Below, one piece after another: positions 1 through 55,991 of a stretch of DNA of 55,991 bases. Position numbers and translations under genes: made by a program. Within the stretch, counting starts at the first letter, position 1, and each line of letters opens with the position of its first letter. The notes beneath the pieces were generated by a model. It had not been told where the DNA came from and did no database searches. It worked only from the letters and a program-made list of their open reading frames with translations. Origin of the DNA: Chloroflexota bacterium (GTDB lineage Bacteria > Chloroflexota > UBA11872); assembly GCA_028874315.1 (NCBI GenBank), contig JAPPKM010000109.1:1-55991 (forward strand), in the 5' to 3' direction.

Positions 1-2
1 TG

Positions 3-152
3 GTGTCGCTGCTGACGGATGACTGGCGGCTGCCGGCGATTCACCTGTATCTCTCGTTGGGATTCGAGCCGGTGATGAACCGCGAGGACATGCCGGGGCG
101 GTGGGCTGGGGTCCTTCACGAACTGGAGAGGCACGGACATGCGGACGCTTAG
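3..152 (+). CDS. GNAT-family acetyltransferase, C-terminal fragment
   Basis: A reading frame open from the window edge ends with TAG at 150-152. Its translation contains the pattern Leu-Thr-Asp-Asp ... Pro-Ala-Ile-His-Leu-Tyr-Leu-Ser-Leu-Gly-Phe-Glu-Pro. That is the usual end of a GCN5-related N-acetyltransferase: the last acetyl-CoA-contacting helix carrying the Tyr, then the Leu-Gly-Phe strand. Only about 49 residues are present, so substrate and length are unknown. The stop lies 14 bases inside the next gene, which starts at 139, so the two are probably translationally coupled. The family call rests on the C-terminal motif only. Confidence 0.65.
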   Translation: MSLLTDDWRLPAIHLYLSLGFEPVMNREDMPGRWAGVLHELERHGHADA

Positions 153-1158
153 GTTGGGGTTGGCGGGGCTTGGGCATGGGCGGACGTTGCTGCAGGCGAA
201 CCTGCCGGAGTTCGAAGACCTGCCGGTGCGGGTGACGGCGGTGTGCGACACGAATGGCGAGTTGATGGCGTCGATAGCGGGGCAGTACGGGGTGGAGACC
301 GTGACGACGGACTTCGAGGCGCTGGTGGGTCGCGACGACGTTGACATCATCGGGATCTATACGCCGGGGCCGCTGCACTGCGAGCAGATCCTGGCAGCGC
401 TGGAGGCCGGAAAGCACGTGATGGTGACGAAGTCGATGGTGTACTCGATGGCGGAGGTGGAGCAGGTCGTCGAAGCGGTGGACCGCACGGGGCTGACGCT
501 GCTGGTGACGCAGTCGCTGCGGGGGCGGCTGGATTTCATAGACGCGAAGCGGGCGTGCGAGGCGGGGGAGATCGGCGAGTTGTTCATGGCGGAGGCGCAT
601 TACGTGCACGACCTGCGGCCGGTGTACCGGGCGACGCCGTGGCGGACGCAGATGCCGCAGGACCTGATCCTGGGCGGGGCGTGTCATCCGATCGACTTGC
701 TGCGCTGGTTCATGGGGGACATCGAGGACGTGCACTGCGTGGGTTTGCGCAGCGGGGTGGCGCCGGAATATCCGCAGGAAGACTGCTTTTTCATCAACGT
801 GCGGTTTACGAGCGGGATGGTGGGGCGGGTGGCGAATCTGCTGGGGATGGTTCATCCGCACGGCGAACGGGCCAATGGCCTGACGGTGTACGGCACGAAG
901 GGGACGATCCGGGACCACGTGAAGACGCTGGACGCCGAAGGGGACCTGCCGCAGCGGGCCTACGTGACGGAACTGCCGCCGCATGGCGGACACGCGGGCG
1001 AGATGATCGTGATGCTGCGCCACATGGCGGACTGCGTGCTGAACGGGACGAAGCCGTGGGTGGGGGTGCGCGAAGGGGCTCGGGTGGTGTCGACGGGGCT
1101 GGCGGCGTGGGAGTCGCTGCGGACGGGGCAGGTCGTGAAGGTCAGGAACGAGTTCTAG
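139..1158 (+). CDS. Gfo/Idh/MocA family NAD(P)-dependent oxidoreductase
   Basis: A 339-residue cytoplasmic oxidoreductase. The N-terminal Rossmann fold has the loop GLAGLGHGR (residues 7-15), an acidic residue ending the second strand (AVCD), and a TPGPLH segment after the fourth strand. The usual EKP motif of the family is replaced by TKS (VMVTKSMVYS), which is a departure from the norm. A C-terminal alpha/beta domain follows, with a GGACHPIDLLRWFMG stretch where family members place the catalytic His. The family oxidises or reduces sugars, inositols and related polyols; the substrate here cannot be told. A strong ribosome site (GGAGAGG) lies 7 bases before the ATG and supports this start. 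It overlaps the end of the acetyltransferase gene by 14 bases. Confidence 0.85.
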   Translation: MRTLRLGLAGLGHGRTLLQANLPEFEDLPVRVTAVCDTNGELMASIAGQYGVETVTTDFEALVGRDDVDIIGIYTPGPLHCEQILAALEAGKHVMVTKSMVYSMAEVEQVVEAVDRTGLTLLVTQSLRGRLDFIDAKRACEAGEIGELFMAEAHYVHDLRPVYRATPWRTQMPQDLILGGACHPIDLLRWFMGDIEDVHCVGLRSGVAPEYPQEDCFFINVRFTSGMVGRVANLLGMVHPHGERANGLTVYGTKGTIRDHVKTLDAEGDLPQRAYVTELPPHGGHAGEMIVMLRHMADCVLNGTKPWVGVREGARVVSTGLAAWESLRTGQVVKVRNEF

Positions 1159-1173
1159 GTCAACCCTGACGAG

Positions 1174-2244
1174 TTACGCAGTGGCGAGAGTGCGGGCTAT
1201 GGCGACGGATTGCCGAAAGATGTGGTGGTGGGCGCCGCCGGTGAGGAGGTCGTCGAGGCGGAGGCGGGGTCGGGTTGGCGGCGGGCGGCGGACGGCGACG
1301 TGGGTGATGGGGGCGAGGTCCGACTGGCAGTCGACGACGATGTCCTCGGGGGACGGCATGTAGGCAAGGTAGCGGCTGGTTGGGGCGCTGAGCCTGACCA
1401 TTTCAATCAGGCCGTTGGTTATTGACGACGGATCGCAGATGACATCGACGGCCTGGCCGTCTGACTTGAGGCGCCAGCCCTGCGTGGTGCGGCGGTCCAG
1501 TCGCCAGCCGAGGCGCGACGCCATCCAGCCGACGAGCAAGAGGGCGGCGGCCTGGCCGCCGGGCGACTGCTGGACGGCCAGTTCGACCGACGTGACGTGC
1601 TCCAGATCGAGACGGGCGGCGGGCTGGTCGAAGGCCTGGGCGAAGGCCTGGCGCCAGGCCAGCAGGCGCAGCCAGAGGGCATCGGTGACGCGGGCGTGGT
1701 GGCTGCCGGCCACAACGTCGCCAAGCACGGTGAATTCGGCGGCAAGGTCGGTCATGGCGCTGGAGTCGACGAGGATGCGGTCGGCGATGTCGAGCATGTC
1801 TTCGAACAGGTGATCGTCGGTGACGGCGGGCCCGTTCCACCAGACAACCGTTGGAATACCGCTGGCGGACCAGCTGGCGGCGATGGCGGCACCCTCCTCG
1901 AAGGCGCGGCCCTGCAGAGCGGCGGTCAGCAGTTCGCCGCGGATGGCGGAGGCGCCGTCGGACCGCTGGGCGGACAACAGCCCGACTCGAACAGGATCGG
2001 GGCTTTGAGCGGCGGCTGAATCGTTGACGAGGGCGATGACGCGGCTGGGGTAGGCGGCGACAACGGGTTGGGTTTCGGCTTTGATTTCAGCCCAGTCGGT
2101 GGGATCGGGATAGCGGGCCACGATGGTGGCGAGGAGCATCTGGGCGTTGAGTTCGGCGCCTTCGTCGGCGGCCTGGCGGGCGGCTTGTTCGCGGAGGCGG
2201 GCGAGGGTGGGGAGGGTGTCGGTGAGGGTAGTAGTGAGGTTCAT
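1174..2244 (-). CDS. opcA: Glucose-6-phosphate dehydrogenase assembly protein OpcA
   Basis: A 356-residue protein of the OpcA family, known in cyanobacteria and actinobacteria as an allosteric or assembly factor for glucose-6-phosphate dehydrogenase. The call rests on the overall pattern: a middle region with VVWWNGPAV and DRILVDSSAM, and a C-terminal part with LVGWMASRLGWRL. It also rests on position, next downstream of zwf on the same strand. The ATG at 2244 (MNLTTTLTDT) is chosen because a 28-residue upstream extension looks unlike the family N-terminus. No clear ribosome site precedes it, so it may be leaderless or served from the 190-base gap after zwf, which contains a strong hairpin. 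Confidence 0.85.
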   Translation of the reverse strand: MNLTTTLTDTLPTLARLREQAARQAADEGAELNAQMLLATIVARYPDPTDWAEIKAETQPVVAAYPSRVIALVNDSAAAQSPDPVRVGLLSAQRSDGASAIRGELLTAALQGRAFEEGAAIAASWSASGIPTVVWWNGPAVTDDHLFEDMLDIADRILVDSSAMTDLAAEFTVLGDVVAGSHHARVTDALWLRLLAWRQAFAQAFDQPAARLDLEHVTSVELAVQQSPGGQAAALLLVGWMASRLGWRLDRRTTQGWRLKSDGQAVDVICDPSSITNGLIEMVRLSAPTSRYLAYMPSPEDIVVDCQSDLAPITHVAVRRPPPTRPRLRLDDLLTGGAHHHIFRQSVAIARTLATA

Positions 2245-2355
2245 AGTTGGGGTTGGAGAGAGTCGCCGCGAACAAATGAAGAGCAGGGAACTGTATCGTC
2301 GGTTTTCTTGCGTTTGGAGATCTTGCAACGCCCGGAGTTTCGACCCTCACCCCAG

Positions 2356-2378
2356 CCCTCTCCCTGCCAGGGAGAGGG
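2356..2378. repeat. GGGAGAGGG-type palindromic repeat
   Basis: A perfect inverted repeat with 11-base arms (CCCTCTCCCTG / CAGGGAGAGGG) and a one-base loop, preceded by CCCTCACCCCAG. It sits in the 190-base gap between the end of zwf and the start of opcA. A shorter hairpin of the same type lies at 55971-55988. Palindromes of this type are common interspersed extragenic repeats in GC-rich bacteria. In the transcript it could form a stable hairpin that lowers opcA expression relative to zwf or protects the zwf 3' end; that role is inference. Confidence 0.75.
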
Positions 2379-2434
2379 AGGAAGAGGCGAGTGACTCCCT
2401 AAGTGCTCCTGAGCAGCGAGGGCGCCGGGGGCGC

Positions 2435-3991
2435 TCACAGGCGGCGCCAGCGGAAGCCGTCGGCGCGGAGGAGGTCGCCGGCCTGGCGGGGGCCCCAGCG
2501 GCCGGCTTCGTAGGTGGGGAGGCGGGACACGGAATCGCCTTCCCAGGCTTCGAGGATGGGCATGACGGCGCGCCAGGCGGCTTCGGTTTCGTCGCGGCGG
2601 ATGAAGAGGGTCTGATCGCCGAGCATGACGTCCAGCAGCAGGCGTTCGTAGGCGTCGGGGGACTCCTCAGCGAAGCTCTGGCCGTAGCCGAAGTCCATGC
2701 GGACGGGGCGCACGCGCATGCCGAGCCCGGGCTGCTTGGCCTCGAAGGTGATGGACACGCCTTCGTCCGGCTGGATGCGCATGGCGAGGACGTTTGGGGG
2801 CACGCCGTCGGGGTTTGAGTCGCCGAAGAGGAGGTGGGGAACTTCGTTGAACTGAATGGCGATTTCGCTGGCGCGCTTGGCCAGTCGCTTGCCGCTGCGC
2901 AGGTAGAAGGGCACACCTTTCCAGCGCCAGTTATCGATCAAGAAGCGGGAGGCGAAGTAGGTCTCGGTGGTGGAGTCGGGGGCGACGCCGTCCTCGTCGC
3001 GATAGGCAGGGACTTCGCGGCCGTCGACGAAGCCGGCGCCGTAGGAGGCGCGCATGACGTTGCTGGAGACCTGATCGGGTTCTAGGTGCCGGAGGGCACG
3101 GAGGACTTTGACCTTCTCGTCGCGGATGGAGTCGGCCTGGAAGTCGACCGGCGGCTCCATGGCCACGAGTGCGAGGAGCTGCATGATGTGGTTCTGGACC
3201 ATGTCGCGCAGGACGCCGGCTTCCTCGTAGTAGGTGCCACGGCCTTCGAGGCCGACGGATTCGGCCACGGTGATCTGGACGGAGTCGATGTAGCGGCGGT
3301 TCCAGACCGGTTCGAAGATGACGTTGGCGAAGCGCAGGACGAGGACGTTCTGGACGGTTTCCTTACCCAGATAGTGGTCGATGCGGTAGATCTGCGATTC
3401 GTCGAAGACATCGTTGGCAATGGCGTTGAGGTCCTGGGCCGTGGCGAGATCGCGGCCGAAGGGTTTCTCGATGACGATGCGGGTGGTGCCGGGCCCGCGG
3501 TTGAGGCCGGTCTCGCCGAGCAGGCGGATGATCTCGGGAAAGAGGCTGGGCTGGGTGGCGAGGTAGAAGATGCGGTTGCCGCCAGTGCCATGGCGGGTTT
3601 CAATCTCGGCGAGTTCGCGTTTCAGGTCTTCATAGCCCGCATGGGTACTGAAGTCGGCGCGGACGTAGTAAAGGCCCTGCTGGAAGGCGCTCCAGAGCTC
3701 GGGGTCGGGCTTGCCGGTTCGAGAGAAGTTGGTTGTTGCTTCGAGTTGGCGAGCCCGGTAACTCTCGTCGTCCATCGGGCGGCGACCCAGGCCGACCACG
3801 GCGAGAGACGACGGCAGCAGGGCGTTGCGCTCGAGGTTGTACAGGGCGGGGATGAGTTTTCGGGCGGCGAGGTCGCCGGAGCCGCCGAAGATGATGAGAG
3901 TTTGACCCGGCGGCGCTTCCTGGAAGGCCAGGCCCTCACGTAGCGGGTTGGCTCCAAGCGCAGAGTCCAGGGCCTGGCCGTTCATGCTCAT
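2435..3991 (-). CDS. zwf: Glucose-6-phosphate 1-dehydrogenase
   Basis: A 518-residue enzyme that oxidises glucose 6-phosphate to 6-phosphogluconolactone with NAD(P)+, the entry step of the oxidative pentose phosphate pathway. The nucleotide loop FGGSGDLA (residues 35-42), the IEKPFG segment (174-179) and the catalytic signature RIDHYLGKE (203-211) are all intact, and the length is normal. A GGAG ribosome site lies 8 bases before the first ATG. pgi ends 13 bases upstream and opcA follows after 190 bases, so it is the third gene of tal-pgi-zwf-opcA. The adjacent opcA suggests redox or complex-level control of activity. Confidence 0.97.
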   Translation of the reverse strand: MSMNGQALDSALGANPLREGLAFQEAPPGQTLIIFGGSGDLAARKLIPALYNLERNALLPSSLAVVGLGRRPMDDESYRARQLEATTNFSRTGKPDPELWSAFQQGLYYVRADFSTHAGYEDLKRELAEIETRHGTGGNRIFYLATQPSLFPEIIRLLGETGLNRGPGTTRIVIEKPFGRDLATAQDLNAIANDVFDESQIYRIDHYLGKETVQNVLVLRFANVIFEPVWNRRYIDSVQITVAESVGLEGRGTYYEEAGVLRDMVQNHIMQLLALVAMEPPVDFQADSIRDEKVKVLRALRHLEPDQVSSNVMRASYGAGFVDGREVPAYRDEDGVAPDSTTETYFASRFLIDNWRWKGVPFYLRSGKRLAKRASEIAIQFNEVPHLLFGDSNPDGVPPNVLAMRIQPDEGVSITFEAKQPGLGMRVRPVRMDFGYGQSFAEESPDAYERLLLDVMLGDQTLFIRRDETEAAWRAVMPILEAWEGDSVSRLPTYEAGRWGPRQAGDLLRADGFRWRRL

Positions 3992-4004
3992 GGGAAATGC
4001 TCCG

Positions 4005-5714
4005 TCAGGCTGGCGTGATCTGGTTCAAGGCAGTGCGGAGGGCGGAGGCCACGGTAACGAGGTTGGTGGACGAGTCACCGACGTGCAGGCGGAGGCGGCG
4101 GCGTTCGCGGGCGGCAAGGGACTCGAAATCGCCGATGGCTTGCGCGTCGATGAGGGTGCCGAAGGTGTAGCCGCGGCCGGGGACGTCCACGTCGTCCTGG
4201 CGGTCGGCGGTGATCTGCAGGAAGACGCCGGTGTCGGGGCCGCCCTTGTGCAGCTGGCCGGTGGAGTGCAGGAAGCGGGGACCGTAGCCGAGGGTGACGG
4301 CTCGATGAAGGGCGTCGCGGAGGAGGGCCTGGATGGCGCGCAGGTTGGCGTCGTGGGCCGGCGTGCGGTCGAGGTAGGCCTGGATCGAGATGTAGTCGCC
4401 CGGGCGGACGGAGCTGAGCCAACCCTTGAGGGCGGCGGTGAGGTCAGGGGCCTGGCTGCCGGCGGCGAGCACGCCGTTGGCACTGGGGCCAGCGGGAATA
4501 TCGAACGGCGCGCCGGAGGCAGTGATCTGGCCGAGGACGCGATCCGTGTTGTCCTTGCTCTCGGCGACGCTCGGCTGGTCGAATGGATTTATGTCAAGCA
4601 AGGAGCCGGCGACCGCGGTGGCAAGTTCCCAGGTGAGGAAGTGGGCGCCGAGATCGTGAGGATCGTCCAGCGGAAGCGTGATGACCGGGTGGCCGGCGTC
4701 GGCGAGCGCGTCGAGGCGTGCGGCGCGGCCGTCATTGGGGTCGCCGGCGAGGGCGAGTTCCACGAAGACACGATCGTTGTCGTAGACGCCGGGCTCGCCC
4801 AGCGGCTCGCCGTCGACAGGCACGATGCCCTGGCCTTCCTTTCCGGTGCTCTCGGCGACGAGCTGTTCGATCCAGGCGCCGACGGGCCGGAGGGAGGCGG
4901 AAGGGACAAGTGTGAGCTTGTCACGGCCAGCGAGGGCGAGCGCACCAAGGGCCACACCGATGGTGACGGGTGGGTTGGTGTTGACCGAGGTGTTGGCGGC
5001 GGAGGTTTGACCGGCGGCGATGGCGCGGTCGAGGAGCGGCGCTAAATCGATGCCGGCGAGGGCGGCCGGGACCAGTCCAAAAAAGGAAAGCGCGGAGTAG
5101 CGGCCGCCGATGTCGGGTGGGTTGAGGAAGACGCGGGCGTAGGCGTGGTCCTGCGCGAGCGAGGCCAGGCTGGTGCCGGGGTCGGTGATGGCGACGAAGT
5201 GGTGGCCCGGCGACTCAGCGCCAGTCGCGGCGTAGCGCGACCAGAAGTATTCGGCGAGGGTTGCGGTTTCCAGGGTGCCGCCGGATTTGCTGGCGACGAT
5301 GAATAGGGATCGGTCGAGGCTCAAACCGGACTCGACGCGGCGGATGGCGGCGGGGTCGGTGGTGTCAAGGACGGTGAGGTGGGGCGATCCCTGGGCCTGG
5401 GGGATGACGGAGGCCATGACCTCGGGCGCGAGGCTGCTACCGCCCATGCCGAGGAGGACCACGTCGTCGACCTGTTCGGCGACTTCGGCGCTCCAGGCGG
5501 TGAGGTCGTCGACGCCGGCTCGCATGGACTCGGCCACGCGCAGCCAGCCGAGGCTGTCGGCGATCTGATTCTGAACGAGGGGGTTCTGGGTCCAGAGGGA
5601 AAGATCGGCGGCCCAAAGACGACGGGCGACGTCGTTGGCCTGGGCGCGATCCAAGGCTTCGGCCACGGCATCAGTCGCCGGGCCGAAACGAGCGGTAGGA
5701 CCCTCGCCGGACAT
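4005..5714 (-). CDS. pgi: Glucose-6-phosphate isomerase (TalPgi-type)
   Basis: A 569-residue protein with the sugar-isomerase (SIS) signatures GMGGSS (residues 89-94) and ASKSGGTLET (141-150), the phosphosugar-binding elements of phosphoglucose isomerases. The sequence resembles the isomerase half of bifunctional transaldolase/phosphoglucose isomerases more than the E. coli Pgi type. It interconverts glucose 6-phosphate and fructose 6-phosphate, feeding the adjacent zwf. A GAGG ribosome site sits 5 bases before the ATG, and tal ends 18 bases upstream, so the two are co-transcribed. Tal (375) plus Pgi (569) residues sum to about the length of the fused enzyme. Confidence 0.9.
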   Translation of the reverse strand: MSGEGPTARFGPATDAVAEALDRAQANDVARRLWAADLSLWTQNPLVQNQIADSLGWLRVAESMRAGVDDLTAWSAEVAEQVDDVVLLGMGGSSLAPEVMASVIPQAQGSPHLTVLDTTDPAAIRRVESGLSLDRSLFIVASKSGGTLETATLAEYFWSRYAATGAESPGHHFVAITDPGTSLASLAQDHAYARVFLNPPDIGGRYSALSFFGLVPAALAGIDLAPLLDRAIAAGQTSAANTSVNTNPPVTIGVALGALALAGRDKLTLVPSASLRPVGAWIEQLVAESTGKEGQGIVPVDGEPLGEPGVYDNDRVFVELALAGDPNDGRAARLDALADAGHPVITLPLDDPHDLGAHFLTWELATAVAGSLLDINPFDQPSVAESKDNTDRVLGQITASGAPFDIPAGPSANGVLAAGSQAPDLTAALKGWLSSVRPGDYISIQAYLDRTPAHDANLRAIQALLRDALHRAVTLGYGPRFLHSTGQLHKGGPDTGVFLQITADRQDDVDVPGRGYTFGTLIDAQAIGDFESLAARERRRLRLHVGDSSTNLVTVASALRTALNQITPA

Positions 5715-5732
5715 TGCCGCCTCAGTTCCTGG

Positions 5733-6860
5733 CTAGGAGGCGAGCGCCCCCGCCTTGGCCTCCAGGTCTTGCAGGAGGTCGTCGTACGAATCGATGAACT
5801 TCTGGACGCCCTCGTCCTGAAGCTGGTCCATGATGGCGTCCAGGTCGACGCCGAGCGCAGCCAGGCGTTCGAGGACACCGCCCCAATAGTCGGGGTCGCT
5901 GCTTACGGTGGGCTGCACCTCGCCCTGTTCGCGGAAGGCGTCCATGGTGACGGACGGCATGGTGTTGACGGTGTTGGGGCCGATGAGTTCGTCCACGTAG
6001 AGGGTGGCCGGGTACTCCGGATTCTTGGTACTGGTGCTGGCCCAGAGCGGGCGCTGCGGTTGGGCGCCGTCGGCGGCGAGGGCTTGGTAACGCTCGGAGG
6101 CGGAGATCTCTTCGAAGATCTCGTAGACGGCCTTGGAGTTGGCGATGGCGGCCTTGCCGAGGAGGGCGCGGATTTCGTCGGCGTCATCAGCTCGCTCCGC
6201 CAGGAGTTCCTCGAGTCGAGCGTCGACGGCGGTGTCGATGCGGCTGACGAAGGTGCTGGCCACGGAGGCGACATCGTCCACCGGCTCGCCGGCCGATGCG
6301 CGGTTTTCGAGGGCGCTGAGGAAGGCGTCGACGACGCCACGGTAGACGGCCTGGGCGAAGATGAGGGTGATGTTGACGTTGACGCCCTCGGTGATCAGGG
6401 TCTCGACGGCGGGCAGGCCGGCCGGCGTGGCGGGAACCTTGATCATGAGGTTTGGGCGATTTACCGCGGCCACCAAGCGGCGGGCTTCCTTGACCGTGCC
6501 CTCGGTGTCGTGGGCAAGGCGCGGGGAGACTTCCAGGCTGACGAAGCCGTCGGTCATGCCGGATTCGTCGAAGATCGGGCGCAGCACGTCACAGGCGGCG
6601 GAGATGTCGTCAACGGCGATGGCTTCGAACATCTCCTCGGGCGAGAGCCCCCTGGCACCGAGACGGCGGATGTCCTCGTCGTAGGTGTCGCTGCCCTTGA
6701 TGGCCTCCTGGAAGATCGTGGGATTGGAGGTCATGCCGCGGACGCCTTCTTCGGCGACCAGCCGGGCCAGTTCACCCGAGTCGACCAGGTCCCGGCTGAG
6801 GAAGTCCAGCCAGACGCTTTGACCATGCGCATGCAGTTCGTGCAGCGGGGTTTGAGACAT
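5733..6860 (-). CDS. tal: Transaldolase
   Basis: A 375-residue transaldolase of the long type associated with actinobacteria and with TalPgi fusions. It transfers dihydroxyacetone units between sugar phosphates in the non-oxidative pentose phosphate pathway. Visible motifs are MTSNPTIF (residues 43-50) and the Schiff-base lysine in MIKVPAT (Lys141). The ATG at 6860 is chosen over an in-frame start 17 codons upstream because a good GGAGG site lies about 6 bases before it. It is the first gene of tal-pgi-zwf-opcA, so a promoter should lie in 6861-7191. Confidence 0.95.
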   Translation of the reverse strand: MSQTPLHELHAHGQSVWLDFLSRDLVDSGELARLVAEEGVRGMTSNPTIFQEAIKGSDTYDEDIRRLGARGLSPEEMFEAIAVDDISAACDVLRPIFDESGMTDGFVSLEVSPRLAHDTEGTVKEARRLVAAVNRPNLMIKVPATPAGLPAVETLITEGVNVNITLIFAQAVYRGVVDAFLSALENRASAGEPVDDVASVASTFVSRIDTAVDARLEELLAERADDADEIRALLGKAAIANSKAVYEIFEEISASERYQALAADGAQPQRPLWASTSTKNPEYPATLYVDELIGPNTVNTMPSVTMDAFREQGEVQPTVSSDPDYWGGVLERLAALGVDLDAIMDQLQDEGVQKFIDSYDDLLQDLEAKAGALAS

Positions 6861-7191
6861 CGAAACCTCCGGGGCCGGGGCAACGGTGGCCGGCCGAGGT
6901 CGAGCGTGCAAGCGGGTGCCTTACACGAGTAAGCCTGCTACGGCAATCGTACCAATGGGCCCGCAAGCGGGACCCGGCCATGGGCGCTGAGGTCGGGCAG
7001 TCTGAATGAGGACGGAATCGCAGGCACGGCACACGCTTCCGAAGTCGTGGCGACCGCGGCATTACGCACAGGCTGGGACCTCGGGGTGAAGCAAACGCCG
7101 CCTGAGCGCCGCTTCGGGACCACCTCCAGGCCCTGGGCTCGCGTCTTCGGAGACTCTCGAATTCCCCATAGCTGGCAGCGATGGTGCGTCG
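6861..7191. other. 331-base intergenic region, no gene seen
   Basis: No reading frame with protein-like composition, no tRNA and no recognised riboswitch. It holds the candidate tal -10 element and a small hairpin (CCCGC AA GCGGG near 6960-6971) just upstream of it. The part near 7060-7190 lies downstream of the membrane protein gene and contains short GC-rich stems without a T tract. A T-box-like reading of the minus strand was considered and not supported. Confidence 0.6.
6946..6951 (-). promoter_or_regulatory. Putative -10 element of the tal operon
   Basis: TACGAT on the minus strand, 85 bases upstream of the tal ATG, in the only gap ahead of this operon. It fits the TAnnnT pattern seen ahead of several other genes in the window. 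No convincing -35 box was found, so this is a weak call. Confidence 0.3.
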
Positions 7192-8688
7192 TCAGCAGCA
7201 GCCGGCGCCCAGGTTTGCCGGCGGGGTGTAGCCAAAACCGATTGGAAGGACGACCAACGCAATCGCAAAGAGCCCAGCCAGCATGAGCGCGCTAACCCGG
7301 ACCGACGGCCAGAAGGAGCCGCGCCAGAATCGTGACGGCGGGCCTGTGAGCCCACGCCACACAATCGTGGCGACAAACAGCCACACGTAGGCCGTGAGGA
7401 CCATGTCGCCTATCAGAAACAATCGTCGCGGATCACGCACGAGCAAATCCCGAACGATCTGAGCGCCCGTGCCGATCGAGTAAATCCCCATGGCGAGCTG
7501 ACGTTCGTGCGGCACGTCATTTACCACGGCATCACCATGGGGGCCGGCCGTGTCACCCATCAATCCGAGATGGACTCGAGGCAGCGGCTCACTGAAGATC
7601 ACCAGGTCGAACGTTTCACCCTGACTGCCGGGGACAGGTTCGAAGGCGATGCGATTAATCGCGGGGCTGGACCGGTCGCCACGCACCACAGCTTTTGCCC
7701 ACGTCGGACGCCCGCCCTGGGAGGGCAGAAGGCTCACGAGGATTGTGGCGGGGGCGCCTCTCCCGTCCGCGTCTTCGGCGAATCCCCAAACATCCAGCGC
7801 CGCCAGACTGTCGAGATGGACCCGAAGCGGCTGTTCGAGTCGCGAAATGGGGCCTGGGTAGGAGTTCGGGCGCATCCATCCGGCTTCCTCCCACTCGTAG
7901 TCCGCGAGCAAGGCGGGAACACTTGCGGCGACCACGGCTACCGTCACCCCGAGGGCAGCCCAGCGCTCAATCGGATTCCCCTGGCGCCGCCAGCCGTCAG
8001 CGCTCGGCGTGTGCCGAGTTACGAGCGTCTCGAAGAAAACCACAGCCAGGATCGCACCGGCCATGATCTCGGACGCGTCGTCGAGATACGTCCCCCACCA
8101 ATGCGTCGTTCCATACAGCACGCCGAAGCCGTCGCGAAGGATCGCGCCTGCGCCAAGCGCGATCGCCAGCAGGGTGATCAGAAGGAGTGCCGGGTGTCGG
8201 CGTAGCGACGTGACGAGTACCCAGCCTGCCAACGCTGCAAGTGGGGCGGAGAGCACCATGACCGTGGCCGCCCAACGGATGCCGGTCGGCAGGTCAGCGA
8301 GGTTTAGCCGCGCAAGCAGCGCCTCAGATTGATCCCATTGCCTAGCTGTGTCCTTGATGCTTGCGGCTTCTTCCCAGGCAACGAGCGCCGCGAAGAGCGC
8401 AACCGCGATCCAGCCGAGACTCAACAGCCAACGAGGGTGCCTGAGGGCAGGCGGCAGGCGGAACAATTGCGCCGCTGCCAGAGCCGCGACCGTCGCCCAA
8501 AGGCCGCTCGCATACCAATTGGCCGCGGATTGCTCGCTGTCGAGGTTCAGGTGCCGGAACCAGTCCTGAAATCCAGGCCAGTACCAGTTGGCCGCAAAAA
8601 GGGCCAACGGCAGGGTGAGCACGACGTTTCCGGCCAAAAAGACCGCGCAGGCCCAGGCCCGGGTCCGCGGATGCCTAACCGAGAGCAT
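7192..8688 (-). CDS. Polytopic membrane protein of unknown function
   Basis: About 498 residues. Roughly seven hydrophobic helices come first, then a soluble domain of about 140 residues that starts near DYEWEEAGWM and includes DVWGFAEDADGRG, then two more helices and a C-terminus ending in a Cys-Cys pair. I do not recognise the family. The soluble part, between helices 7 and 8, has a beta-rich look (alternating short hydrophobic stretches). The start is uncertain: the ATG at 8688 puts a short basic segment before the first helix, while an in-frame TTG lies at 8769. Neighbours on the same strand are rpiB upstream and the tal operon downstream, both separated by gaps. Codon use matches the surroundings. 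Confidence 0.7.
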   Translation of the reverse strand: MLSVRHPRTRAWACAVFLAGNVVLTLPLALFAANWYWPGFQDWFRHLNLDSEQSAANWYASGLWATVAALAAAQLFRLPPALRHPRWLLSLGWIAVALFAALVAWEEAASIKDTARQWDQSEALLARLNLADLPTGIRWAATVMVLSAPLAALAGWVLVTSLRRHPALLLITLLAIALGAGAILRDGFGVLYGTTHWWGTYLDDASEIMAGAILAVVFFETLVTRHTPSADGWRRQGNPIERWAALGVTVAVVAASVPALLADYEWEEAGWMRPNSYPGPISRLEQPLRVHLDSLAALDVWGFAEDADGRGAPATILVSLLPSQGGRPTWAKAVVRGDRSSPAINRIAFEPVPGSQGETFDLVIFSEPLPRVHLGLMGDTAGPHGDAVVNDVPHERQLAMGIYSIGTGAQIVRDLLVRDPRRLFLIGDMVLTAYVWLFVATIVWRGLTGPPSRFWRGSFWPSVRVSALMLAGLFAIALVVLPIGFGYTPPANLGAGCC

Positions 8689-8858
8689 CCTGACCACGAG
8701 ACGTTTGGTGTGTGCATCCAACTGCCCGGATGAGCCGCTGAGTGTGCCCACCGAGCAAATCCGGGGCAAACGCCGATGCCGGCACTGCGAGGCTCAGGAC
8801 GCCGGGGGGCATCGACGCAGCGCCGCTTCCAGGGCAAGCCGGAAAAATCGCGAGCTCT

Positions 8859-9320
8859 CTAGGGGCTGAGGCGTTCGCCGCGTTCGAGCGCCTGAACCTT
8901 ATGGAGGCGACGAACGTAGCGTTCCTCGTCGTCGGCAAACTCGGCGCCGAGGAAGGCATCGACGAGTTCCTGGATCAGGGAGAGGCCAACGATGCCTGAG
9001 CCCAGGCAGAGGATGTTCATGTCGTCGTGCTCGACGCCCTGGCGAGCGGAGTAGGTGTCGTGGCACATGCCGGCGCGGGCGCCCGCGATCTTATTGGCCG
9101 CAACGCAGGCGCCGACACCGCTGCCGCAGACGATGATTCCGCGGTCGGCCTGGCCGGAGGCGACGGCCTCGGCCACAACGGCGGCATAGTCGGGGTAGTC
9201 AACGGAGTCCTCGGAGTGGGCGCCGAAGTCAATGACGTCGCAGCCGGCGGCGCGCAGGATCGAGATTAGATCGGACTTGATTGCAAAGCCGCGGTGGTCC
9301 ACGCCGATCGCGACGTTCAT
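8859..9320 (-). CDS. rpiB: Ribose-5-phosphate isomerase B
   Basis: A 153-residue RpiB/LacA/LacB-family isomerase that interconverts ribulose 5-phosphate and ribose 5-phosphate. It shows the family start MNVAIGVDHRGF, the catalytic Cys65 in VCGSGVG, and the phosphate-binding segment HDTYSARQGVEHDDMN beginning at His87. A GGAG ribosome site 8 bases ahead supports the ATG. It lies just downstream of the gluconokinase-like gene on the same strand (75-base gap). It complements the nearby tal and zwf genes of the pentose phosphate pathway. Some RpiB homologues act on allose or galactose 6-phosphates; the context favours ribose. Confidence 0.93.
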   Translation of the reverse strand: MNVAIGVDHRGFAIKSDLISILRAAGCDVIDFGAHSEDSVDYPDYAAVVAEAVASGQADRGIIVCGSGVGACVAANKIAGARAGMCHDTYSARQGVEHDDMNILCLGSGIVGLSLIQELVDAFLGAEFADDEERYVRRLHKVQALERGERLSP

Positions 9321-9395
9321 GGGTGTCTCCGGGGGGTCGCCATGCCTGGGGGCAGTTTCCGCGACCGGGGCATCGTTTGCACGTCTGGCCGGGGC

Positions 9396-10907
9396 TCAGC
9401 GGGCCCCAAGGCCACCTGACCCGGCCATGCGCTGGTAGAGGCGACGCTGGCGGGCGCGGGCACCCTGGTAGACGGCGTGGTGGTCGAGGTTCGGTTCGAA
9501 TGGCTGGTCGCCTTCGTTTAGCGCGTTGGCCGGGAAGGGATGACCAAGGGACTGCAGTGCCCAGATCGCGGCACCGCGGCTGGTGGGTTCAGCAACGGCG
9601 GAGCGGATGACGGGACGGCCAAGGACGTCAGCGAGGATTTGCGTCCAGCGGTCGGACCGTTGCAGCGCACCGCCGGAGACGTGGACGACGTGGGGTTCGC
9701 CGATGACGGGAACCAGCAGGTCATAGATGGCCGCGAGGCGGTAGCTGACGGCTTCGATGCCGGCCATAAGCAGGTCGGCGGGCCGGGTGTTGAGGCGCGC
9801 GCCGTGGATGGTGGCGCGGGCGGAGTCGTCCCAGCCGGGACTGCGTTCGCCGGCGAGGAAGGGCAGCACGGTGAGGCCGTGGCCGTCTGGCGGCAGATGG
9901 GCGATGACGTCGTCGGGGTCGTCACCGCGGACGCCGCGCAGGAGGTCGCGCAGCCAGGCGACGACGATACCGCCGTTGCTCTCGGCGCCACCCAGCAACG
10001 ATCGCGAACGGTCGACCCGGTATTCCCAGAGTCCGGCGGGCACCGAGCGAACCGGGCCGGGCACCAGGGCGCGAACGGCGGCGCTGGTGCCGATGTTGAA
10101 GACGATGGCGTCGGACTCGCCGGGAGCGGTGCCGAGGTTGCTGCAGAGGCCGTCGCCCAGCGCCGGGAACCAGGGAATGTCGGCCAGGGCGGGCCAGCGT
10201 TGACGCCAGGGTTCGGCAAGACCTCGCAAGGGCTCGCCGGCTGAATCAATGGCGCCGAGATTTGTGGGATCGACGTTGAGGGCGCCGAGGGTGGCGAGGT
10301 CCCAGTCGAGTTCACGACGGTTCAACATGCCGGACCAGGCGGCGAGGCTGAGCCCCAGGCCGCACGGCCGGCCGAAGAGGCGCTGCCAGGCGTACTCGGC
10401 AAAGGTGATCCAGCGGGCGACCTGGCGAACCACGTGGGGCTGGGTGCGGCGCAGCCAGCGCAAGCGGGCGGGCAGGTAGCTGGCGTGGATGGGCGTGCCG
10501 GTGCGGTCGTAGGAGCCAGCTACGTCCCATTCCTGGCGGAGGACGGCGGCATCGTCAGCACAGCGCGTGTCGGCGTAGGTGTACACGGGAGTTCGGGGCT
10601 CGCCGGCGGCCGTCACACCGAGCACGCTGGAAGCGAAGACGCTGGCGCCGACGCCCTGGATGGCGGCGGATCGGGGCCCCAGTCGTTGGAGCGCGACATC
10701 GATGGCCTGGACGAGTCGATCGACGAGAGCGTCCGCATCGATCTGGACGCCGCCGTCGGGCGTGGTGTCAAAGCTGGAAGCGATCTGCGCCTCGCTGCCG
10801 GGGATCGGTGAGCCAGCGGCGGTGTGCGCGGCGGCGCGGACCGAGGAACTGCCGACGTCGATACTCAGAACCAGAGGCGACCGGCTGACCGAAGGCTCAC
10901 TCGCCAC
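9396..10907 (-). CDS. FGGY-family carbohydrate kinase, probably gluconokinase
   Basis: A 503-residue kinase of the FGGY family. The N-terminal ATPase loop is SIDVGSSSVR (about residues 15-24). NIGTSAAVR, the form typical of FGGY gluconokinases, comes in the middle, then FLAGERSPGWDD and a HVSGGALQRSD nucleotide-binding loop. Gluconokinase would make 6-phosphogluconate, the next intermediate after Zwf, which suits the pentose phosphate neighbourhood. Xylulose or another sugar acid remains possible. The GTG start is preceded by GGGAG at 7 bases. A flavoprotein gene is divergent, with 90 bases between the starts. Confidence 0.85.
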   Translation of the reverse strand: MASEPSVSRSPLVLSIDVGSSSVRAAAHTAAGSPIPGSEAQIASSFDTTPDGGVQIDADALVDRLVQAIDVALQRLGPRSAAIQGVGASVFASSVLGVTAAGEPRTPVYTYADTRCADDAAVLRQEWDVAGSYDRTGTPIHASYLPARLRWLRRTQPHVVRQVARWITFAEYAWQRLFGRPCGLGLSLAAWSGMLNRRELDWDLATLGALNVDPTNLGAIDSAGEPLRGLAEPWRQRWPALADIPWFPALGDGLCSNLGTAPGESDAIVFNIGTSAAVRALVPGPVRSVPAGLWEYRVDRSRSLLGGAESNGGIVVAWLRDLLRGVRGDDPDDVIAHLPPDGHGLTVLPFLAGERSPGWDDSARATIHGARLNTRPADLLMAGIEAVSYRLAAIYDLLVPVIGEPHVVHVSGGALQRSDRWTQILADVLGRPVIRSAVAEPTSRGAAIWALQSLGHPFPANALNEGDQPFEPNLDHHAVYQGARARQRRLYQRMAGSGGLGAR

Positions 10908-10959
10908 GACGAACTCCCAGCGCAGGCGGCGTGGCGTCAGTTTAGGGCGGGCGCCTCCC

Positions 10960-10965
10960 TATACT
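10960..10965 (+). promoter_or_regulatory. Putative -10 element of the flavoprotein reductase gene
   Basis: TATACT, 32 bases upstream of the ATG at 10998, followed by a GC-only run (CGCGGCGCC). It lies in the 90-base divergent gap. The same arrangement recurs ahead of other genes here. No clear -35 box was found. Confidence 0.4.
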
Positions 10966-10997
10966 TCGCGGCGCCCGGCCGTGGCGGAGCGACACGC

Positions 10998-12194
10998 ATG
11001 CTGACCCTGGCGTGCGACCTGCTGGTGGTTGGGGGTGGTCCGGCAGGTGCGGCCGCCGCGATCGCCGCACGACGGGCAACGCCGGAACTCCGCACGGTGG
11101 TGCTGGATCGCCAGACGTTTCCCAGGGACAAGGCTTGCGGCGACGGCCTGGGACCGGGCGTGGTGGCGCGGCTGGCGGACCTGGACGCCACTGCGGTCGT
11201 GCGGGGACGCCGTCCGGTCGAGCGACTGAAGATCGTTGCGCCGTCGGGCGCCGAGGTGGTGGGCGACTTACCGGCGATTGGTGAGGCCGCGCGGGGTTAC
11301 GTGGTTCCGCGCGCGGAGTTCGATGACGCGTTGCTGGGGCGTGCCCGGGATGCCGGGGCCGACGTATTGACCGAGATTCGGGTGGAGGGGCTGGCGTCGC
11401 CCGGCGATGCCTCGGTCAGGGTCACGGCAGGCGGTCTGCATGGGCCCGTCTCCATTGAGGCGCGGGCCGTTGTCGCCGCCGATGGGGCGCGGTCAGACGT
11501 GCGGCGACTGTTGGGGGTCGCCTACAACGACTCGAGGCACACTGGCGTGGCGATACGGGCATACGTGGAGCGGCCCGGCGGGTTCGAGCACATGGCGTTC
11601 TTCTTCAAGCGCGAACTCCTGCCGGCGTACGGATGGGTGTTTCCGATCGACGAGCGGGGCGCGAACGTGGGGGTGATGATCGACGCCGCGCGTTTCCGAC
11701 GGCAGGAGCGGCGCCTGCCTGACCTGCTCCGAGACTTTCTACAGTCAAGCGGGCATGCGTCTCTGAAGCCGGAGCGGTCGCGGGCGTACATGCTGCCGTT
11801 TGCCAGCTACGTGCCCCCGCTGGTGCATGGGCGCGTGGCGCTGGTTGGGGACGCCGGGTCGATGATCAATCCGTTCTCGGGGGAGGGGATTGCCTACGGC
11901 ATGGCGGCTGGCATGGAGGCGGCGAGACGGGCCGTACGAGCACTGCGGTCGGGAGGCGCAGAGCCGCCGTTCGTGGGGTTCGACGCGTGGTTTCGGGAAC
12001 GATTCGGCGAGCACTTTCAGGCGTCGGCGCGAGCCAAACGGCTGGCGCAGCGAGCCTGGATTGCCGATTTCGGGGTGCGAGCCGCGCGACGACGGCCGGA
12101 GTTCGTGCGGGAAGGTATCGAGCTGCTGGTGGGCGAGGGCACGGCGCTGTCGTGGCGGAGCCTGGCGCGGCTGCTGGTGCACGGACGCAGCTAG
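10998..12194 (+). CDS. Geranylgeranyl reductase family FAD-dependent oxidoreductase
   Basis: A 398-residue flavoprotein. The FAD-binding loop GGGPAG (residues 12-17) is followed by PRDKACGDGL, the motif specific to the geranylgeranyl reductase family. A second FAD contact, GDAGSMINPFSGEGIAYG, lies near residue 280. Family members reduce isoprenoid double bonds in chlorophyll, quinone or archaeal-type lipid side chains, but many bacterial homologues have unknown substrates. No isoprenoid or quinone genes are nearby. The ATG at 10998 is chosen because the fold begins directly after it, and a GGAG site lies about 10 bases upstream. An open extension upstream runs through the kinase promoter region and is unlikely to be coding. 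Confidence 0.85.
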   Translation: MLTLACDLLVVGGGPAGAAAAIAARRATPELRTVVLDRQTFPRDKACGDGLGPGVVARLADLDATAVVRGRRPVERLKIVAPSGAEVVGDLPAIGEAARGYVVPRAEFDDALLGRARDAGADVLTEIRVEGLASPGDASVRVTAGGLHGPVSIEARAVVAADGARSDVRRLLGVAYNDSRHTGVAIRAYVERPGGFEHMAFFFKRELLPAYGWVFPIDERGANVGVMIDAARFRRQERRLPDLLRDFLQSSGHASLKPERSRAYMLPFASYVPPLVHGRVALVGDAGSMINPFSGEGIAYGMAAGMEAARRAVRALRSGGAEPPFVGFDAWFRERFGEHFQASARAKRLAQRAWIADFGVRAARRRPEFVREGIELLVGEGTALSWRSLARLLVHGRS

Positions 12195-12230
12195 CGCTTC
12201 ACCGCCCGCTGTCTCCGCGCGCGTCCGAGG

Positions 12231-12761
12231 TCAGGCGCGCCTGGTCGGTGATTCGTCCTCGCCGTTCGAAGAAATCGCGGGCGCTACGCCGCCGGTGTCG
12301 GACGACGCATGGTGGGCCCCGGATTCCGGGTCGGCGCTTGCCACCGATTCCTGAGATCCGGCCGCGGCCGGGTCCGTCGCACCGGGCGCCTTGTCGGGTC
12401 CGGCATCCCGGGTTGGCGGTTTTTGGGCGCTCGCGGCCGTCGGAGAGTCCGGGTGCTCACCACGGAGGCGGTCGCCCATCTCCGTGATGGTCGCGTCGAC
12501 TCGCTTCACGACTTCCTGCGTGCGCTCGTGCCGCAGGGCGTCGTCGACCCGCTCCATGGCCTTGTCACCGAGGGTGACCAACTCGTCGCGAAGCCGGCGG
12601 GCCTCGTCGCTCTCCAGGCCTGCCTCGACGCGGGACTTGGCTTCCGTCAGGCGCGCACGGACTTTTTCGCCGCGTTCGCCGCCGACTTCGTCGCCCACCC
12701 GCTTGATCAGGCCGTCGAGGCGCCGCCCCCAGCCTCTCTCGCCCTTGTCTTCCGCGCTCAT
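12231..12761 (-). CDS. Charged, mostly helical protein with disordered tail
   Basis: A 176-residue cytoplasmic protein of no recognised family. Residues 1-100 are rich in Lys, Arg, Glu and Asp with heptad-like spacing, consistent with helical bundles or coiled coil. Residues 105-176 are low-complexity (Pro, Ala, Ser, Asp, Gly) and probably disordered. There is no signal peptide or membrane segment. The ATG has an AGGTGA site 4 bases upstream. It converges with the flavoprotein gene (36-base gap) and diverges from the next oxidoreductase. The two-part composition and ribosome site make a real gene likely. Confidence 0.6.
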   Translation of the reverse strand: MSAEDKGERGWGRRLDGLIKRVGDEVGGERGEKVRARLTEAKSRVEAGLESDEARRLRDELVTLGDKAMERVDDALRHERTQEVVKRVDATITEMGDRLRGEHPDSPTAASAQKPPTRDAGPDKAPGATDPAAAGSQESVASADPESGAHHASSDTGGVAPAISSNGEDESPTRRA

Positions 12762-12816
12762 GGCGTCACCTGGTTCAACAGATTCTCTATGTAGAGCTTA
12801 CTGCGGCGGCTCGTGC

Positions 12817-12822
12817 TACCGT
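12817..12822 (+). promoter_or_regulatory. Putative -10 element of the second oxidoreductase gene
   Basis: TACCGT followed by CGCGCCGCC, 29 bases before the ATG at 12852, in the gap between divergent genes. It fits the TAnnnT plus GC-run pattern. The -35 box is unclear. Confidence 0.3.
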
Positions 12823-12851
12823 CGCGCCGCCGGACCCTGGAGTCGTCGCCC

Positions 12852-13856
12852 ATGAGCACGCCGCGCCGTATCGCCGTTATCGAAGTCAACCACTGGCACT
12901 CCACCTACGACGCCGCCTATTTGACGGTGCTGCAGAACCTGGACCTGGACGTGGAGCTGGTCGGGGTATCGGACAGCGACGCCGAGATCGCGGAGGACCG
13001 GGCGCGCCGGTACGAGACAACGGCGTTTACCGATTACCGCGAGATGATTGACGCGACGAAGCCGGAGTTCGTGATCGCCCTGGGACGGCACGTCGAAATG
13101 CCGGAGATCGCGGGGTACCTGATCGAGGCCGACATCCCGTTCATGATGGAAAAACCAATGGGGACCAGCGCGGGCGTCGTGAGCGGGCTGGCGGACCTGG
13201 CGGAGGCGCGGGGCGCGTGGGTTTCGGTGCCGTTTCCCAACCGGCAGTCGCCGTGGGCGGCGAAGGCCCGCGAGATGATTGCGGCGGACGAGTTCGGGCC
13301 GATTTCGCACATCGTGTTCCGGATTATCCGGCCGACCATGCAACGTTATGTCGAGTGGGACTCGCCGTGGATGCTGGACCGCTCGCAGGCGGGCGGGGGC
13401 GCGCTGACGAACCTGGGCGGCCACGGCATGGACATGTCGCGGTTTCTGCTGGGCGAGGACGTGCAGGTGGTATCGGCGGTGATCAGCAACATCGTGCACG
13501 CCTCGGAGGTCGAGGACTACGCGCTGGCGACGCTGCGCAGCAGCAGCGGGACGCTGGTGCACGTGGAGGTGGGCTACACGATGCCCACGTGGCCCGCGAA
13601 CGAGTCGGACTCCGAGATGAAGGTGGCGGGCGCGAACGCCATGCTGCAAGCGGTTCCCGACGGCCTGCAGATCCTGGCGCCGGGTCGGAACGAGCACCTG
13701 GACACCCCGGTGACCGTGCTGTCGGCCTATCCGGGATTCGTCCGGGACTGCCTGGAACGGGTGGGCCGCGGCGACCCGCCGGCGATCACGCCGAGGGATT
13801 GCGCGAATGCGGTGCAGTTGATCGATGACGCCTACCGGGCGGCCGGCCGGGTCTAG
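12852..13856 (+). CDS. Gfo/Idh/MocA family NAD(P)-dependent oxidoreductase
   Basis: A 334-residue member of the Gfo/Idh/MocA family. It has an N-terminal nucleotide-binding domain with GVSDSDAEIA after the second strand, the EKPMGTS motif carrying the conserved Lys (about residue 101), and a GGHGMDMSRFLLG stretch with the presumed catalytic His. The usual GxGxxG loop is replaced by a stretch beginning EVNHWHSTYD, a clear divergence that may alter cofactor handling. The ATG at 12852 is preferred to an upstream in-frame start because the first strand (RRIAVIEV) begins right after it and GGAG lies 10 bases before it. It converges with the sugar isomerase gene (6-base gap). Substrate unknown; probably a sugar or cyclitol. 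Confidence 0.82.
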   Translation: MSTPRRIAVIEVNHWHSTYDAAYLTVLQNLDLDVELVGVSDSDAEIAEDRARRYETTAFTDYREMIDATKPEFVIALGRHVEMPEIAGYLIEADIPFMMEKPMGTSAGVVSGLADLAEARGAWVSVPFPNRQSPWAAKAREMIAADEFGPISHIVFRIIRPTMQRYVEWDSPWMLDRSQAGGGALTNLGGHGMDMSRFLLGEDVQVVSAVISNIVHASEVEDYALATLRSSSGTLVHVEVGYTMPTWPANESDSEMKVAGANAMLQAVPDGLQILAPGRNEHLDTPVTVLSAYPGFVRDCLERVGRGDPPAITPRDCANAVQLIDDAYRAAGRV

Positions 13857-13862
13857 TCCGGC

Positions 13863-14633
13863 TTAGTCCCGCGGCTCCAGCCGGCGGACGATCGACAGGC
13901 TGCCGGCGGCGGAGGTCCGTGGATCGTCCAAGGCCATGTTGACTTCAACGCTCACGGGGCCGTCGTAGGGCGCTTCGACGACCGCGCGCAGGGCGTCGCT
14001 GACCCAGGCCTCGTCCTGGATCCCTTCCAGCAGGCCGAGATGCAGGTCGCTCCGGGCGTCGTTGTCATTGACGTGGACGTACTGGAGACGATCGCCGGCG
14101 GCCTGGATGGATTCGGCGACGGACTCGCCGGCGATCTGGTTGTGGCCGACGTCAAGCAGCAGGTAGAGGTTGTCGTGGCCGCAGGCCGTGATGAAGTCGA
14201 GCGTCGCGCGGACGGTGGGGAGGCCGCGGCCGGGGAAGTGCTCGATGCCGAGACGGATTCCGGCGCGCCGGGCTTCATCGGCCAGGGTAAGGGCCGATTC
14301 ACGGTAGGCCGCGATGGCCGGGGCGTCGGGCGTGGCAGGGGGCGCGAGGTAGACGTCGGGAATGCCGAGGCCCTGCGCTTCGCGGATGCCGGCCAGGACA
14401 TGGTCCACGGCGATCTGACGGGCTGGCTCGGAGGTCGCATCCAGCAGGACGCCGTCGGGCATGAGGTGGGCGACGGCCATGCAGGTGATTGGGAGCGTTC
14501 GTTCCGTTTCTGAGAGCCGGCTGTAGCCGGGGCGGACATCCACGGACTGGAATCCGGCGGCGGCGGCGAATTCGGTGGCGACGGCCGGGTCGTCAGGCAG
14601 GCCCCACAGACAGAACGCGACATGCAGGCTCAT
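13863..14633 (-). CDS. Sugar phosphate isomerase/epimerase (xylose isomerase-like TIM barrel)
   Basis: A 256-residue protein with the AP-endonuclease-2/xylose-isomerase-like TIM-barrel pattern. Metal-binding residues are expected in IEHFPGRG, LLLDVGHNQI (the Asp-x-Gly-His metal motif), YVHVNDND and VSVEVNM. Relatives isomerise or epimerise sugars, inositol intermediates or hydroxypyruvate, and many are uncharacterised. It starts 13 bases after glpK ends, so the two are probably co-transcribed, and it may process a polyol or sugar linked to glycerol-type metabolism. The ATG is clear although the ribosome site is weak. Confidence 0.8.
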   Translation of the reverse strand: MSLHVAFCLWGLPDDPAVATEFAAAAGFQSVDVRPGYSRLSETERTLPITCMAVAHLMPDGVLLDATSEPARQIAVDHVLAGIREAQGLGIPDVYLAPPATPDAPAIAAYRESALTLADEARRAGIRLGIEHFPGRGLPTVRATLDFITACGHDNLYLLLDVGHNQIAGESVAESIQAAGDRLQYVHVNDNDARSDLHLGLLEGIQDEAWVSDALRAVVEAPYDGPVSVEVNMALDDPRTSAAGSLSIVRRLEPRD

Positions 14634-14646
14634 GGCGGGCAGTTTC

Positions 14647-16164
14647 TCACGCGTCGGACGGGGCCGACGCCCAGCCGCGGGTGCGCTGGACGGCGCGGCG
14701 CCAGGTTGGGCGGCTGATGGCCAGCGTTTCCTGGCCTGGCTCGAACCGAGTTGGCGCGGGGCGCAGTGCGCGCAACTCGTTCACGCCGGACCAGACGCCC
14801 TGGGCCAGGCCCGCCAGGTAGGCCGCGCCGAGGGCGGTGGTTTCGATGTCCGCCGGTCGGGCGACGGCGCGGACCGCGCTGGCGGCCTGGAGTTGGAGGA
14901 GCAGGTCGTTGGCGGCGGCGCCGCCGTCGACGAACAGGTCGCCGGCCAGGGGCGGCATGAGCTCCAGTACGTCCTGGACCTGGTGAACAATGGCTTCGAG
15001 CGAGGCGCGGGCGAGGTGGGCCGATGAGACCCCGCGGGTGAGGCCGAGAATCGCCCCGCGAGCGTCGGGATCCCAATAGGGCGCGCCGAGACCGGTGAAG
15101 GCGGGGACGACGACCGCGCCGCCGGTGTCGGGAACAGCGCGGGCGAGAGTTTCGATCTCGGGGGCTGACTCGATCAGGCCCAGCTCGTCGCGCAGCCATT
15201 GCACGAGGGCGCCGCCGGTGAACACGCTGCCCTCGTAGGCATAGGTGAGGCCGTGGGGCCGTCCGAGCGCCACCGTGGTTAGCAAGTCTTCGATATCGGG
15301 CGGGCGCGTATCGCCGGCGTGCTGGAGGAGGAAGCAGCCGGTGCCGTAGGTCACCTTGGCGGCGCCGGGCGCCACCGCGAGGTGGCCGAAGAGGGCGGCC
15401 TGCTGATCGCCGGCGATGCCGCTGATGGGCGTGCCCGGGGCAACCGGCGCGTCGACACCGGTGACGGCGCATTCGCCGACGGAGGGCACGATCTCCGGCA
15501 GAGCTTGTGCTGGAATCCCGAACAGCTCGGTCATATCGGTCGACCAGCGGCCCGTGTCGAGATCCATGAGCAGGGTTCGAGAGGCGTTGGTGGCGTCGCT
15601 GAGGTGGGCGCCGCCGGTCAGGCGGGCCATCAGCCAGGCGTCCACCGTTCCCAGGCGCAGGCGACCGGCGTCGCGGGCGGCGGCGACGTTCGGCAGGTGG
15701 TTCAGCATCCAGGCGAACTTGCCGGCGCTGAAGTATGGGCTGGGTCGCAGGCCGGTGGCTGCGCGGATGGCGTTGCCGTGGCCACCGGCCTCCAGGTCAG
15801 CCATCTGGGGTGCGGTGCGAACGTCCTGCCAGACGATGGCGGGGCCCAGGGGTTCCAGGGTCGCCGCGTCCCAGGCGACGGCGGTTTCGCGCTGGTTGGT
15901 GATTCCGACAGCCGCGACCGAATCGGACGGCGCGGCCTCCATGGCCCGCCGCACGCTCTGAAGGACGCCTTGCCAGATCTGGTCGGGGTCATGTTCGACC
16001 CAGCCGGGACGCGGGTATCGCTGAGTCACCGGCGCGTAGGCGCGACCCACGATGCGGGCGCGCTCGTCGACGGCCAAGGTGGTGGTGCCGGTGGTGCCCT
16101 GGTCAATGGCGAGAATCACGTCGGGACATTCGGGCAGGCTCGTGAGGCAGGCGTACGGTAGCAT
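14647..16164 (-). CDS. glpK: Glycerol kinase
   Basis: An FGGY-family kinase of about 505 residues that makes glycerol 3-phosphate. The N-terminal ILAIDQGTTGTT matches the glycerol kinase signature. Other signatures are GITNQRETAVAWD, VWQDVRT, the conserved DATNASRTLLMD, GIAGDQQAALFG, and a late FVDGGAAANDLLLQLQAA. The start is uncertain: the ATG at 16164 adds about 15 residues before the first strand, a GTG at 16119 matches the family N-terminus, and a TTG lies at 16191; none has a good ribosome site. It is divergent from dcd, and the ATG overlaps the dcd candidate -10 element. Glycerol 3-phosphate would also feed phospholipid synthesis. Confidence 0.93.
   Translation of the reverse strand: MLPYACLTSLPECPDVILAIDQGTTGTTTLAVDERARIVGRAYAPVTQRYPRPGWVEHDPDQIWQGVLQSVRRAMEAAPSDSVAAVGITNQRETAVAWDAATLEPLGPAIVWQDVRTAPQMADLEAGGHGNAIRAATGLRPSPYFSAGKFAWMLNHLPNVAAARDAGRLRLGTVDAWLMARLTGGAHLSDATNASRTLLMDLDTGRWSTDMTELFGIPAQALPEIVPSVGECAVTGVDAPVAPGTPISGIAGDQQAALFGHLAVAPGAAKVTYGTGCFLLQHAGDTRPPDIEDLLTTVALGRPHGLTYAYEGSVFTGGALVQWLRDELGLIESAPEIETLARAVPDTGGAVVVPAFTGLGAPYWDPDARGAILGLTRGVSSAHLARASLEAIVHQVQDVLELMPPLAGDLFVDGGAAANDLLLQLQAASAVRAVARPADIETTALGAAYLAGLAQGVWSGVNELRALRPAPTRFEPGQETLAISRPTWRRAVQRTRGWASAPSDA
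16159..16164 (+). promoter_or_regulatory. Putative -10 element of dcd
   Basis: TAGCAT followed by CGGCGCCGC, 36 bases upstream of the dcd GTG. It resembles other -10 candidates in the window. It coincides with the ATG proposed for the divergent glpK, which is a reason to favour a more internal glpK start. Confidence 0.3.
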
Positions 16165-16200
16165 CGGCGCCGCACGCCAACGGGGCGACAAGGGGGGCGA

Positions 16201-16764
16201 GTGGTCCTGAGCGATCGGGCTCTACGCGAGGCGATCGCGTCAGGCCGTCTAACCGTCACCCCGCTCGACGAAACCGCGATTCAGCCATCGAGCGTCGACC
16301 TGCGGCTTGGCCCCGTGTTCCAGGTATTCGTGAATCAGACCGAGACGCACATCGATCCCAGGCAGAACCAACCGGACCTGACCAAGCGGGTCGAGGTGGC
16401 CGAGGGCGCCAGCTTCGTTCTTCACCCCGGCGAGTTCGTGCTGGGCGGCACGGTCGAGATCATCCAGATGTCGGACGACCTGGTCGGCCGCATCGAGGGC
16501 AAGAGTTCCCTGGGGCGGTTAGGCTTGATGGTGCACAGCACGGCGGGCTATGTGGATCCGGGCTTTCGCGGCAGTTTGACGCTGGAGTTGTCGAATCACG
16601 CCAATCTGCCCATCCTGCTGTGGCCCGGCATGCGGGTCAGCCAACTGTCGGTGATGCAGCTCACGAGCCCGGCGGAGCGCCCGTACGGCTCGCCGGGACT
16701 GGACAGCAAGTATCAGGACCAGGTGGGGTCGACACCCAGCCGGTCGCATCTTGGATTCGCCTAG
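16201..16764 (+). CDS. dcd: dCTP deaminase, probably bifunctional (dUMP-forming)
   Basis: A 187-residue trimeric deaminase of the dUTPase fold. It has GKSSLGR (residues 100-106), HSTAG (112-116) and the catalytic Glu129 in SLTLELSN. The HSTAG segment and the C-terminus GSTPSRS match the actinobacterial type that converts dCTP directly to dUMP, rather than the E. coli type, whose segment is HVTAH. The GTG start gives the standard MVLSD N-terminus and has an AAGGGGGG ribosome site. The Nudix gene follows after 31 bases; the pair suggests nucleotide-pool maintenance. The bifunctional assignment is inferred from motif similarity. Confidence 0.92.
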   Translation: MVLSDRALREAIASGRLTVTPLDETAIQPSSVDLRLGPVFQVFVNQTETHIDPRQNQPDLTKRVEVAEGASFVLHPGEFVLGGTVEIIQMSDDLVGRIEGKSSLGRLGLMVHSTAGYVDPGFRGSLTLELSNHANLPILLWPGMRVSQLSVMQLTSPAERPYGSPGLDSKYQDQVGSTPSRSHLGFA

Positions 16765-16795
16765 CCGCATTGCCGGCATGGTTTAGGAGCACGCA

Positions 16796-17281
16796 ATGGC
16801 AGAAGCCGCCGATCAGCCCGCAACAGCCACCGGCAGCGAGGAGCCTTTCCTCGAATCGTCCGGCGGCGTGATCTTTCGCCGGAAGAACGGCCAGGTTCAA
16901 GTGGCCGTGGTTCAGACCCAACGCGGGGCCTGGGTCCTGCCGAAAGGCGCCGTTGAGCCGGGCGAAGCGCCCAAGGAGGCCGCGGTGCGCGAGGTGCTGG
17001 AGGAAACCGGCATCGTGGGCGAAGTTGTGGATGATCTCGGCGAGATTCGCTACGAGGTGCGACCGGACTTGTGGACGGGGTTTGTGCCGAAGGTCGTGCA
17101 TCAGTACCTGCTGCGGTCCACGGGCGGCAACATTCGTCCGGACCCGGCGGAGCACGTGGAAGCGCGCTGGGTGCCGATGCCGGACGCTGTCAGGATGCTG
17201 CATCACGTGAACGAACGAACGATCATGCTTCGCGCCGAGGATCTGCTGACCCGGCAGGATCCAGGGAGTCCGGGTGCGTAG
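16796..17281 (+). CDS. Nudix hydrolase
   Basis: A 161-residue protein with a perfect Nudix box at residues 51-73 (Gly51, Glu57, Arg65-Glu66, Glu69-Glu70, Gly72). It would hydrolyse a nucleoside diphosphate linked to another group, with divalent metal bound by the box glutamates. The N-terminal SSGGVIFRR and the QRGAWVLPKG stretch are like those of Ap4A/diadenosine-type or mutT-like members, but the substrate is not determinable. AGGAG lies 6 bases before the ATG. It follows dcd on the same strand and overlaps the next gene by 8 bases (GTG at 17274). Confidence 0.92.
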   Translation: MAEAADQPATATGSEEPFLESSGGVIFRRKNGQVQVAVVQTQRGAWVLPKGAVEPGEAPKEAAVREVLEETGIVGEVVDDLGEIRYEVRPDLWTGFVPKVVHQYLLRSTGGNIRPDPAEHVEARWVPMPDAVRMLHHVNERTIMLRAEDLLTRQDPGSPGA

Positions 17282-18884
17282 ATCCCCCGGCTGGCGGCGC
17301 TTCGGCCGACTGCTACTGGTTGGGGCGCTCGCGCTGGGGTTTGTCCTTCTCGCGGGCGGCGACGCCGGGCCGATCGCACCGGCGGCCTATGGAACGCTGC
17401 GGCTCGAGGGCGCGGAGCCAATCACGCTGGATCCGGTGCATGTACGCGACACCGGCGCCGGCGGCTACGTGCAGGAGATCTTTGCGGGCCTGACGCGCAT
17501 TGGCCCGGATCTGTCGGTCGAACCCGACCTGGCCTCCGACTGGACCGTGAGCGCCGACGGGCTGACGTACACCTTTACGATTCGTCCCGAGGCGAGATTC
17601 CAGGACGGCCGGCCGCTGACGGCCGAGGACGTGGTGTGGTCGTGGACGCGAGCCCTGGACCCCCAAACCGGTTCCCTCTCCGGACCTGTCTTTCTGGAAG
17701 ACATCAAAGGCGCCGGGTCATTCGCGTCGGGGGAGGCCGACGCGATTGCGGGGCTGCGCGTCGAGGCGTGGCGCACGCTGGTGGTTACGCTGGCGTCTCC
17801 ACTCTCGGTCTTTCCCAGCAAGCTGAGCGCCGGCCCAACCTTGATTGTGGACCGGTACGACGTTGCGGCCGGCGACGAGTGGTGGCGATCGCCGAATGGG
17901 TCGGGGCCGTATCAACTCGATGATTGGGACCCGGAAACACTGATTTCGCTGCGGCGAGCCGCCACGGCTTCCTGGTTGCCAGGGGGACCTGAGATCGTTG
18001 AGTTCCATCAGTTCGACGTCGGCGAAGATTTGCTGCGGTACGAGAACGACGAGCTCGACATGGTCTCGATCGGCGGGGCAACCGTTGACCGGTTCCGCGA
18101 TTCCAACGAGCCGCGCAGCGGTCAACTGCTCAGCACGCCAGACCTGGGAGTCCACTACATCGGGTTCAACACGACGCTCGCGCCGTTGGACGACGTGCAC
18201 GTGCGGCGGGCGCTGGCGCTGGCCACTAACCGAGCGTTTATCAACAGCGTGGCGCTGGCCGGGACGCATCGGGAAGCGAAGGGTGTCATTCCGCCGGGTT
18301 TACCGGGCCACCGTGCGGACTTTGAAGGCTTGCCGTTCGACCTGGAGGCCGCCGAGGCGGAACTGGCGGAGTCGAGCTACGGCAGCGCCGAGGCTCTGCC
18401 GCCGATCACGGTCGTTGCGCCCGGGGAAGGCCTCTCGGGCAATCCACTGCTGGAGATCGCCGTGGCCACCTGGCGAACCGATCTGGGCGTGGAGGTGGTG
18501 ATCGAACTTCGCTCGTTCGACGACCTGGTCGCGGACCTGGACGATCCGGACCACGATATCCAGGCGTTCTTCCTGGGATGGTCGGCTGACTTTCCGGACG
18601 CGTTTAACTTCACCGACGAGCTGTTTGGAACGAACCGGCCCGACAATTCCTGGCGTCTCTCGGATGCGGTTGTCGACAATCTGCTCGAGCAAGCACGGAG
18701 CGCCACGACGAATGAGGCACGACTGACGTACTACGGAGAGGTCGAAAGCCGGGTCATCGACCAGGGAGTTCTGATTCCGTTGCTGTTCTACGTCTCGCAC
18801 GAGCTCGTACAGCCCTGGGTCGAGGGCTATACCGGACGACCAATGACTCGCGAATGGCTTACCGAACTCACGATGACCAACTAG
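17274..18884 (+). CDS. Oligopeptide-type ABC transporter substrate-binding protein (family 5)
   Basis: A 536-residue exported solute-binding protein of the OppA/DppA type. A Sec signal (basic MRRSPGWRRFGR, then about 20 hydrophobic residues) precedes a domain with the typical opening ITLDPVHV, and then DLASDWTVSADGLTYTFTIRPEARFQDG, the family hallmark. Mid-protein GVHYIGFNTT and a DPDHDIQAFFLGWSADFPDAFNF stretch also fit. No permease or ATPase genes are adjacent. The signal ends in LLAGG where a lipobox would have a Cys, so it may be soluble or a lipoprotein that lost its anchor. The GTG start overlaps the Nudix gene by 8 bases. A second homologue follows after 4 bases. Confidence 0.88.
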   Translation: MRRSPGWRRFGRLLLVGALALGFVLLAGGDAGPIAPAAYGTLRLEGAEPITLDPVHVRDTGAGGYVQEIFAGLTRIGPDLSVEPDLASDWTVSADGLTYTFTIRPEARFQDGRPLTAEDVVWSWTRALDPQTGSLSGPVFLEDIKGAGSFASGEADAIAGLRVEAWRTLVVTLASPLSVFPSKLSAGPTLIVDRYDVAAGDEWWRSPNGSGPYQLDDWDPETLISLRRAATASWLPGGPEIVEFHQFDVGEDLLRYENDELDMVSIGGATVDRFRDSNEPRSGQLLSTPDLGVHYIGFNTTLAPLDDVHVRRALALATNRAFINSVALAGTHREAKGVIPPGLPGHRADFEGLPFDLEAAEAELAESSYGSAEALPPITVVAPGEGLSGNPLLEIAVATWRTDLGVEVVIELRSFDDLVADLDDPDHDIQAFFLGWSADFPDAFNFTDELFGTNRPDNSWRLSDAVVDNLLEQARSATTNEARLTYYGEVESRVIDQGVLIPLLFYVSHELVQPWVEGYTGRPMTREWLTELTMTN

Positions 18885-18888
18885 GCCG

Positions 18889-20490
18889 GTGCTACTGAAC
18901 CGCCGACGGTTTGTGCAGGTGGCCAGCGGCGGCATCGCATTGGCCGGCCTGGCCGCGTGCGAGGGCCCCGGGGCACCTGGCCCAACCGCGGATGGCCAGC
19001 GCCTGGAGCTGCTGCTGGACGAGCCAGCGACGATCGATCCAGCGCTGGTCGCGCAACCGCAGGAGGCGACGATTGCGGACGCCCTGTTCGAGCCGCTGGT
19101 GCGCGTTGGGGAAGGCGGCGCCTTGTCTCCCGCCGCCGCCGACTCGTGGCAGATCACCGATGCGGGACATGCCTACCAGTTCAATCTCTCGGCCAACGGC
19201 CGATGGACGTCGGGCGAGGCGGTCGCCTCGGACGACTTTGTCTGGAGTTGGCGGCGCAACCTGGCGCCGGAATTGGGCGCGACGTTCAACTATCTCTTGT
19301 TTCCGATCAGGGGCGCGGAGAGTTTTGCCGGTGGCGGACGCAATCGCGAGGAGCCGCAGGTACGGGCGCCCGACACATCGACGCTCCGTGCGCACCTGGA
19401 AGACCCGACGCCCGGATTCCTGGCGCGTGTGGCGACATCGACGTTCGTGCCGCTGCCACGGGCCGAGATCGAGGGCACGGGGGCCGCGTGGACCGAACCG
19501 ATCCGGATTCGAAGCAACGGGCCGTACAAGCTGGCGCAGTGGGACCGCAGCCTGGGGATGACGCTGCACCCGAGCGAGCACTACGGTGGACCAACCCCGC
19601 CGGGGTTCAGCGACGTGGTAATCCGGTTTCCGCGAACTGCCGACTCGCGGCTGCAGGACTTTCACGCCAGCCCCGCGCACGCCGCCAGCGTGAGTGGCGC
19701 GGACTATCGCTCGGCGCTGGCCAACGCGGACCTGCGACCCCAGGTTCGACTGTTTGAGCGCGCCGGCACATGGTTCATTGTGCTGAACACGCGCAAGGCG
19801 CCATGGAATTCGGCGGCCGTTCGACGAGCGCTGTCGTTAGCGCTGGACCGCGAGGCGCTGACGGCAGCCGTCTTCGATCAGCCGACGATGCCGGCACGAC
19901 GGCTAACGCCAGAGAGCATCCTGGCAGCCGAAGCCAGCGTGGCGCCGAACGTAGATGAGGCGCGAGCGTTGCTGGCAAGCGCGGGCTTTCCGAACGGTGA
20001 AGGCTTGCCACCTCTGCGATTCACCTACCACCGCACGGACCAGTGGGACCGGCTGGCCGCCGAACTGGCGCGCGCCTGGGGCGAGACCCTGGGCCTGGAG
20101 GTGCAGCCCGACGTGCGCGAGTGGCGCGACTTCCTGGAGTTCTCGAACAATCCCGGCGACTTTGACGCCTACCGTGCCGGCTGGACTTCGGAGTACCGCC
20201 ATCCGTCCAACTGGCTCGACGACCTGTGGCGTGCGGACGTGGACTTCTTCCGCTGCGGCTGGACCAACGCCGAGTTTGACCGGCAGCTGGAAACCGCCGC
20301 GGCCAGTCCCGACACGCAGGCCCAACGCGCAGCCTACGCGGCCGCCGACGCCCTGCTTGAAGCGGACGCGCCGGCCATCGCGATAGGCCGGCACGCCTCG
20401 GCCTACCTTCTGAAGCCGAGCGTGAGCGCGTTTGGGATTGACCCGGTAAGCGGCGCGATCGACCTGGCCCAGGTCAGCCTCAACGGCTAG
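18889..20490 (+). CDS. Oligopeptide-type ABC transporter substrate-binding lipoprotein (family 5)
   Basis: A 533-residue binding protein homologous to its upstream neighbour. The N-terminus has a twin-arginine motif (NRRRFVQVAS) and a lipobox LAAC with Cys at about residue 24, so it is predicted to be Tat-exported and lipid-anchored. Family features include PATIDPALV, DSWQITDAGHAYQFNL followed by GRWTSGEAV, and AVRRALSLALDREAL. The two genes probably arose by duplication but use different export signals. Permease and ATPase must be encoded elsewhere. The start is GTG, 4 bases after the previous stop. Confidence 0.9.
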   Translation: MLLNRRRFVQVASGGIALAGLAACEGPGAPGPTADGQRLELLLDEPATIDPALVAQPQEATIADALFEPLVRVGEGGALSPAAADSWQITDAGHAYQFNLSANGRWTSGEAVASDDFVWSWRRNLAPELGATFNYLLFPIRGAESFAGGGRNREEPQVRAPDTSTLRAHLEDPTPGFLARVATSTFVPLPRAEIEGTGAAWTEPIRIRSNGPYKLAQWDRSLGMTLHPSEHYGGPTPPGFSDVVIRFPRTADSRLQDFHASPAHAASVSGADYRSALANADLRPQVRLFERAGTWFIVLNTRKAPWNSAAVRRALSLALDREALTAAVFDQPTMPARRLTPESILAAEASVAPNVDEARALLASAGFPNGEGLPPLRFTYHRTDQWDRLAAELARAWGETLGLEVQPDVREWRDFLEFSNNPGDFDAYRAGWTSEYRHPSNWLDDLWRADVDFFRCGWTNAEFDRQLETAAASPDTQAQRAAYAAADALLEADAPAIAIGRHASAYLLKPSVSAFGIDPVSGAIDLAQVSLNG

Positions 20491-20514
20491 GCCGTCGCGC
20501 TCGCCGCGCGCTGC

Positions 20515-21357
20515 CTAGCGCTCGATCGGCAGTCCGATCATCGAGCCCCACTCGGTCCACGATCCGTCGTAGTTGCGCACGTTGCCGACGCCCAGTAATT
20601 CGTGCAGCGCGAACCAGGTGTGGGCCGACCGCTCGCCGATGCGGCAGTAGGTGATGACGGGCGCATCGCCGGTTGCCCCAAGCGGGCCGTAGATTTCGAG
20701 CAGTTCGTCGGCCGACTTGAAGGTGCCGTCGGCCTCGTTCACGGCGGTGAGCCACGGGACGTTGTCAGCGCCAGGAATGTGGCCGCCGCGCTGTGAGAGT
20801 TCCTGCAGGCCGGGCGGCGCCAGGATCTCGCCGGTGAACTCGGCCGGGGAACGCACGTCCACCATCACGGTGGAGCCATCGCCAAGAGCGGCGCGGACGC
20901 CGGACTGGAAGATGCGGAGGGCCGGATTGGACTCGCCGGCCTCGTAGGTTGTGCGATCGACGGTGGTCTCGTCGGTGGTCAGCTCGCGGCCTTCCTGCTC
21001 CCACTTGAGCCGGCCGCCGTTCATGAGGCTCACCCGGTCATGGCCGCCCATCTTGAACTGCCAGTAGGCAAAGGCCGCGAACCAGTTGTTGTTGTCGCCG
21101 TAGAGGATGACGTGGGTGTCGGCGGAAATGCCGGAGTCTTCCAGCAGGTCCTTCCACTGTTCCGGGGAGGCGATGTCACGCTGAATGCCGTCGGAGAGCT
21201 GGGTTTCCCAGTTCCAACCCACGGCGCCGGGGATGTGCCCCGAGTCGTACGAGGACGTGTCAACGTCCACCTCCACGAGCCGCACACCGTCATCGCCGCC
21301 ATGGGCCGCAACCCAGTCAGTGTCGACCAGAGTGTCAGGTTTTGCGTATTCGGCCAT
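20515..21357 (-). CDS. Thiosulfate sulfurtransferase (two-domain rhodanese)
   Basis: A 280-residue protein with two rhodanese domains. The N-terminal one (VRLVEVDVDTSSYDSGHIPGAV) is a structural half, and the C-terminal one holds the active-site Cys238 in CRIGERS followed by the helix AHTWFALHELLG. The enzyme moves sulfane sulfur from thiosulfate or 3-mercaptopyruvate to an acceptor. The loop CRIGERS resembles CysA/SseA-type thiosulfate enzymes. AGGAAG lies 5 bases before the ATG. It is divergent from the beta-propeller gene and convergent with the binding-protein gene. Confidence 0.92.
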   Translation of the reverse strand: MAEYAKPDTLVDTDWVAAHGGDDGVRLVEVDVDTSSYDSGHIPGAVGWNWETQLSDGIQRDIASPEQWKDLLEDSGISADTHVILYGDNNNWFAAFAYWQFKMGGHDRVSLMNGGRLKWEQEGRELTTDETTVDRTTYEAGESNPALRIFQSGVRAALGDGSTVMVDVRSPAEFTGEILAPPGLQELSQRGGHIPGADNVPWLTAVNEADGTFKSADELLEIYGPLGATGDAPVITYCRIGERSAHTWFALHELLGVGNVRNYDGSWTEWGSMIGLPIER

Positions 21358-21379
21358 TGAATCTTCCTACCTGCGAATG

Positions 21380-21408
21380 ATGATTCGCCCGCGTGGGCAC
21401 CGTGACAA
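21380..21408 (-). promoter_or_regulatory. Putative promoter of the sulfurtransferase gene
   Basis: On the minus strand TTGTCA (21408-21403) and AATCAT (21385-21380) are separated by 17 bases and lie 22 bases upstream of the ATG. The match is five of six bases for the -35 and four of six for the -10. Confidence 0.45.
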
Positions 21409-21458
21409 TTCTTGCATGAAACGCAAGGCGCATTACATTCGATTCCGCAGGGGTGGGC

Positions 21459-21464
21459 TACAGT
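21459..21464 (+). promoter_or_regulatory. Putative -10 element of the beta-propeller gene
   Basis: TACAGT followed by GCCCGCCGCC, 33 bases before the ATG at 21498, in the divergent gap with the sulfurtransferase gene. It fits the recurring TAnnnT plus GC-run pattern. Confidence 0.35.
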
Positions 21465-21497
21465 GCCCGCCGCCACCTCCACGGTCACTATCGCCAC

Positions 21498-23075
21498 ATG
21501 CCTTCTATCGCCCGGCGCCGGAGGATCATTCGGGGCACGGTGCTGGCGCTGGCGCTCCTGGGCGCGGCGTTTCTCGCGCCCGCCCGGTTCGCGCTGGCCG
21601 AATCGCCGGCGGACTCGGCCACCCCGCAGGGTTGGTTCTATGCGCAGGCCGGACCGGGCGGCGGGCTCGGCTTCGAAGTGACCGATACGGAGGACATCCC
21701 GTTCTGGACGTTTTTCCAGTCGGCTGGCGGCGCTACACGGCTTGGGTATCCGGTTTCCAACCGGTGGTCGGCGGGTCCGTTGACGTTCCAGGCATTTCAG
21801 AAGGCGGTCCTGCAATGGACCGTGGCCGACGGGATTACGTTTATGAACGTCTACGACTCGCTCAGCCAGGCCGGGCGCGACCCCTGGCTAAGAACCGCAC
21901 GCGGCGTTCCACTTCCGCCGATCGAAAGGGCGGAGAACGGCCGTTCGTTTGAAGAAGTGCTCGCAGAGCGGTTGAAGATTCTGGAGCGTTATCCGGAGAT
22001 CGAACGCCGCTGGTTCCGAAACGACCGCTGGCTGGATACCTACGGCCTGCCGGTGGTCGTCGAAGACCGAGGCGCCATTGTGGTGCTGCGGGCGCAGCGC
22101 GCGGTGTTCTGGCTGTGGCGCCCAGACTCCGAACTGGCGATGAGCCCGCCCAACGTCCTCATCTCCCACAGCGGATTGGACTTTCGCGACGGCGGCATGA
22201 TTCCGGCCGAGGCGACCGCGGCGATTCCCGATCCGAACCTGGCTGGAACGACCGGAATCCTGGCGTTTCTGAGCAATCGCGACGGGGCATGGAATCTCTG
22301 GACGATGACACCGACCGGGACCGAGTTGACGCAGCTCACGCAGACGGGCGGCCTGACCAGCCGCCCGAACTGGTCGCCGGACGGGCAGCGGATCGCGTAC
22401 TCCGCCTTCGTCAGTGGGGGGTATCAGATCTTCGTGGCCGACAGCGACGGCGGCAACCCGGAGCAGCTTACGAATACCACCGCCACGGACTGGGAGGCCT
22501 GGTGGTCACCGGACGGCGAGCGGTTGGTATTCGCAAGTACCCGCACCGGCGAAAGCGAGATCTACACCATGCTGGCGGACGGTTCCGATCAGCGAATCAT
22601 CGGCGATCAGGCCGGGTTTCTTTGCTATCCGGCGTGGTCGCCCGACGGCTCCCAGATCATCTTTACCAGCGGGTCGGACATCGTCACGGTGAACCTCGAC
22701 GATCCGCTGGGCACCCGCGAGGTTATTAGCAGCGGACGCGACCCGTCGTTCTCGCCGGATGGTTCACGCATTACGTTCGCCCGGTGGGTTGGCGAGGCGT
22801 TTGATGTCTTCATCGCCGACGCGGACGGCTCAAACGAGGTGCGCCTCACAACGCATCCGGCGCCGGACTGGAACCCGGTGTTTTCGCCCGATGGCGCGAA
22901 GATCGCCTTTGCGAGCTATCGGGACGCGAACTGGGAGATCTACACCGTGCGGCTCGACGGAACGGACCTCCAGCGGATCACGGACAACCCGGCGTCGGAC
23001 TATCTGCCGGCCTGGGGCAGCCCCCTACGAGCCAGCGACGAGGCGCGAGCGGGCAGCGGCAGCCGCCCCAAGTAG
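21498..23075 (+). CDS. Exported TolB-like (PD40) beta-propeller protein with LGFP-like module
   Basis: A 525-residue secreted protein. The signal peptide (basic stretch ARRRRIIRG, then about 20 hydrophobic residues ending ALA) is followed by a module with PFWTFFQSAGG then RLGYPVSNRW and FQAFQKAVLQW. That module resembles the LGFP-like repeats I associate with Chloroflexota surface proteins. From about residue 235 there are at least five PD40/WD40-like repeats of the form NWSPDGQRIAYSA ... IFVADSDGGNPEQLT, forming a propeller. PD40 propellers bind peptides or proteins (as in TolB) or precede peptidase domains; none follows here. The ATG at 21498 is chosen because the signal peptide begins there. 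The last 51 bases overlap the end of the convergent ROK gene. Confidence 0.85.
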   Translation: MPSIARRRRIIRGTVLALALLGAAFLAPARFALAESPADSATPQGWFYAQAGPGGGLGFEVTDTEDIPFWTFFQSAGGATRLGYPVSNRWSAGPLTFQAFQKAVLQWTVADGITFMNVYDSLSQAGRDPWLRTARGVPLPPIERAENGRSFEEVLAERLKILERYPEIERRWFRNDRWLDTYGLPVVVEDRGAIVVLRAQRAVFWLWRPDSELAMSPPNVLISHSGLDFRDGGMIPAEATAAIPDPNLAGTTGILAFLSNRDGAWNLWTMTPTGTELTQLTQTGGLTSRPNWSPDGQRIAYSAFVSGGYQIFVADSDGGNPEQLTNTTATDWEAWWSPDGERLVFASTRTGESEIYTMLADGSDQRIIGDQAGFLCYPAWSPDGSQIIFTSGSDIVTVNLDDPLGTREVISSGRDPSFSPDGSRITFARWVGEAFDVFIADADGSNEVRLTTHPAPDWNPVFSPDGAKIAFASYRDANWEIYTVRLDGTDLQRITDNPASDYLPAWGSPLRASDEARAGSGSRPK

Positions 23076-23993
23076 GCCCACGTCTTCGCCGAGCGACCAG
23101 GGCTCGATCCGCAGATTGGGCGCGGTGCTCTCCAGGAGATGCTCGCGGACGGTCGCCCTGAGCGGATCGAACAGGAGATCGCCGGCATTGGCGATGCCGC
23201 CGCCGATGACCACCGTGTCCAGGTTGACGAGGTGGGCGACGTTGATAACGCCAAAGCCGACGGCGCGGCCCGCCCGCTCCAGGGCGCTGACGGCGAGCGC
23301 GTCGCCCGCTTGCGCGGCTTCGACCACGTCACGGCCGGAGAGGTCGCTTTGGCCGCTGAGACTGCTGGAGCGGCCCGCGGCGATCTGGTCCACGACCCAG
23401 GCGGCTATGTCGGGACCGGCGGCGAGGACCTCGATGCAGCCGCGGTTGCCGCAGTCGCAGAGCGGGCCGTCGAAGTCGACGGTCATGTGACCGAACTCGC
23501 CGGCGCTGCCGTAGGCGCCGTGCCAGAGCTCACCGTCCAATATCAGGCCGCCACCGACGCCTGTGCTGACGGTGATGTAGAGCATGTTGAGCGCGCCCCT
23601 GCCAACGCCGTACTGACGCTCGGCCAGCGCCGCGGCGTTGGCGTCGTTCTCCAGGAATGTCGGAAGGCCAACGGCAGCGCCGATACGCGCCGCCAACGGG
23701 ACGTCATTCCAGCCCGGCAGGTTCGGGGCCTCGTGAATGACGCCGGTGTCCCAGTCGAGCGGCCCGGGGGCGCCGATCCCGACGGCGATGAGCTCCGAGA
23801 TGTCGACGGCCGCGCGGGTCAGCGAGTTTCGCAACACGGCAACGATGCGGTCGATCACCGCGTCCGGCCCCTGGGACGCTTCGGTCGCGCCGGCCACAAA
23901 GCCCGCAAGACCGCCGTTCACGTCAACGACGGCCGCGCGCACGCTGGTTCCGCCAAGGTCGATAGCGCCAACGGGTGCGGACGGATCAGGCAT
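23025..23993 (-). CDS. ROK-family sugar kinase (glucokinase-like)
   Basis: A 322-residue ROK kinase without the N-terminal helix-turn-helix of ROK repressors, so an enzyme rather than a regulator. Motifs are the ATP loop AIDLGGTSVRAAV (residues 9-21), the catalytic ENDANAAALAE, GEFGHMTVD with a zinc-ligand His, and the zinc motif CDCGNRGCIE. It probably phosphorylates glucose or a related hexose. The ATG at 23993 (MPDPSAP) overlaps the end of the second MFS gene by 8 bases and has AAGGGA 7 bases upstream. That makes it the last gene of the LarA-like/MFS/MFS/ROK operon, where it may phosphorylate the sugar imported by the transporters. Confidence 0.9.
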   Translation of the reverse strand: MPDPSAPVGAIDLGGTSVRAAVVDVNGGLAGFVAGATEASQGPDAVIDRIVAVLRNSLTRAAVDISELIAVGIGAPGPLDWDTGVIHEAPNLPGWNDVPLAARIGAAVGLPTFLENDANAAALAERQYGVGRGALNMLYITVSTGVGGGLILDGELWHGAYGSAGEFGHMTVDFDGPLCDCGNRGCIEVLAAGPDIAAWVVDQIAAGRSSSLSGQSDLSGRDVVEAAQAGDALAVSALERAGRAVGFGVINVAHLVNLDTVVIGGGIANAGDLLFDPLRATVREHLLESTAPNLRIEPWSLGEDVGLLGAAAAARSRLVAGS

Positions 23994-25176
23994 CCATTGG
24001 TCCCTTGACCGGCGGCGGCGCGTGCCCGGCCGGGTCGCGCGCGTCCCTACGCTGCAGCGCCTGGACGACTTCGAACAGCACCATGGCCACAAGGATGAAG
24101 GCCGGCGCGAGCAGCATGCCACCTCGAGGTCCGGCGGCGTCCGACGCGGCGCCGATCAGGGGCGCCAGCAGCACGCCGCCCACGCTGGCCATCGCCGCCA
24201 GTCCGCCGGCGAGGGAGCCGGCGATCTCGGGCCTCACGCGCAGGCCAATGCCCAGCGCCGTGGGAAAGACACCCCCGACGGTCGCGCCCGTCAGGGCAAA
24301 GCCCAGGACGGCCAGCGGCGCCGAATCCGCCAGCGCCGCCAGTCCCGACATACCCAGCGCGAGCACGAGCGACCAGCGAACAATGTTGGACGCACGCCAG
24401 CTGCCGGCGAGGCGGTAGACAATCAGTCGACCGAGCAGGACGCCGGTCCAGAAGGCAGTGACCGATGCCGCCGCCGCCGCTCGCGGGATTCCCTGCGTGC
24501 GTTCCATAAAGGCCGCGCCAAAGTCTCCGAATGCGATCTCGACGCCGACGTACAGCATCAGCACCAGTCCCAGGAGGACAGACACGGGCGAGGTAAGCCC
24601 CCGGACCATGCTGCGAAAGGGTGGGACCGCACTGCCTCGGGGCGGGTAGGGCAAGCGAATAAAGAAGAGCGAACTGGACGCGAACCAAACGGCCACAACC
24701 ACATAGGCGACGCGCCAGCTCGTGAATGCCGCCAGGCAGACTGCCACGAGCGCAGGGGCCACGATTGCTCCGAGCGCGAACGCGGTGTTGAAGAGGTTGA
24801 GCGCCCGGGTGCTGCGTTCCCGTGCAAGGTCCGCGATCAGCGCCGTTGCCGCCGCCAGGCCGGGTCCGAAGGTTGCCCCGATAAGGAAGCCGGCCGCCAG
24901 CAGCGAGCCGAACGTGGGGCTGGCCGCGAACCAGGACATGGACAGCGCGGCTCCGGCCGCCGAGGGGACCAGGACCGCGCGACGTCCCCACCGGTCGCTC
25001 GCCGCACCGCCAGCCAGCGATCCGGCGATGAATCCGAAGGAAATGATGCTGATGATCAGGCTGATCTGGCTGTAGGTAAGACCGAAGTCCTCAACTATCG
25101 ATTCGACCGACGGTCCGAAGACGCTAATGGCGGCGCCACCGGCGGCATAGAACCACATGCTGGCCGCCAGGATCAT
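23986..25176 (-). CDS. Major facilitator superfamily transporter 2
   Basis: A 396-residue protein with about 12 membrane helices and the MFS loop-2/3 signature GGAASDRWGRRAVL. N-terminal helices carry VFGPSVESIVEDFGLTYSQ, homologous to the corresponding part of the upstream MFS gene, so the two are tandem paralogues. The ATG at 25176 is the first in-frame start after the neighbour's true stop at 25211. A reading frame continuous with the upstream transporter exists only because of an apparent frameshift in that gene. Substrate unknown; the ROK kinase downstream suggests a sugar. Confidence 0.82.
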   Translation of the reverse strand: MILAASMWFYAAGGAAISVFGPSVESIVEDFGLTYSQISLIISIISFGFIAGSLAGGAASDRWGRRAVLVPSAAGAALSMSWFAASPTFGSLLAAGFLIGATFGPGLAAATALIADLARERSTRALNLFNTAFALGAIVAPALVAVCLAAFTSWRVAYVVVAVWFASSSLFFIRLPYPPRGSAVPPFRSMVRGLTSPVSVLLGLVLMLYVGVEIAFGDFGAAFMERTQGIPRAAAAASVTAFWTGVLLGRLIVYRLAGSWRASNIVRWSLVLALGMSGLAALADSAPLAVLGFALTGATVGGVFPTALGIGLRVRPEIAGSLAGGLAAMASVGGVLLAPLIGAASDAAGPRGGMLLAPAFILVAMVLFEVVQALQRRDARDPAGHAPPPVKGPMDA

Positions 25177-25210
25177 GATTCGTGCCCAACGTCCAACGAC
25201 CTGGTCACCG

Positions 25211-26376
25211 TCAACTTCGCAACTCGGCCGTGTGCAACCGGCGCGCGAGCAGCAGAAGGCAAAAGGCAACGCCAAGCGTGACCGGCATGAGCGCCACCGC
25301 CGCACGCACGGACAGCGCGTCCGCAACGGCGCCAGCCAGCAGCGAGAGCCCCGCGAATCCATGCCGCCCATGGCGAGCATGAACCCGGCGATCATGCCGG
25401 CCGCCGACGGTCGATAGCGCACCCCAAGCCCTACCACGGTGGTAAATGCCGGTCCGGCCACCAGACCGGCCAGCACCGCGGCGGCCAGGATTGCCGCCGG
25501 CTGCGGAACAGCGGCCACGACGATCGCGCAGATCAGCGAAAGGCCCGCACTGCCAAGGGCCAAATCGTAGGCCTGGACTCGGAGCGCCAGCCACGCCCCG
25601 ATGATCCGCCCGAGCGAAATCCCGAGCCAGAAGGCCGCGACCAGGGTGGCCGCGGCCGGGCGCGAGAAGCCGTGATCGGCCTCCAGGTACGCGGCCAGGA
25701 ACCCGCCGAGCCCAAGCTGCATGCTGAAGTAGCCGATGATGACCATGCCGAGGAGGATTGGCACGGGACGCATCACGGCGGAGCCGAGAGAATCACCAAC
25801 GGCGCGACGCGCGGTCGTGGCCGGAATGCGCGCGGACAGCAGCACGACCGCCGCCAGCATGACCAGCAGGGCCGCGGCCAGGTAGCCGCCGCGCCACCCG
25901 ATCGGCGTCTGCAGCAGCGCGCCGACCAACGGCGGCGCGGTGAGCGCGCCGAAACCAAACGGCATCTGCGAGATCGTCATGGCGCGGCCGGTTGCGTCGC
26001 CGGCAACATCCGAAATGGTTGCGGTGAGCGGGGCCTCCGTTAGCCCGAAGCCAAAGCCGTTCAGGCAGGTTCCGATCAGCAGTACCCCCAGCGCCGGCGA
26101 AACGCCGGATGTCAGCAAGCCGATGACGAGGAGGGTCACCCCCGTGGTGAGCGTGAAACGTCGCCCAAGCCGATCCGCCACCAGCCCGCCCATGATGGTT
26201 CCGCTGGCGTATGAGATTGAAGGAACGATCAAGGTCAGGACCACCAGCAGGTAGGTGAGGTTGAAGTCGGCGCGCACCGCCTCGAGCGACGGACCAGGCA
26301 TCGCCAGCAGCAGGCCGACCGTGAAATAGAACGGCATGGAGCGCGGTACGACCGAGCGCCGCCCGCCAATGCTCAT
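25211..26376 (-). pseudogene. Major facilitator superfamily transporter 1, apparent one-base frameshift
   Basis: The first 338 residues form helices 1-11 of an MFS transporter, with GGLVADRLGRRFTL as the loop-2/3 signature, ending in GFMLAMGG. From there the frame turns into non-protein-like sequence (many Arg and Cys). The expected last helix (GFAGLSLLAGAVAD, then VALMPVTLGVAFCLLLLARRL) continues in the -1 frame to a TGA at 25211. One missing base near 25361-25362 explains this; restoring it gives a normal 388-residue transporter. It is either a recent inactivating mutation or a sequencing/assembly error. It is the second gene of the minus-strand operon, 33 bases after the LarA-like gene. 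Confidence 0.8.
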
Positions 26377-26409
26377 GCGCGAGCCGGTCGTCGGGGTGTC
26401 CGCAGTCGG

Positions 26410-27669
26410 TCAGGCGGGCGCTTCAAACGCGCCGGTCTCGAGGATGGCGTCGTCGGCATCAAAGCCGAACGGGCTGGCCGAGTCGATGACCTCGCAGCTT
26501 CCGGGCAGGTCGTCGAGCACGCTTTCGCTGACCCAGAAGGTCTCCAGATCGAGCGTGTTGCGGATCCGTCCGATGCGGAGTGGTCGGTCGGTCGAGCGTG
26601 CGGCCAACTGCAGGACCGTGTCGTAGCAGGCGCGGTCGGTGGGCAGGGTCAGCGGCACTTTGGCCGCGTGCAGCGCCATGGCCGTCAGGGTGTTCATGGC
26701 CAGGGCGTCGTAATCGATGGCGTCGGCCAGCTTGCGGCTGCAGAGATCCGCCAGGCCGATCCCGACGGCGTTGCCGTGCGACTCAGGCGTCAGGCCCAGC
26801 ACGGCCAGCCAGCCGTAGTCGGGCGTGCGGTCAAGCTCGTTCAGCCGGCGCCACATGCCGACGACGTTTGGATCCATGCCCGATCCTGAGATGTTCTTTC
26901 CCATGCGGTCGATGAGCAGGCCGTCGAGCTTGTCGAGGGGCAGACGGGGCATGAGATTGTGGGCGATCTTGAGAAGCGCCTCGTCGGTCGCGTGAAAGGC
27001 CTCAGGCGCCACAACCTCGGCCCGGGCCGGCCGGTCAAAGGCGTTCTCGACCAGGGCCACGCCGCAGAGCAGGTGGCCGGAAGCCACGGTCAGAGCCGCC
27101 GCCTCAGGAATGCCCGTGGCCAGCGGGTGCGCGTGCAGCGATTCGGCGCCGCGACGATTGCCAAGCCCGATGACACTCATTTTGCAAAGACCGCTTTCGA
27201 TCGGTCCGCGGAATCCGGTGTGCGGCTTGACCCGGCCAATCACGATCACGCCGTCGGCGCCCGCGGCCTCGGCGTCCAGGTGGACGGTGATTCCCGCAGC
27301 AGTCCTGCCTAGTTCGACCGTGTTCATGGTGGCGCGAACCGGCGCGCCGACATTCTGCTCGTGGACTCCGTAGTCGGCCAGAACGGACTCCTGGCCCTCG
27401 GCTGTGCCGCCGCCGTGGCTGCCCATGGCAGGGACGACGAACGGTTGCAATCCCGCTTCGCGCAACCCTCGCGCGAGCGTTCGGACGACCTCGACGACCG
27501 GCGAGACGCCGCGCGAGCCCACGGCGATGGCCACGGCGGCGCCCGGCGGCAAGGCGGCCTGGTCGAGTTGTCGGCGCAGGCCAGTGGTCAGGTGACCTTC
27601 AAGGTCGTCCAGTTCGGCGGTGGCGAAGGCCTGCCGAACCAGGTGCATTGGGGGCGCGGGTGCAGGCAT
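26410..27669 (-). CDS. LarA-like protein (DUF2088, lactate racemase N-terminal domain family)
   Basis: A 419-residue cytoplasmic protein. The N-terminal half matches the lactate-racemase-like DUF2088 family, with VAIAVGSRGV, PAMGSHGGGTAEGQ, and GVIVIGRVKPHTGFRG followed by GLCKMSVIGLGN. The true lactate racemase LarA carries a nickel-pincer cofactor on a conserved Lys, with His ligands. Here His and Lys residues occur in the KPHTGFRG and CKMS segments, but no lar accessory genes are nearby. Many family members act on sugar acids or are uncharacterised. It is the first gene of an operon with two MFS transporters and a ROK kinase, which points to uptake and use of a hydroxy acid or sugar acid. 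Confidence 0.7.
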   Translation of the reverse strand: MPAPAPPMHLVRQAFATAELDDLEGHLTTGLRRQLDQAALPPGAAVAIAVGSRGVSPVVEVVRTLARGLREAGLQPFVVPAMGSHGGGTAEGQESVLADYGVHEQNVGAPVRATMNTVELGRTAAGITVHLDAEAAGADGVIVIGRVKPHTGFRGPIESGLCKMSVIGLGNRRGAESLHAHPLATGIPEAAALTVASGHLLCGVALVENAFDRPARAEVVAPEAFHATDEALLKIAHNLMPRLPLDKLDGLLIDRMGKNISGSGMDPNVVGMWRRLNELDRTPDYGWLAVLGLTPESHGNAVGIGLADLCSRKLADAIDYDALAMNTLTAMALHAAKVPLTLPTDRACYDTVLQLAARSTDRPLRIGRIRNTLDLETFWVSESVLDDLPGSCEVIDSASPFGFDADDAILETGAFEAPA

Positions 27670-27742
27670 GGGGCAGTCTAGCCAAGGGTGCTCGGAGACT
27701 GAGCTACGGCGCGTTCACGACTCGCATGTGGGACGAGCTCGG

Positions 27743-28444
27743 TCAGCCGGGCATCTCCACGCGCCAGGGACTGCAACCCTTCGTGGACAGGGTTACCGGG
27801 AACTGGTTGTAGTGCGGACTCTCGCGGATGCCGTCACTGAATGCGACGTCCCGAATGCTGAGACGGTCAGGGCTGTGGACGACGCGGCTTTGCGTCCGGC
27901 TGGAGCCTGATTCAGTCCACCTCAGCTTTACCGTGCACTCCAGGCCTGCGTTGCCCGGTTCGTCCGCTACCAGGGTCATCTGGGTGGTGAGGAACTCAGG
28001 CAGGTGTTCGGTTCCCTCCGAGATGCTATGTACGACGCGAATCTCGCGCCGTTCCGCGAGGATATTGAGCCAGAGGTTGTAGCCCAGGGCTGCCAGGCCG
28101 ACCAGCGCTACGGCCAGCACAAGCACGCCGAACATCCGGCGACTCCGCCGCTGCCTCTGCGCCATGGCCTGCGCGGCCTGGGCTCGCACGGCCGGGTCGC
28201 GGCGCACCGGCGGCGCGCGGCTGACTGCGGGCTGCGCGGCGGAGGGACGCGCGTCGGGAAGCTCCGAGGCGCGTCCGCCAATCAGATAGTGGACCCAGTG
28301 AAACACGCCTCTCAGCAAATGACGCGCGGCGTTTACGGCCAGGACGAATGCGGCCCCGAAGATGACCCAGCCGGCAACGACCGCCAGCAATGCGATGGCC
28401 ACGATGATCGCGGCGACTACAAACGAAGGTCCGGTCAGGTCCAC
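27743..28444 (-). CDS. Two-helix membrane protein of unknown function
   Basis: A 233-residue protein. A hydrophobic stretch at about residues 5-45 is followed by a basic, Pro/Ala-rich linker (60-100), a second helix (MFGVLVLAVALVGLAALGYNLWL, about 104-126), and an extracytoplasmic C-terminal domain of about 105 residues ending with TLSTKGCSPWRVEMPG. I recognise no family. The C-terminal part has two cysteines (LECTVKL and KGCSPW) that could form a disulfide. The start is GTG with a weak ribosome site. No operon partner is evident; neighbours are 73 and about 167 bases away. Confidence 0.6.
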   Translation of the reverse strand: MDLTGPSFVVAAIIVAIALLAVVAGWVIFGAAFVLAVNAARHLLRGVFHWVHYLIGGRASELPDARPSAAQPAVSRAPPVRRDPAVRAQAAQAMAQRQRRSRRMFGVLVLAVALVGLAALGYNLWLNILAERREIRVVHSISEGTEHLPEFLTTQMTLVADEPGNAGLECTVKLRWTESGSSRTQSRVVHSPDRLSIRDVAFSDGIRESPHYNQFPVTLSTKGCSPWRVEMPG

Positions 28445-28611
28445 GTTCTTGCCAGTTCGCCGCGTGGAATAGCACTCGTCGTCGGGTCAGCGGCGCTCGG
28501 CTTTCAAGCTACCAGAGCCCGCACGAGATTCGTCGAACGTCGTAGGCGAGCAGGATCCGAGCACATGACGACCGGCTGTGCTACCCGGGCGACGAGGCCT
28601 AGCTGTCCGGG

Positions 28612-28809
28612 CTAGTTGGCGAGTTGAACGATCAGGGTGACGATGGCCGCACCCGCCGCGCTGAGCGCCGAGACGAGGCACGCAATCAGCAAACCGGCGG
28701 ACCAACGCGTGAGGGAGGCCTTCAGTTCCTGCAGGTCGGCTTTGGTCGCCAGGTGCGCGTAGTTCGCCTCTAGGCGGGCAATACGATCTTCGATCGGCAT
28801 GGTCGCCAT
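28612..28809 (-). CDS. Small coiled-coil/single-helix membrane protein
   Basis: A 65-residue protein. The N-terminal amphipathic helix (EDRIARLEANYAHLATKADLQELK) has heptad spacing. A single transmembrane segment (LLIACLVSALSAAGAAIVTLIVQL) runs to the C-terminus. The layout resembles XhlA or DUF1640-like small proteins that oligomerise at the membrane. The ATG at 28809 has AAGGAG 8 bases upstream, which argues for a real gene. The 188 bases to the divergent metallophosphoesterase gene hold no other gene that I can see. Confidence 0.6.
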   Translation of the reverse strand: MATMPIEDRIARLEANYAHLATKADLQELKASLTRWSAGLLIACLVSALSAAGAAIVTLIVQLAN

Positions 28810-28997
28810 GGGGGCACTCCTTCCCCACGGCCACGCCCGGATGCGACCCTGCAACTCCGCCGTGCATAGCCACCGTACCACCTGCGCGAAAGCTCAAGTC
28901 GTCCCCACAGAAGGAGAGCTACGCCGCAAGCAAGACTTGGGCGACGGCCGGTGTCTACTGGAAGAGTCGTGTCCGGTAGGGCACGCTGGCGAGCAGG

Positions 28998-29735
28998 ATG
29001 CGAATCGCAGTCGTCACTGATATTCACGGCAACCGCCACGCGATGTTCGCGGTGCTGGCCGACCTGCGGCGGGTAGGCGTGGATGAGGTGGTGTTTGGGG
29101 GCGACGCGGCGTTGTTCGGCTCAAGGCCGCGCGAGTGCTGGGAACGGGTGCTGGACCTGGGCTGGCGGCTGGTGCAGGGGAATACGGACCGCTACATCGC
29201 CACCCTTGGCCCCAGGTTCGCGGCGATTGGCAAATCCACGAACACTCCGCCCGGGCACATGCCGACGAACGTCGCCTGGGCTGCTGCGCGGCTGGGACCG
29301 GCGCTGGTCCGGGAAATGGGTGCAATGCCCCGGCAGGTGCGCATCGAGTCGCCAGCCGGCACGCTGCTGGTGGTTCACGGCTCGCCGGGGGACGACGAAA
29401 CCGGCTGGAGCCGACACGACGATGAGGAAACCGTGGCTCAAGTGATCGGTCCCACCGAAGCCGCGGCCGTCGTCAGCGGGCACACGCACACGGCCATGAT
29501 TCGCCACGCCGGCCGCGTGCTGGCCGTGAACTGCGGCGCCGTGGGGCGCTCGCACGACGGACAACCGGGCCTGGCGACCTATGCCGTGCTTGACGACGCC
29601 GGCGGCCGCTGGTCGGCTGAACTGCGACGCGTTGCGTACGACTACCGCGGCGCTTATGCCGATCTGATGGCACTGGGCGTTCCGTTGACGGATGCGTTCG
29701 CGAGCACGCTGCTGACCGGTATCGCGCCGGCCTGA
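28998..29735 (+). CDS. Metallophosphoesterase (YfcE/MJ0936-like)
   Basis: A 245-residue calcineurin-like phosphoesterase. All five metal motifs are present: DIHGN (residues 8-12), GGDAALFG, QGNTD (GNxD variant), VVHGSPGDD and SGHTHTAM. It would hydrolyse a phosphodiester or phosphomonoester using two metals; the physiological substrate is unknown. It ends 10 bases before the GT-C/ABC operon and could be its first gene. The ATG begins the first strand directly (MRIAVVTD). The ribosome site is weak. Confidence 0.88.
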   Translation: MRIAVVTDIHGNRHAMFAVLADLRRVGVDEVVFGGDAALFGSRPRECWERVLDLGWRLVQGNTDRYIATLGPRFAAIGKSTNTPPGHMPTNVAWAAARLGPALVREMGAMPRQVRIESPAGTLLVVHGSPGDDETGWSRHDDEETVAQVIGPTEAAAVVSGHTHTAMIRHAGRVLAVNCGAVGRSHDGQPGLATYAVLDDAGGRWSAELRRVAYDYRGAYADLMALGVPLTDAFASTLLTGIAPA

Positions 29736-29745
29736 GCGCCGACGG

Positions 29746-31506
29746 GTGACGCCCGGGCCGCCAGCGGCAAGCAAAGCCGCGGAGGACGTGACAGCCTCAG
29801 AGGGTCCGGGCTATCCGGCCCTGCGCTGGCGCGGGATCGGGGCGCTGGCCGTCACGTTGGCGCTGATTGTTGGGTTGGCCCTGTTTGTCGCGCTGATGCG
29901 TGAGGGGCGAACGACGCTGGGAGGAATCAGCGCTGCCTGGGCGCTCACCTTCGCTGTCACGGTTGCAGCCACCGCCGGGTGGAGCCTGGCCAGCGTGTTG
30001 CTGGTGGCGTTTGTGGCGCGGCGTCGGGTTGACGACGTGTTGGCAGGGCAGGTGCTGACCCACTGGCCGCTGCTGGCGCCGGTGACGCTGGTGGTCATGG
30101 CGTTCGTGTCCGACGCCGTGAACCATCGCCTGCTGCAGACCGATGACCTGCGCTGGCTGTGGGCGGTTCCTATCGGCGTCTGGGTCGCAGGCCAAGTCTT
30201 GTGGCTGCCCCTCAGCCTGGATGGCCTGCGGCTCTCGCCGATTCGAGTCGTGCGCGACGCCATTTCGGGTCTGGCGGGCAGCAGATTCGCGCGGCTGACG
30301 TTTGGGCTGATCTTTGTGCAGTTCGTGGCGCTGCGGCTGGGACTGGCCCTGCTGTGGCGGCCCATCGGGCTCTTCGAGCGCGGCAGTGACGTGGGGGCCT
30401 ACGAGCAGCGAGCCCGCCTGGCGCTGCAAGGCCTGCAGCCATACCTGGACTACTGGGTGGAGTACCCGCCGGTGTTCCCGTGGACCGCATCGGGGCTGAA
30501 GCTCTTGAGCGTGCCACTGGGCGGTGACGAGGCGGCATTCCAGGTGCTGTTCAGCCTGATGATGGTCGGATTCGAGGCGGGCATCCTCTGGCTGATCCAC
30601 GCCATCGCGGTGCGCGTGTGGGACGAGCCGCGCGGGCTCGTAGCGGCCGCAGCCTATGCGGCGCTCTTTTATCCGATCTACATCGCCAACCGGCATTTCG
30701 AATCGATTGCCGTCTTCTTCACGCTGCTTGGCGTACATCTGGTCATTGCGGAGCGTCGGCACACAGCGTCCCTGGCCATCGCATTGGGTGTGCTCACCAA
30801 GCTGTTTCCCGCGGCGGTGCTGCCCGCGCTGCTCGCGGGACAGTCATGGACGGCGCGGACGCGCTATCTGGGCCTCGCGGCCGCCGCGGTGATTGGCGCG
30901 CTGGCGCCGCTGGCGGTGATTGGGCGTGAGTTCTTCGTAGCCTCGATCCAGAACATGCTGCTGCGACCGGGCTGGGAAACGGTCTGGGCGCTGGCCGACG
31001 GCTACTTCGGCTTCGGGTGGATCCACCGCTACCGCCAGTCACCGGACACGGCTCTCGAGTTCAACTACACCCCGGATCTGCCCGCCGCGGCCTGGTGGGG
31101 CACGGCCGCCGCGGTTGCAGCGCTCTATACAGTGCTGGCGCTGCGGCGGTCGCCGCCGACGCCGGCGTCAGTGGTGTGGTCAACTGGCCTGGCGCTGGCG
31201 GCTTTCGCTCTGTATCTGCGGGGGTGGTCTCCACAGTTCATGGTCTGGTTGCTGCCCTTTGCGTTGCTGGCCTATCCCGGTGGGCGCGGTTTCCTGATTG
31301 CCACCGGCCTGTCAGTCCTGGCGCTGCTGGAATACCCCGCCTACTTCGTGCTCTGGTCGGAGCACCCGTGGGTGCTCTGGCTCCTGGTGGTGGCGCGGAC
31401 GCTGGCCATTCTGGCGCTGGGTGCGGTGTTTGCGCGCCGGCTCTGGCGTGGGGGCCGTTCGAGCCCCGCCGGGCCTGCCCCAGCGACGAGTTCCGCTGGT
31501 GCGTAG
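29746..31506 (+). CDS. GT-C superfamily (GT87-like) membrane glycosyltransferase 1
   Basis: A 586-residue integral membrane protein with about 12 helices. The first extracytoplasmic loop has SDVGAYEQRA then LQPYLDYWVEYPPVFPW, the signature of polyprenol-phosphate-sugar-dependent mannosyltransferase-like proteins (GT87/DUF2029), with the Asp as likely catalytic base. A later VLTKLFPAAVLPALL segment also fits the fold. Such enzymes add a sugar, often mannose, from a lipid-linked donor on the outer face of the membrane. An extra N-terminal four-helix region (about residues 30-170) precedes the core. GTG start. It overlaps the next gene by 8 bases. Confidence 0.75.
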   Translation: MTPGPPAASKAAEDVTASEGPGYPALRWRGIGALAVTLALIVGLALFVALMREGRTTLGGISAAWALTFAVTVAATAGWSLASVLLVAFVARRRVDDVLAGQVLTHWPLLAPVTLVVMAFVSDAVNHRLLQTDDLRWLWAVPIGVWVAGQVLWLPLSLDGLRLSPIRVVRDAISGLAGSRFARLTFGLIFVQFVALRLGLALLWRPIGLFERGSDVGAYEQRARLALQGLQPYLDYWVEYPPVFPWTASGLKLLSVPLGGDEAAFQVLFSLMMVGFEAGILWLIHAIAVRVWDEPRGLVAAAAYAALFYPIYIANRHFESIAVFFTLLGVHLVIAERRHTASLAIALGVLTKLFPAAVLPALLAGQSWTARTRYLGLAAAAVIGALAPLAVIGREFFVASIQNMLLRPGWETVWALADGYFGFGWIHRYRQSPDTALEFNYTPDLPAAAWWGTAAAVAALYTVLALRRSPPTPASVVWSTGLALAAFALYLRGWSPQFMVWLLPFALLAYPGGRGFLIATGLSVLALLEYPAYFVLWSEHPWVLWLLVVARTLAILALGAVFARRLWRGGRSSPAGPAPATSSAGA

Positions 31507-33253
31507 GTTGCCTGCCACCATCTCAAGCCCGCGCGCGGCGCTCGGCGTGCTGGGGTGGGTGAGTCTGGTCGGCATGGCCCTGGCCATCGCCGGCGCCTCG
31601 ATCGGCCGCGCCGACCTCACGTCGCCGAGCGGAGCGTGGGCAGCGACGGCGCTGGGTAGCCTGATCGGGGCCCTGCTTCTGTGGGTCGGAGCCTGGCGGA
31701 TCCGGCTACTGACAGGAAACCAAACCTGCTGGGTCGGAGCCGGCTTGCCGCTCCTGGCTACGCTTGACGGCTGGATCATTGCCGCCTTTCACTACCTGCA
31801 CGAGCCGACCAACCATCTGCTGACGGTCGGGCTGGTGACGCCGGAGCTGTTCGCACGGCCCTCGGTGACCGAGTGGCTGGCCGTCAAGTTCGTGGCGCTG
31901 ACGCTGCTGTGGGTGAGCTGGCCGTGGCTGGCGGCTCGCACGCCAACCACCGTGCCTCGGTCCCCAAATGCGTCGATGCCGCGGCAGGACCGGGGGGCGC
32001 ACGCGCTGCCAGGCCGCGGCCTGGTGATCGTGGCGGCCGTCGGCGTGTTGGCTTACCTGCGGCTGGCCTTGCTGGACGTGCTCGCCATTGAGGTTCCGTC
32101 GGACCTGCGCGTCAACTACATCGGCGCGCTGGCACTGCGCGACGGCCTGAATCCGTATGACAATGCGGTCGCCTTGCAGGTGGCGGGCCGAGAGGCCATT
32201 CCCTACGTGGGTACGCGTCTCTGGGCCATGGTGACCAATCCGCCAACGGCCATGCTCTACTTCGCGCCGTATACGACCATGCCACTGGCGGCCGCGCGGC
32301 TGGTTTTCCTGGCCGTGAACCACCTCGCGCTGCTGGCCACCGCGGCGCTGACCTGGCGACTGGTTCGGCCGGCAATGCCTGCGGCTGTCTGGCTGGGACT
32401 TGTGCTGGGCGTCGTGGCTCTGCTGGACCCGTTCTTGCTCGCGTTCCGGCTGGGGCAGGTCGACCTGGTCATCGGCCTGGTACTGGCGGCCGCCGCCTAT
32501 CGACTGCGTAACGGAGACGATCCCTGGGCCGGCGCCTGCATTGGGCTTGCGGCAGTTCTCAAAATAGCTCCCGGCCTTCTTGCCCTCTACCTGCTCTGGC
32601 GTGGCCGCTGGCGAGCACTCGGCGGGCTGGCAGCGACAGTCGTGGTGGTCGGCGCGCTCAGCTTCGGCCTGGCCGGTCTGGAGACCTGGCAGTACTACCT
32701 GACGGTCCGCCTGCCGGATCTGCTGGCGGGCAGCGCTCTGTTCAACAATCTCTCGCTGCCAGGGCTCCTCTTGCGCGTCTTTATGGGCCCGGAACTCGCC
32801 AGGGGCATCCTGGATCTGCAGCCGGACATCCCCCTGGCCAGGCTGCTCATTGTCATCGCGGTGCTCGCCGTGCTGGCCGTCACAGCCCGGGCGCTGGGGC
32901 GCCAGGCGCGAAGAGGACGCGCGTTCGTGCTCGAGTTCAGCCTGGCCGTCGTGGCCGCCCTCGTGGTCGGCGGGGTCACCTGGCCGCACTACCTCGCGTG
33001 GTTGCTTCCGCTCGTTGGACTGAGCGTCGCGTTCTACTGGCCGCCCGGCGCCAGTCGATGGACCGCGCTGACCAGCGGGACCGGGTTGGCCCTGGCCTCG
33101 CTGCCGTTGGACGCCTACGGCGGGCTTTTCGGGAGTATCTTCGATATATCGATGACTGCACTTTCCATTCGCAGCCTTGGGCTGCTGATGCTGTTCCTGG
33201 GCTTGTTGCTGACCGTTCGCGGCGCACGTTCGGGCGCGGATCCAACGGCGTGA
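31499..33253 (+). CDS. GT-C superfamily (GT87-like) membrane glycosyltransferase 2
   Basis: A 584-residue integral membrane protein, paralogous in design to the preceding gene. After about four N-terminal helices comes SDLRVNYIGALALRDGLNPYD, the GT87 loop with the catalytic-type Asp. Then follow TNPPTAMLYFAPY, a FRLGQVDLVIGLVLAA segment and VLKIAPGLLALYLLWRGRW. It is predicted to use a polyprenyl-phospho-sugar donor. The GTG at 31499 overlaps the upstream stop (GTGCGTAG), the arrangement expected for coupled translation. Longer in-frame extension upstream lies inside the first gene and reads as non-protein. The next gene begins at the stop codon (GTGA). Confidence 0.78.
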   Translation: MRRLPATISSPRAALGVLGWVSLVGMALAIAGASIGRADLTSPSGAWAATALGSLIGALLLWVGAWRIRLLTGNQTCWVGAGLPLLATLDGWIIAAFHYLHEPTNHLLTVGLVTPELFARPSVTEWLAVKFVALTLLWVSWPWLAARTPTTVPRSPNASMPRQDRGAHALPGRGLVIVAAVGVLAYLRLALLDVLAIEVPSDLRVNYIGALALRDGLNPYDNAVALQVAGREAIPYVGTRLWAMVTNPPTAMLYFAPYTTMPLAAARLVFLAVNHLALLATAALTWRLVRPAMPAAVWLGLVLGVVALLDPFLLAFRLGQVDLVIGLVLAAAAYRLRNGDDPWAGACIGLAAVLKIAPGLLALYLLWRGRWRALGGLAATVVVVGALSFGLAGLETWQYYLTVRLPDLLAGSALFNNLSLPGLLLRVFMGPELARGILDLQPDIPLARLLIVIAVLAVLAVTARALGRQARRGRAFVLEFSLAVVAALVVGGVTWPHYLAWLLPLVGLSVAFYWPPGASRWTALTSGTGLALASLPLDAYGGLFGSIFDISMTALSIRSLGLLMLFLGLLLTVRGARSGADPTA

Positions 33254-34095
33254 GAGACGTCGTTCGCTCTCGCGTCCTCTGGGCCAGCGTCGGGTCAATC
33301 TCGTTGGCGGTAGTCCTGCTCATCACTCTCGCGCCGGCGCGAGATTTCACGCACACGGTGTTGGGCTGGCTGCGGGTGACGCCGATTGAGATTCAGGCTG
33401 ACGCCGGTGCCACCGACGCATCAGCCCGGACGACGTCCCCAACGCCAGCGCCGACGCTGGCCGAGGTTGTGGAGCTGCTGAGCGTGGAACCCACCAGCAC
33501 TATCCAGGAGGCGACGACGGCGGACATTGGGGACCTTCCATTCGACGTCGTCGGCCTCGATCCGCCCACCGCATTCGCCAGCAAGCCCACGCACAGCGTC
33601 ACGACCTTCGGGTCGGTAACGCTGACGCTGGATACCGCCGACCTGGCTGAATTACTGGCGCCCGGGTTCCCTTCGCGACGGCTCGCGCGACGCCTGGAGC
33701 CGGATGAAGTGACCGTTGCCGGCGGCGCGCTGGTGGTGAGCACCTGGCGGGCTGAGAACGACGATGATCCGCTCACCCTCTTCCAGATCGAAGCCCCGCT
33801 GGTCAGCGGGCTGCCGCCTCGAGATCTGGAACTGCTCGCCGAGTTGCTGGCACAAGCCCTTGTGCCGCCGATTCTGAGCCAACAACTCGACGTATTGGAC
33901 CTCCCGTTGGTCAAGCTTGCGCTGGGCCTGGACGTCGACTCCGAGTCCGATTTAGCGATTCCGGCGATCACCGAGTCGCCAACCGGTGACCGGATGGTCA
34001 CCTGGACGCGCGATCGGTCTCAATTCGTCCTGACGGGGCCCCTGCCGGCGGAGGACCTTCTGCGTCTCGCCGAGACCGCGAAGGATGATCGTTGA
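33250..34095 (+). CDS. Membrane-anchored protein of unknown function in GT-C/ABC operon
   Basis: A 281-residue protein. A single N-terminal helix (VLWASVGSISLAVVLLITLA, about residues 8-27) is followed by a Ser/Thr/Pro-rich linker (TTSPTPAPT) and an extracytoplasmic domain of about 220 residues. That domain contains SVTLTLDTADLAELLAPGF and, near the end, DRMVTWTRDRSQFVLTGPLP. No enzyme motif or family is recognised. The position, with GTGA overlap upstream and TTGA overlap downstream, places it in the middle of a glycosyltransferase plus ABC exporter operon. It may be an accessory or periplasm-facing adaptor of the exporter; this is inference. The first 250 bases of its longer open frame belong to the upstream gene. 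Confidence 0.65.
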   Translation: MRDVVRSRVLWASVGSISLAVVLLITLAPARDFTHTVLGWLRVTPIEIQADAGATDASARTTSPTPAPTLAEVVELLSVEPTSTIQEATTADIGDLPFDVVGLDPPTAFASKPTHSVTTFGSVTLTLDTADLAELLAPGFPSRRLARRLEPDEVTVAGGALVVSTWRAENDDDPLTLFQIEAPLVSGLPPRDLELLAELLAQALVPPILSQQLDVLDLPLVKLALGLDVDSESDLAIPAITESPTGDRMVTWTRDRSQFVLTGPLPAEDLLRLAETAKDDR

Positions 34096-35003
34096 GCGAC
34101 CCAATAGCGATCGGCCTGGCCGGCGTCAGCAAGCGCTATGCCAGCACGCTGGCGGTTGACGACGTCACGCTATCGGTTGCCCACGGCGAGATCTTCGGTT
34201 TCCTGGGACCGAACGGGGCCGGCAAGAGCACGATCGTCAAGATGATCCTGGGCCTCACCTATCCGACGGCCGGTCAGATCGAAGTCCTGGGTCAGCCGGC
34301 CGGCAGTCTCAAGGCGCGGGTCGACGTTGGGTACCTGCCGGAGACCTTCCGATTCCACGATTGGCTGACGGCGTCCGAACTGCTGCACTTTCACGCGCGG
34401 CTGGCCCGCGTGGACGCCGACCTTCGCGCCGACCGCGTGCGCGAACTGCTGGAACTCGTGGGGCTGAAGGATCGGGCAGACGACCGGCTGTCCACGTTTT
34501 CGAAAGGGATGATGCAGCGCGTCGGCCTCGCACAGTCCCTGGTGGGCGCCCCACGACTGGTGATCCTGGACGAGCCGACGTCGGCCCTGGATCCCATCGG
34601 GCGCCGCGACGTCAGGGACCGCATCCGCGAGCTTGGCGAGCAGGGCGTCACGGTGTTCCTGAACTCCCACCTGCTCTCCGAAGTGGAACAGGTCTGCGAC
34701 CGCGTGGCCATCATCGATCATGGCGCGATCGTCGCCGAGGGCAAGCTGGACGAACTTCTAAGCGCACAGGAAATCGAGATCCGCGCCGGTGAGGGCGCCG
34801 AGGCCGCCGCCCGCCAGGCCCTTGGCGACGCCGAGGTCCGCGCACTCAACGGACGCCTGCGCGTGCGTGTTGCCAACGACGAAGAGACCGCAATCCTCGT
34901 GCAACGCATCGTCGAGGCCGGCGTATCGGTCTACGACGTTCGACAAGTCGGCGACTCGCTGGAAGATCTCTTCGTCCGCGTCGCCGAACGGGGCGACGTA
35001 TGA
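34092..35003 (+). CDS. ABC transporter ATP-binding protein
   Basis: A 303-residue ATPase with Walker A GPNGAGKST (residues 39-47), the ABC signature LSTFSKGMMQR (133-143, a Phe-Ser-Lys-Gly form seen in export-type ATPases) and Walker B LVILDEPTS (156-164), followed by NSHLLSEVEQ with the switch His. A C-terminal extension of about 80 residues follows the ATPase core, as in many ABC-2 exporters. It pairs with the permease that begins inside its last codon (ATGA overlap). The TTG start overlaps the upstream stop by 4 bases. Substrate unknown; neighbouring glycosyltransferases suggest a glycan or glycolipid. Confidence 0.95.
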   Translation: MSDPIAIGLAGVSKRYASTLAVDDVTLSVAHGEIFGFLGPNGAGKSTIVKMILGLTYPTAGQIEVLGQPAGSLKARVDVGYLPETFRFHDWLTASELLHFHARLARVDADLRADRVRELLELVGLKDRADDRLSTFSKGMMQRVGLAQSLVGAPRLVILDEPTSALDPIGRRDVRDRIRELGEQGVTVFLNSHLLSEVEQVCDRVAIIDHGAIVAEGKLDELLSAQEIEIRAGEGAEAAARQALGDAEVRALNGRLRVRVANDEETAILVQRIVEAGVSVYDVRQVGDSLEDLFVRVAERGDV

Positions 35004-35836
35004 GCGCGCACCTGATCGCATTCTTCACGCTGCGGGAAGCGCTACGGCGCCGCGTGGTACTGGCGGCGGCCCTACTGACGTTTGGCTACCTGGTGCTCTA
35101 CGGCGTCGGCGTATGGTTCGGCTACCGCGACCTGCAGAACACCCCGGGCGGCCCGCCGGGACTGACCGAAGGCGTCGTGAACCTCATGCTGGTCGGCGGC
35201 TTATGGAGCCTGAATTTCATCGCCTCGGTGCTGGCCGTCTTTCTGTCCGTCGGCGCGCTTTCCGGCGAGTTGGACCAGGGCACATTGCACGCCGTGGCCG
35301 CCCGGCCGGTCCGTCGCAGCGAAATCGTCTTAGGGAAGTTTGTTGGCTTCACGCTGATGCTCGCGGTCTTTATTGGCGTATCGGCGAGCCTGATGATCCT
35401 GATCGTGGCGGTAATCACCGGAGAGGTCGTGGGCGCCAGCTGGTCCGGTCCGTTCCTGATGCTGCTGGCCTCGATGCTGCTGATCGGACTGGCGCTGGCG
35501 GGAAGTTCGCGTCTGAGCCCGCTGCCCAACGGCGTGATTGTCTTCACGTTGTATGCGACGGCGCTGATCGGTGGTGTGATCGAACAGATCGGCGACGTGC
35601 TGGAAAGCGCCGTGATGTTCAACATCGGCGTCTTTAGCAGCGTCCTGGTTCCCACCCGCGCCATCTGGGACATGGCCAGCGCACAGCTGGCAGCCGGCGG
35701 ATTCGCCGGCGAGTTGAGCGCGGGCCCCTTCGGCGCCAGCAACCCGCCGTCCGGCTGGATGCTGCTGGTCGCGGCGCTGCACCTGGCGATTGCCCTTGGC
35801 TTCGCCGTGCGCAGCTTCGAACGTCGCGACTTCTAG
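35000..35836 (+). CDS. ABC-2 type transporter permease
   Basis: A 278-residue membrane protein with about six helices. The ABC-2 permease hallmark after the second helix is GALSGELDQGTLHAVAARPVRRSEIVLGKF, which contains the conserved Glu and the Arg-rich coupling helix. It forms the membrane part of the exporter with the preceding ATPase. It is the last gene of the operon and is followed after 45 bases by the oxidoreductase-NIL gene, which has its own candidate promoter. Confidence 0.93.
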   Translation: MSAHLIAFFTLREALRRRVVLAAALLTFGYLVLYGVGVWFGYRDLQNTPGGPPGLTEGVVNLMLVGGLWSLNFIASVLAVFLSVGALSGELDQGTLHAVAARPVRRSEIVLGKFVGFTLMLAVFIGVSASLMILIVAVITGEVVGASWSGPFLMLLASMLLIGLALAGSSRLSPLPNGVIVFTLYATALIGGVIEQIGDVLESAVMFNIGVFSSVLVPTRAIWDMASAQLAAGGFAGELSAGPFGASNPPSGWMLLVAALHLAIALGFAVRSFERRDF

Positions 35837-35843
35837 CGTCGCC

Positions 35844-35849
35844 TAGAAT
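35844..35849 (+). promoter_or_regulatory. Putative -10 element of the oxidoreductase-NIL gene
   Basis: TAGAAT followed by GCGGCGACG, 32 bases before the ATG. The 13-mer CTAGAATGCGGCG occurs again on the minus strand upstream of the PlsY-like gene (39980-39992). No clear -35 box. Confidence 0.4.
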
Positions 35850-35881
35850 GCGGCGACGTCGCGCCGGCGCACCTACTCCTC

Positions 35882-37153
35882 ATGACGACTGACCTTCGGA
35901 TTGCGCTGATCGGCTGTGGGGACCACGGCGGCACGCGCCTGGCGTCGGCCGTCTGGTCCACCGACGGCGTCGCCTTGAGCGCGTGTGTCGACGTCGACGC
36001 CGCGGCCGCTCGCAAGGCCGCGCATACCGTGGCCGAAGTCCTGACCAGCGTCGAGGCGCTGACGGCTGGCGACTATGCCGACGCGGCGGTGATCGCCGTG
36101 CCCCACGACGACCTGGCGCCCATCACGCACGCCTGTATTGAAGCCGGTCTGCACGTGCTGGTTGAGAAGCCGGCCGGGCTGAATGCGACCGAAGTGGCCG
36201 GAGTCGTCGAGGCCGCTCACACCCGCGGGCTGACCTTCATGCCCGCCTATTGCCTGCGCTTCAACGAAGTGCGCACCCGCGCGCGCGACCTGGTCCGGCG
36301 CGGCGTGGTCGGCAACATTCGCACCCTGGCGGCCGCCAAGGGCAGCCCGCCGCTCCCGGGCTGGCTGGCCGATCCCGCCCGCGGCGGGGGGCAGCTGCTG
36401 TTTCTTGGATCTCACCTGGTTGACCAGTTGCTCTGGCTACACCGTCAACCGGTCGTTCGCGCCTACGCCCACATCACGTTCCGGGACGACACGGGTAGCG
36501 ATGAGTCAATCTCCGGCGTTATCGAGTTCGCCGACGGCGTCAGCGCCACCATCAGCCTGAGCCAGGCCGCCGGCGTCGCGTATGACCATCTCGAAGTCAC
36601 CGGCGACCGGGGACGGATCAGGTCGGACTGGAAGAGCGGCCAAATCGACATTGAAAGCGCCAACGCACACGAGTACCGGCTCCCAACCGTCGAGTTCGTT
36701 CAGTCGGACCTGTTCCAGCCGATGTACGACGCCGAGATGGCGGAGTTCGCCGCCGCCGTGCGCCTGGGTCGACCGCCGAGCGTTGACGGGCACGATGCGG
36801 TCCGCACGCTGAAAGTGCTGGACGCCCTGCGGGCGTCGGCCGAACGCGGCACACCTGTAGCAGTCGACGACGCGGTGCATGGCACGACGGGACGGGTTGT
36901 CGAGCACGAACCGGCGAGGATTCGCATCCAGTTGACCTATCCATCAGACCGAATCCAGGAACCCATCCTCTACGAGCTGGCCCGACGCTTTCACCTGAAG
37001 TTCAACGTGCGCCGGGCCGACATCGATGCGGGAATCGGCTGGGTGCAACTGATGCTGGAGGGCGAGCGCTCCGAGATCGAGGCCGCCATTGAGTGGGTGG
37101 AGGCCCAGGGCATCCGCGCCGACCCGGTCGAGGGCGACGTCGTCAGCGGCTAA
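35882..37153 (+). CDS. Gfo/Idh/MocA oxidoreductase with C-terminal NIL domain
   Basis: A 423-residue fusion. Residues 1-330 form a complete Gfo/Idh/MocA enzyme: GCGDHGGTR nucleotide loop (residues 11-19), EKPAG, and GSHLVDQLLWLHR with the presumed catalytic His. Residues 346-423 read RIRIQLTYPSDRIQEPILYE, then LARRFHLKFNVRRADI, VQLMLEGERSEIEAAIEWV and QGI. That is the pattern of the NIL domain, the ferredoxin-like regulatory domain found at the C-terminus of methionine ABC ATPases (MetN) and in some ferredoxins. The linker GRVVEHEPA joins the two in frame, with no frameshift sign. In MetN the domain binds methionine and inhibits transport; here it may control the dehydrogenase allosterically or mediate dimerisation. 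Substrate unknown. Confidence 0.85.
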   Translation: MTTDLRIALIGCGDHGGTRLASAVWSTDGVALSACVDVDAAAARKAAHTVAEVLTSVEALTAGDYADAAVIAVPHDDLAPITHACIEAGLHVLVEKPAGLNATEVAGVVEAAHTRGLTFMPAYCLRFNEVRTRARDLVRRGVVGNIRTLAAAKGSPPLPGWLADPARGGGQLLFLGSHLVDQLLWLHRQPVVRAYAHITFRDDTGSDESISGVIEFADGVSATISLSQAAGVAYDHLEVTGDRGRIRSDWKSGQIDIESANAHEYRLPTVEFVQSDLFQPMYDAEMAEFAAAVRLGRPPSVDGHDAVRTLKVLDALRASAERGTPVAVDDAVHGTTGRVVEHEPARIRIQLTYPSDRIQEPILYELARRFHLKFNVRRADIDAGIGWVQLMLEGERSEIEAAIEWVEAQGIRADPVEGDVVSG

Positions 37154-37158
37154 GCGAC

Positions 37159-38256
37159 TTACCTCGCGCCGTCGGCGATCAACCGGTAGAAGGCGGCTGT
37201 GGCGTCGGCTACGGCCTCCGTCGTGTAGCGCTCCAGTACGTGGGCCCGGCCCGCCACGGCCAGACGCTCACGGCGCGTCGTGTCGCCGCGCAGTTGCTTC
37301 AACACCTCGGCCAGGGCGTGCGCGTCGCCGGTCGGAACGATAGCGCCGGCCTCGTCCACGACCTGCGGAAGCTCGCCCGTGTTCGCCACAACCGTCGGCA
37401 CGCCGCAGGCCATCGCTTCCACCGCCGCGCGGCCAAATTGCTCCGTCCATCCACGCCGGCCCACGGTCGGCAGCACAAACACGTCCAGCCCGTTGAAGAA
37501 ACTCGGCATATCAGCGCTGGGAATCGCGCCCTCAAACACGACGCCCGGCATGGCGCCAGACATACGCCGCAGGTCGGGCTCCGCCGGTCCCGTTCCGGCA
37601 AGGCGCAGCGTCACATCACCGCCGATCGAACCAACGGCGCGGATTAGAACGTCCACGCCCTTGGCCGCTATCAGCCGTCCCGCGTAGCCCACGACGAATC
37701 GTCCCGGCTCTCGCGGCTGTGGGCGCGGCGCAAAGACCTGGGGATCCACACCGAACTGCGGGATGACCTCGATGTGCCGTGTATGCCCCTTTCGACGGAG
37801 CACGTCGCCCGCGGCCTCGCTGCCGACGATTCCGTCCGCGCGCTCCAGCACGTAGCGTTCGAGCCAGCGAAACGGGGGCGGATAGCGGCGGTAGAGGTTT
37901 TGCCAGGCAAAGAACACCGGACGGACGCCGTATCGCACGGCATCGCGGCAGGCAATGGCCGTCGCCAGGTTGTACGGCTCTTCATCGATGTGCAGCACGT
38001 CGGGGCGGAAGCGGCGCATGATCTGGCGCAGCCGGCGGAACCAGAAGAGGTGGTAGCGCCCGTTGAGAGCCAACGGGGTGTAGACAATCTCGTACCCAAG
38101 CGGAGACGGACGCTCCGCAACCTGGGCCCGCCCCTGCTCCACCCAGCGATTGGGCGCGACGGCCATTAGGTCAAGATCGGGGTTGGCGCCGAGCGCGCGC
38201 AGCTTGTCGTGATGGGCGCCGACGACCAGCGCCTTGGACGCAAGCAGCACTCTCAT
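37159..38256 (-). CDS. GT4-family glycosyltransferase (GT-B fold) A
   Basis: A 365-residue cytoplasmic glycosyltransferase. The N-terminal acceptor domain includes RPDVLHIDEEPYNLA. The donor domain starts with VVGYAGRLIAAKGVDVLI and has the EX7E-type motif EQFGRAAVEAMACGVPTVVANTGELPQVV typical of GT4 enzymes. It would add a sugar from a nucleotide-sugar to a lipid-linked intermediate. It is the last gene of the minus-strand envelope cluster and its ATG overlaps the stop of the preceding gene (4 bases). Confidence 0.92.
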   Translation of the reverse strand: MRVLLASKALVVGAHHDKLRALGANPDLDLMAVAPNRWVEQGRAQVAERPSPLGYEIVYTPLALNGRYHLFWFRRLRQIMRRFRPDVLHIDEEPYNLATAIACRDAVRYGVRPVFFAWQNLYRRYPPPFRWLERYVLERADGIVGSEAAGDVLRRKGHTRHIEVIPQFGVDPQVFAPRPQPREPGRFVVGYAGRLIAAKGVDVLIRAVGSIGGDVTLRLAGTGPAEPDLRRMSGAMPGVVFEGAIPSADMPSFFNGLDVFVLPTVGRRGWTEQFGRAAVEAMACGVPTVVANTGELPQVVDEAGAIVPTGDAHALAEVLKQLRGDTTRRERLAVAGRAHVLERYTTEAVADATAAFYRLIADGAR

Positions 38257-39311
38257 GCGGCTACCTGTCGGTAGACCGTGTGCGTGCGTTCGGCGGTGCG
38301 CGCCCAGCTAAAGGTTGAGGCGCGTTCAAGGCCACGCTCACGCATGTCGTTGGCCAGCGCCGGATCGGTGGCGATTGCGCGGACGGCTTCGGCCCAGGCT
38401 GCGGGATCGTCGGTTGGAAGTAGCTGTCCGGCGTCTCCGACCACTTCCGGCAACGAGGTTGCGTTGGCGGCCAGCACCGGCACCCCGCTGGCCATCGCCT
38501 CGAGCGGGTCGAGGCCGAAGCCCTCGTAACGCGAGGGGAATACGAACACTTCGGCCGCCCGATACAACTCAGGCTTGGCGCGTTCGTCGACCGGACCTAT
38601 CACGTGCAACCACGACTCGGAGCTCGCGTCGACATTGCGGAACCAATCCACGTAAACGCGGCTGCCCTGGCGGGGCGCGCGTCCGGCGATTACCAAGGGC
38701 AGTCGGCACGCTCGCCATACGTCGGGCCAGGCCGCCAGGACAACGCCCAGGTTTTTCCGCATATCCCGCGTGCTGAGGAAGAGCCCGAATCGCTCAGGCA
38801 AACCCAGCCGCTGACGGGCGTCGGCGCGGGCCGCCGCGTCGCCGGGACAGAAGCGTTCGTCGACGCCCAGCGGCACGACATGCACGCGATTCGACGGCAC
38901 GCCGGCCAGTTTCGCGAGGTCGCTTCGCGTCCAGTCGGAGTCGGCAATGATGGTCCGGGCCTGTCGCAGGCCGGCGCGAACCAACCAGAAGTAGAGGGCC
39001 TGGCCCTTGCCCGCGCCATACGCCGGCAGCGCCAGCGGAATCAGGTCGTGGACCGTCACCACCGTCCTCGGCCTAAGGACGGGAGGGGCCAGGTACGGCA
39101 CGTGCCCCAGCGCACCGCGGGCCCGCCCGGGCCAGAGGGCCTGCTCCCAAACGACCTTTCCCACCGGACCGCCAAGGGACTGCGGCGGTGCGTGCTCCTC
39201 GATCAGGAGGTCGGGATACCCGGCCCGTAGGGCGCGCGTAAGCGCATGCAGATATTGGCCAGACCCCGTCTCGGGATAGCGCCGGAAGTAGGCGTTGAAC
39301 GCGACCTGCAG
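38253..39311 (-). CDS. GT4-family glycosyltransferase B, probable CTG start
   Basis: With a CTG start at 39311 the protein is 352 residues. Its first strand is QVAFNAYFRRYPETGSGQYL, a good GT4 N-terminus with the Gly-rich acceptor loop. No ATG, GTG or TTG lies in frame between the plsY TAG and this point. The first conventional start is a GTG at 39164, which would remove 49 residues including that first Rossmann unit. A GAGG ribosome site lies 8 bases before the CTG. Further motifs are TVVTVHDLIPLALP, LFLSTRDMRKNLGVVL and SRYEGFGLDPLEAMASGVPVLAANATSLPEVV. It follows plsY after 18 bases in the same frame, separated only by the TAG. Confidence 0.85.
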   Translation of the reverse strand: MQVAFNAYFRRYPETGSGQYLHALTRALRAGYPDLLIEEHAPPQSLGGPVGKVVWEQALWPGRARGALGHVPYLAPPVLRPRTVVTVHDLIPLALPAYGAGKGQALYFWLVRAGLRQARTIIADSDWTRSDLAKLAGVPSNRVHVVPLGVDERFCPGDAAARADARQRLGLPERFGLFLSTRDMRKNLGVVLAAWPDVWRACRLPLVIAGRAPRQGSRVYVDWFRNVDASSESWLHVIGPVDERAKPELYRAAEVFVFPSRYEGFGLDPLEAMASGVPVLAANATSLPEVVGDAGQLLPTDDPAAWAEAVRAIATDPALANDMRERGLERASTFSWARTAERTHTVYRQVAA

Positions 39312-39329
39312 CGCGCGGGCCTCGTCCGA

Positions 39330-39968
39330 CTACTCGTGCACGTTGACGCCGAAGCGCCGATACAGGCCAAGCGCCATGGCATCGTCCGGGCTGGTTCGGC
39401 GCTTCAATTCCAGCAGCGCGCCCAGCACGGCGCCCCAGATCGCGTAGATCCACCAGAGGTCCGGGTGGCCGAACAGGGCATAGAGACCAAGGATGGCTGG
39501 CAGCAGGGCGTGAACCGTTGGCGTTGCATCCGTCGTGCGGCGACGCGGCAACAGGGCGAGCAGCCAGACCCCCACGCAAACGGCGCAGATCGCCGGTTGC
39601 GCCACCAGCAGGGCGAAACCCATGGTGGTCGTGCCGCGGCTGCCGCGGAACCGCACGAAGATCTGCCACATGCTGCCCGTGGTCACGGCCGTGATGGCGA
39701 TGAGCTCCACCACCGGTTCGTCAGGTGCCAGGGCCCGCGCCAGCAACACGGCCGACATCGCGGCGGCCAGGTTCCACAGCAGCGCGATGATGGCGGGAAG
39801 TTTGCCGGCTCGGAAGAAGGTGTTCTGGATGCCCAGGTTGCCCGAGCCCGTGTTGCGCAGGTCCGAACGCTTGAGAAGCGCGGTGGCCAGCAACGCCGCC
39901 GGCACGCTGCCAATCAGGTAGGCGATCACGCCTACGATGGCGTACGTTGGGATGTGTTCAGGATTCAA
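39330..39968 (-). CDS. PlsY-like glycerol-3-phosphate acyltransferase, divergent motifs
   Basis: A 212-residue protein with about six helices. GSGNLGIQN stands where PlsY has SxNxGAxN, and FRGSRGTTTMGF stands where PlsY has the phosphate-binding FxGGKGxAT loop, so the central Gly-Gly-Lys-Gly becomes Gly-Ser-Arg-Gly. PlsY acylates glycerol 3-phosphate from acyl-phosphate in phospholipid synthesis. With these changes and its place between glycosyltransferases, it may acylate another polyol or glycan-linked acceptor. The start is TTG at 39968, 18 bases after a TAGAAT candidate -10 element. Confidence 0.78.
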   Translation of the reverse strand: MNPEHIPTYAIVGVIAYLIGSVPAALLATALLKRSDLRNTGSGNLGIQNTFFRAGKLPAIIALLWNLAAAMSAVLLARALAPDEPVVELIAITAVTTGSMWQIFVRFRGSRGTTTMGFALLVAQPAICAVCVGVWLLALLPRRRTTDATPTVHALLPAILGLYALFGHPDLWWIYAIWGAVLGALLELKRRTSPDDAMALGLYRRFGVNVHE

Positions 39969-39985
39969 CGCGGGCGCTCCGCCGC

Positions 39986-39991
39986 ATTCTA
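39986..39991 (-). promoter_or_regulatory. Putative -10 element of the plsY-like gene
   Basis: TAGAAT on the minus strand followed by GCGGCGGAG, 17 bases before the TTG start and directly after the stop of the upstream glycosyltransferase. It shares a 13-mer with the element at 35844-35849. It would let the last three genes of the cluster be expressed separately. Confidence 0.35.
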
Positions 39992-39992
39992 G

Positions 39993-41168
39993 CTAGCCGC
40001 CCTCGTTTGCGCCGGTAGGGGTCGGCGTGGGCGGTCCCGCGGCCGCCTCGCGATACACGTCCAACAGGCAGCGCGCGGATTGGCGCCAGGAGAAATCCCA
40101 CCGCCGCTTCCGCCCGCGCTCGATAAGTTCCTCGCGTGCCGCCGCGTCCGTGAGAAGCGTGATCAGCCCGTCGGCCAGTGCTCCCGGATCGTCCGGATCC
40201 AGGGCCAGCGCGGCGCCGGCCGCCACTTCCGTGGTGGCCGGCGTATCCGAAGTCAGCACGGGACACCCGCAGGCGAACGCTTCCAGGATGGTGATGCCAA
40301 ACCCTTCGCCGTGGCTCGGATAGGCGTAAGCCGAGGCCAACGAATAGAGGGCGCGCAGCGTCTGATCGTCCACCCGACCAATAAAGCGGACGCGGTCGCC
40401 GGCCCGCTCGATTGCCGCGTAGACCTGGTCGCAGAGCCAGCCTTCGCCGCCGGCGTGCACGTGTTCGACGGCCGGGGAACCGATTCGCGCGGACGCCAGC
40501 GCCACGGCCCGAGCCAGGCCCGCGATGTTCTTGCGCGGTTGGATGGTGCCGACCGAGAGCACGAAGCGCTCGGGCAGGCCAAGCCGCCGACGGACGGCGG
40601 CCAGTTGCTCGTCATCCGCGATCGGGCCGAACCAATCCGGCACCGCATTTGGCACGACACGTATCCGATGCGGGCGTACGCCATAGCGCTGCATGAGATC
40701 GCGCCGAGTCGCCTCTGAGACCGCGATCACAAGTCGGGCGCGATCGATGGATTTCGGCACGGCCTTTTCCAGGAACCGACGCTGTCGCGGGTGCGCATCT
40801 TGCGGACGGACGACGTACGACAGGTCGTGGACGGTGAGCACCCCGTGGGCCGAAAGCAACGGCGGGAGCGTGAAGTCCGGGCCGTGAAACACCTGAGCCC
40901 GTCCGGCCAGCGCCTCCGCCGGCAACGGCGCCCGCGCCTTGAACAGAGCTGCCAGCGCAATGCGTGGAGACACGGGAATGCGGCGAACGCGGACGCGTTC
41001 GTGGATGGAAAGCGCGTCCGCGGCCGGCGACGGTCCGCGTCGGGTGTAGACGAGCGTGAGGTCTGGACGGTCGGGCTCGACAACGAGCGCATTGACGAGC
41101 TCTCGAACGGAGCGTCCGATCCCGGCCTGTTGCGTCGCGGCGGCCGTAATGTCGATCGCGACGCGCAC
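39993..41168 (-). CDS. GT4-family glycosyltransferase C
   Basis: A 391-residue GT-B glycosyltransferase. N-terminal VRVAIDITAAATQQAGIGRSV gives the acceptor-domain Gly loop; GVLTVHDLSYVV, FVLSVGTIQPRKNIAGLARAV and SHGEGFGITILEAFACGCPVLTSD (the EX7E region) follow. The form is close to mannosyl- or rhamnosyltransferases of surface polysaccharide loci. The GTG at 41168, two bases after the flippase stop, is chosen because the first strand starts there. The longer in-frame extension lies inside the upstream gene. The C-terminus is a Pro/Thr-rich tail (PPTPTPTG). Confidence 0.9.
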   Translation of the reverse strand: MRVAIDITAAATQQAGIGRSVRELVNALVVEPDRPDLTLVYTRRGPSPAADALSIHERVRVRRIPVSPRIALAALFKARAPLPAEALAGRAQVFHGPDFTLPPLLSAHGVLTVHDLSYVVRPQDAHPRQRRFLEKAVPKSIDRARLVIAVSEATRRDLMQRYGVRPHRIRVVPNAVPDWFGPIADDEQLAAVRRRLGLPERFVLSVGTIQPRKNIAGLARAVALASARIGSPAVEHVHAGGEGWLCDQVYAAIERAGDRVRFIGRVDDQTLRALYSLASAYAYPSHGEGFGITILEAFACGCPVLTSDTPATTEVAAGAALALDPDDPGALADGLITLLTDAAAREELIERGRKRRWDFSWRQSARCLLDVYREAAAGPPTPTPTGANEGG

Positions 41169-41170
41169 GG

Positions 41171-42196
41171 CTACCGTCGTTTGAGGCGGGTGAATACGAA
41201 CAGGAGGCCGCCGGTCAGGATGACCGACCAATAGGTGATGACCCGGTCGACAATCGCGACCGCCCCGGCCACACCGCCCCCAACGCCAATCAGCCGCATC
41301 AGGCCCAGCAGCCCACCCTCGACCGCGCCCAGCCCGCCCGGCGTCGGCACCGCCAGGAGCAGTGACGCCGCGGTGCCCACGAACACAATCTCCGCCGGGT
41401 TCAACTCCAGGCCAAGCGCCCGCATCACAATGGCCAATCGCAGCATTTCAATCGACCAGATGGCGAAGCTGGCCAGCCACAGGAATGGTCCGGTGCGCCA
41501 GGTCCAACTATCAAAGACACCGCTGTGAAAGCGCTCGTAGACCGCGGCGGCCGACTGGGGTAGGCGCGCGAAGATCGGCGTGCCAAACACCAGCAGGAAC
41601 AGGACGCCCAACGCCAGCACGGCCAGCGCCAGCGCCGCGATGGCCAGGATTCGACCCACGTCCTCGCTGGTCTCGGGTGACCGTGCAATCCAGGCGGCGG
41701 ATGCCATGACCATGATGATCAGCGCGCCCACGTCGAATACGCGCTCGGAAAAGATGGTCCCCAGGGTGCGGGTCAGCGATGTTCCATAGTTCGCCCGCGC
41801 CATATACGCCCGATAGATGTCGCCGAGCTTGGCCGGCACCACGCCATTCGCGAACCAGGAGATGTAGAGGATCTGCGCGAGATCTCGCATCCGGTAGTGC
41901 GGCGTGACATCTTCCCGGTGCACCGCGTTGGTAAGCAGAATGCGCCACCGGAGGGTGCGAATCGGAAACGTGAGCGCAAAGACCACGTAGCCCAGAACGA
42001 TCAGCCACGGATTGGCCGACCGGATGCGCGACACGATGTCCTCGAGCCGTAGGTCCGCCAGGATCCAGGTGAGCGCCAGCAGCGCGCCGGCCACCACAAA
42101 GCTGATCAGCGTGCGCGAACTGAGAAAGCGGCGACGAAGATCCGTCCGTGAGGGATCGGGAACGGCTTCGGCTTCCGGTCCGGTGTTGGCGGTCAC
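41171..42196 (-). CDS. Lysylphosphatidylglycerol-synthase-TM / flippase-like membrane protein
   Basis: A 341-residue protein with about eight helices of the LPG_synthase_TM (UPF0104/AglD-like) family. It has PIRTLRWRILL, SWFANGVVPAKLGDIYRAYMA and AVPTPGGLGAVEGGLLGL, the conserved Pro-rich and Gly-rich segments. Members translocate lipids or assist glycolipid synthesis. Between an O-antigen ligase and glycosyltransferases it is a candidate flippase or lipid-sugar transferase for the polymer. The GTG at 42196 overlaps the ligase stop (GTGA). A 74-residue upstream extension in frame falls inside the ligase gene and is not protein-like. Confidence 0.85.
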   Translation of the reverse strand: MTANTGPEAEAVPDPSRTDLRRRFLSSRTLISFVVAGALLALTWILADLRLEDIVSRIRSANPWLIVLGYVVFALTFPIRTLRWRILLTNAVHREDVTPHYRMRDLAQILYISWFANGVVPAKLGDIYRAYMARANYGTSLTRTLGTIFSERVFDVGALIIMVMASAAWIARSPETSEDVGRILAIAALALAVLALGVLFLLVFGTPIFARLPQSAAAVYERFHSGVFDSWTWRTGPFLWLASFAIWSIEMLRLAIVMRALGLELNPAEIVFVGTAASLLLAVPTPGGLGAVEGGLLGLMRLIGVGGGVAGAVAIVDRVITYWSVILTGGLLFVFTRLKRR

Positions 42197-44049
42197 GACG
42201 CGGCCCGCGGAAGCTCTGACGTCAAGTCGCGAGGGCGCACAACCAGGGCCAGCGACAGGATCAAGGCGAACACGATTCCCATCCCGCTCACAAACAGGCT
42301 GTCCACCAGGTTGTGGATCGCGAACCCAACCAGGGCGCCCAACGCACCGACGACACTCCACTCGATCGTCGCGCCGCGCGCGCGCCGCACCGCGGTCACC
42401 GCGGCCCAGAACGCCCACAGGCTGAGCCCGGCAAACATGAGCATGCCAGGCAGGCCAGCCTCGGCGCCGAAGTTAAGAACGACATTGTGCGCGTGTCCGA
42501 GTGGTTCGTCGAAGGGGTGGAGCGCGTAGGTTCGGTAGGCATCATCAAAGTTGCCGGCTCCCACGCCGAGCAACGGCCGGTCCTGAAACATCCGCCAGCC
42601 GGCCGCCCAGTGCGCCACTCGCTGCGCGATGGCGAAGTCGTCGTGCGCCCTGTGGCGCACGGCATCCTCCACCGGATGCGCCCCTTGAATGGTCCGCTCG
42701 ATGTCCGGCGGCAACGTGCGATCGAAGAACCCAACCAGAGCCGCCAGGGCAAACGCGAGCACGCCCACGGCGAGCGCGCCCAGCACGGCGCGGGCCCAGG
42801 GCCTTGTTCGATGCCCGGCAGCCAGGACAACCACGAGTGAACTCGCGCCGATTCCGAGCCAGGCGCCGCGCGATCGGCTGGCCGCAACGGCCATGAGAAG
42901 GACGATTCCCAGCAAGACCAGCCAGCGTCGACGCGAGCCGCGCGCGTAGATTGCCGCGGCCAGTACCAGCGGGACGTGAACGCCCAAGTAACCGCCGTAG
43001 GGGTTGGGCTGGTCGAAGGTGCCGAAGGCGCGCAGCACGCCGCCCACCACAAAACCGCCGGGGCCGGCCTCCAGGGCCGTTTGCACGAGCCCCAGTCCCG
43101 CCTGGGCCAGAACGGCCGCGCCAACGGTCCAGGCCACCAGCCGCCGAGCCGACGGCTCGCGCATGACGTCCGCCAGGATCACGAGGGCTACGGCAATCTG
43201 GATCCACTTCAGGACTTCCTTCAGGACGAGCGCTGGATTGACCGCGGCAAGGGCCGTGAGGACGAGCCATCCGGCAAATGCCAGCATGCCGAAGGCAAGC
43301 GCCGGCACCGATGGCTTACGTCTGGCATCGCGCCCCGTCAGCCACACCGCGACCGCACCGACCAGCAGCACGTCGGTGGGTCCGAGCGCGATTCCACCAG
43401 CCTGAATCTCGGCCAGGCCGCGAAACGGAACGGCCGCGATCGCCAGCGCGGACAGGACGGCGGTCAGGGAACGCGCCTCGATTGCCGGCAATGCCGTCCG
43501 TAACACGAGGGCTCCCACGAGCAGACCAAGGAGAGCCGTCAGCGCCAGCATGGGCGCCAGGCCAAACGTGCTTCCAGCGACTGCCAGGCCGACCACCGCG
43601 GCGCACATCACGACTGTGGCCGCAGGACCGGCCGGCAGGCTACGGCCGGACGCAAGTCGGCCGATGACGCCCGGCTGATCGCCGGCGCCGGACGCGCCTC
43701 GGGCGCGCCACAGGACGGCGGCCACAGCGAGCGGACCGATCAGCACCACAAGCGCGGCCGCGCCCAGCAGGCCCGCCTGAACAGCCACGCTCGCCGTGCC
43801 AACCGCCATGGCCGCGGCGGCGAGCGCAAGCTCCATGCGGTGGTCGCCCGACCGCCGCAGGCGCAGCATCGCCAGAGCGACGGACGCCAGCACGCCCGCC
43901 ACCGCCAGCGGCACGAAGCGGATCCAGGACAGCTCGGTGGCGACCAGCGCCACCGGCAGCAGAACCGCCACCGGCGCCAGCGCGAGGCTCGCAGCGGCCA
44001 GCGAGGTCCATCCACCGCGCCAGATTCCGCCTGGGACCGAGACCGTCAT
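42193..44049 (-). CDS. O-antigen ligase / polymerase family membrane protein
   Basis: A protein of about 618 residues with at least 14 helices. The ligase-family core is at the C-terminal side: FDQPNPYGGYLGVHVPLVLAA, then AASRSRGAWLGI, RMFQDRPLLGVGAGNF, and GHAHNVVLNFGAEAGLPGML, where the His-Asn pair is the conserved WaaL/Wzy site. The long N-terminal half (first six or seven helices) is extra compared with ordinary 400-residue ligases. It joins or polymerises lipid-linked glycans on the outer face of the membrane. It is the first gene of the cluster. The ATG at 44049 is uncertain because a TTG at 44097 is also in frame. Confidence 0.85.
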   Translation of the reverse strand: MTVSVPGGIWRGGWTSLAAASLALAPVAVLLPVALVATELSWIRFVPLAVAGVLASVALAMLRLRRSGDHRMELALAAAAMAVGTASVAVQAGLLGAAALVVLIGPLAVAAVLWRARGASGAGDQPGVIGRLASGRSLPAGPAATVVMCAAVVGLAVAGSTFGLAPMLALTALLGLLVGALVLRTALPAIEARSLTAVLSALAIAAVPFRGLAEIQAGGIALGPTDVLLVGAVAVWLTGRDARRKPSVPALAFGMLAFAGWLVLTALAAVNPALVLKEVLKWIQIAVALVILADVMREPSARRLVAWTVGAAVLAQAGLGLVQTALEAGPGGFVVGGVLRAFGTFDQPNPYGGYLGVHVPLVLAAAIYARGSRRRWLVLLGIVLLMAVAASRSRGAWLGIGASSLVVVLAAGHRTRPWARAVLGALAVGVLAFALAALVGFFDRTLPPDIERTIQGAHPVEDAVRHRAHDDFAIAQRVAHWAAGWRMFQDRPLLGVGAGNFDDAYRTYALHPFDEPLGHAHNVVLNFGAEAGLPGMLMFAGLSLWAFWAAVTAVRRARGATIEWSVVGALGALVGFAIHNLVDSLFVSGMGIVFALILSLALVVRPRDLTSELPRAAS

Positions 44050-44223
44050 ACGCGCATTCGCGAGCAACCGGCTCCCGGCATTCCGCGTTCGGCGCAACGC
44101 GCGTGGCGCATCACTTTAGGTTTGCCATGTCAGGGAAACGGCCAAGATCGTATGTTGTTTCGCAAACCGGTGAGCCTAACCAGCCGCCGGGCAATTGGCA
44201 CGTTGCAGCGCCAAATGCCTCGG

Positions 44224-44250
44224 CTGACTGACAGCCGGCCAACGTACGAT
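44224..44250 (+). promoter_or_regulatory. Putative promoter of folK, leaderless
   Basis: CTGACT (44224-44229) and TACGAT (44245-44250) are separated by 15 bases. The ATG lies 7 bases after the -10 element, so transcription would start at or next to the ATG and the folK message would be leaderless. It sits in the 208-base gap divergent from the ligase start; the rest of the gap holds no gene. Confidence 0.4.
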
Positions 44251-44257
44251 GCTTTGA

Positions 44258-44761
44258 ATGTTTGACGTGCTGATCGGGCTTGGCTCGAATGTCGGCGATC
44301 GGCTGGGGCATCTTCGCAGGGCGGTGGACGGCCTGCGGCCGGTTCTCCGCCATATTGAGGTCTCGGGTGTCTATGAGACGGCTCCCGTCGGAGTGCTCAC
44401 CCAGCCGCCGTTTCTCAACGCCGCGGTGCGCGGAGAAGCGAGCATCGGTCCGCAACGCTTGTTTTTCCTGGCCAAGTCGCTGGAGTTTGCCGCCGGGCGA
44501 CGTCCCGGTCCCACGCTGGGACCCCGCCAGCTCGACCTGGACATCATTGCCTTCGGCGGCCTCGTCGTCGCGACAGCTCGTCTACAGATTCCACACCGCG
44601 CGTTTGCTGAGCGGGGATTTGTGCTGGCGCCACTGGCGGATGTCGCGGCGGACCTGACCCTCCCGGGCGCCAACGCCACCGTGCGCACGTTGGCCGGGCA
44701 AGTCGGCCGCGCGGGAGTTGGGTGGGTACTCCCGCCTGAGTCGCTGGCCGCGCCTCGATAG
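44258..44761 (+). CDS. folK: 2-amino-4-hydroxy-6-hydroxymethyldihydropteridine pyrophosphokinase
   Basis: A 167-residue HPPK. It moves pyrophosphate from ATP to the pterin alcohol, the step before dihydropteroate synthesis. The opening GLGSNVGDR (residues 7-15), the loop around Gln49-Pro50-Pro51-Phe52-Leu53-Asn54, and the signature GPRQLDLDII (88-97) are intact. It heads a plus-strand run with folC 7 bases downstream; folP and folB are absent from the window. No ribosome site precedes the ATG, in line with a leaderless start. Confidence 0.93.
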   Translation: MFDVLIGLGSNVGDRLGHLRRAVDGLRPVLRHIEVSGVYETAPVGVLTQPPFLNAAVRGEASIGPQRLFFLAKSLEFAAGRRPGPTLGPRQLDLDIIAFGGLVVATARLQIPHRAFAERGFVLAPLADVAADLTLPGANATVRTLAGQVGRAGVGWVLPPESLAAPR

Positions 44762-44768
44762 CTGACCG

Positions 44769-46124
44769 ATGCCCCGGACGTACGCCGACGCGCTGAGCTG
44801 GCTGTACGGCTACGCCGACTTCGAACGCGATGCCGGGATAGGCGGCGGCCCACCGTTCGAGCGCGGCCTGCAACGCACGGCCGGCCTGCTGGACGCGCTC
44901 GGCGATCCGCACGCCGGACTGCGAATCGTTCACGTGGCCGGGAGCAAGGGTAAGGGCAGCGTATGCGCCCTGGTCGCGTCGGCTGCCGAGGCCGCCGGCC
45001 TGCGCATCGGGCTGTACACCCAGCCGCACCTGCACAGTTTCCGCGAGCGTTTTCAGATTGACGGGCGGCCGATCGACCGGAGTCCATTCGTGCGCCTCGT
45101 CGAACGGATGCGGGACGCGGTGGAGCGAACCAGGGGCGAAACGTCCGGCCTGCCCACCACGTTCGAAATCAGCACGGCGATGGCGCTCGCGTGGTTCCAA
45201 GTGGAAAGCGTTGATCTGGCAATACTGGAAGTCGGTCTGGGCGGACGCCTTGACGCAACGAATGTGGTGACGCCCGATGTCACGGCGGTGACTACGATCG
45301 TGCGCGAGCACACGCGCCTGCTGGGCGACACGCTGCCGGAAATCGCCAGGGAAAAAGCCGCTATTGCCAAGCCCGGCGTCCCGATGCTGGTCAGTGACCA
45401 GTCGCCTGAAGTCCTGAACGCCATTCGCCAGGTGGCCGAGACCGCCGGTGCTGATGTTCGTGTCGCCCCATCCCTGCAAACCGAGCCGGGCGCTTCCTGG
45501 CGCGACGGCCGCGCGACCACCGTTGCCCGGGATCCGCACTCCTGGGACGCGCTCCCTCTGGGGCTGGCGGGTCCCCACCAGGCACGAAACGCGGGGCTGG
45601 CGTATGCGATCTGCCGAGCCCTCGGCGACAGGGGCGTGCCCATCCCGCGCGACGCGATCCGGGCTGGCTTCGGGGCTGTGCGCTGGCCCGGCCGACTTGA
45701 ACTCGTTGGTCGAAATCCGCCCGTCGTGGTGGATGGCGCTCACACCGCCGAAGCCATTGAGGTTGTGGTGGCGACGTTGCGTCAGCAGCTACGCCTGCGG
45801 CGCGGCCCCGTGATCTTCGGCGCCCTGCGCGACAAGTCGGTGCGACGTATGACGGAAGCGTTGCGTCCCTTCGCGACACAATTGATCGTGATTGAACCCG
45901 GACACCCGCGCGGGCTGAAGGCCGGGGATGCATTGGCTCAGGTTCATCATGTGGTACACGCCGCGACGGCATCCGGCGCCGAGGAAGCGCTCGCCCTGGC
46001 GCGCGAGAAAGTCCGTCCGGGGCAAGCCGTACTGGCGATCGGTAGCCTGGCCGTCGCCGCTGATGTGCGGGCCGCGGCGGGCCTTGCCGTCGAAGTCGAT
46101 CCTCCCGTATTGACGGGCTCCTAG
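44769..46124 (+). CDS. folC: Folylpolyglutamate synthase / dihydrofolate synthase
   Basis: A 451-residue ligase of the Mur family. It adds glutamate to dihydropteroate or folates using ATP. The ATP loop VAGSKGKGSVC lies at residues 56-66, followed by GLYTQPHLHSFRERFQIDG, LEVGLGGRLDATNVV and VVDGAHTAEAI. The loop reads AGSKGKGS rather than the common AGTNGKGS, a modest variant known in some high-GC phyla. It follows folK closely, and the next gene begins 2 bases after its stop. Confidence 0.92.
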   Translation: MPRTYADALSWLYGYADFERDAGIGGGPPFERGLQRTAGLLDALGDPHAGLRIVHVAGSKGKGSVCALVASAAEAAGLRIGLYTQPHLHSFRERFQIDGRPIDRSPFVRLVERMRDAVERTRGETSGLPTTFEISTAMALAWFQVESVDLAILEVGLGGRLDATNVVTPDVTAVTTIVREHTRLLGDTLPEIAREKAAIAKPGVPMLVSDQSPEVLNAIRQVAETAGADVRVAPSLQTEPGASWRDGRATTVARDPHSWDALPLGLAGPHQARNAGLAYAICRALGDRGVPIPRDAIRAGFGAVRWPGRLELVGRNPPVVVDGAHTAEAIEVVVATLRQQLRLRRGPVIFGALRDKSVRRMTEALRPFATQLIVIEPGHPRGLKAGDALAQVHHVVHAATASGAEEALALAREKVRPGQAVLAIGSLAVAADVRAAAGLAVEVDPPVLTGS

Positions 46125-46126
46125 AC

Positions 46127-46642
46127 ATGGATACGCCCACCGACCGCCGTGCCCGCCGCCAGTTGGACGAGGCCGCCGCGTCCGGCTTGTTCGAGCGCAC
46201 GTCCGGGCGAGGAAAGCCGATAGCGCTGACGCCTGACGATCCCAACGTTCCGGCCGACCTTCGGCTGGCCTTCCGGGTGATGCGCGACGCGAATGTGTCG
46301 CCGCCGTGGATCGCATTGGCCGCCGAGGTGGAACAGGGACTGGACACACTTCGGCGCCAACTCGCGCGGCACGAACGCCGGATGCGCCAGCTCCGTGAGT
46401 CATTCGCGACCGGGCACGCGGCGGACTTCAAAGACGCGTTCGCCAGCGCACGAGCCGTGCACCAGCGGCAGCGACGCGAATTCGACAGCATCCTTGATCA
46501 GACTCGGCAAAACGTCGACAAGCTTGCGGCCACGGCTCCGGACGGGGCGCCGGGCGTGATGTTCCGACCGTCGACCTTCCGACGGCGCTTCGATGCCATC
46601 TGGCCCTGGCCTGACGAGCACGGGTCCGAACGTCATCAATGA
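46127..46642 (+). CDS. DUF1992 (DnaJ homologue C28 domain) protein
   Basis: A 171-residue cytoplasmic protein. Residues 7-70 match the DUF1992/DNAJC28-type domain: LDEAAASGLFERTSGRGKPI, then DDPNVPADLRLAFRVMRDANVSPPWIALAAEVE. The rest is a long charged helix (70-135). The family is conserved but its function is unknown. No J-domain is present. It sits between folC (2-base gap) and a GT9 glycosyltransferase (ATGA overlap), so it is co-transcribed. Confidence 0.8.
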   Translation: MDTPTDRRARRQLDEAAASGLFERTSGRGKPIALTPDDPNVPADLRLAFRVMRDANVSPPWIALAAEVEQGLDTLRRQLARHERRMRQLRESFATGHAADFKDAFASARAVHQRQRREFDSILDQTRQNVDKLAATAPDGAPGVMFRPSTFRRRFDAIWPWPDEHGSERHQ

Positions 46643-47769
46643 AAGGGCGCGTCCGAGTCTGGCTCGGTCGAGGACTCTGGATGGCATTGTCGCTAGCCTT
46701 TGGCCTGCGCCGGCTTGTCGGCGGCCGGCGGGCCCCGCCGGACGAGCCAGGGCTGGTTCTGATCGTGCGATTCGACCTTATGGGCGATGTTGTCAACGCC
46801 CTGTCCGCCGCGACGGCGGCGCGTCTTCGCTGGCCGCGGGCCCGTGTGGCGTTCATGGGACCGCCGGCCTGGCAGCCGATCGTGCGGCGCTGCCCGGCCG
46901 TCGATGAGCTGATTCCGTTCGACGGCGGCGCGGTCACGCATTGGCCGGCCGTGCTGAACCCCGCGGTCTGGGCGAGCGCCGCCGGGGCCGTCAGATCAGT
47001 CCGAAAACGGCACTTCGACGTGGCCATCAGTGTCTACGGGCCAATTGCCGGCGCGGTGGTCGGGCTAAGCGGTGCGCGCTGGCGGATCGGCTACCGCGCG
47101 GAAGCGCCACGCTGGAGCTTCGACGAAGCGCTGCCGGGGCGTCGCCGCAACGGTGGACCGCCTGAGGCCGAACTGGCGGCCCGGCTGGTTCACGACTCGG
47201 CTCCGGCCTGGCAGACCGTGGTCGCCACTGCCGATGCATCCCAGGCCGCGGCGCTAACGCGACCCCTGGTCGTCCTGCATCCTGGCGCGGCTCACGGCGA
47301 AGCCAAGCGCTGGCCGGACGAGCACTGGGCAACCCTGGCCCGGACACTCGCGCCTGACGTGGGTGCGCTGGCCGTCGTCGGTCTGGACGACGCACGCCCG
47401 ACAGCCGACCGAATGGCGGAGGCCGCGGCAATCCACGACCTGACCGGTGGCACGTCACTCGACGAACTCATCGGGCTGCTTGCCGGCGCCGATGCCGTAG
47501 TTTCGACCGACAGCGGTCCGGGACACCTGGCGCGGGCGCTCGGACGGCGCGTGGTGATGCTTCACGGACCCACGGACGTTGCGATCCACGGGCCCGGCGA
47601 CCCCGCGTCGCGCGCCCTGCGCGTCGACCTGCCCTGCGGTCCCTGCTACAGCTTCGACCGCCCGGCGGAATGTCGCTTCGGCGACGTGCTCTGCATGCAA
47701 TGGCTCTCTCCCGATCGCGTGCGCGACGCCGTGCTGGACGTCATGGCGTCGCCGGAACGCGAGGTGTGA
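46639..47769 (+). CDS. Glycosyltransferase family 9 (heptosyltransferase-like)
   Basis: A 376-residue GT-B enzyme. VLIVRFDLMGDVVNALSAA is the GT9 opening with the Asp and Gly-Asp; LHPGAAHGEAKRWPDEHWA is the donor-site motif; DAVVSTDSGPGHLARALGRRVVMLHGPTD is the family signature. GT9 enzymes add heptose or other sugars to lipid cores, and members also occur in bacteria without lipopolysaccharide. A Cys-rich stretch (CGPCYSFDRPAECRFGDVLCMQ) near the C-terminus matches the variant seen in many GT9 proteins. The ATG overlaps the preceding stop. Confidence 0.88.
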   Translation: MKGRVRVWLGRGLWMALSLAFGLRRLVGGRRAPPDEPGLVLIVRFDLMGDVVNALSAATAARLRWPRARVAFMGPPAWQPIVRRCPAVDELIPFDGGAVTHWPAVLNPAVWASAAGAVRSVRKRHFDVAISVYGPIAGAVVGLSGARWRIGYRAEAPRWSFDEALPGRRRNGGPPEAELAARLVHDSAPAWQTVVATADASQAAALTRPLVVLHPGAAHGEAKRWPDEHWATLARTLAPDVGALAVVGLDDARPTADRMAEAAAIHDLTGGTSLDELIGLLAGADAVVSTDSGPGHLARALGRRVVMLHGPTDVAIHGPGDPASRALRVDLPCGPCYSFDRPAECRFGDVLCMQWLSPDRVRDAVLDVMASPEREV

Positions 47770-47805
47770 TCGTTATGTCAACATGAGCACTCGGATAGAA
47801 GCTCG

Positions 47806-48591
47806 ATGAGTTCCGCCACGATCAACGCGACCGACATCCATCTGGCCAAGCTCGAAGCGCGCATCCTCGGCGTGCGCGTTCACGGAATCAGCCGGGCCTT
47901 GGCCGTCGCCTGGATCGACGCCTGGCTGGCTTCGCGGGCCAGGGCTCAGGTCGTGACGGTCAATCCCGAAATCCTCATGCGAGCACGCCGGGACCCCGAC
48001 TACGGCGAACTGCTGGAACGCACGCGCCTGAACCTGCCCGATGGCGCCGGCATCGTCGCCGCGGCCCGCCTGCGCCGACTGTCCATGCCCGAGCGGGTGA
48101 CCGGCGTGGACCTGGTCGACGACCTGGCCGGTCTGGCCGCCGTCCACGGTTACCGCCTGCTGCTCGCGGGCGCGGCCCCCGGCGTGGCGGACCAGGCCGC
48201 CGCGGAACTCCAACGTCGCTACCCGGGGCTCATCCCGCCGGCCACCATGGTTGGCAGGTCGGGGCCGGACGGCGACGCCGAAGCTCAGGCCGTGATTCAA
48301 GAAACCCGGCCGCACATCGTCCTGGCCGCCTACGGCGCGCCGGCCCAGGAGTTCTGGATCGACCGCAATCTGCGGGACCTGGCCCCGGTCGTTGGCATAG
48401 GTGTGGGTGGAACCCTGGACTACCTGGCGGGTCGCATCCCGCGCGCCCCGGCGCCGCTACGTCGAATCGGCCTGGAGTGGGCCTACCGGCTGGCCCGACA
48501 GCCCTGGCGCTGGCGCCGCATGCGCGCGTTGCCCGCATTTGCCAGGCTCGCCATCCTCGAAGCCCTTGGCCTGAAGATTGGGGTTCGATGA
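47806..48591 (+). CDS. WecG/TagA/CpsF family glycosyltransferase (GT26)
   Basis: A 261-residue enzyme. Motifs are VVTVNPEILMRAR, NLPDGAGIVAAARLR, RVTGVDLVDDL, AAYGAPAQEFWIDRN and GVGGTLDYLAGRIPRAPAPLRR, then LEWAYRLARQPWR. GT26 enzymes add N-acetylmannosamine(uronic acid) or related sugars to polyprenyl-linked acceptors in teichoic-acid-type or enterobacterial common antigen synthesis. Here it is a likely early glycosyltransferase for a secondary wall or surface polymer, together with the GT9 gene 36 bases upstream. rbsK overlaps its stop. Confidence 0.93.
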   Translation: MSSATINATDIHLAKLEARILGVRVHGISRALAVAWIDAWLASRARAQVVTVNPEILMRARRDPDYGELLERTRLNLPDGAGIVAAARLRRLSMPERVTGVDLVDDLAGLAAVHGYRLLLAGAAPGVADQAAAELQRRYPGLIPPATMVGRSGPDGDAEAQAVIQETRPHIVLAAYGAPAQEFWIDRNLRDLAPVVGIGVGGTLDYLAGRIPRAPAPLRRIGLEWAYRLARQPWRWRRMRALPAFARLAILEALGLKIGVR

Positions 48592-49496
48592 GTCGCATCG
48601 CCGTGGTGGGCAGCATCAACCAGGACATCGTGATCCGCGTCCCACGCATTCCCCAATCCGGCGAGACCGTCCACCACGGCCGCCTCGCACGCTACGCCGG
48701 CGGCAAGGGCGCCAACCAGGCGGTAGCCGCGGCCCGCGCCGGCGCGACGGTCAGCATGCTCAGCGCCGTCGGTATGGACGCCGCCGGCGACGACCTGCTG
48801 CGTGGTCTGACCGCCCATGGCGTGGACATCACGCACGTCGCCCTTAAGGACTCGGCCGCCACCGGAACGGCGCTAATCGCCGTTGACGACGCCGGCGCCA
48901 ACTCGATCGCCGTGGCCGAAGGCGCGAACTTCCAAATCGATCCTGAAGATGTGCAAAGCGCGATCGCGGCACTTCAGCCAGTCGCCGTAGTCGGCCAGCG
49001 GGAGGTCCCGGACGACGTAATCAATGCCGCGTTCCAGGCCACCACACCCGGCCTGCGCGTGCTCAACGTCTCACCGGTCGATGAGGGGGTGGTCATCGAC
49101 CTCGCCCTGGTGGACATTGCCATCGTCAACGAAATCGAAGCCGCCCAGCTAGCCGAAGGCTCCAACGACAACGATGCCGTATCGCTCGCCCGCTCGTTGG
49201 CCACACGCACCCAGCGAGGCTGCGTCGTTACGCTTGGCGGAGAGGGACTGGCCGCCCACGTCGACGGCCGGACCCACGTCCAACCCGCGTTTCCCACGAC
49301 GGTCGTCGACACCACCGGCGCCGGCGACGCCTTCTGCGGCGTATTCACGGCGGCGCTGGCGGCCGGGCGTCCCGTCGAAACGGCACTGCGCTGGGGCCAG
49401 GCCGCTGGCGCCCTGGCCGCCGCCACGCCCGGCGCCCAACCCTCAATGCCGAGAGCCGGTGACATCCGCCGCCTCGCGGAGACAGAGCTGGCGTAG
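48588..49496 (+). CDS. rbsK: Ribokinase
   Basis: A 302-residue PfkB-family kinase. The opening is GSINQDIVIRVPRIPQSGET; YAGGKGANQAVAAARAG is the ribose-binding segment; DTTGAGDAFCGVF near residue 245 holds the catalytic Asp. It phosphorylates ribose to ribose 5-phosphate, linking to rpiB and tal. Ribose uptake genes are absent here. The ATG at 48588 overlaps the preceding stop (ATGA); an in-frame extension upstream lies inside the previous gene. Related kinases act on other sugars, so the exact substrate is not certain. Confidence 0.88.
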   Translation: MSRIAVVGSINQDIVIRVPRIPQSGETVHHGRLARYAGGKGANQAVAAARAGATVSMLSAVGMDAAGDDLLRGLTAHGVDITHVALKDSAATGTALIAVDDAGANSIAVAEGANFQIDPEDVQSAIAALQPVAVVGQREVPDDVINAAFQATTPGLRVLNVSPVDEGVVIDLALVDIAIVNEIEAAQLAEGSNDNDAVSLARSLATRTQRGCVVTLGGEGLAAHVDGRTHVQPAFPTTVVDTTGAGDAFCGVFTAALAAGRPVETALRWGQAAGALAAATPGAQPSMPRAGDIRRLAETELA

Positions 49497-49551
49497 CGCG
49501 TGGCCTGCCCGTCACGGCTACGCTGAGCCTGCCAAAATCCCAAACAAACCC

Positions 49552-50319
49552 ATGCCAGTCCTCGACCGATTCCGCCTGGACGGCCGCCGCGCCTTCGTCA
49601 CCGGCGCCAGCCGCGGCATTGGGCGGGCCATTGCAGTCGCGCTGGCAGAGGCCGGGGCGGACGTCGCCGTGGCCGCGCGGGACAAGGCAAGGCTCACCGA
49701 ACTCGCCACAGAGATCGAAGCCCTTGGCCGCCGCGCGCACGTCGTTCCGCTCGACCTCGGCAATCTGGAAGCCATCGAGCCGGCCATCGACTCCGCGGCC
49801 GACGCGCTGGGCGGCCTGGACATCCTGGTCAACAACGCCGGCGTCACCTATCGCGGCGGGTTTGGAATCAACGACCCGGCCGAGTTCGACCGCATGTTCG
49901 ACATCAACCTCGGCGCCGTGCTCTTTGGCTGCCAGGCCGCGCGTCCGCACCTGGCCGCGGCCGGTGGAGGCGTGATCGTCAACATCGGCTCCATCGCCGG
50001 AACCAAGGGCACCGGCCTCTACGGGGCAAGCAAGCAGGGCGTCCACGCGCTGACCCGCGGCTTCAGCCGCGAGTACGCCAACCACGGCATCCGCGTCGTG
50101 GCGCTGGCCCCCGGACAGGTCTACACCGACATGGGCGCCCGCGTGCGGGCCAACCCGGATGAGATGAACACCCTGCTCCATCACACCGCGCAGGGACGCG
50201 TTGCCGACCCGTCAGAGATTGCCTCAGCCGTCGTTTACCTGGCCTCGCCCGCCGCCGGCTTCGTGACCGGGACGACCATCGCTATCGACGGCGGCCGCGA
50301 CTTCTTCGCAAGACGATGA
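49552..50319 (+). CDS. SDR-family oxidoreductase 1
   Basis: A 255-residue classical short-chain dehydrogenase. TGASRGIG (residues 17-24) binds the cofactor, NNAG follows strand 4, and the catalytic Ser147, Tyr157 and Lys161 are present. The C-terminus has the usual GTTIAIDGG. Typical reactions are reduction of a keto group on sugars, sugar acids or acyl chains. The ATG at 49552 is 55 bases after rbsK. Its N-terminal 24 residues closely match those of the next gene, so the pair arose by duplication or shares a domain start. Confidence 0.92.
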   Translation: MPVLDRFRLDGRRAFVTGASRGIGRAIAVALAEAGADVAVAARDKARLTELATEIEALGRRAHVVPLDLGNLEAIEPAIDSAADALGGLDILVNNAGVTYRGGFGINDPAEFDRMFDINLGAVLFGCQAARPHLAAAGGGVIVNIGSIAGTKGTGLYGASKQGVHALTRGFSREYANHGIRVVALAPGQVYTDMGARVRANPDEMNTLLHHTAQGRVADPSEIASAVVYLASPAAGFVTGTTIAIDGGRDFFARR

Positions 50320-51071
50320 CTGCCCCCGATCCCTTCCGCCTCGACGGCCGCCGCGCCCTCATCACCGGCGCCAGCCGCGGCATCGGCTGCGCAATCGCCG
50401 AAGGCTACGCCCAGGCCGGCGCACGCCTGGCCCTGGCCGCCCGTACCACCGCCAACCTGGAGCAAGCCGCCGACGAACTCCGTGAACACGGCGCTGAAGT
50501 CCACACGTTCGGTGCGGACCTGACGGATGCACAGGCGCCAACACGCCTGGTCGAGCACGCTGCCCAGGCCCTGGGCGGTCTCGACATCGTGGTCAACAAC
50601 GCCGGCGACGGCGGCCACGACGGACTAACCCTGGACGCCTACCGCCGCCTGCTGCACGTCAACCTGCGCGCCCCGGTGCTGATCACGCAGGCCGCACGGC
50701 CGCATCTGCTCGGGTCCGAAGCCCCGGTGGTCATCAATGTCTCGTCGGTCTCGGCAAAGCTCGGTGGCGCCGAGCCCTACGGCCCGCTCAAAGCCGCCCT
50801 GTCGTCTTACACGGTGGGTCTGGCCAGGGAATGGGGCAAAGACGGCATCCGCGTGGTCGCAATAGCCCCCGGCGTGATCGAAACCGACATGACCGCGAGC
50901 TATACCGATGCGGATTGGTGGACAGACAACCTGCCCGAGCGAGTGGCCCTGGCCCGCAACGGCCGCGTTGAAGAAATAGCCGGCGTTGCCCGGTTCCTAG
51001 CGTCCGATGCCGCCGCCTACATCACCGGCGCCGTCATCCCCGTCGACGGCGGCTGGGTCCACCAGTACTGA
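50316..51071 (+). CDS. SDR-family oxidoreductase 2
   Basis: A 251-residue short-chain dehydrogenase with TGASRGIG (residues 17-24), NNAG, the catalytic Tyr155 and Lys159 in YGPLK, and Ser143/144. C-terminal AVIPVDGG is standard. It overlaps the previous gene by 4 bases (ATGA). The shared RFRLDGRRA / PFRLDGRRA N-terminus and the near-identical DNA there point to tandem duplication; the rest has diverged enough for a different substrate. It ends the plus-strand run; the sialidase-like gene is convergent, 9 bases away. Confidence 0.92.
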   Translation: MTAPDPFRLDGRRALITGASRGIGCAIAEGYAQAGARLALAARTTANLEQAADELREHGAEVHTFGADLTDAQAPTRLVEHAAQALGGLDIVVNNAGDGGHDGLTLDAYRRLLHVNLRAPVLITQAARPHLLGSEAPVVINVSSVSAKLGGAEPYGPLKAALSSYTVGLAREWGKDGIRVVAIAPGVIETDMTASYTDADWWTDNLPERVALARNGRVEEIAGVARFLASDAAAYITGAVIPVDGGWVHQY

Positions 51072-51079
51072 GCGCCGGT

Positions 51080-52153
51080 TTAGGTCCGGTCGATCAGTTC
51101 CAGCCAGCGCAGGTCAATAATCCCGTCCGCGTCCGCCGACGGCGCCAGCACGCAGCCCAGCCGACCGTTTCGCAGCAGCGCCATGTCCGGATAGCCGCAG
51201 CGCACGTCGCCGGCCGCCGGCGGCGGGCCGGCGCTCGGGCTGGCCAGCCAGCCAATGCGTCGCCAGGTTGCGCCGTCGTCCTCGCTCACGCTGCACCCCA
51301 CCCCCGAGCGGTTGCCCGCCTCGTCCCGATAGGCGCACAGCAACGCCCCGGACCGCAGTCGTTGCAGCTTGATGTTTGCGCCCCAGAACTCCACCGGCCG
51401 CGGTTCGGTCCAGCTCAAACCGTCGTCACTCGAATACGCCACCACGCTGGGATGCCCGTCGAACACCCGCGCCACGGCCATGTACCGCCCGTCCGCCAGC
51501 CGCGTAATGTCCATGTCCCCAAATCCCAGCGTCGGGTGCGACGCCACGATCACCGGCGCTGAGAAGCTCTCGCCCTCGTCGTCGGTAAAGCAAACCCCCG
51601 CCTGCCAGCCCGTGTCGCGCCCGGTGGTTCCAATGACCGCCAGCATGTGCCGCCCGTCGTCCAGGCGATGAGGATTGCTCGCCCCGTAGAACTCCGACCA
51701 TTCGGGAAACAGCCGAATCTCGGGACTCTCCGGCCCCCAGGTCTCCCCGCCGTCTGTCGAGCACGTCGTGGAGAGATACCACCCCGTGCACGGCTCGTCG
51801 CCCGGCAGGTTGGGATCCATCTGGATACGCCCAAGTCCCAGCAACAGCCGCTCGTCCGAAAACCGCATCAACCCGCCCAGGTGCATGCAGTCCCACCCGG
51901 GCTTCGCATAGATGGCCTCAGGCGCGGTCCAGGTCGCCCCGTCGTCGTCGGATCGCGACGTCAACATCACACTGTTGTTTCGACGTCGCACCCCCGGCGC
52001 CCAGCTGAACACCATCACCAGCCGCCCGTTCCCAAGCTGCGCCAGGCTGGCCGAGTAGTGAGCATGAGGTGTGTCGCTCGCAAACAGCCGTCGCGCCTGC
52101 CCCACCGCAATCGGCGCGTCGCTTACCAGGTCCGATTCACCTGTCATGACCAT
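51080..52153 (-). CDS. Sialidase-fold (BNR/Asp-box) protein
   Basis: A 357-residue six-bladed propeller-type protein with several Asp-box repeats: RSDDDGATWTAPE, CSTDGGETWGPES, FTDDEGESFSAP, YSSDDGLSWTEP and VSEDDGATWRR. No signal peptide is seen, so it is likely cytoplasmic or non-classically exported. The Arg triad of true sialidases cannot be assigned by eye; RRNNS and GRDTGW segments are candidates. It may be a glycoside hydrolase or a carbohydrate-binding propeller. It is convergent with the SDR pair and divergent from the DUF899 gene. Start: ATG at 52153, with a second in-frame ATG two codons on. Confidence 0.82.
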   Translation of the reverse strand: MVMTGESDLVSDAPIAVGQARRLFASDTPHAHYSASLAQLGNGRLVMVFSWAPGVRRRNNSVMLTSRSDDDGATWTAPEAIYAKPGWDCMHLGGLMRFSDERLLLGLGRIQMDPNLPGDEPCTGWYLSTTCSTDGGETWGPESPEIRLFPEWSEFYGASNPHRLDDGRHMLAVIGTTGRDTGWQAGVCFTDDEGESFSAPVIVASHPTLGFGDMDITRLADGRYMAVARVFDGHPSVVAYSSDDGLSWTEPRPVEFWGANIKLQRLRSGALLCAYRDEAGNRSGVGCSVSEDDGATWRRIGWLASPSAGPPPAAGDVRCGYPDMALLRNGRLGCVLAPSADADGIIDLRWLELIDRT

Positions 52154-52329
52154 GGCGACTCACCTCGGCGACATCGCCAGGATCCTACGCCCGATCGCCT
52201 CCACTCCGCACCGTCGCAACCTGGGACAGATGCGACGTCCTGATGGCCAACGGCACGCCAGGGCCGCGCTCCTACACTTGATGAAGCCGAACCGACCGCC
52301 TGCACCAGGGCACGTTGAAGGGAAGTGCA

Positions 52330-52923
52330 GTGACCGTTCCGACCGATCCACAGGAAGAACTTGCCGCGGCCTGGGCCGACCTCCAGAAGGCGCAGCAGCG
52401 ACTCAAGGAAGTGCGCCGCCGTGTGCCCTCCGAGCCCGTGCAGGACTACCAGCTCCACGGGCCCGATGGAACGATCAACCTCTCCGAGCTGTTCGGCGAC
52501 AAGTCCGACCTGATCCTGATCCACAACATGGGCGCCGGCTGTCCCTACTGCACCATGTGGGCCGACGGCTTCAACGGCGTAGTCCACCATCTGGAGGACC
52601 GCTCGGCCTTCGTCGTCGTTTCGCCCGACGACGTCGAGACCCAGCAGGAGTTTCGGAGAAACCGACGCTGGCGCTTCCGCATGTACTCGGCGGAGGGCTC
52701 CACCCTGTTCAAGGACATGGGCTTCGAGTCCGACGAAGAGCACTACGGCTCAAGCGCCATGCCGGGCGTTTCCGTGTTCCATAAGAGCGACGACGGCTCG
52801 ATCGTGCGCGTCGCCTCGGATTTCCTCGGACCAGGCGACGCCTATTGCAGCGTCTGGCACCTCTTCGACCTGCTCCGCGACGGCGTCGGCGACTGGGAAG
52901 CAAAGTTCGACTACTCGACCTAG
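52330..52923 (+). CDS. DUF899 thioredoxin-like protein
   Basis: A 197-residue protein of the DUF899 (thioredoxin-fold) family. The N-terminal helix AAAWADLQKAQQRLKEVRR is followed by a Trx-like strand, then HNMGAGCPYCTMWADGFNG with a CxxC pair, FVVVSPDD and a C-terminal YCSVWHLFDLL. The family is often annotated as a thiol-disulfide or peroxiredoxin-like protein of unknown role. The GTG at 52330 follows an AAGGGA ribosome site; an in-frame TTG at 52315 sits inside that site. A candidate -10 element TACACT lies at 52273-52278. The gatC promoter follows the gene. Confidence 0.85.
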   Translation: MTVPTDPQEELAAAWADLQKAQQRLKEVRRRVPSEPVQDYQLHGPDGTINLSELFGDKSDLILIHNMGAGCPYCTMWADGFNGVVHHLEDRSAFVVVSPDDVETQQEFRRNRRWRFRMYSAEGSTLFKDMGFESDEEHYGSSAMPGVSVFHKSDDGSIVRVASDFLGPGDAYCSVWHLFDLLRDGVGDWEAKFDYST

Positions 52924-52950
52924 ACAGCCACACCTCTCGCCGCGGCGGTC

Positions 52951-52978
52951 CTGACCGTTCGGCCACCGCTCCTATAAT
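52951..52978 (+). promoter_or_regulatory. Putative promoter of gatCAB
   Basis: CTGACC (52951-52956) and TATAAT (52973-52978) are separated by 16 bases, giving the best promoter-like pair in the window. The GTG of gatC lies 33 bases after the -10 element, which is followed by the GC run CGCCGCCGG. Confidence 0.6.
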
Positions 52979-53010
52979 CGCCGCCGGTTCGCTATCTCCT
53001 GAGCAGCGCT

Positions 53011-53304
53011 GTGTCCATTGACCGTTCGCAAGTCGACCATGCCGCCGAACTCGCGCGGCTCGAGCTGTCCGACGACGAGCGCGAGCGGCTGCGCGGCGAG
53101 CTGGGGCAAATCCTGCAGGCCTTCGAGGCGCTCAACACGCTGGACACCGAGCACATTCCCCCCACCGCCCAGGTCATCCCGCTGGGCAACGTCGAGCGTG
53201 ATGACGTGGTCGCCGGCTCGCTGCCGCTGGACGCGGTGCTCGACAACGCGCCCCGTGTCGAGGACGGCCAGATTCGCGTTCCCCCCGTGCTGGACGAGTC
53301 CTGA
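53011..53304 (+). CDS. gatC: Asp-tRNA(Asn)/Glu-tRNA(Gln) amidotransferase subunit C
   Basis: A 97-residue GatC. VDHAAELARLELSDDERERLRGEL is the helical N-terminus and LNTLDTEHIPPTAQVIPL the extended belt that wraps between GatA and GatB. It stabilises the amidotransferase that converts Glu-tRNA(Gln) or Asp-tRNA(Asn) to the amidated form. GTG start; gatA starts 3 bases after its stop. Length and order (C-A-B) are standard. Confidence 0.93.
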   Translation: MSIDRSQVDHAAELARLELSDDERERLRGELGQILQAFEALNTLDTEHIPPTAQVIPLGNVERDDVVAGSLPLDAVLDNAPRVEDGQIRVPPVLDES

Positions 53305-53307
53305 CCG

Positions 53308-54777
53308 GTGGCGGATGAGCTGTATCGGCTGACGCTGCACGCGGCCGCGCGAGGTCTGCGCGACGGGACGTTCAGTTCGGTCGAACTCACGGAGTCCCTG
53401 CTCGACCGCATCGAGTCGGTCGACGGCCGGACCGGCGCCTATCTCACCGTCACCGCCGACCTGGCCCTGGAACAGGCTGCGGACGCTGACGCCCGCCGCG
53501 CCTCGGGCCAGGATGGCCCGCTCCTGGGCCTGCCCATCGCCCTCAAGGATGTGCTCAGCACGGCCGGCGTACAAACGACCTGCGCCTCCCGCATTCTCGA
53601 AGGCTTCATCCCGCCATACGACGCCACCGCCGTAACCCATTTGAAGAACGCCGGCGCGGTGACGCTCGGCAAAACCAACATGGACGAGTTCGCCATGGGC
53701 TCGTCCAACGAGCATTCCGGCTACAAGCCGGCGCGCAACCCCTGGCACCTGGACAAGGTGCCCGGCGGCTCCAGCGGCGGCTCCGCGGCCGCCGTGGCCG
53801 CCGACGAGTGCCTGGCCGCGTTGGGTTCGGACACCGGCGGCTCGGTCCGCCAGCCCGCCGCCCTGTGCGGCTGCGTTGGACTCAAGCCCACCTACGGCCG
53901 CATTTCGCGCTTTGGTCTGATCGCGTTCGCCTCCTCGCTGGACCAGATCGGCGTGCTGACCAAGGACGTCACCGACGCCGCCCTGCTGCTGGGCGCCCTG
54001 GCCGGACACGATCCGCGAGACTCCACCTCGGCTGAGGAGCCGGTGCCCGACTACGCGGGCGAACTGAACGGGGACATCGGCGGGCTAAGGATCGGCGTGG
54101 CGCCTGAATACTTCGGCGAGGGGCTCGACCCGCAGGTCGGAGACTCCGTCCGTGCGGCAATCGACGACCTGCTGGGCCTCGGGGCAACCGAGCGCGAGAT
54201 TTCGCTGCCCCACACCGAGTACGCCCTGCCCACCTACTACGTCATCGCCCCGTCCGAAGCCAGCGCCAACCTGGCCCGTTACAACGGCGTCAAATACGGC
54301 CTCTCCGACCCGCAGGCCATCGATGTGGACGAAATGATGGCCCGCATTCGCGGCCGGGGCTTCGGGTCCGAGGTCAAGCGCCGCATCATGATCGGCACCT
54401 TCGCGCTTTCCTCCGGCTACTACGACGCCTACTACGTCCGCGCCCAGAAAGTCCGCACGCTCATCAAGTCGGACTTCGAGGCCGCATTCCAGGACGTCGA
54501 CGTCATCGCGGCGCCCGTCGTGCCGTCCCCGGCCTTTGACCTGGGCGCCAAGCTGGACGACCCCGTGGCCATGTATCAGTCCGACATCATGACCCTGCCC
54601 GCCTCCCTGGCCGGCCTGCCGTGCATGAGCATCCCCTGCGGCTTCGTGGACGGCCTGCCCGTCGGCCTCCAACTCATCGCACCACCCTTTGCCGAATCCC
54701 GCCTCCTCCAGGCCGCCCACGCCTACGAACGCGCCCGCGGCGACCTGGCAGCGCCTGTCAAGGCCATCGACGCATGA
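53308..54777 (+). CDS. gatA: Asp-tRNA(Asn)/Glu-tRNA(Gln) amidotransferase subunit A
   Basis: A 489-residue amidase-signature enzyme that hydrolyses glutamine to supply ammonia to GatB. The catalytic triad is visible: Lys80 in LPIALKDVL, the cis-Ser155/156 in [13 protein letters not shown], and the nucleophile Ser179 in [12 protein letters not shown] start. The gene ends inside the ATG of gatB (ATGA). Full length and intact. Confidence 0.97.
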
Positions 54778-55991
54778 CCACTGCCACCGCCTACAGAGTG
54801 GTCATCGGCCTCGAAACCCACGTCCAACTCCGCACGCAAAGCAAGATGTTTTGCGGCTGCGCCGCCGACTACGCCAACGCTCGGCCCAACACCCACGTGT
54901 GCCCCGTCTGCCTGGGCATGCCAGGCGTCCTGCCGGTCATCAACCGCGAGGCCGTGGACCACACCATCCGCACCGGTTTGGCGCTCAACTGCGAGATCCC
55001 CGAGTACGCCAAGTTCGACCGCAAAAACTACGCCTACCCCGACCTGATGAAGTGGTACCAGATCTCCCAGTACGACCTGCCGCTCTGCATAAACGGTTAC
55101 TTCGACGTTGAAGTAGACGGCGCAACGACCCGCGTTGGCATCACGCGCGTCCACCTGGAAGAGGACACCGCGCGCCTGACCCACGTCACCGCCGCCGACG
55201 GCGCCCCCGCCAGCCTGATCGACGTCAACCGTTCCGGCGCCCCGCTCATGGAAATCGTCAGCGAGCCCGACATTCGTACGCCCGCCGAAGCCATGGCCTA
55301 TGGCGAGAAGCTGCGCGACCTGCTGCGCTGGATTGGCGTTTCGACAGCCAACATGGAAGACGGCGCGCTGCGCATCGACGCCAACATCTCCGTCTGGCCC
55401 GAGGGCGAGCCGATCGGCGACGTCAAGGTCGAAGTCAAGAATATGAACTCCTTCCGAGCCCTCGGCCGCGCCCTGGCCTTCGAGATCCAACGCCAGACCG
55501 GCCTCCGCGAGCGCGGCCAACCCATCGAACAGGAAACCCGCGGCTGGGACGAGACGTCAGGCGCCACCCGCTCCCAGCGCACCAAGGAATACGCCCACGA
55601 CTACCGCTACTTCCCCGAACCCGACCTGCCCCCGCTGCACATCACGCGACAGCGCGTCGACGCCCTGCACGCCGCTCTCCCCCGCATGCCCGACCAGGTC
55701 GCCGCCGACCTGATCGATCAGTGCGCCCCCAAGGCGGACGTGGCTGAACTGGTCCAGGACCGCCCCCTCACCGACTACACCCTCGCCGTCCTCGAAGCCG
55801 GCGCCCCCGCCAACCAGGCCGTGACCTGGATAGTCCACGAACTCCGCCGCGCCCTCAACGTCCACGCCGCGCGCCAACCTCGCGACAGCGGGAAGCCATC
55901 CGCTCTTCCTCGGTCTCCTGGGAGACCTTCGCATAACGTGCGCAACCTTGAAGGCGTGGCCGCTCTTCACCCTCTCCAAGGGGAGAGGCAG
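54774..55991 (+). CDS. gatB: Asp-tRNA(Asn)/Glu-tRNA(Gln) amidotransferase subunit B, partial and aberrant at its end
   Basis: The frame is open to the window edge (406 codons); a complete GatB has about 480. The N-terminus [11 protein letters not shown], the zinc motif [14 protein letters not shown] then [33 protein letters not shown] and [12 protein letters not shown] are all normal, through [11 protein letters not shown] (about residue 365). After about residue 374 the expected helical and YqeY-like tail is missing. In its place the frame reads through two palindromes and a 9-base direct repeat (55900-55988) with no GatB similarity. Either a repeat element interrupts the gene or the sequence is chimeric at this end. 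The kinase core that activates the tRNA is upstream of the break. Confidence 0.9.
55900..55991. repeat. Repeat-rich segment: two palindromes and a direct repeat at window end
   Basis: CCGCTCTTC occurs at 55900-55908 and again at 55960-55968, exactly 60 bases apart. GGTCTCC-TG-GGAGACC (55912-55927) and CCTCTCC-AAGG-GGAGAGG (55971-55988) are hairpins. The second is of the same type as the repeat at 2356-2378. The segment lies within the gatB frame where homology stops, which is unusual for this extragenic-type repeat. It extends to the last base of the window, so its right end is unknown. Confidence 0.65.

Follow-up and report, generated by a model that had tools for sequence, protein, structure and literature searches.

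How does a NIL domain come to stand at the end of an oxidoreductase, and what might it do there? The question is raised by one gene in the window, by which we mean the whole 55,991-nucleotide stretch of Chloroflexota DNA analysed here. An earlier note had described this gene as a complete Gfo/Idh/MocA-type sugar dehydrogenase joined in one clean frame to a NIL domain, and had suggested feedback on the enzyme, perhaps by a sulfur amino acid. The gene (GFO-NIL below) and its parts are:

35882..37153, + strand: GFO-NIL fusion gene (ATG start, 423 amino acids (aa), without internal stop)
35894..36247, + strand: NAD-binding Rossmann domain (GFO_IDH_MocA, residues 5–122, by Pfam; GCGDHG at residues 11–16 and Asp-37, read from the translation)
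36278..36865, + strand: GFO C-terminal alpha/beta domain (residues 133–328; Pfam)
36872..36916, + strand: variable linker (residues 331–345; weakly constrained, see below)
36917..37150, + strand: NIL domain with PVEGD tail (residues 346–423; Pfam, alignment, low omega)

Domain composition of the fusion protein

Profile searches place both halves of the protein well above the curated Pfam cut-offs. The N-terminal part matches GFO_IDH_MocA (residues 5–122, 58 bits, cut-off 24), and the segment behind it matches both GFO_IDH_MocA_C3 (residues 133–247, 78.9 bits, cut-off 27) and GFO_IDH_MocA_C (residues 136–328, 64 bits, cut-off 22.9). The tail matches NIL (PF09383) over residues 348–412 with 50.1 bits (E 2.6e-13, cut-off 24), and reaches 54.1 bits against the same cut-off when scored alone. 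The two families are thus joined in a single clean frame, with the EPILYELARRF and EIEAAIEWV segments in place, as the earlier note had read them. NIL domains have a ferredoxin-like fold and form dimers. Among PDB entries, sequence relatives of the tail were seven MetN sequences only (best E 1.6e-8). No NCBIfam equivalog matched the protein: the IolG model TIGR04380 gave 120.3 of the 355 bits required, and the MetN model TIGR02314 gave 10.8 of 499.7, with no ABC domain. The genome from which the window comes, 87% complete and in 206 contigs, has the tail of this protein as its sole NIL match.

Distribution of the fusion

The fusion protein was searched for in 61 genomes, among which family f1 comprises 13 genomes of genus g1, to which the window belongs, and six of a sister genus, g2. 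All 19 f1 genomes carry it, 18 at full length and one (G008) split over two contigs, the pieces of which cover residues 1–128 and 151–423. The 17 full-length relatives of the window copy within f1 are 51–92% identical to it and align from residue 1 or 2 through to residue 423. The open frame that holds the fusion is 431–451 aa long in 17 of the 19 genomes, longer in G013, and ended by the contig edge in G008. One of these genomes, G002, consists of just one contig of 3.0 Mb, which disfavours an assembly artefact. In each of the 19 genomes the fusion is also the only NIL domain found.

A family search of 400 sampled Chloroflexota genomes (224 genera) found NIL domains in 126. Among the 30 phylum loci listed, 10 have an ABC signature (MetN-like), 14 a ferredoxin cysteine pattern, and six neither; the only frames with room for a GFO part are those of the MetN-like genes and those of f1, the remaining listed NIL frames (77–247 aa) lying below the length needed. 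A pattern scan of an 84,980-species collection, built on the NIL alignment, returned 30 loci, of which 14 are stand-alone NIL genes and 16 are fusions, all of these at full length except L072, which runs off its contig. These fusions, all from Chloroflexota metagenome-assembled genomes, are the f1 genomes already counted and add no independent cases. The pattern scan reaches close NIL relatives only and the family search sampled Chloroflexota only, so independent GFO-NIL fusions may exist in other phyla. Of 885 plasmid records that match the query none covers at least 80% of it, none of 71 viral-contig stretches fitting the pattern is a relative of the fusion, and none of the three papers with the phrase ‘NIL domain’ in the searched library (PMC11466899 among them) combines it with ‘oxidoreductase’. 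The pairing, which the earlier note had called unfamiliar, is thus seen in f1 only among the genomes searched. The fusion is confirmed as a genuine domain architecture that, within the searched range, is confined to this family.

Selection on the two parts

Across 45 pairs of 10 g1 genes, the median omega, obtained by a simple counting method at a median dS of about 0.7, is 0.028 for the NIL part, 0.105 for the GFO part and 0.36 for the linker. The NIL tail is under stronger purifying selection than either the enzyme part or the linker. Conservation covers the core of the domain (RRAD, GW) and, besides it, the PVEG motif that follows the domain.

A neutral fusion, in which the parts work singly and a separate NIL product is perhaps made from an internal start, would suit the weakly constrained linker. 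Candidate starts do exist: of 16 aligned rows, 9 have a GTG 20 codons ahead of the NIL part, 7 have a GTG 14 codons ahead of it, and an ATG falls on the first NIL codon in 4 rows, all from g2. However, no start position before the NIL part is common to all 16 rows, which disfavours a separate product, and in-frame joining has been retained in every f1 genome down to 51% identity with the window copy. We regard such a neutral union as very improbable.

Active-site residues and a possible ligand

Four positions, two of them catalytic-type residues kept among the fused proteins, bear on what the parts could do:

36167..36169, + strand: Lys-96, in the motif EKP (the same in all 14 fused proteins aligned)
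36401..36403, + strand: Phe-174, at the canonical catalytic Asp position (alignment)
36413..36415, + strand: His-178, catalytic-type His (invariant in the same 14 proteins)
37004..37006, + strand: Asn-375, aligned with Escherichia coli MetN Asn-295 (alignment)

The Lys-Asp-His triad of inositol-dehydrogenase type, given for Bacillus subtilis IolG as Lys97/Asp172/His176 (PMC9603128), is incomplete in the fusion: the Asp is replaced by Phe-174 in 19 of 19 copies, and likewise in the unfused relatives L021, L022 and L023. This position is not strict, since eight other homologues have Asp in six cases (L024, L026, L027, L029, L030 and L031), Glu in L025, and Asn in another GFO gene that the window carries near 12.8 kb. 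Gfo/Idh/MocA matches are numerous in genus g1 (G000–G012), at least 29 or 30 per genome. With Phe-174 in place of the triad Asp, it is doubtful that the protein works as a usual dehydrogenase of sugars or inositol; judging by this residue, the substrate or the chemistry probably differs from that of inositol and sugar dehydrogenases, and loss of the Asp may even mean no oxidoreductase activity whatever. Corynebacterium glutamicum OxiC, with Ile at the triad-Asp position and an incomplete GxGxxG, is described in the same source as a protein for which inositol dehydrogenase activity was not found (PMC9603128). The GxGxxG motif is also incomplete in genus g2, where rows L077–L080 read GCGDHM. The earlier description of a complete sugar dehydrogenase therefore stands for the folds, complete by profile, and for the invariant Lys and His, but fails at the triad Asp.

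On the NIL side, the N295A substitution in E. coli MetN is reported to raise the Ki for L-Met 28-fold (PMC12357092), this Asn being required for MetN to be inhibited by methionine. The aligned position 375 is Asn in 12 of the 19 fused copies and Asp in the other seven. For a ferredoxin subunit of Methanosarcina acetivorans, one report calls the NIL domain a known methionine binder in its text, while a figure legend there has its response as ‘hypothesized’ (PMC12068725). By analogy, methionine is a possible ligand of the fused NIL domain. The proposal of a sugar dehydrogenase under methionine feedback accordingly keeps its NIL identity and its pairing, and is weakened by Phe-174 and by the Asp at the MetN-critical position in seven copies.

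The most likely reading, which we judge evenly balanced between right and wrong, is that GFO-NIL is a ligand-tuned oxidoreductase. The NIL part would pair with its twin within the GFO oligomer, as NIL domains do elsewhere, and might tune the oxidoreductase part by binding methionine or a small molecule akin to it, and the latter retains the NAD-binding fold, Lys-96 and His-178, with Phe instead of the catalytic Asp. Against this reading stand the variation at position 375, the GCGDHM motif of g2, annotated neighbours without a sulfur amino acid gene among them, and the chance that with the Asp all oxidoreductase activity is gone.

Genomic neighbourhood

The annotated genes around the fusion are glycan, membrane and export genes rather than genes of sulfur amino acid metabolism:

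26410-27669, − strand: lactate racemase N-terminal domain (LarN-like) gene (30.1 bits, cut-off 23.3)
28998..29735, + strand: metallophosphoesterase (6/6 f1 loci inspected)
31298..33253, + strand: GT87 glycosyltransferase (Pfam; start codon uncertain)
34092..35003, + strand: ABC transporter ATPase, upstream of the fusion (5/6 f1 loci inspected; f2 genomes G020 and G023)
35000..35836, + strand: ABC-2 type permease (stops 45 bp upstream of the fusion gene)

The order in f1 is LarN-like gene, metallophosphoesterase, a paired open reading frame (ORF) with GT87, ABC ATPase, ABC-2 permease and GFO-NIL. A LarN-like gene lies near the locus in 9 of 10 f1 and f2 loci inspected. GT87 is a neighbour in 4 of the 6 f1 loci inspected and in two genomes of the sister family f2 (G021, G022); within these six, the GT87 pair was not seen in G014 and G017, nor the ABC pair in G003. 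The paired ORF before GT87 has no Pfam match in the window, and its f2 counterpart scores below cut-off. As listed, this ORF and the GT87 ORF (together 29746-33253, + strand) overlap by 209 bases; the true start codon of the GT87 ORF probably lies further downstream.

This glycan and exporter setting, free of sulfur genes, is what one might expect if the NIL part were a dimerisation or docking module that binds no regulator and tethers the GFO part to the partner of the ancestral stand-alone NIL protein. The inconstancy of the MetN-critical Asn among fused copies agrees with such a role, and the PVEG motif, kept behind the domain in stand-alone and fused copies alike, would suit a partner surface. 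Against it, the core of the domain is conserved too, and where the function of a NIL domain has been tested it responds to methionine. We consider docking alone rather unlikely.

The same neighbours admit a further reading, which we find improbable: GFO-NIL could be a non-enzyme with two inputs, its Rossmann domain, lacking the catalytic Asp, reading NAD(H) and its NIL domain methionine or another sulfur compound, that tunes the adjoining exporter or surface-glycan machinery. If so, the NIL domain would be a portable metabolic sensor, moved from a sulfur-transfer cluster (see below) into the control of the cell envelope.

The unfused state in a sister family

In f2, each of the five genomes has exactly one NIL domain, encoded as a short separate gene. 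In four of the five, one of the two gene pairs known from upstream of the fusion precedes this gene, namely the ABC pair for G020 and G023 (L082) and the GT87 pair for G021 as well as G022, and in these four a polysaccharide deacetylase gene follows it. The fifth locus, G019, has only the LarN-like gene in common with f1, and a deacetylase and a sulfatase in common with f2. None of the 17 genomes of the class's other three families (f3–f5) has a NIL domain.

A tree of NIL sequences (61 rows, 77 columns), in which many deep forks are weak and the bootstrap is not settled, puts the fused copies and the truncated L072 into one 17-row clade (support 100/100), joins this clade with four f2 rows (99/92), and places both inside a 37-row clade of NILs that are neither MetN nor ferredoxin (100/100). 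The earlier note had tied the tail to the NIL domains of MetN and of ferredoxins; its nearest relatives in the tree are instead stand-alone NIL proteins. We also considered that the domain was recently taken from MetN; the tree gives this no support, the MetN NILs falling outside the clade of the fused NILs.

The closest relatives found for the GFO part are unfused proteins, at 42% identity in a single f5 genome and at 35–36% in two genomes of f2, encoded, where a NIL gene exists, on contigs other than that of the NIL gene. In a tree of GFO parts with few (18) and partly long-branched rows, two of which (L014 and L081) come from the same genome, the fused copies form one clade (99/98) that joins the unfused L021–L023 (100/99). 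Comparing loci and trees, we infer that the ancestor of f1 and f2 may have had a stand-alone NIL gene behind exporter or glycosyltransferase genes, and that in the ancestor of f1 this gene would have been fused, with the frame kept, to the 3' end of an oxidoreductase gene of GFO type.

An association with threonine-synthase-like and ThiS-like genes

Stand-alone NIL genes outside f2 keep different company. At all 10 such loci (L085–L087, L089–L095) a ThiS/MoaD-like gene adjoins, and at 7 of the 10 a gene for a threonine-synthase-like PLP enzyme is near, as judged by motif; at one locus, L086, both PALP and ThiS are confirmed by Pfam. In these other classes the stand-alone NIL protein presumably acts on the threonine-synthase-like/ThiS-like pair. 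A threonine-synthase-like protein (at least 58% identity) is also present in 17 of 19 f1 and 5 of 5 f2 genomes, with a ThiS-like gene beside it, and no NIL between, at 13 of 13 f1 and 3 of 3 f2 loci inspected. The NIL gene may thus have left such a cluster and, in f1, then have fused to the GFO gene.

The pair itself is a candidate homocysteine synthase, because DUF39 (PF01837) is missing from all 41 genomes of the class, f1 and f2 included, and a strong Cys_Met_Meta_PP match is missing in 23 of the 24 f1 and f2 genomes; an S-methyl_trans domain is found in all 24. An exclusive role of the pair in homocysteine formation is countered by the strong PF01053 matches of several other NIL-bearing families, and by another threonine-synthase homologue beside homoserine dehydrogenase (contig C2) in the window's genome. 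The sole strong Cys_Met_Meta_PP match among the 19 f1 genomes is L156 (G015:C30:23884-25026, 421.9 bits), either a recent gain or contamination.

Might GFO-NIL still act on this pair, encoded elsewhere in the genome, with the GFO part adding a redox (NAD) input? The constancy of the NIL/ThiS-like association, the presence of the pair in most f1 genomes and its candidacy for homocysteine formation lend the idea some appeal. Against it, genomes of f3–f5 have the pair at 14 loci but no NIL domain, so NIL is dispensable for the pair; two f1 genomes, G003 and G016, carry the fusion without a close threonine-synthase-like match (best 33%); and the fusion gene lies in a locus apart from the pair. We give this reading little weight. 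Two further roles were considered and rejected: NIL in the DUF39 homocysteine pathway, PF01837 being absent as stated, and GFO-NIL as a replacement homoserine dehydrogenase with feedback by methionine, Homoserine_dh (PF00742) being present in 18 of 19 f1 genomes (not in G018).

Comparison with known systems

The locus offers a traceable capture of a regulatory-type domain by a new kind of protein, and the unfused state survives beside the same genes in f2, which permits a direct before/after comparison. If the NIL part binds methionine, the Gfo/Idh/MocA superfamily, in which NIL-type allostery is not known, would gain it. The comparison also points to the threonine-synthase-like/NIL/ThiS-like cluster as a candidate for homocysteine formation in bacteria whose genomes gave no match to the usual enzymes.

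Among known systems, the C2/NIL domain of MetN in methionine ABC importers belongs to the same family (PF09383) and likewise lies C-terminal to a nucleotide-binding domain. There, however, the partner is an ABC ATPase, and the NILs of MetN, which group in a clade of their own (100/100), have four more residues in one loop than the fused NIL. The NIL-ferredoxins of the DUF39 homocysteine pathway, such as MA1822 and DvMF_0262 as presented in PMC5764234, also combine NIL with a redox protein, but one that is a ferredoxin rather than a Rossmann oxidoreductase. In Chloroflexota NIL-ferredoxins the NIL domain comes first, whereas in the fusion it is C-terminal, and these NILs fall outside the fused NILs' clade. 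The stand-alone NIL proteins of Chloroflexota and Dormibacterota share a clade with the fusion and with f2, most of them with the NIRRA...GW...PVEG pattern; those beside ThiS-like and threonine-synthase-like genes differ from the fusion in being unfused and in standing at another locus. IolG-type Gfo/Idh/MocA oxidoreductases, finally, have both domains and the active-site Lys and His in common with the fusion, which is set apart from IolG and its kin by Phe at the catalytic Asp, by its score far below the TIGR04380 requirement, and by the C-terminal NIL domain itself.
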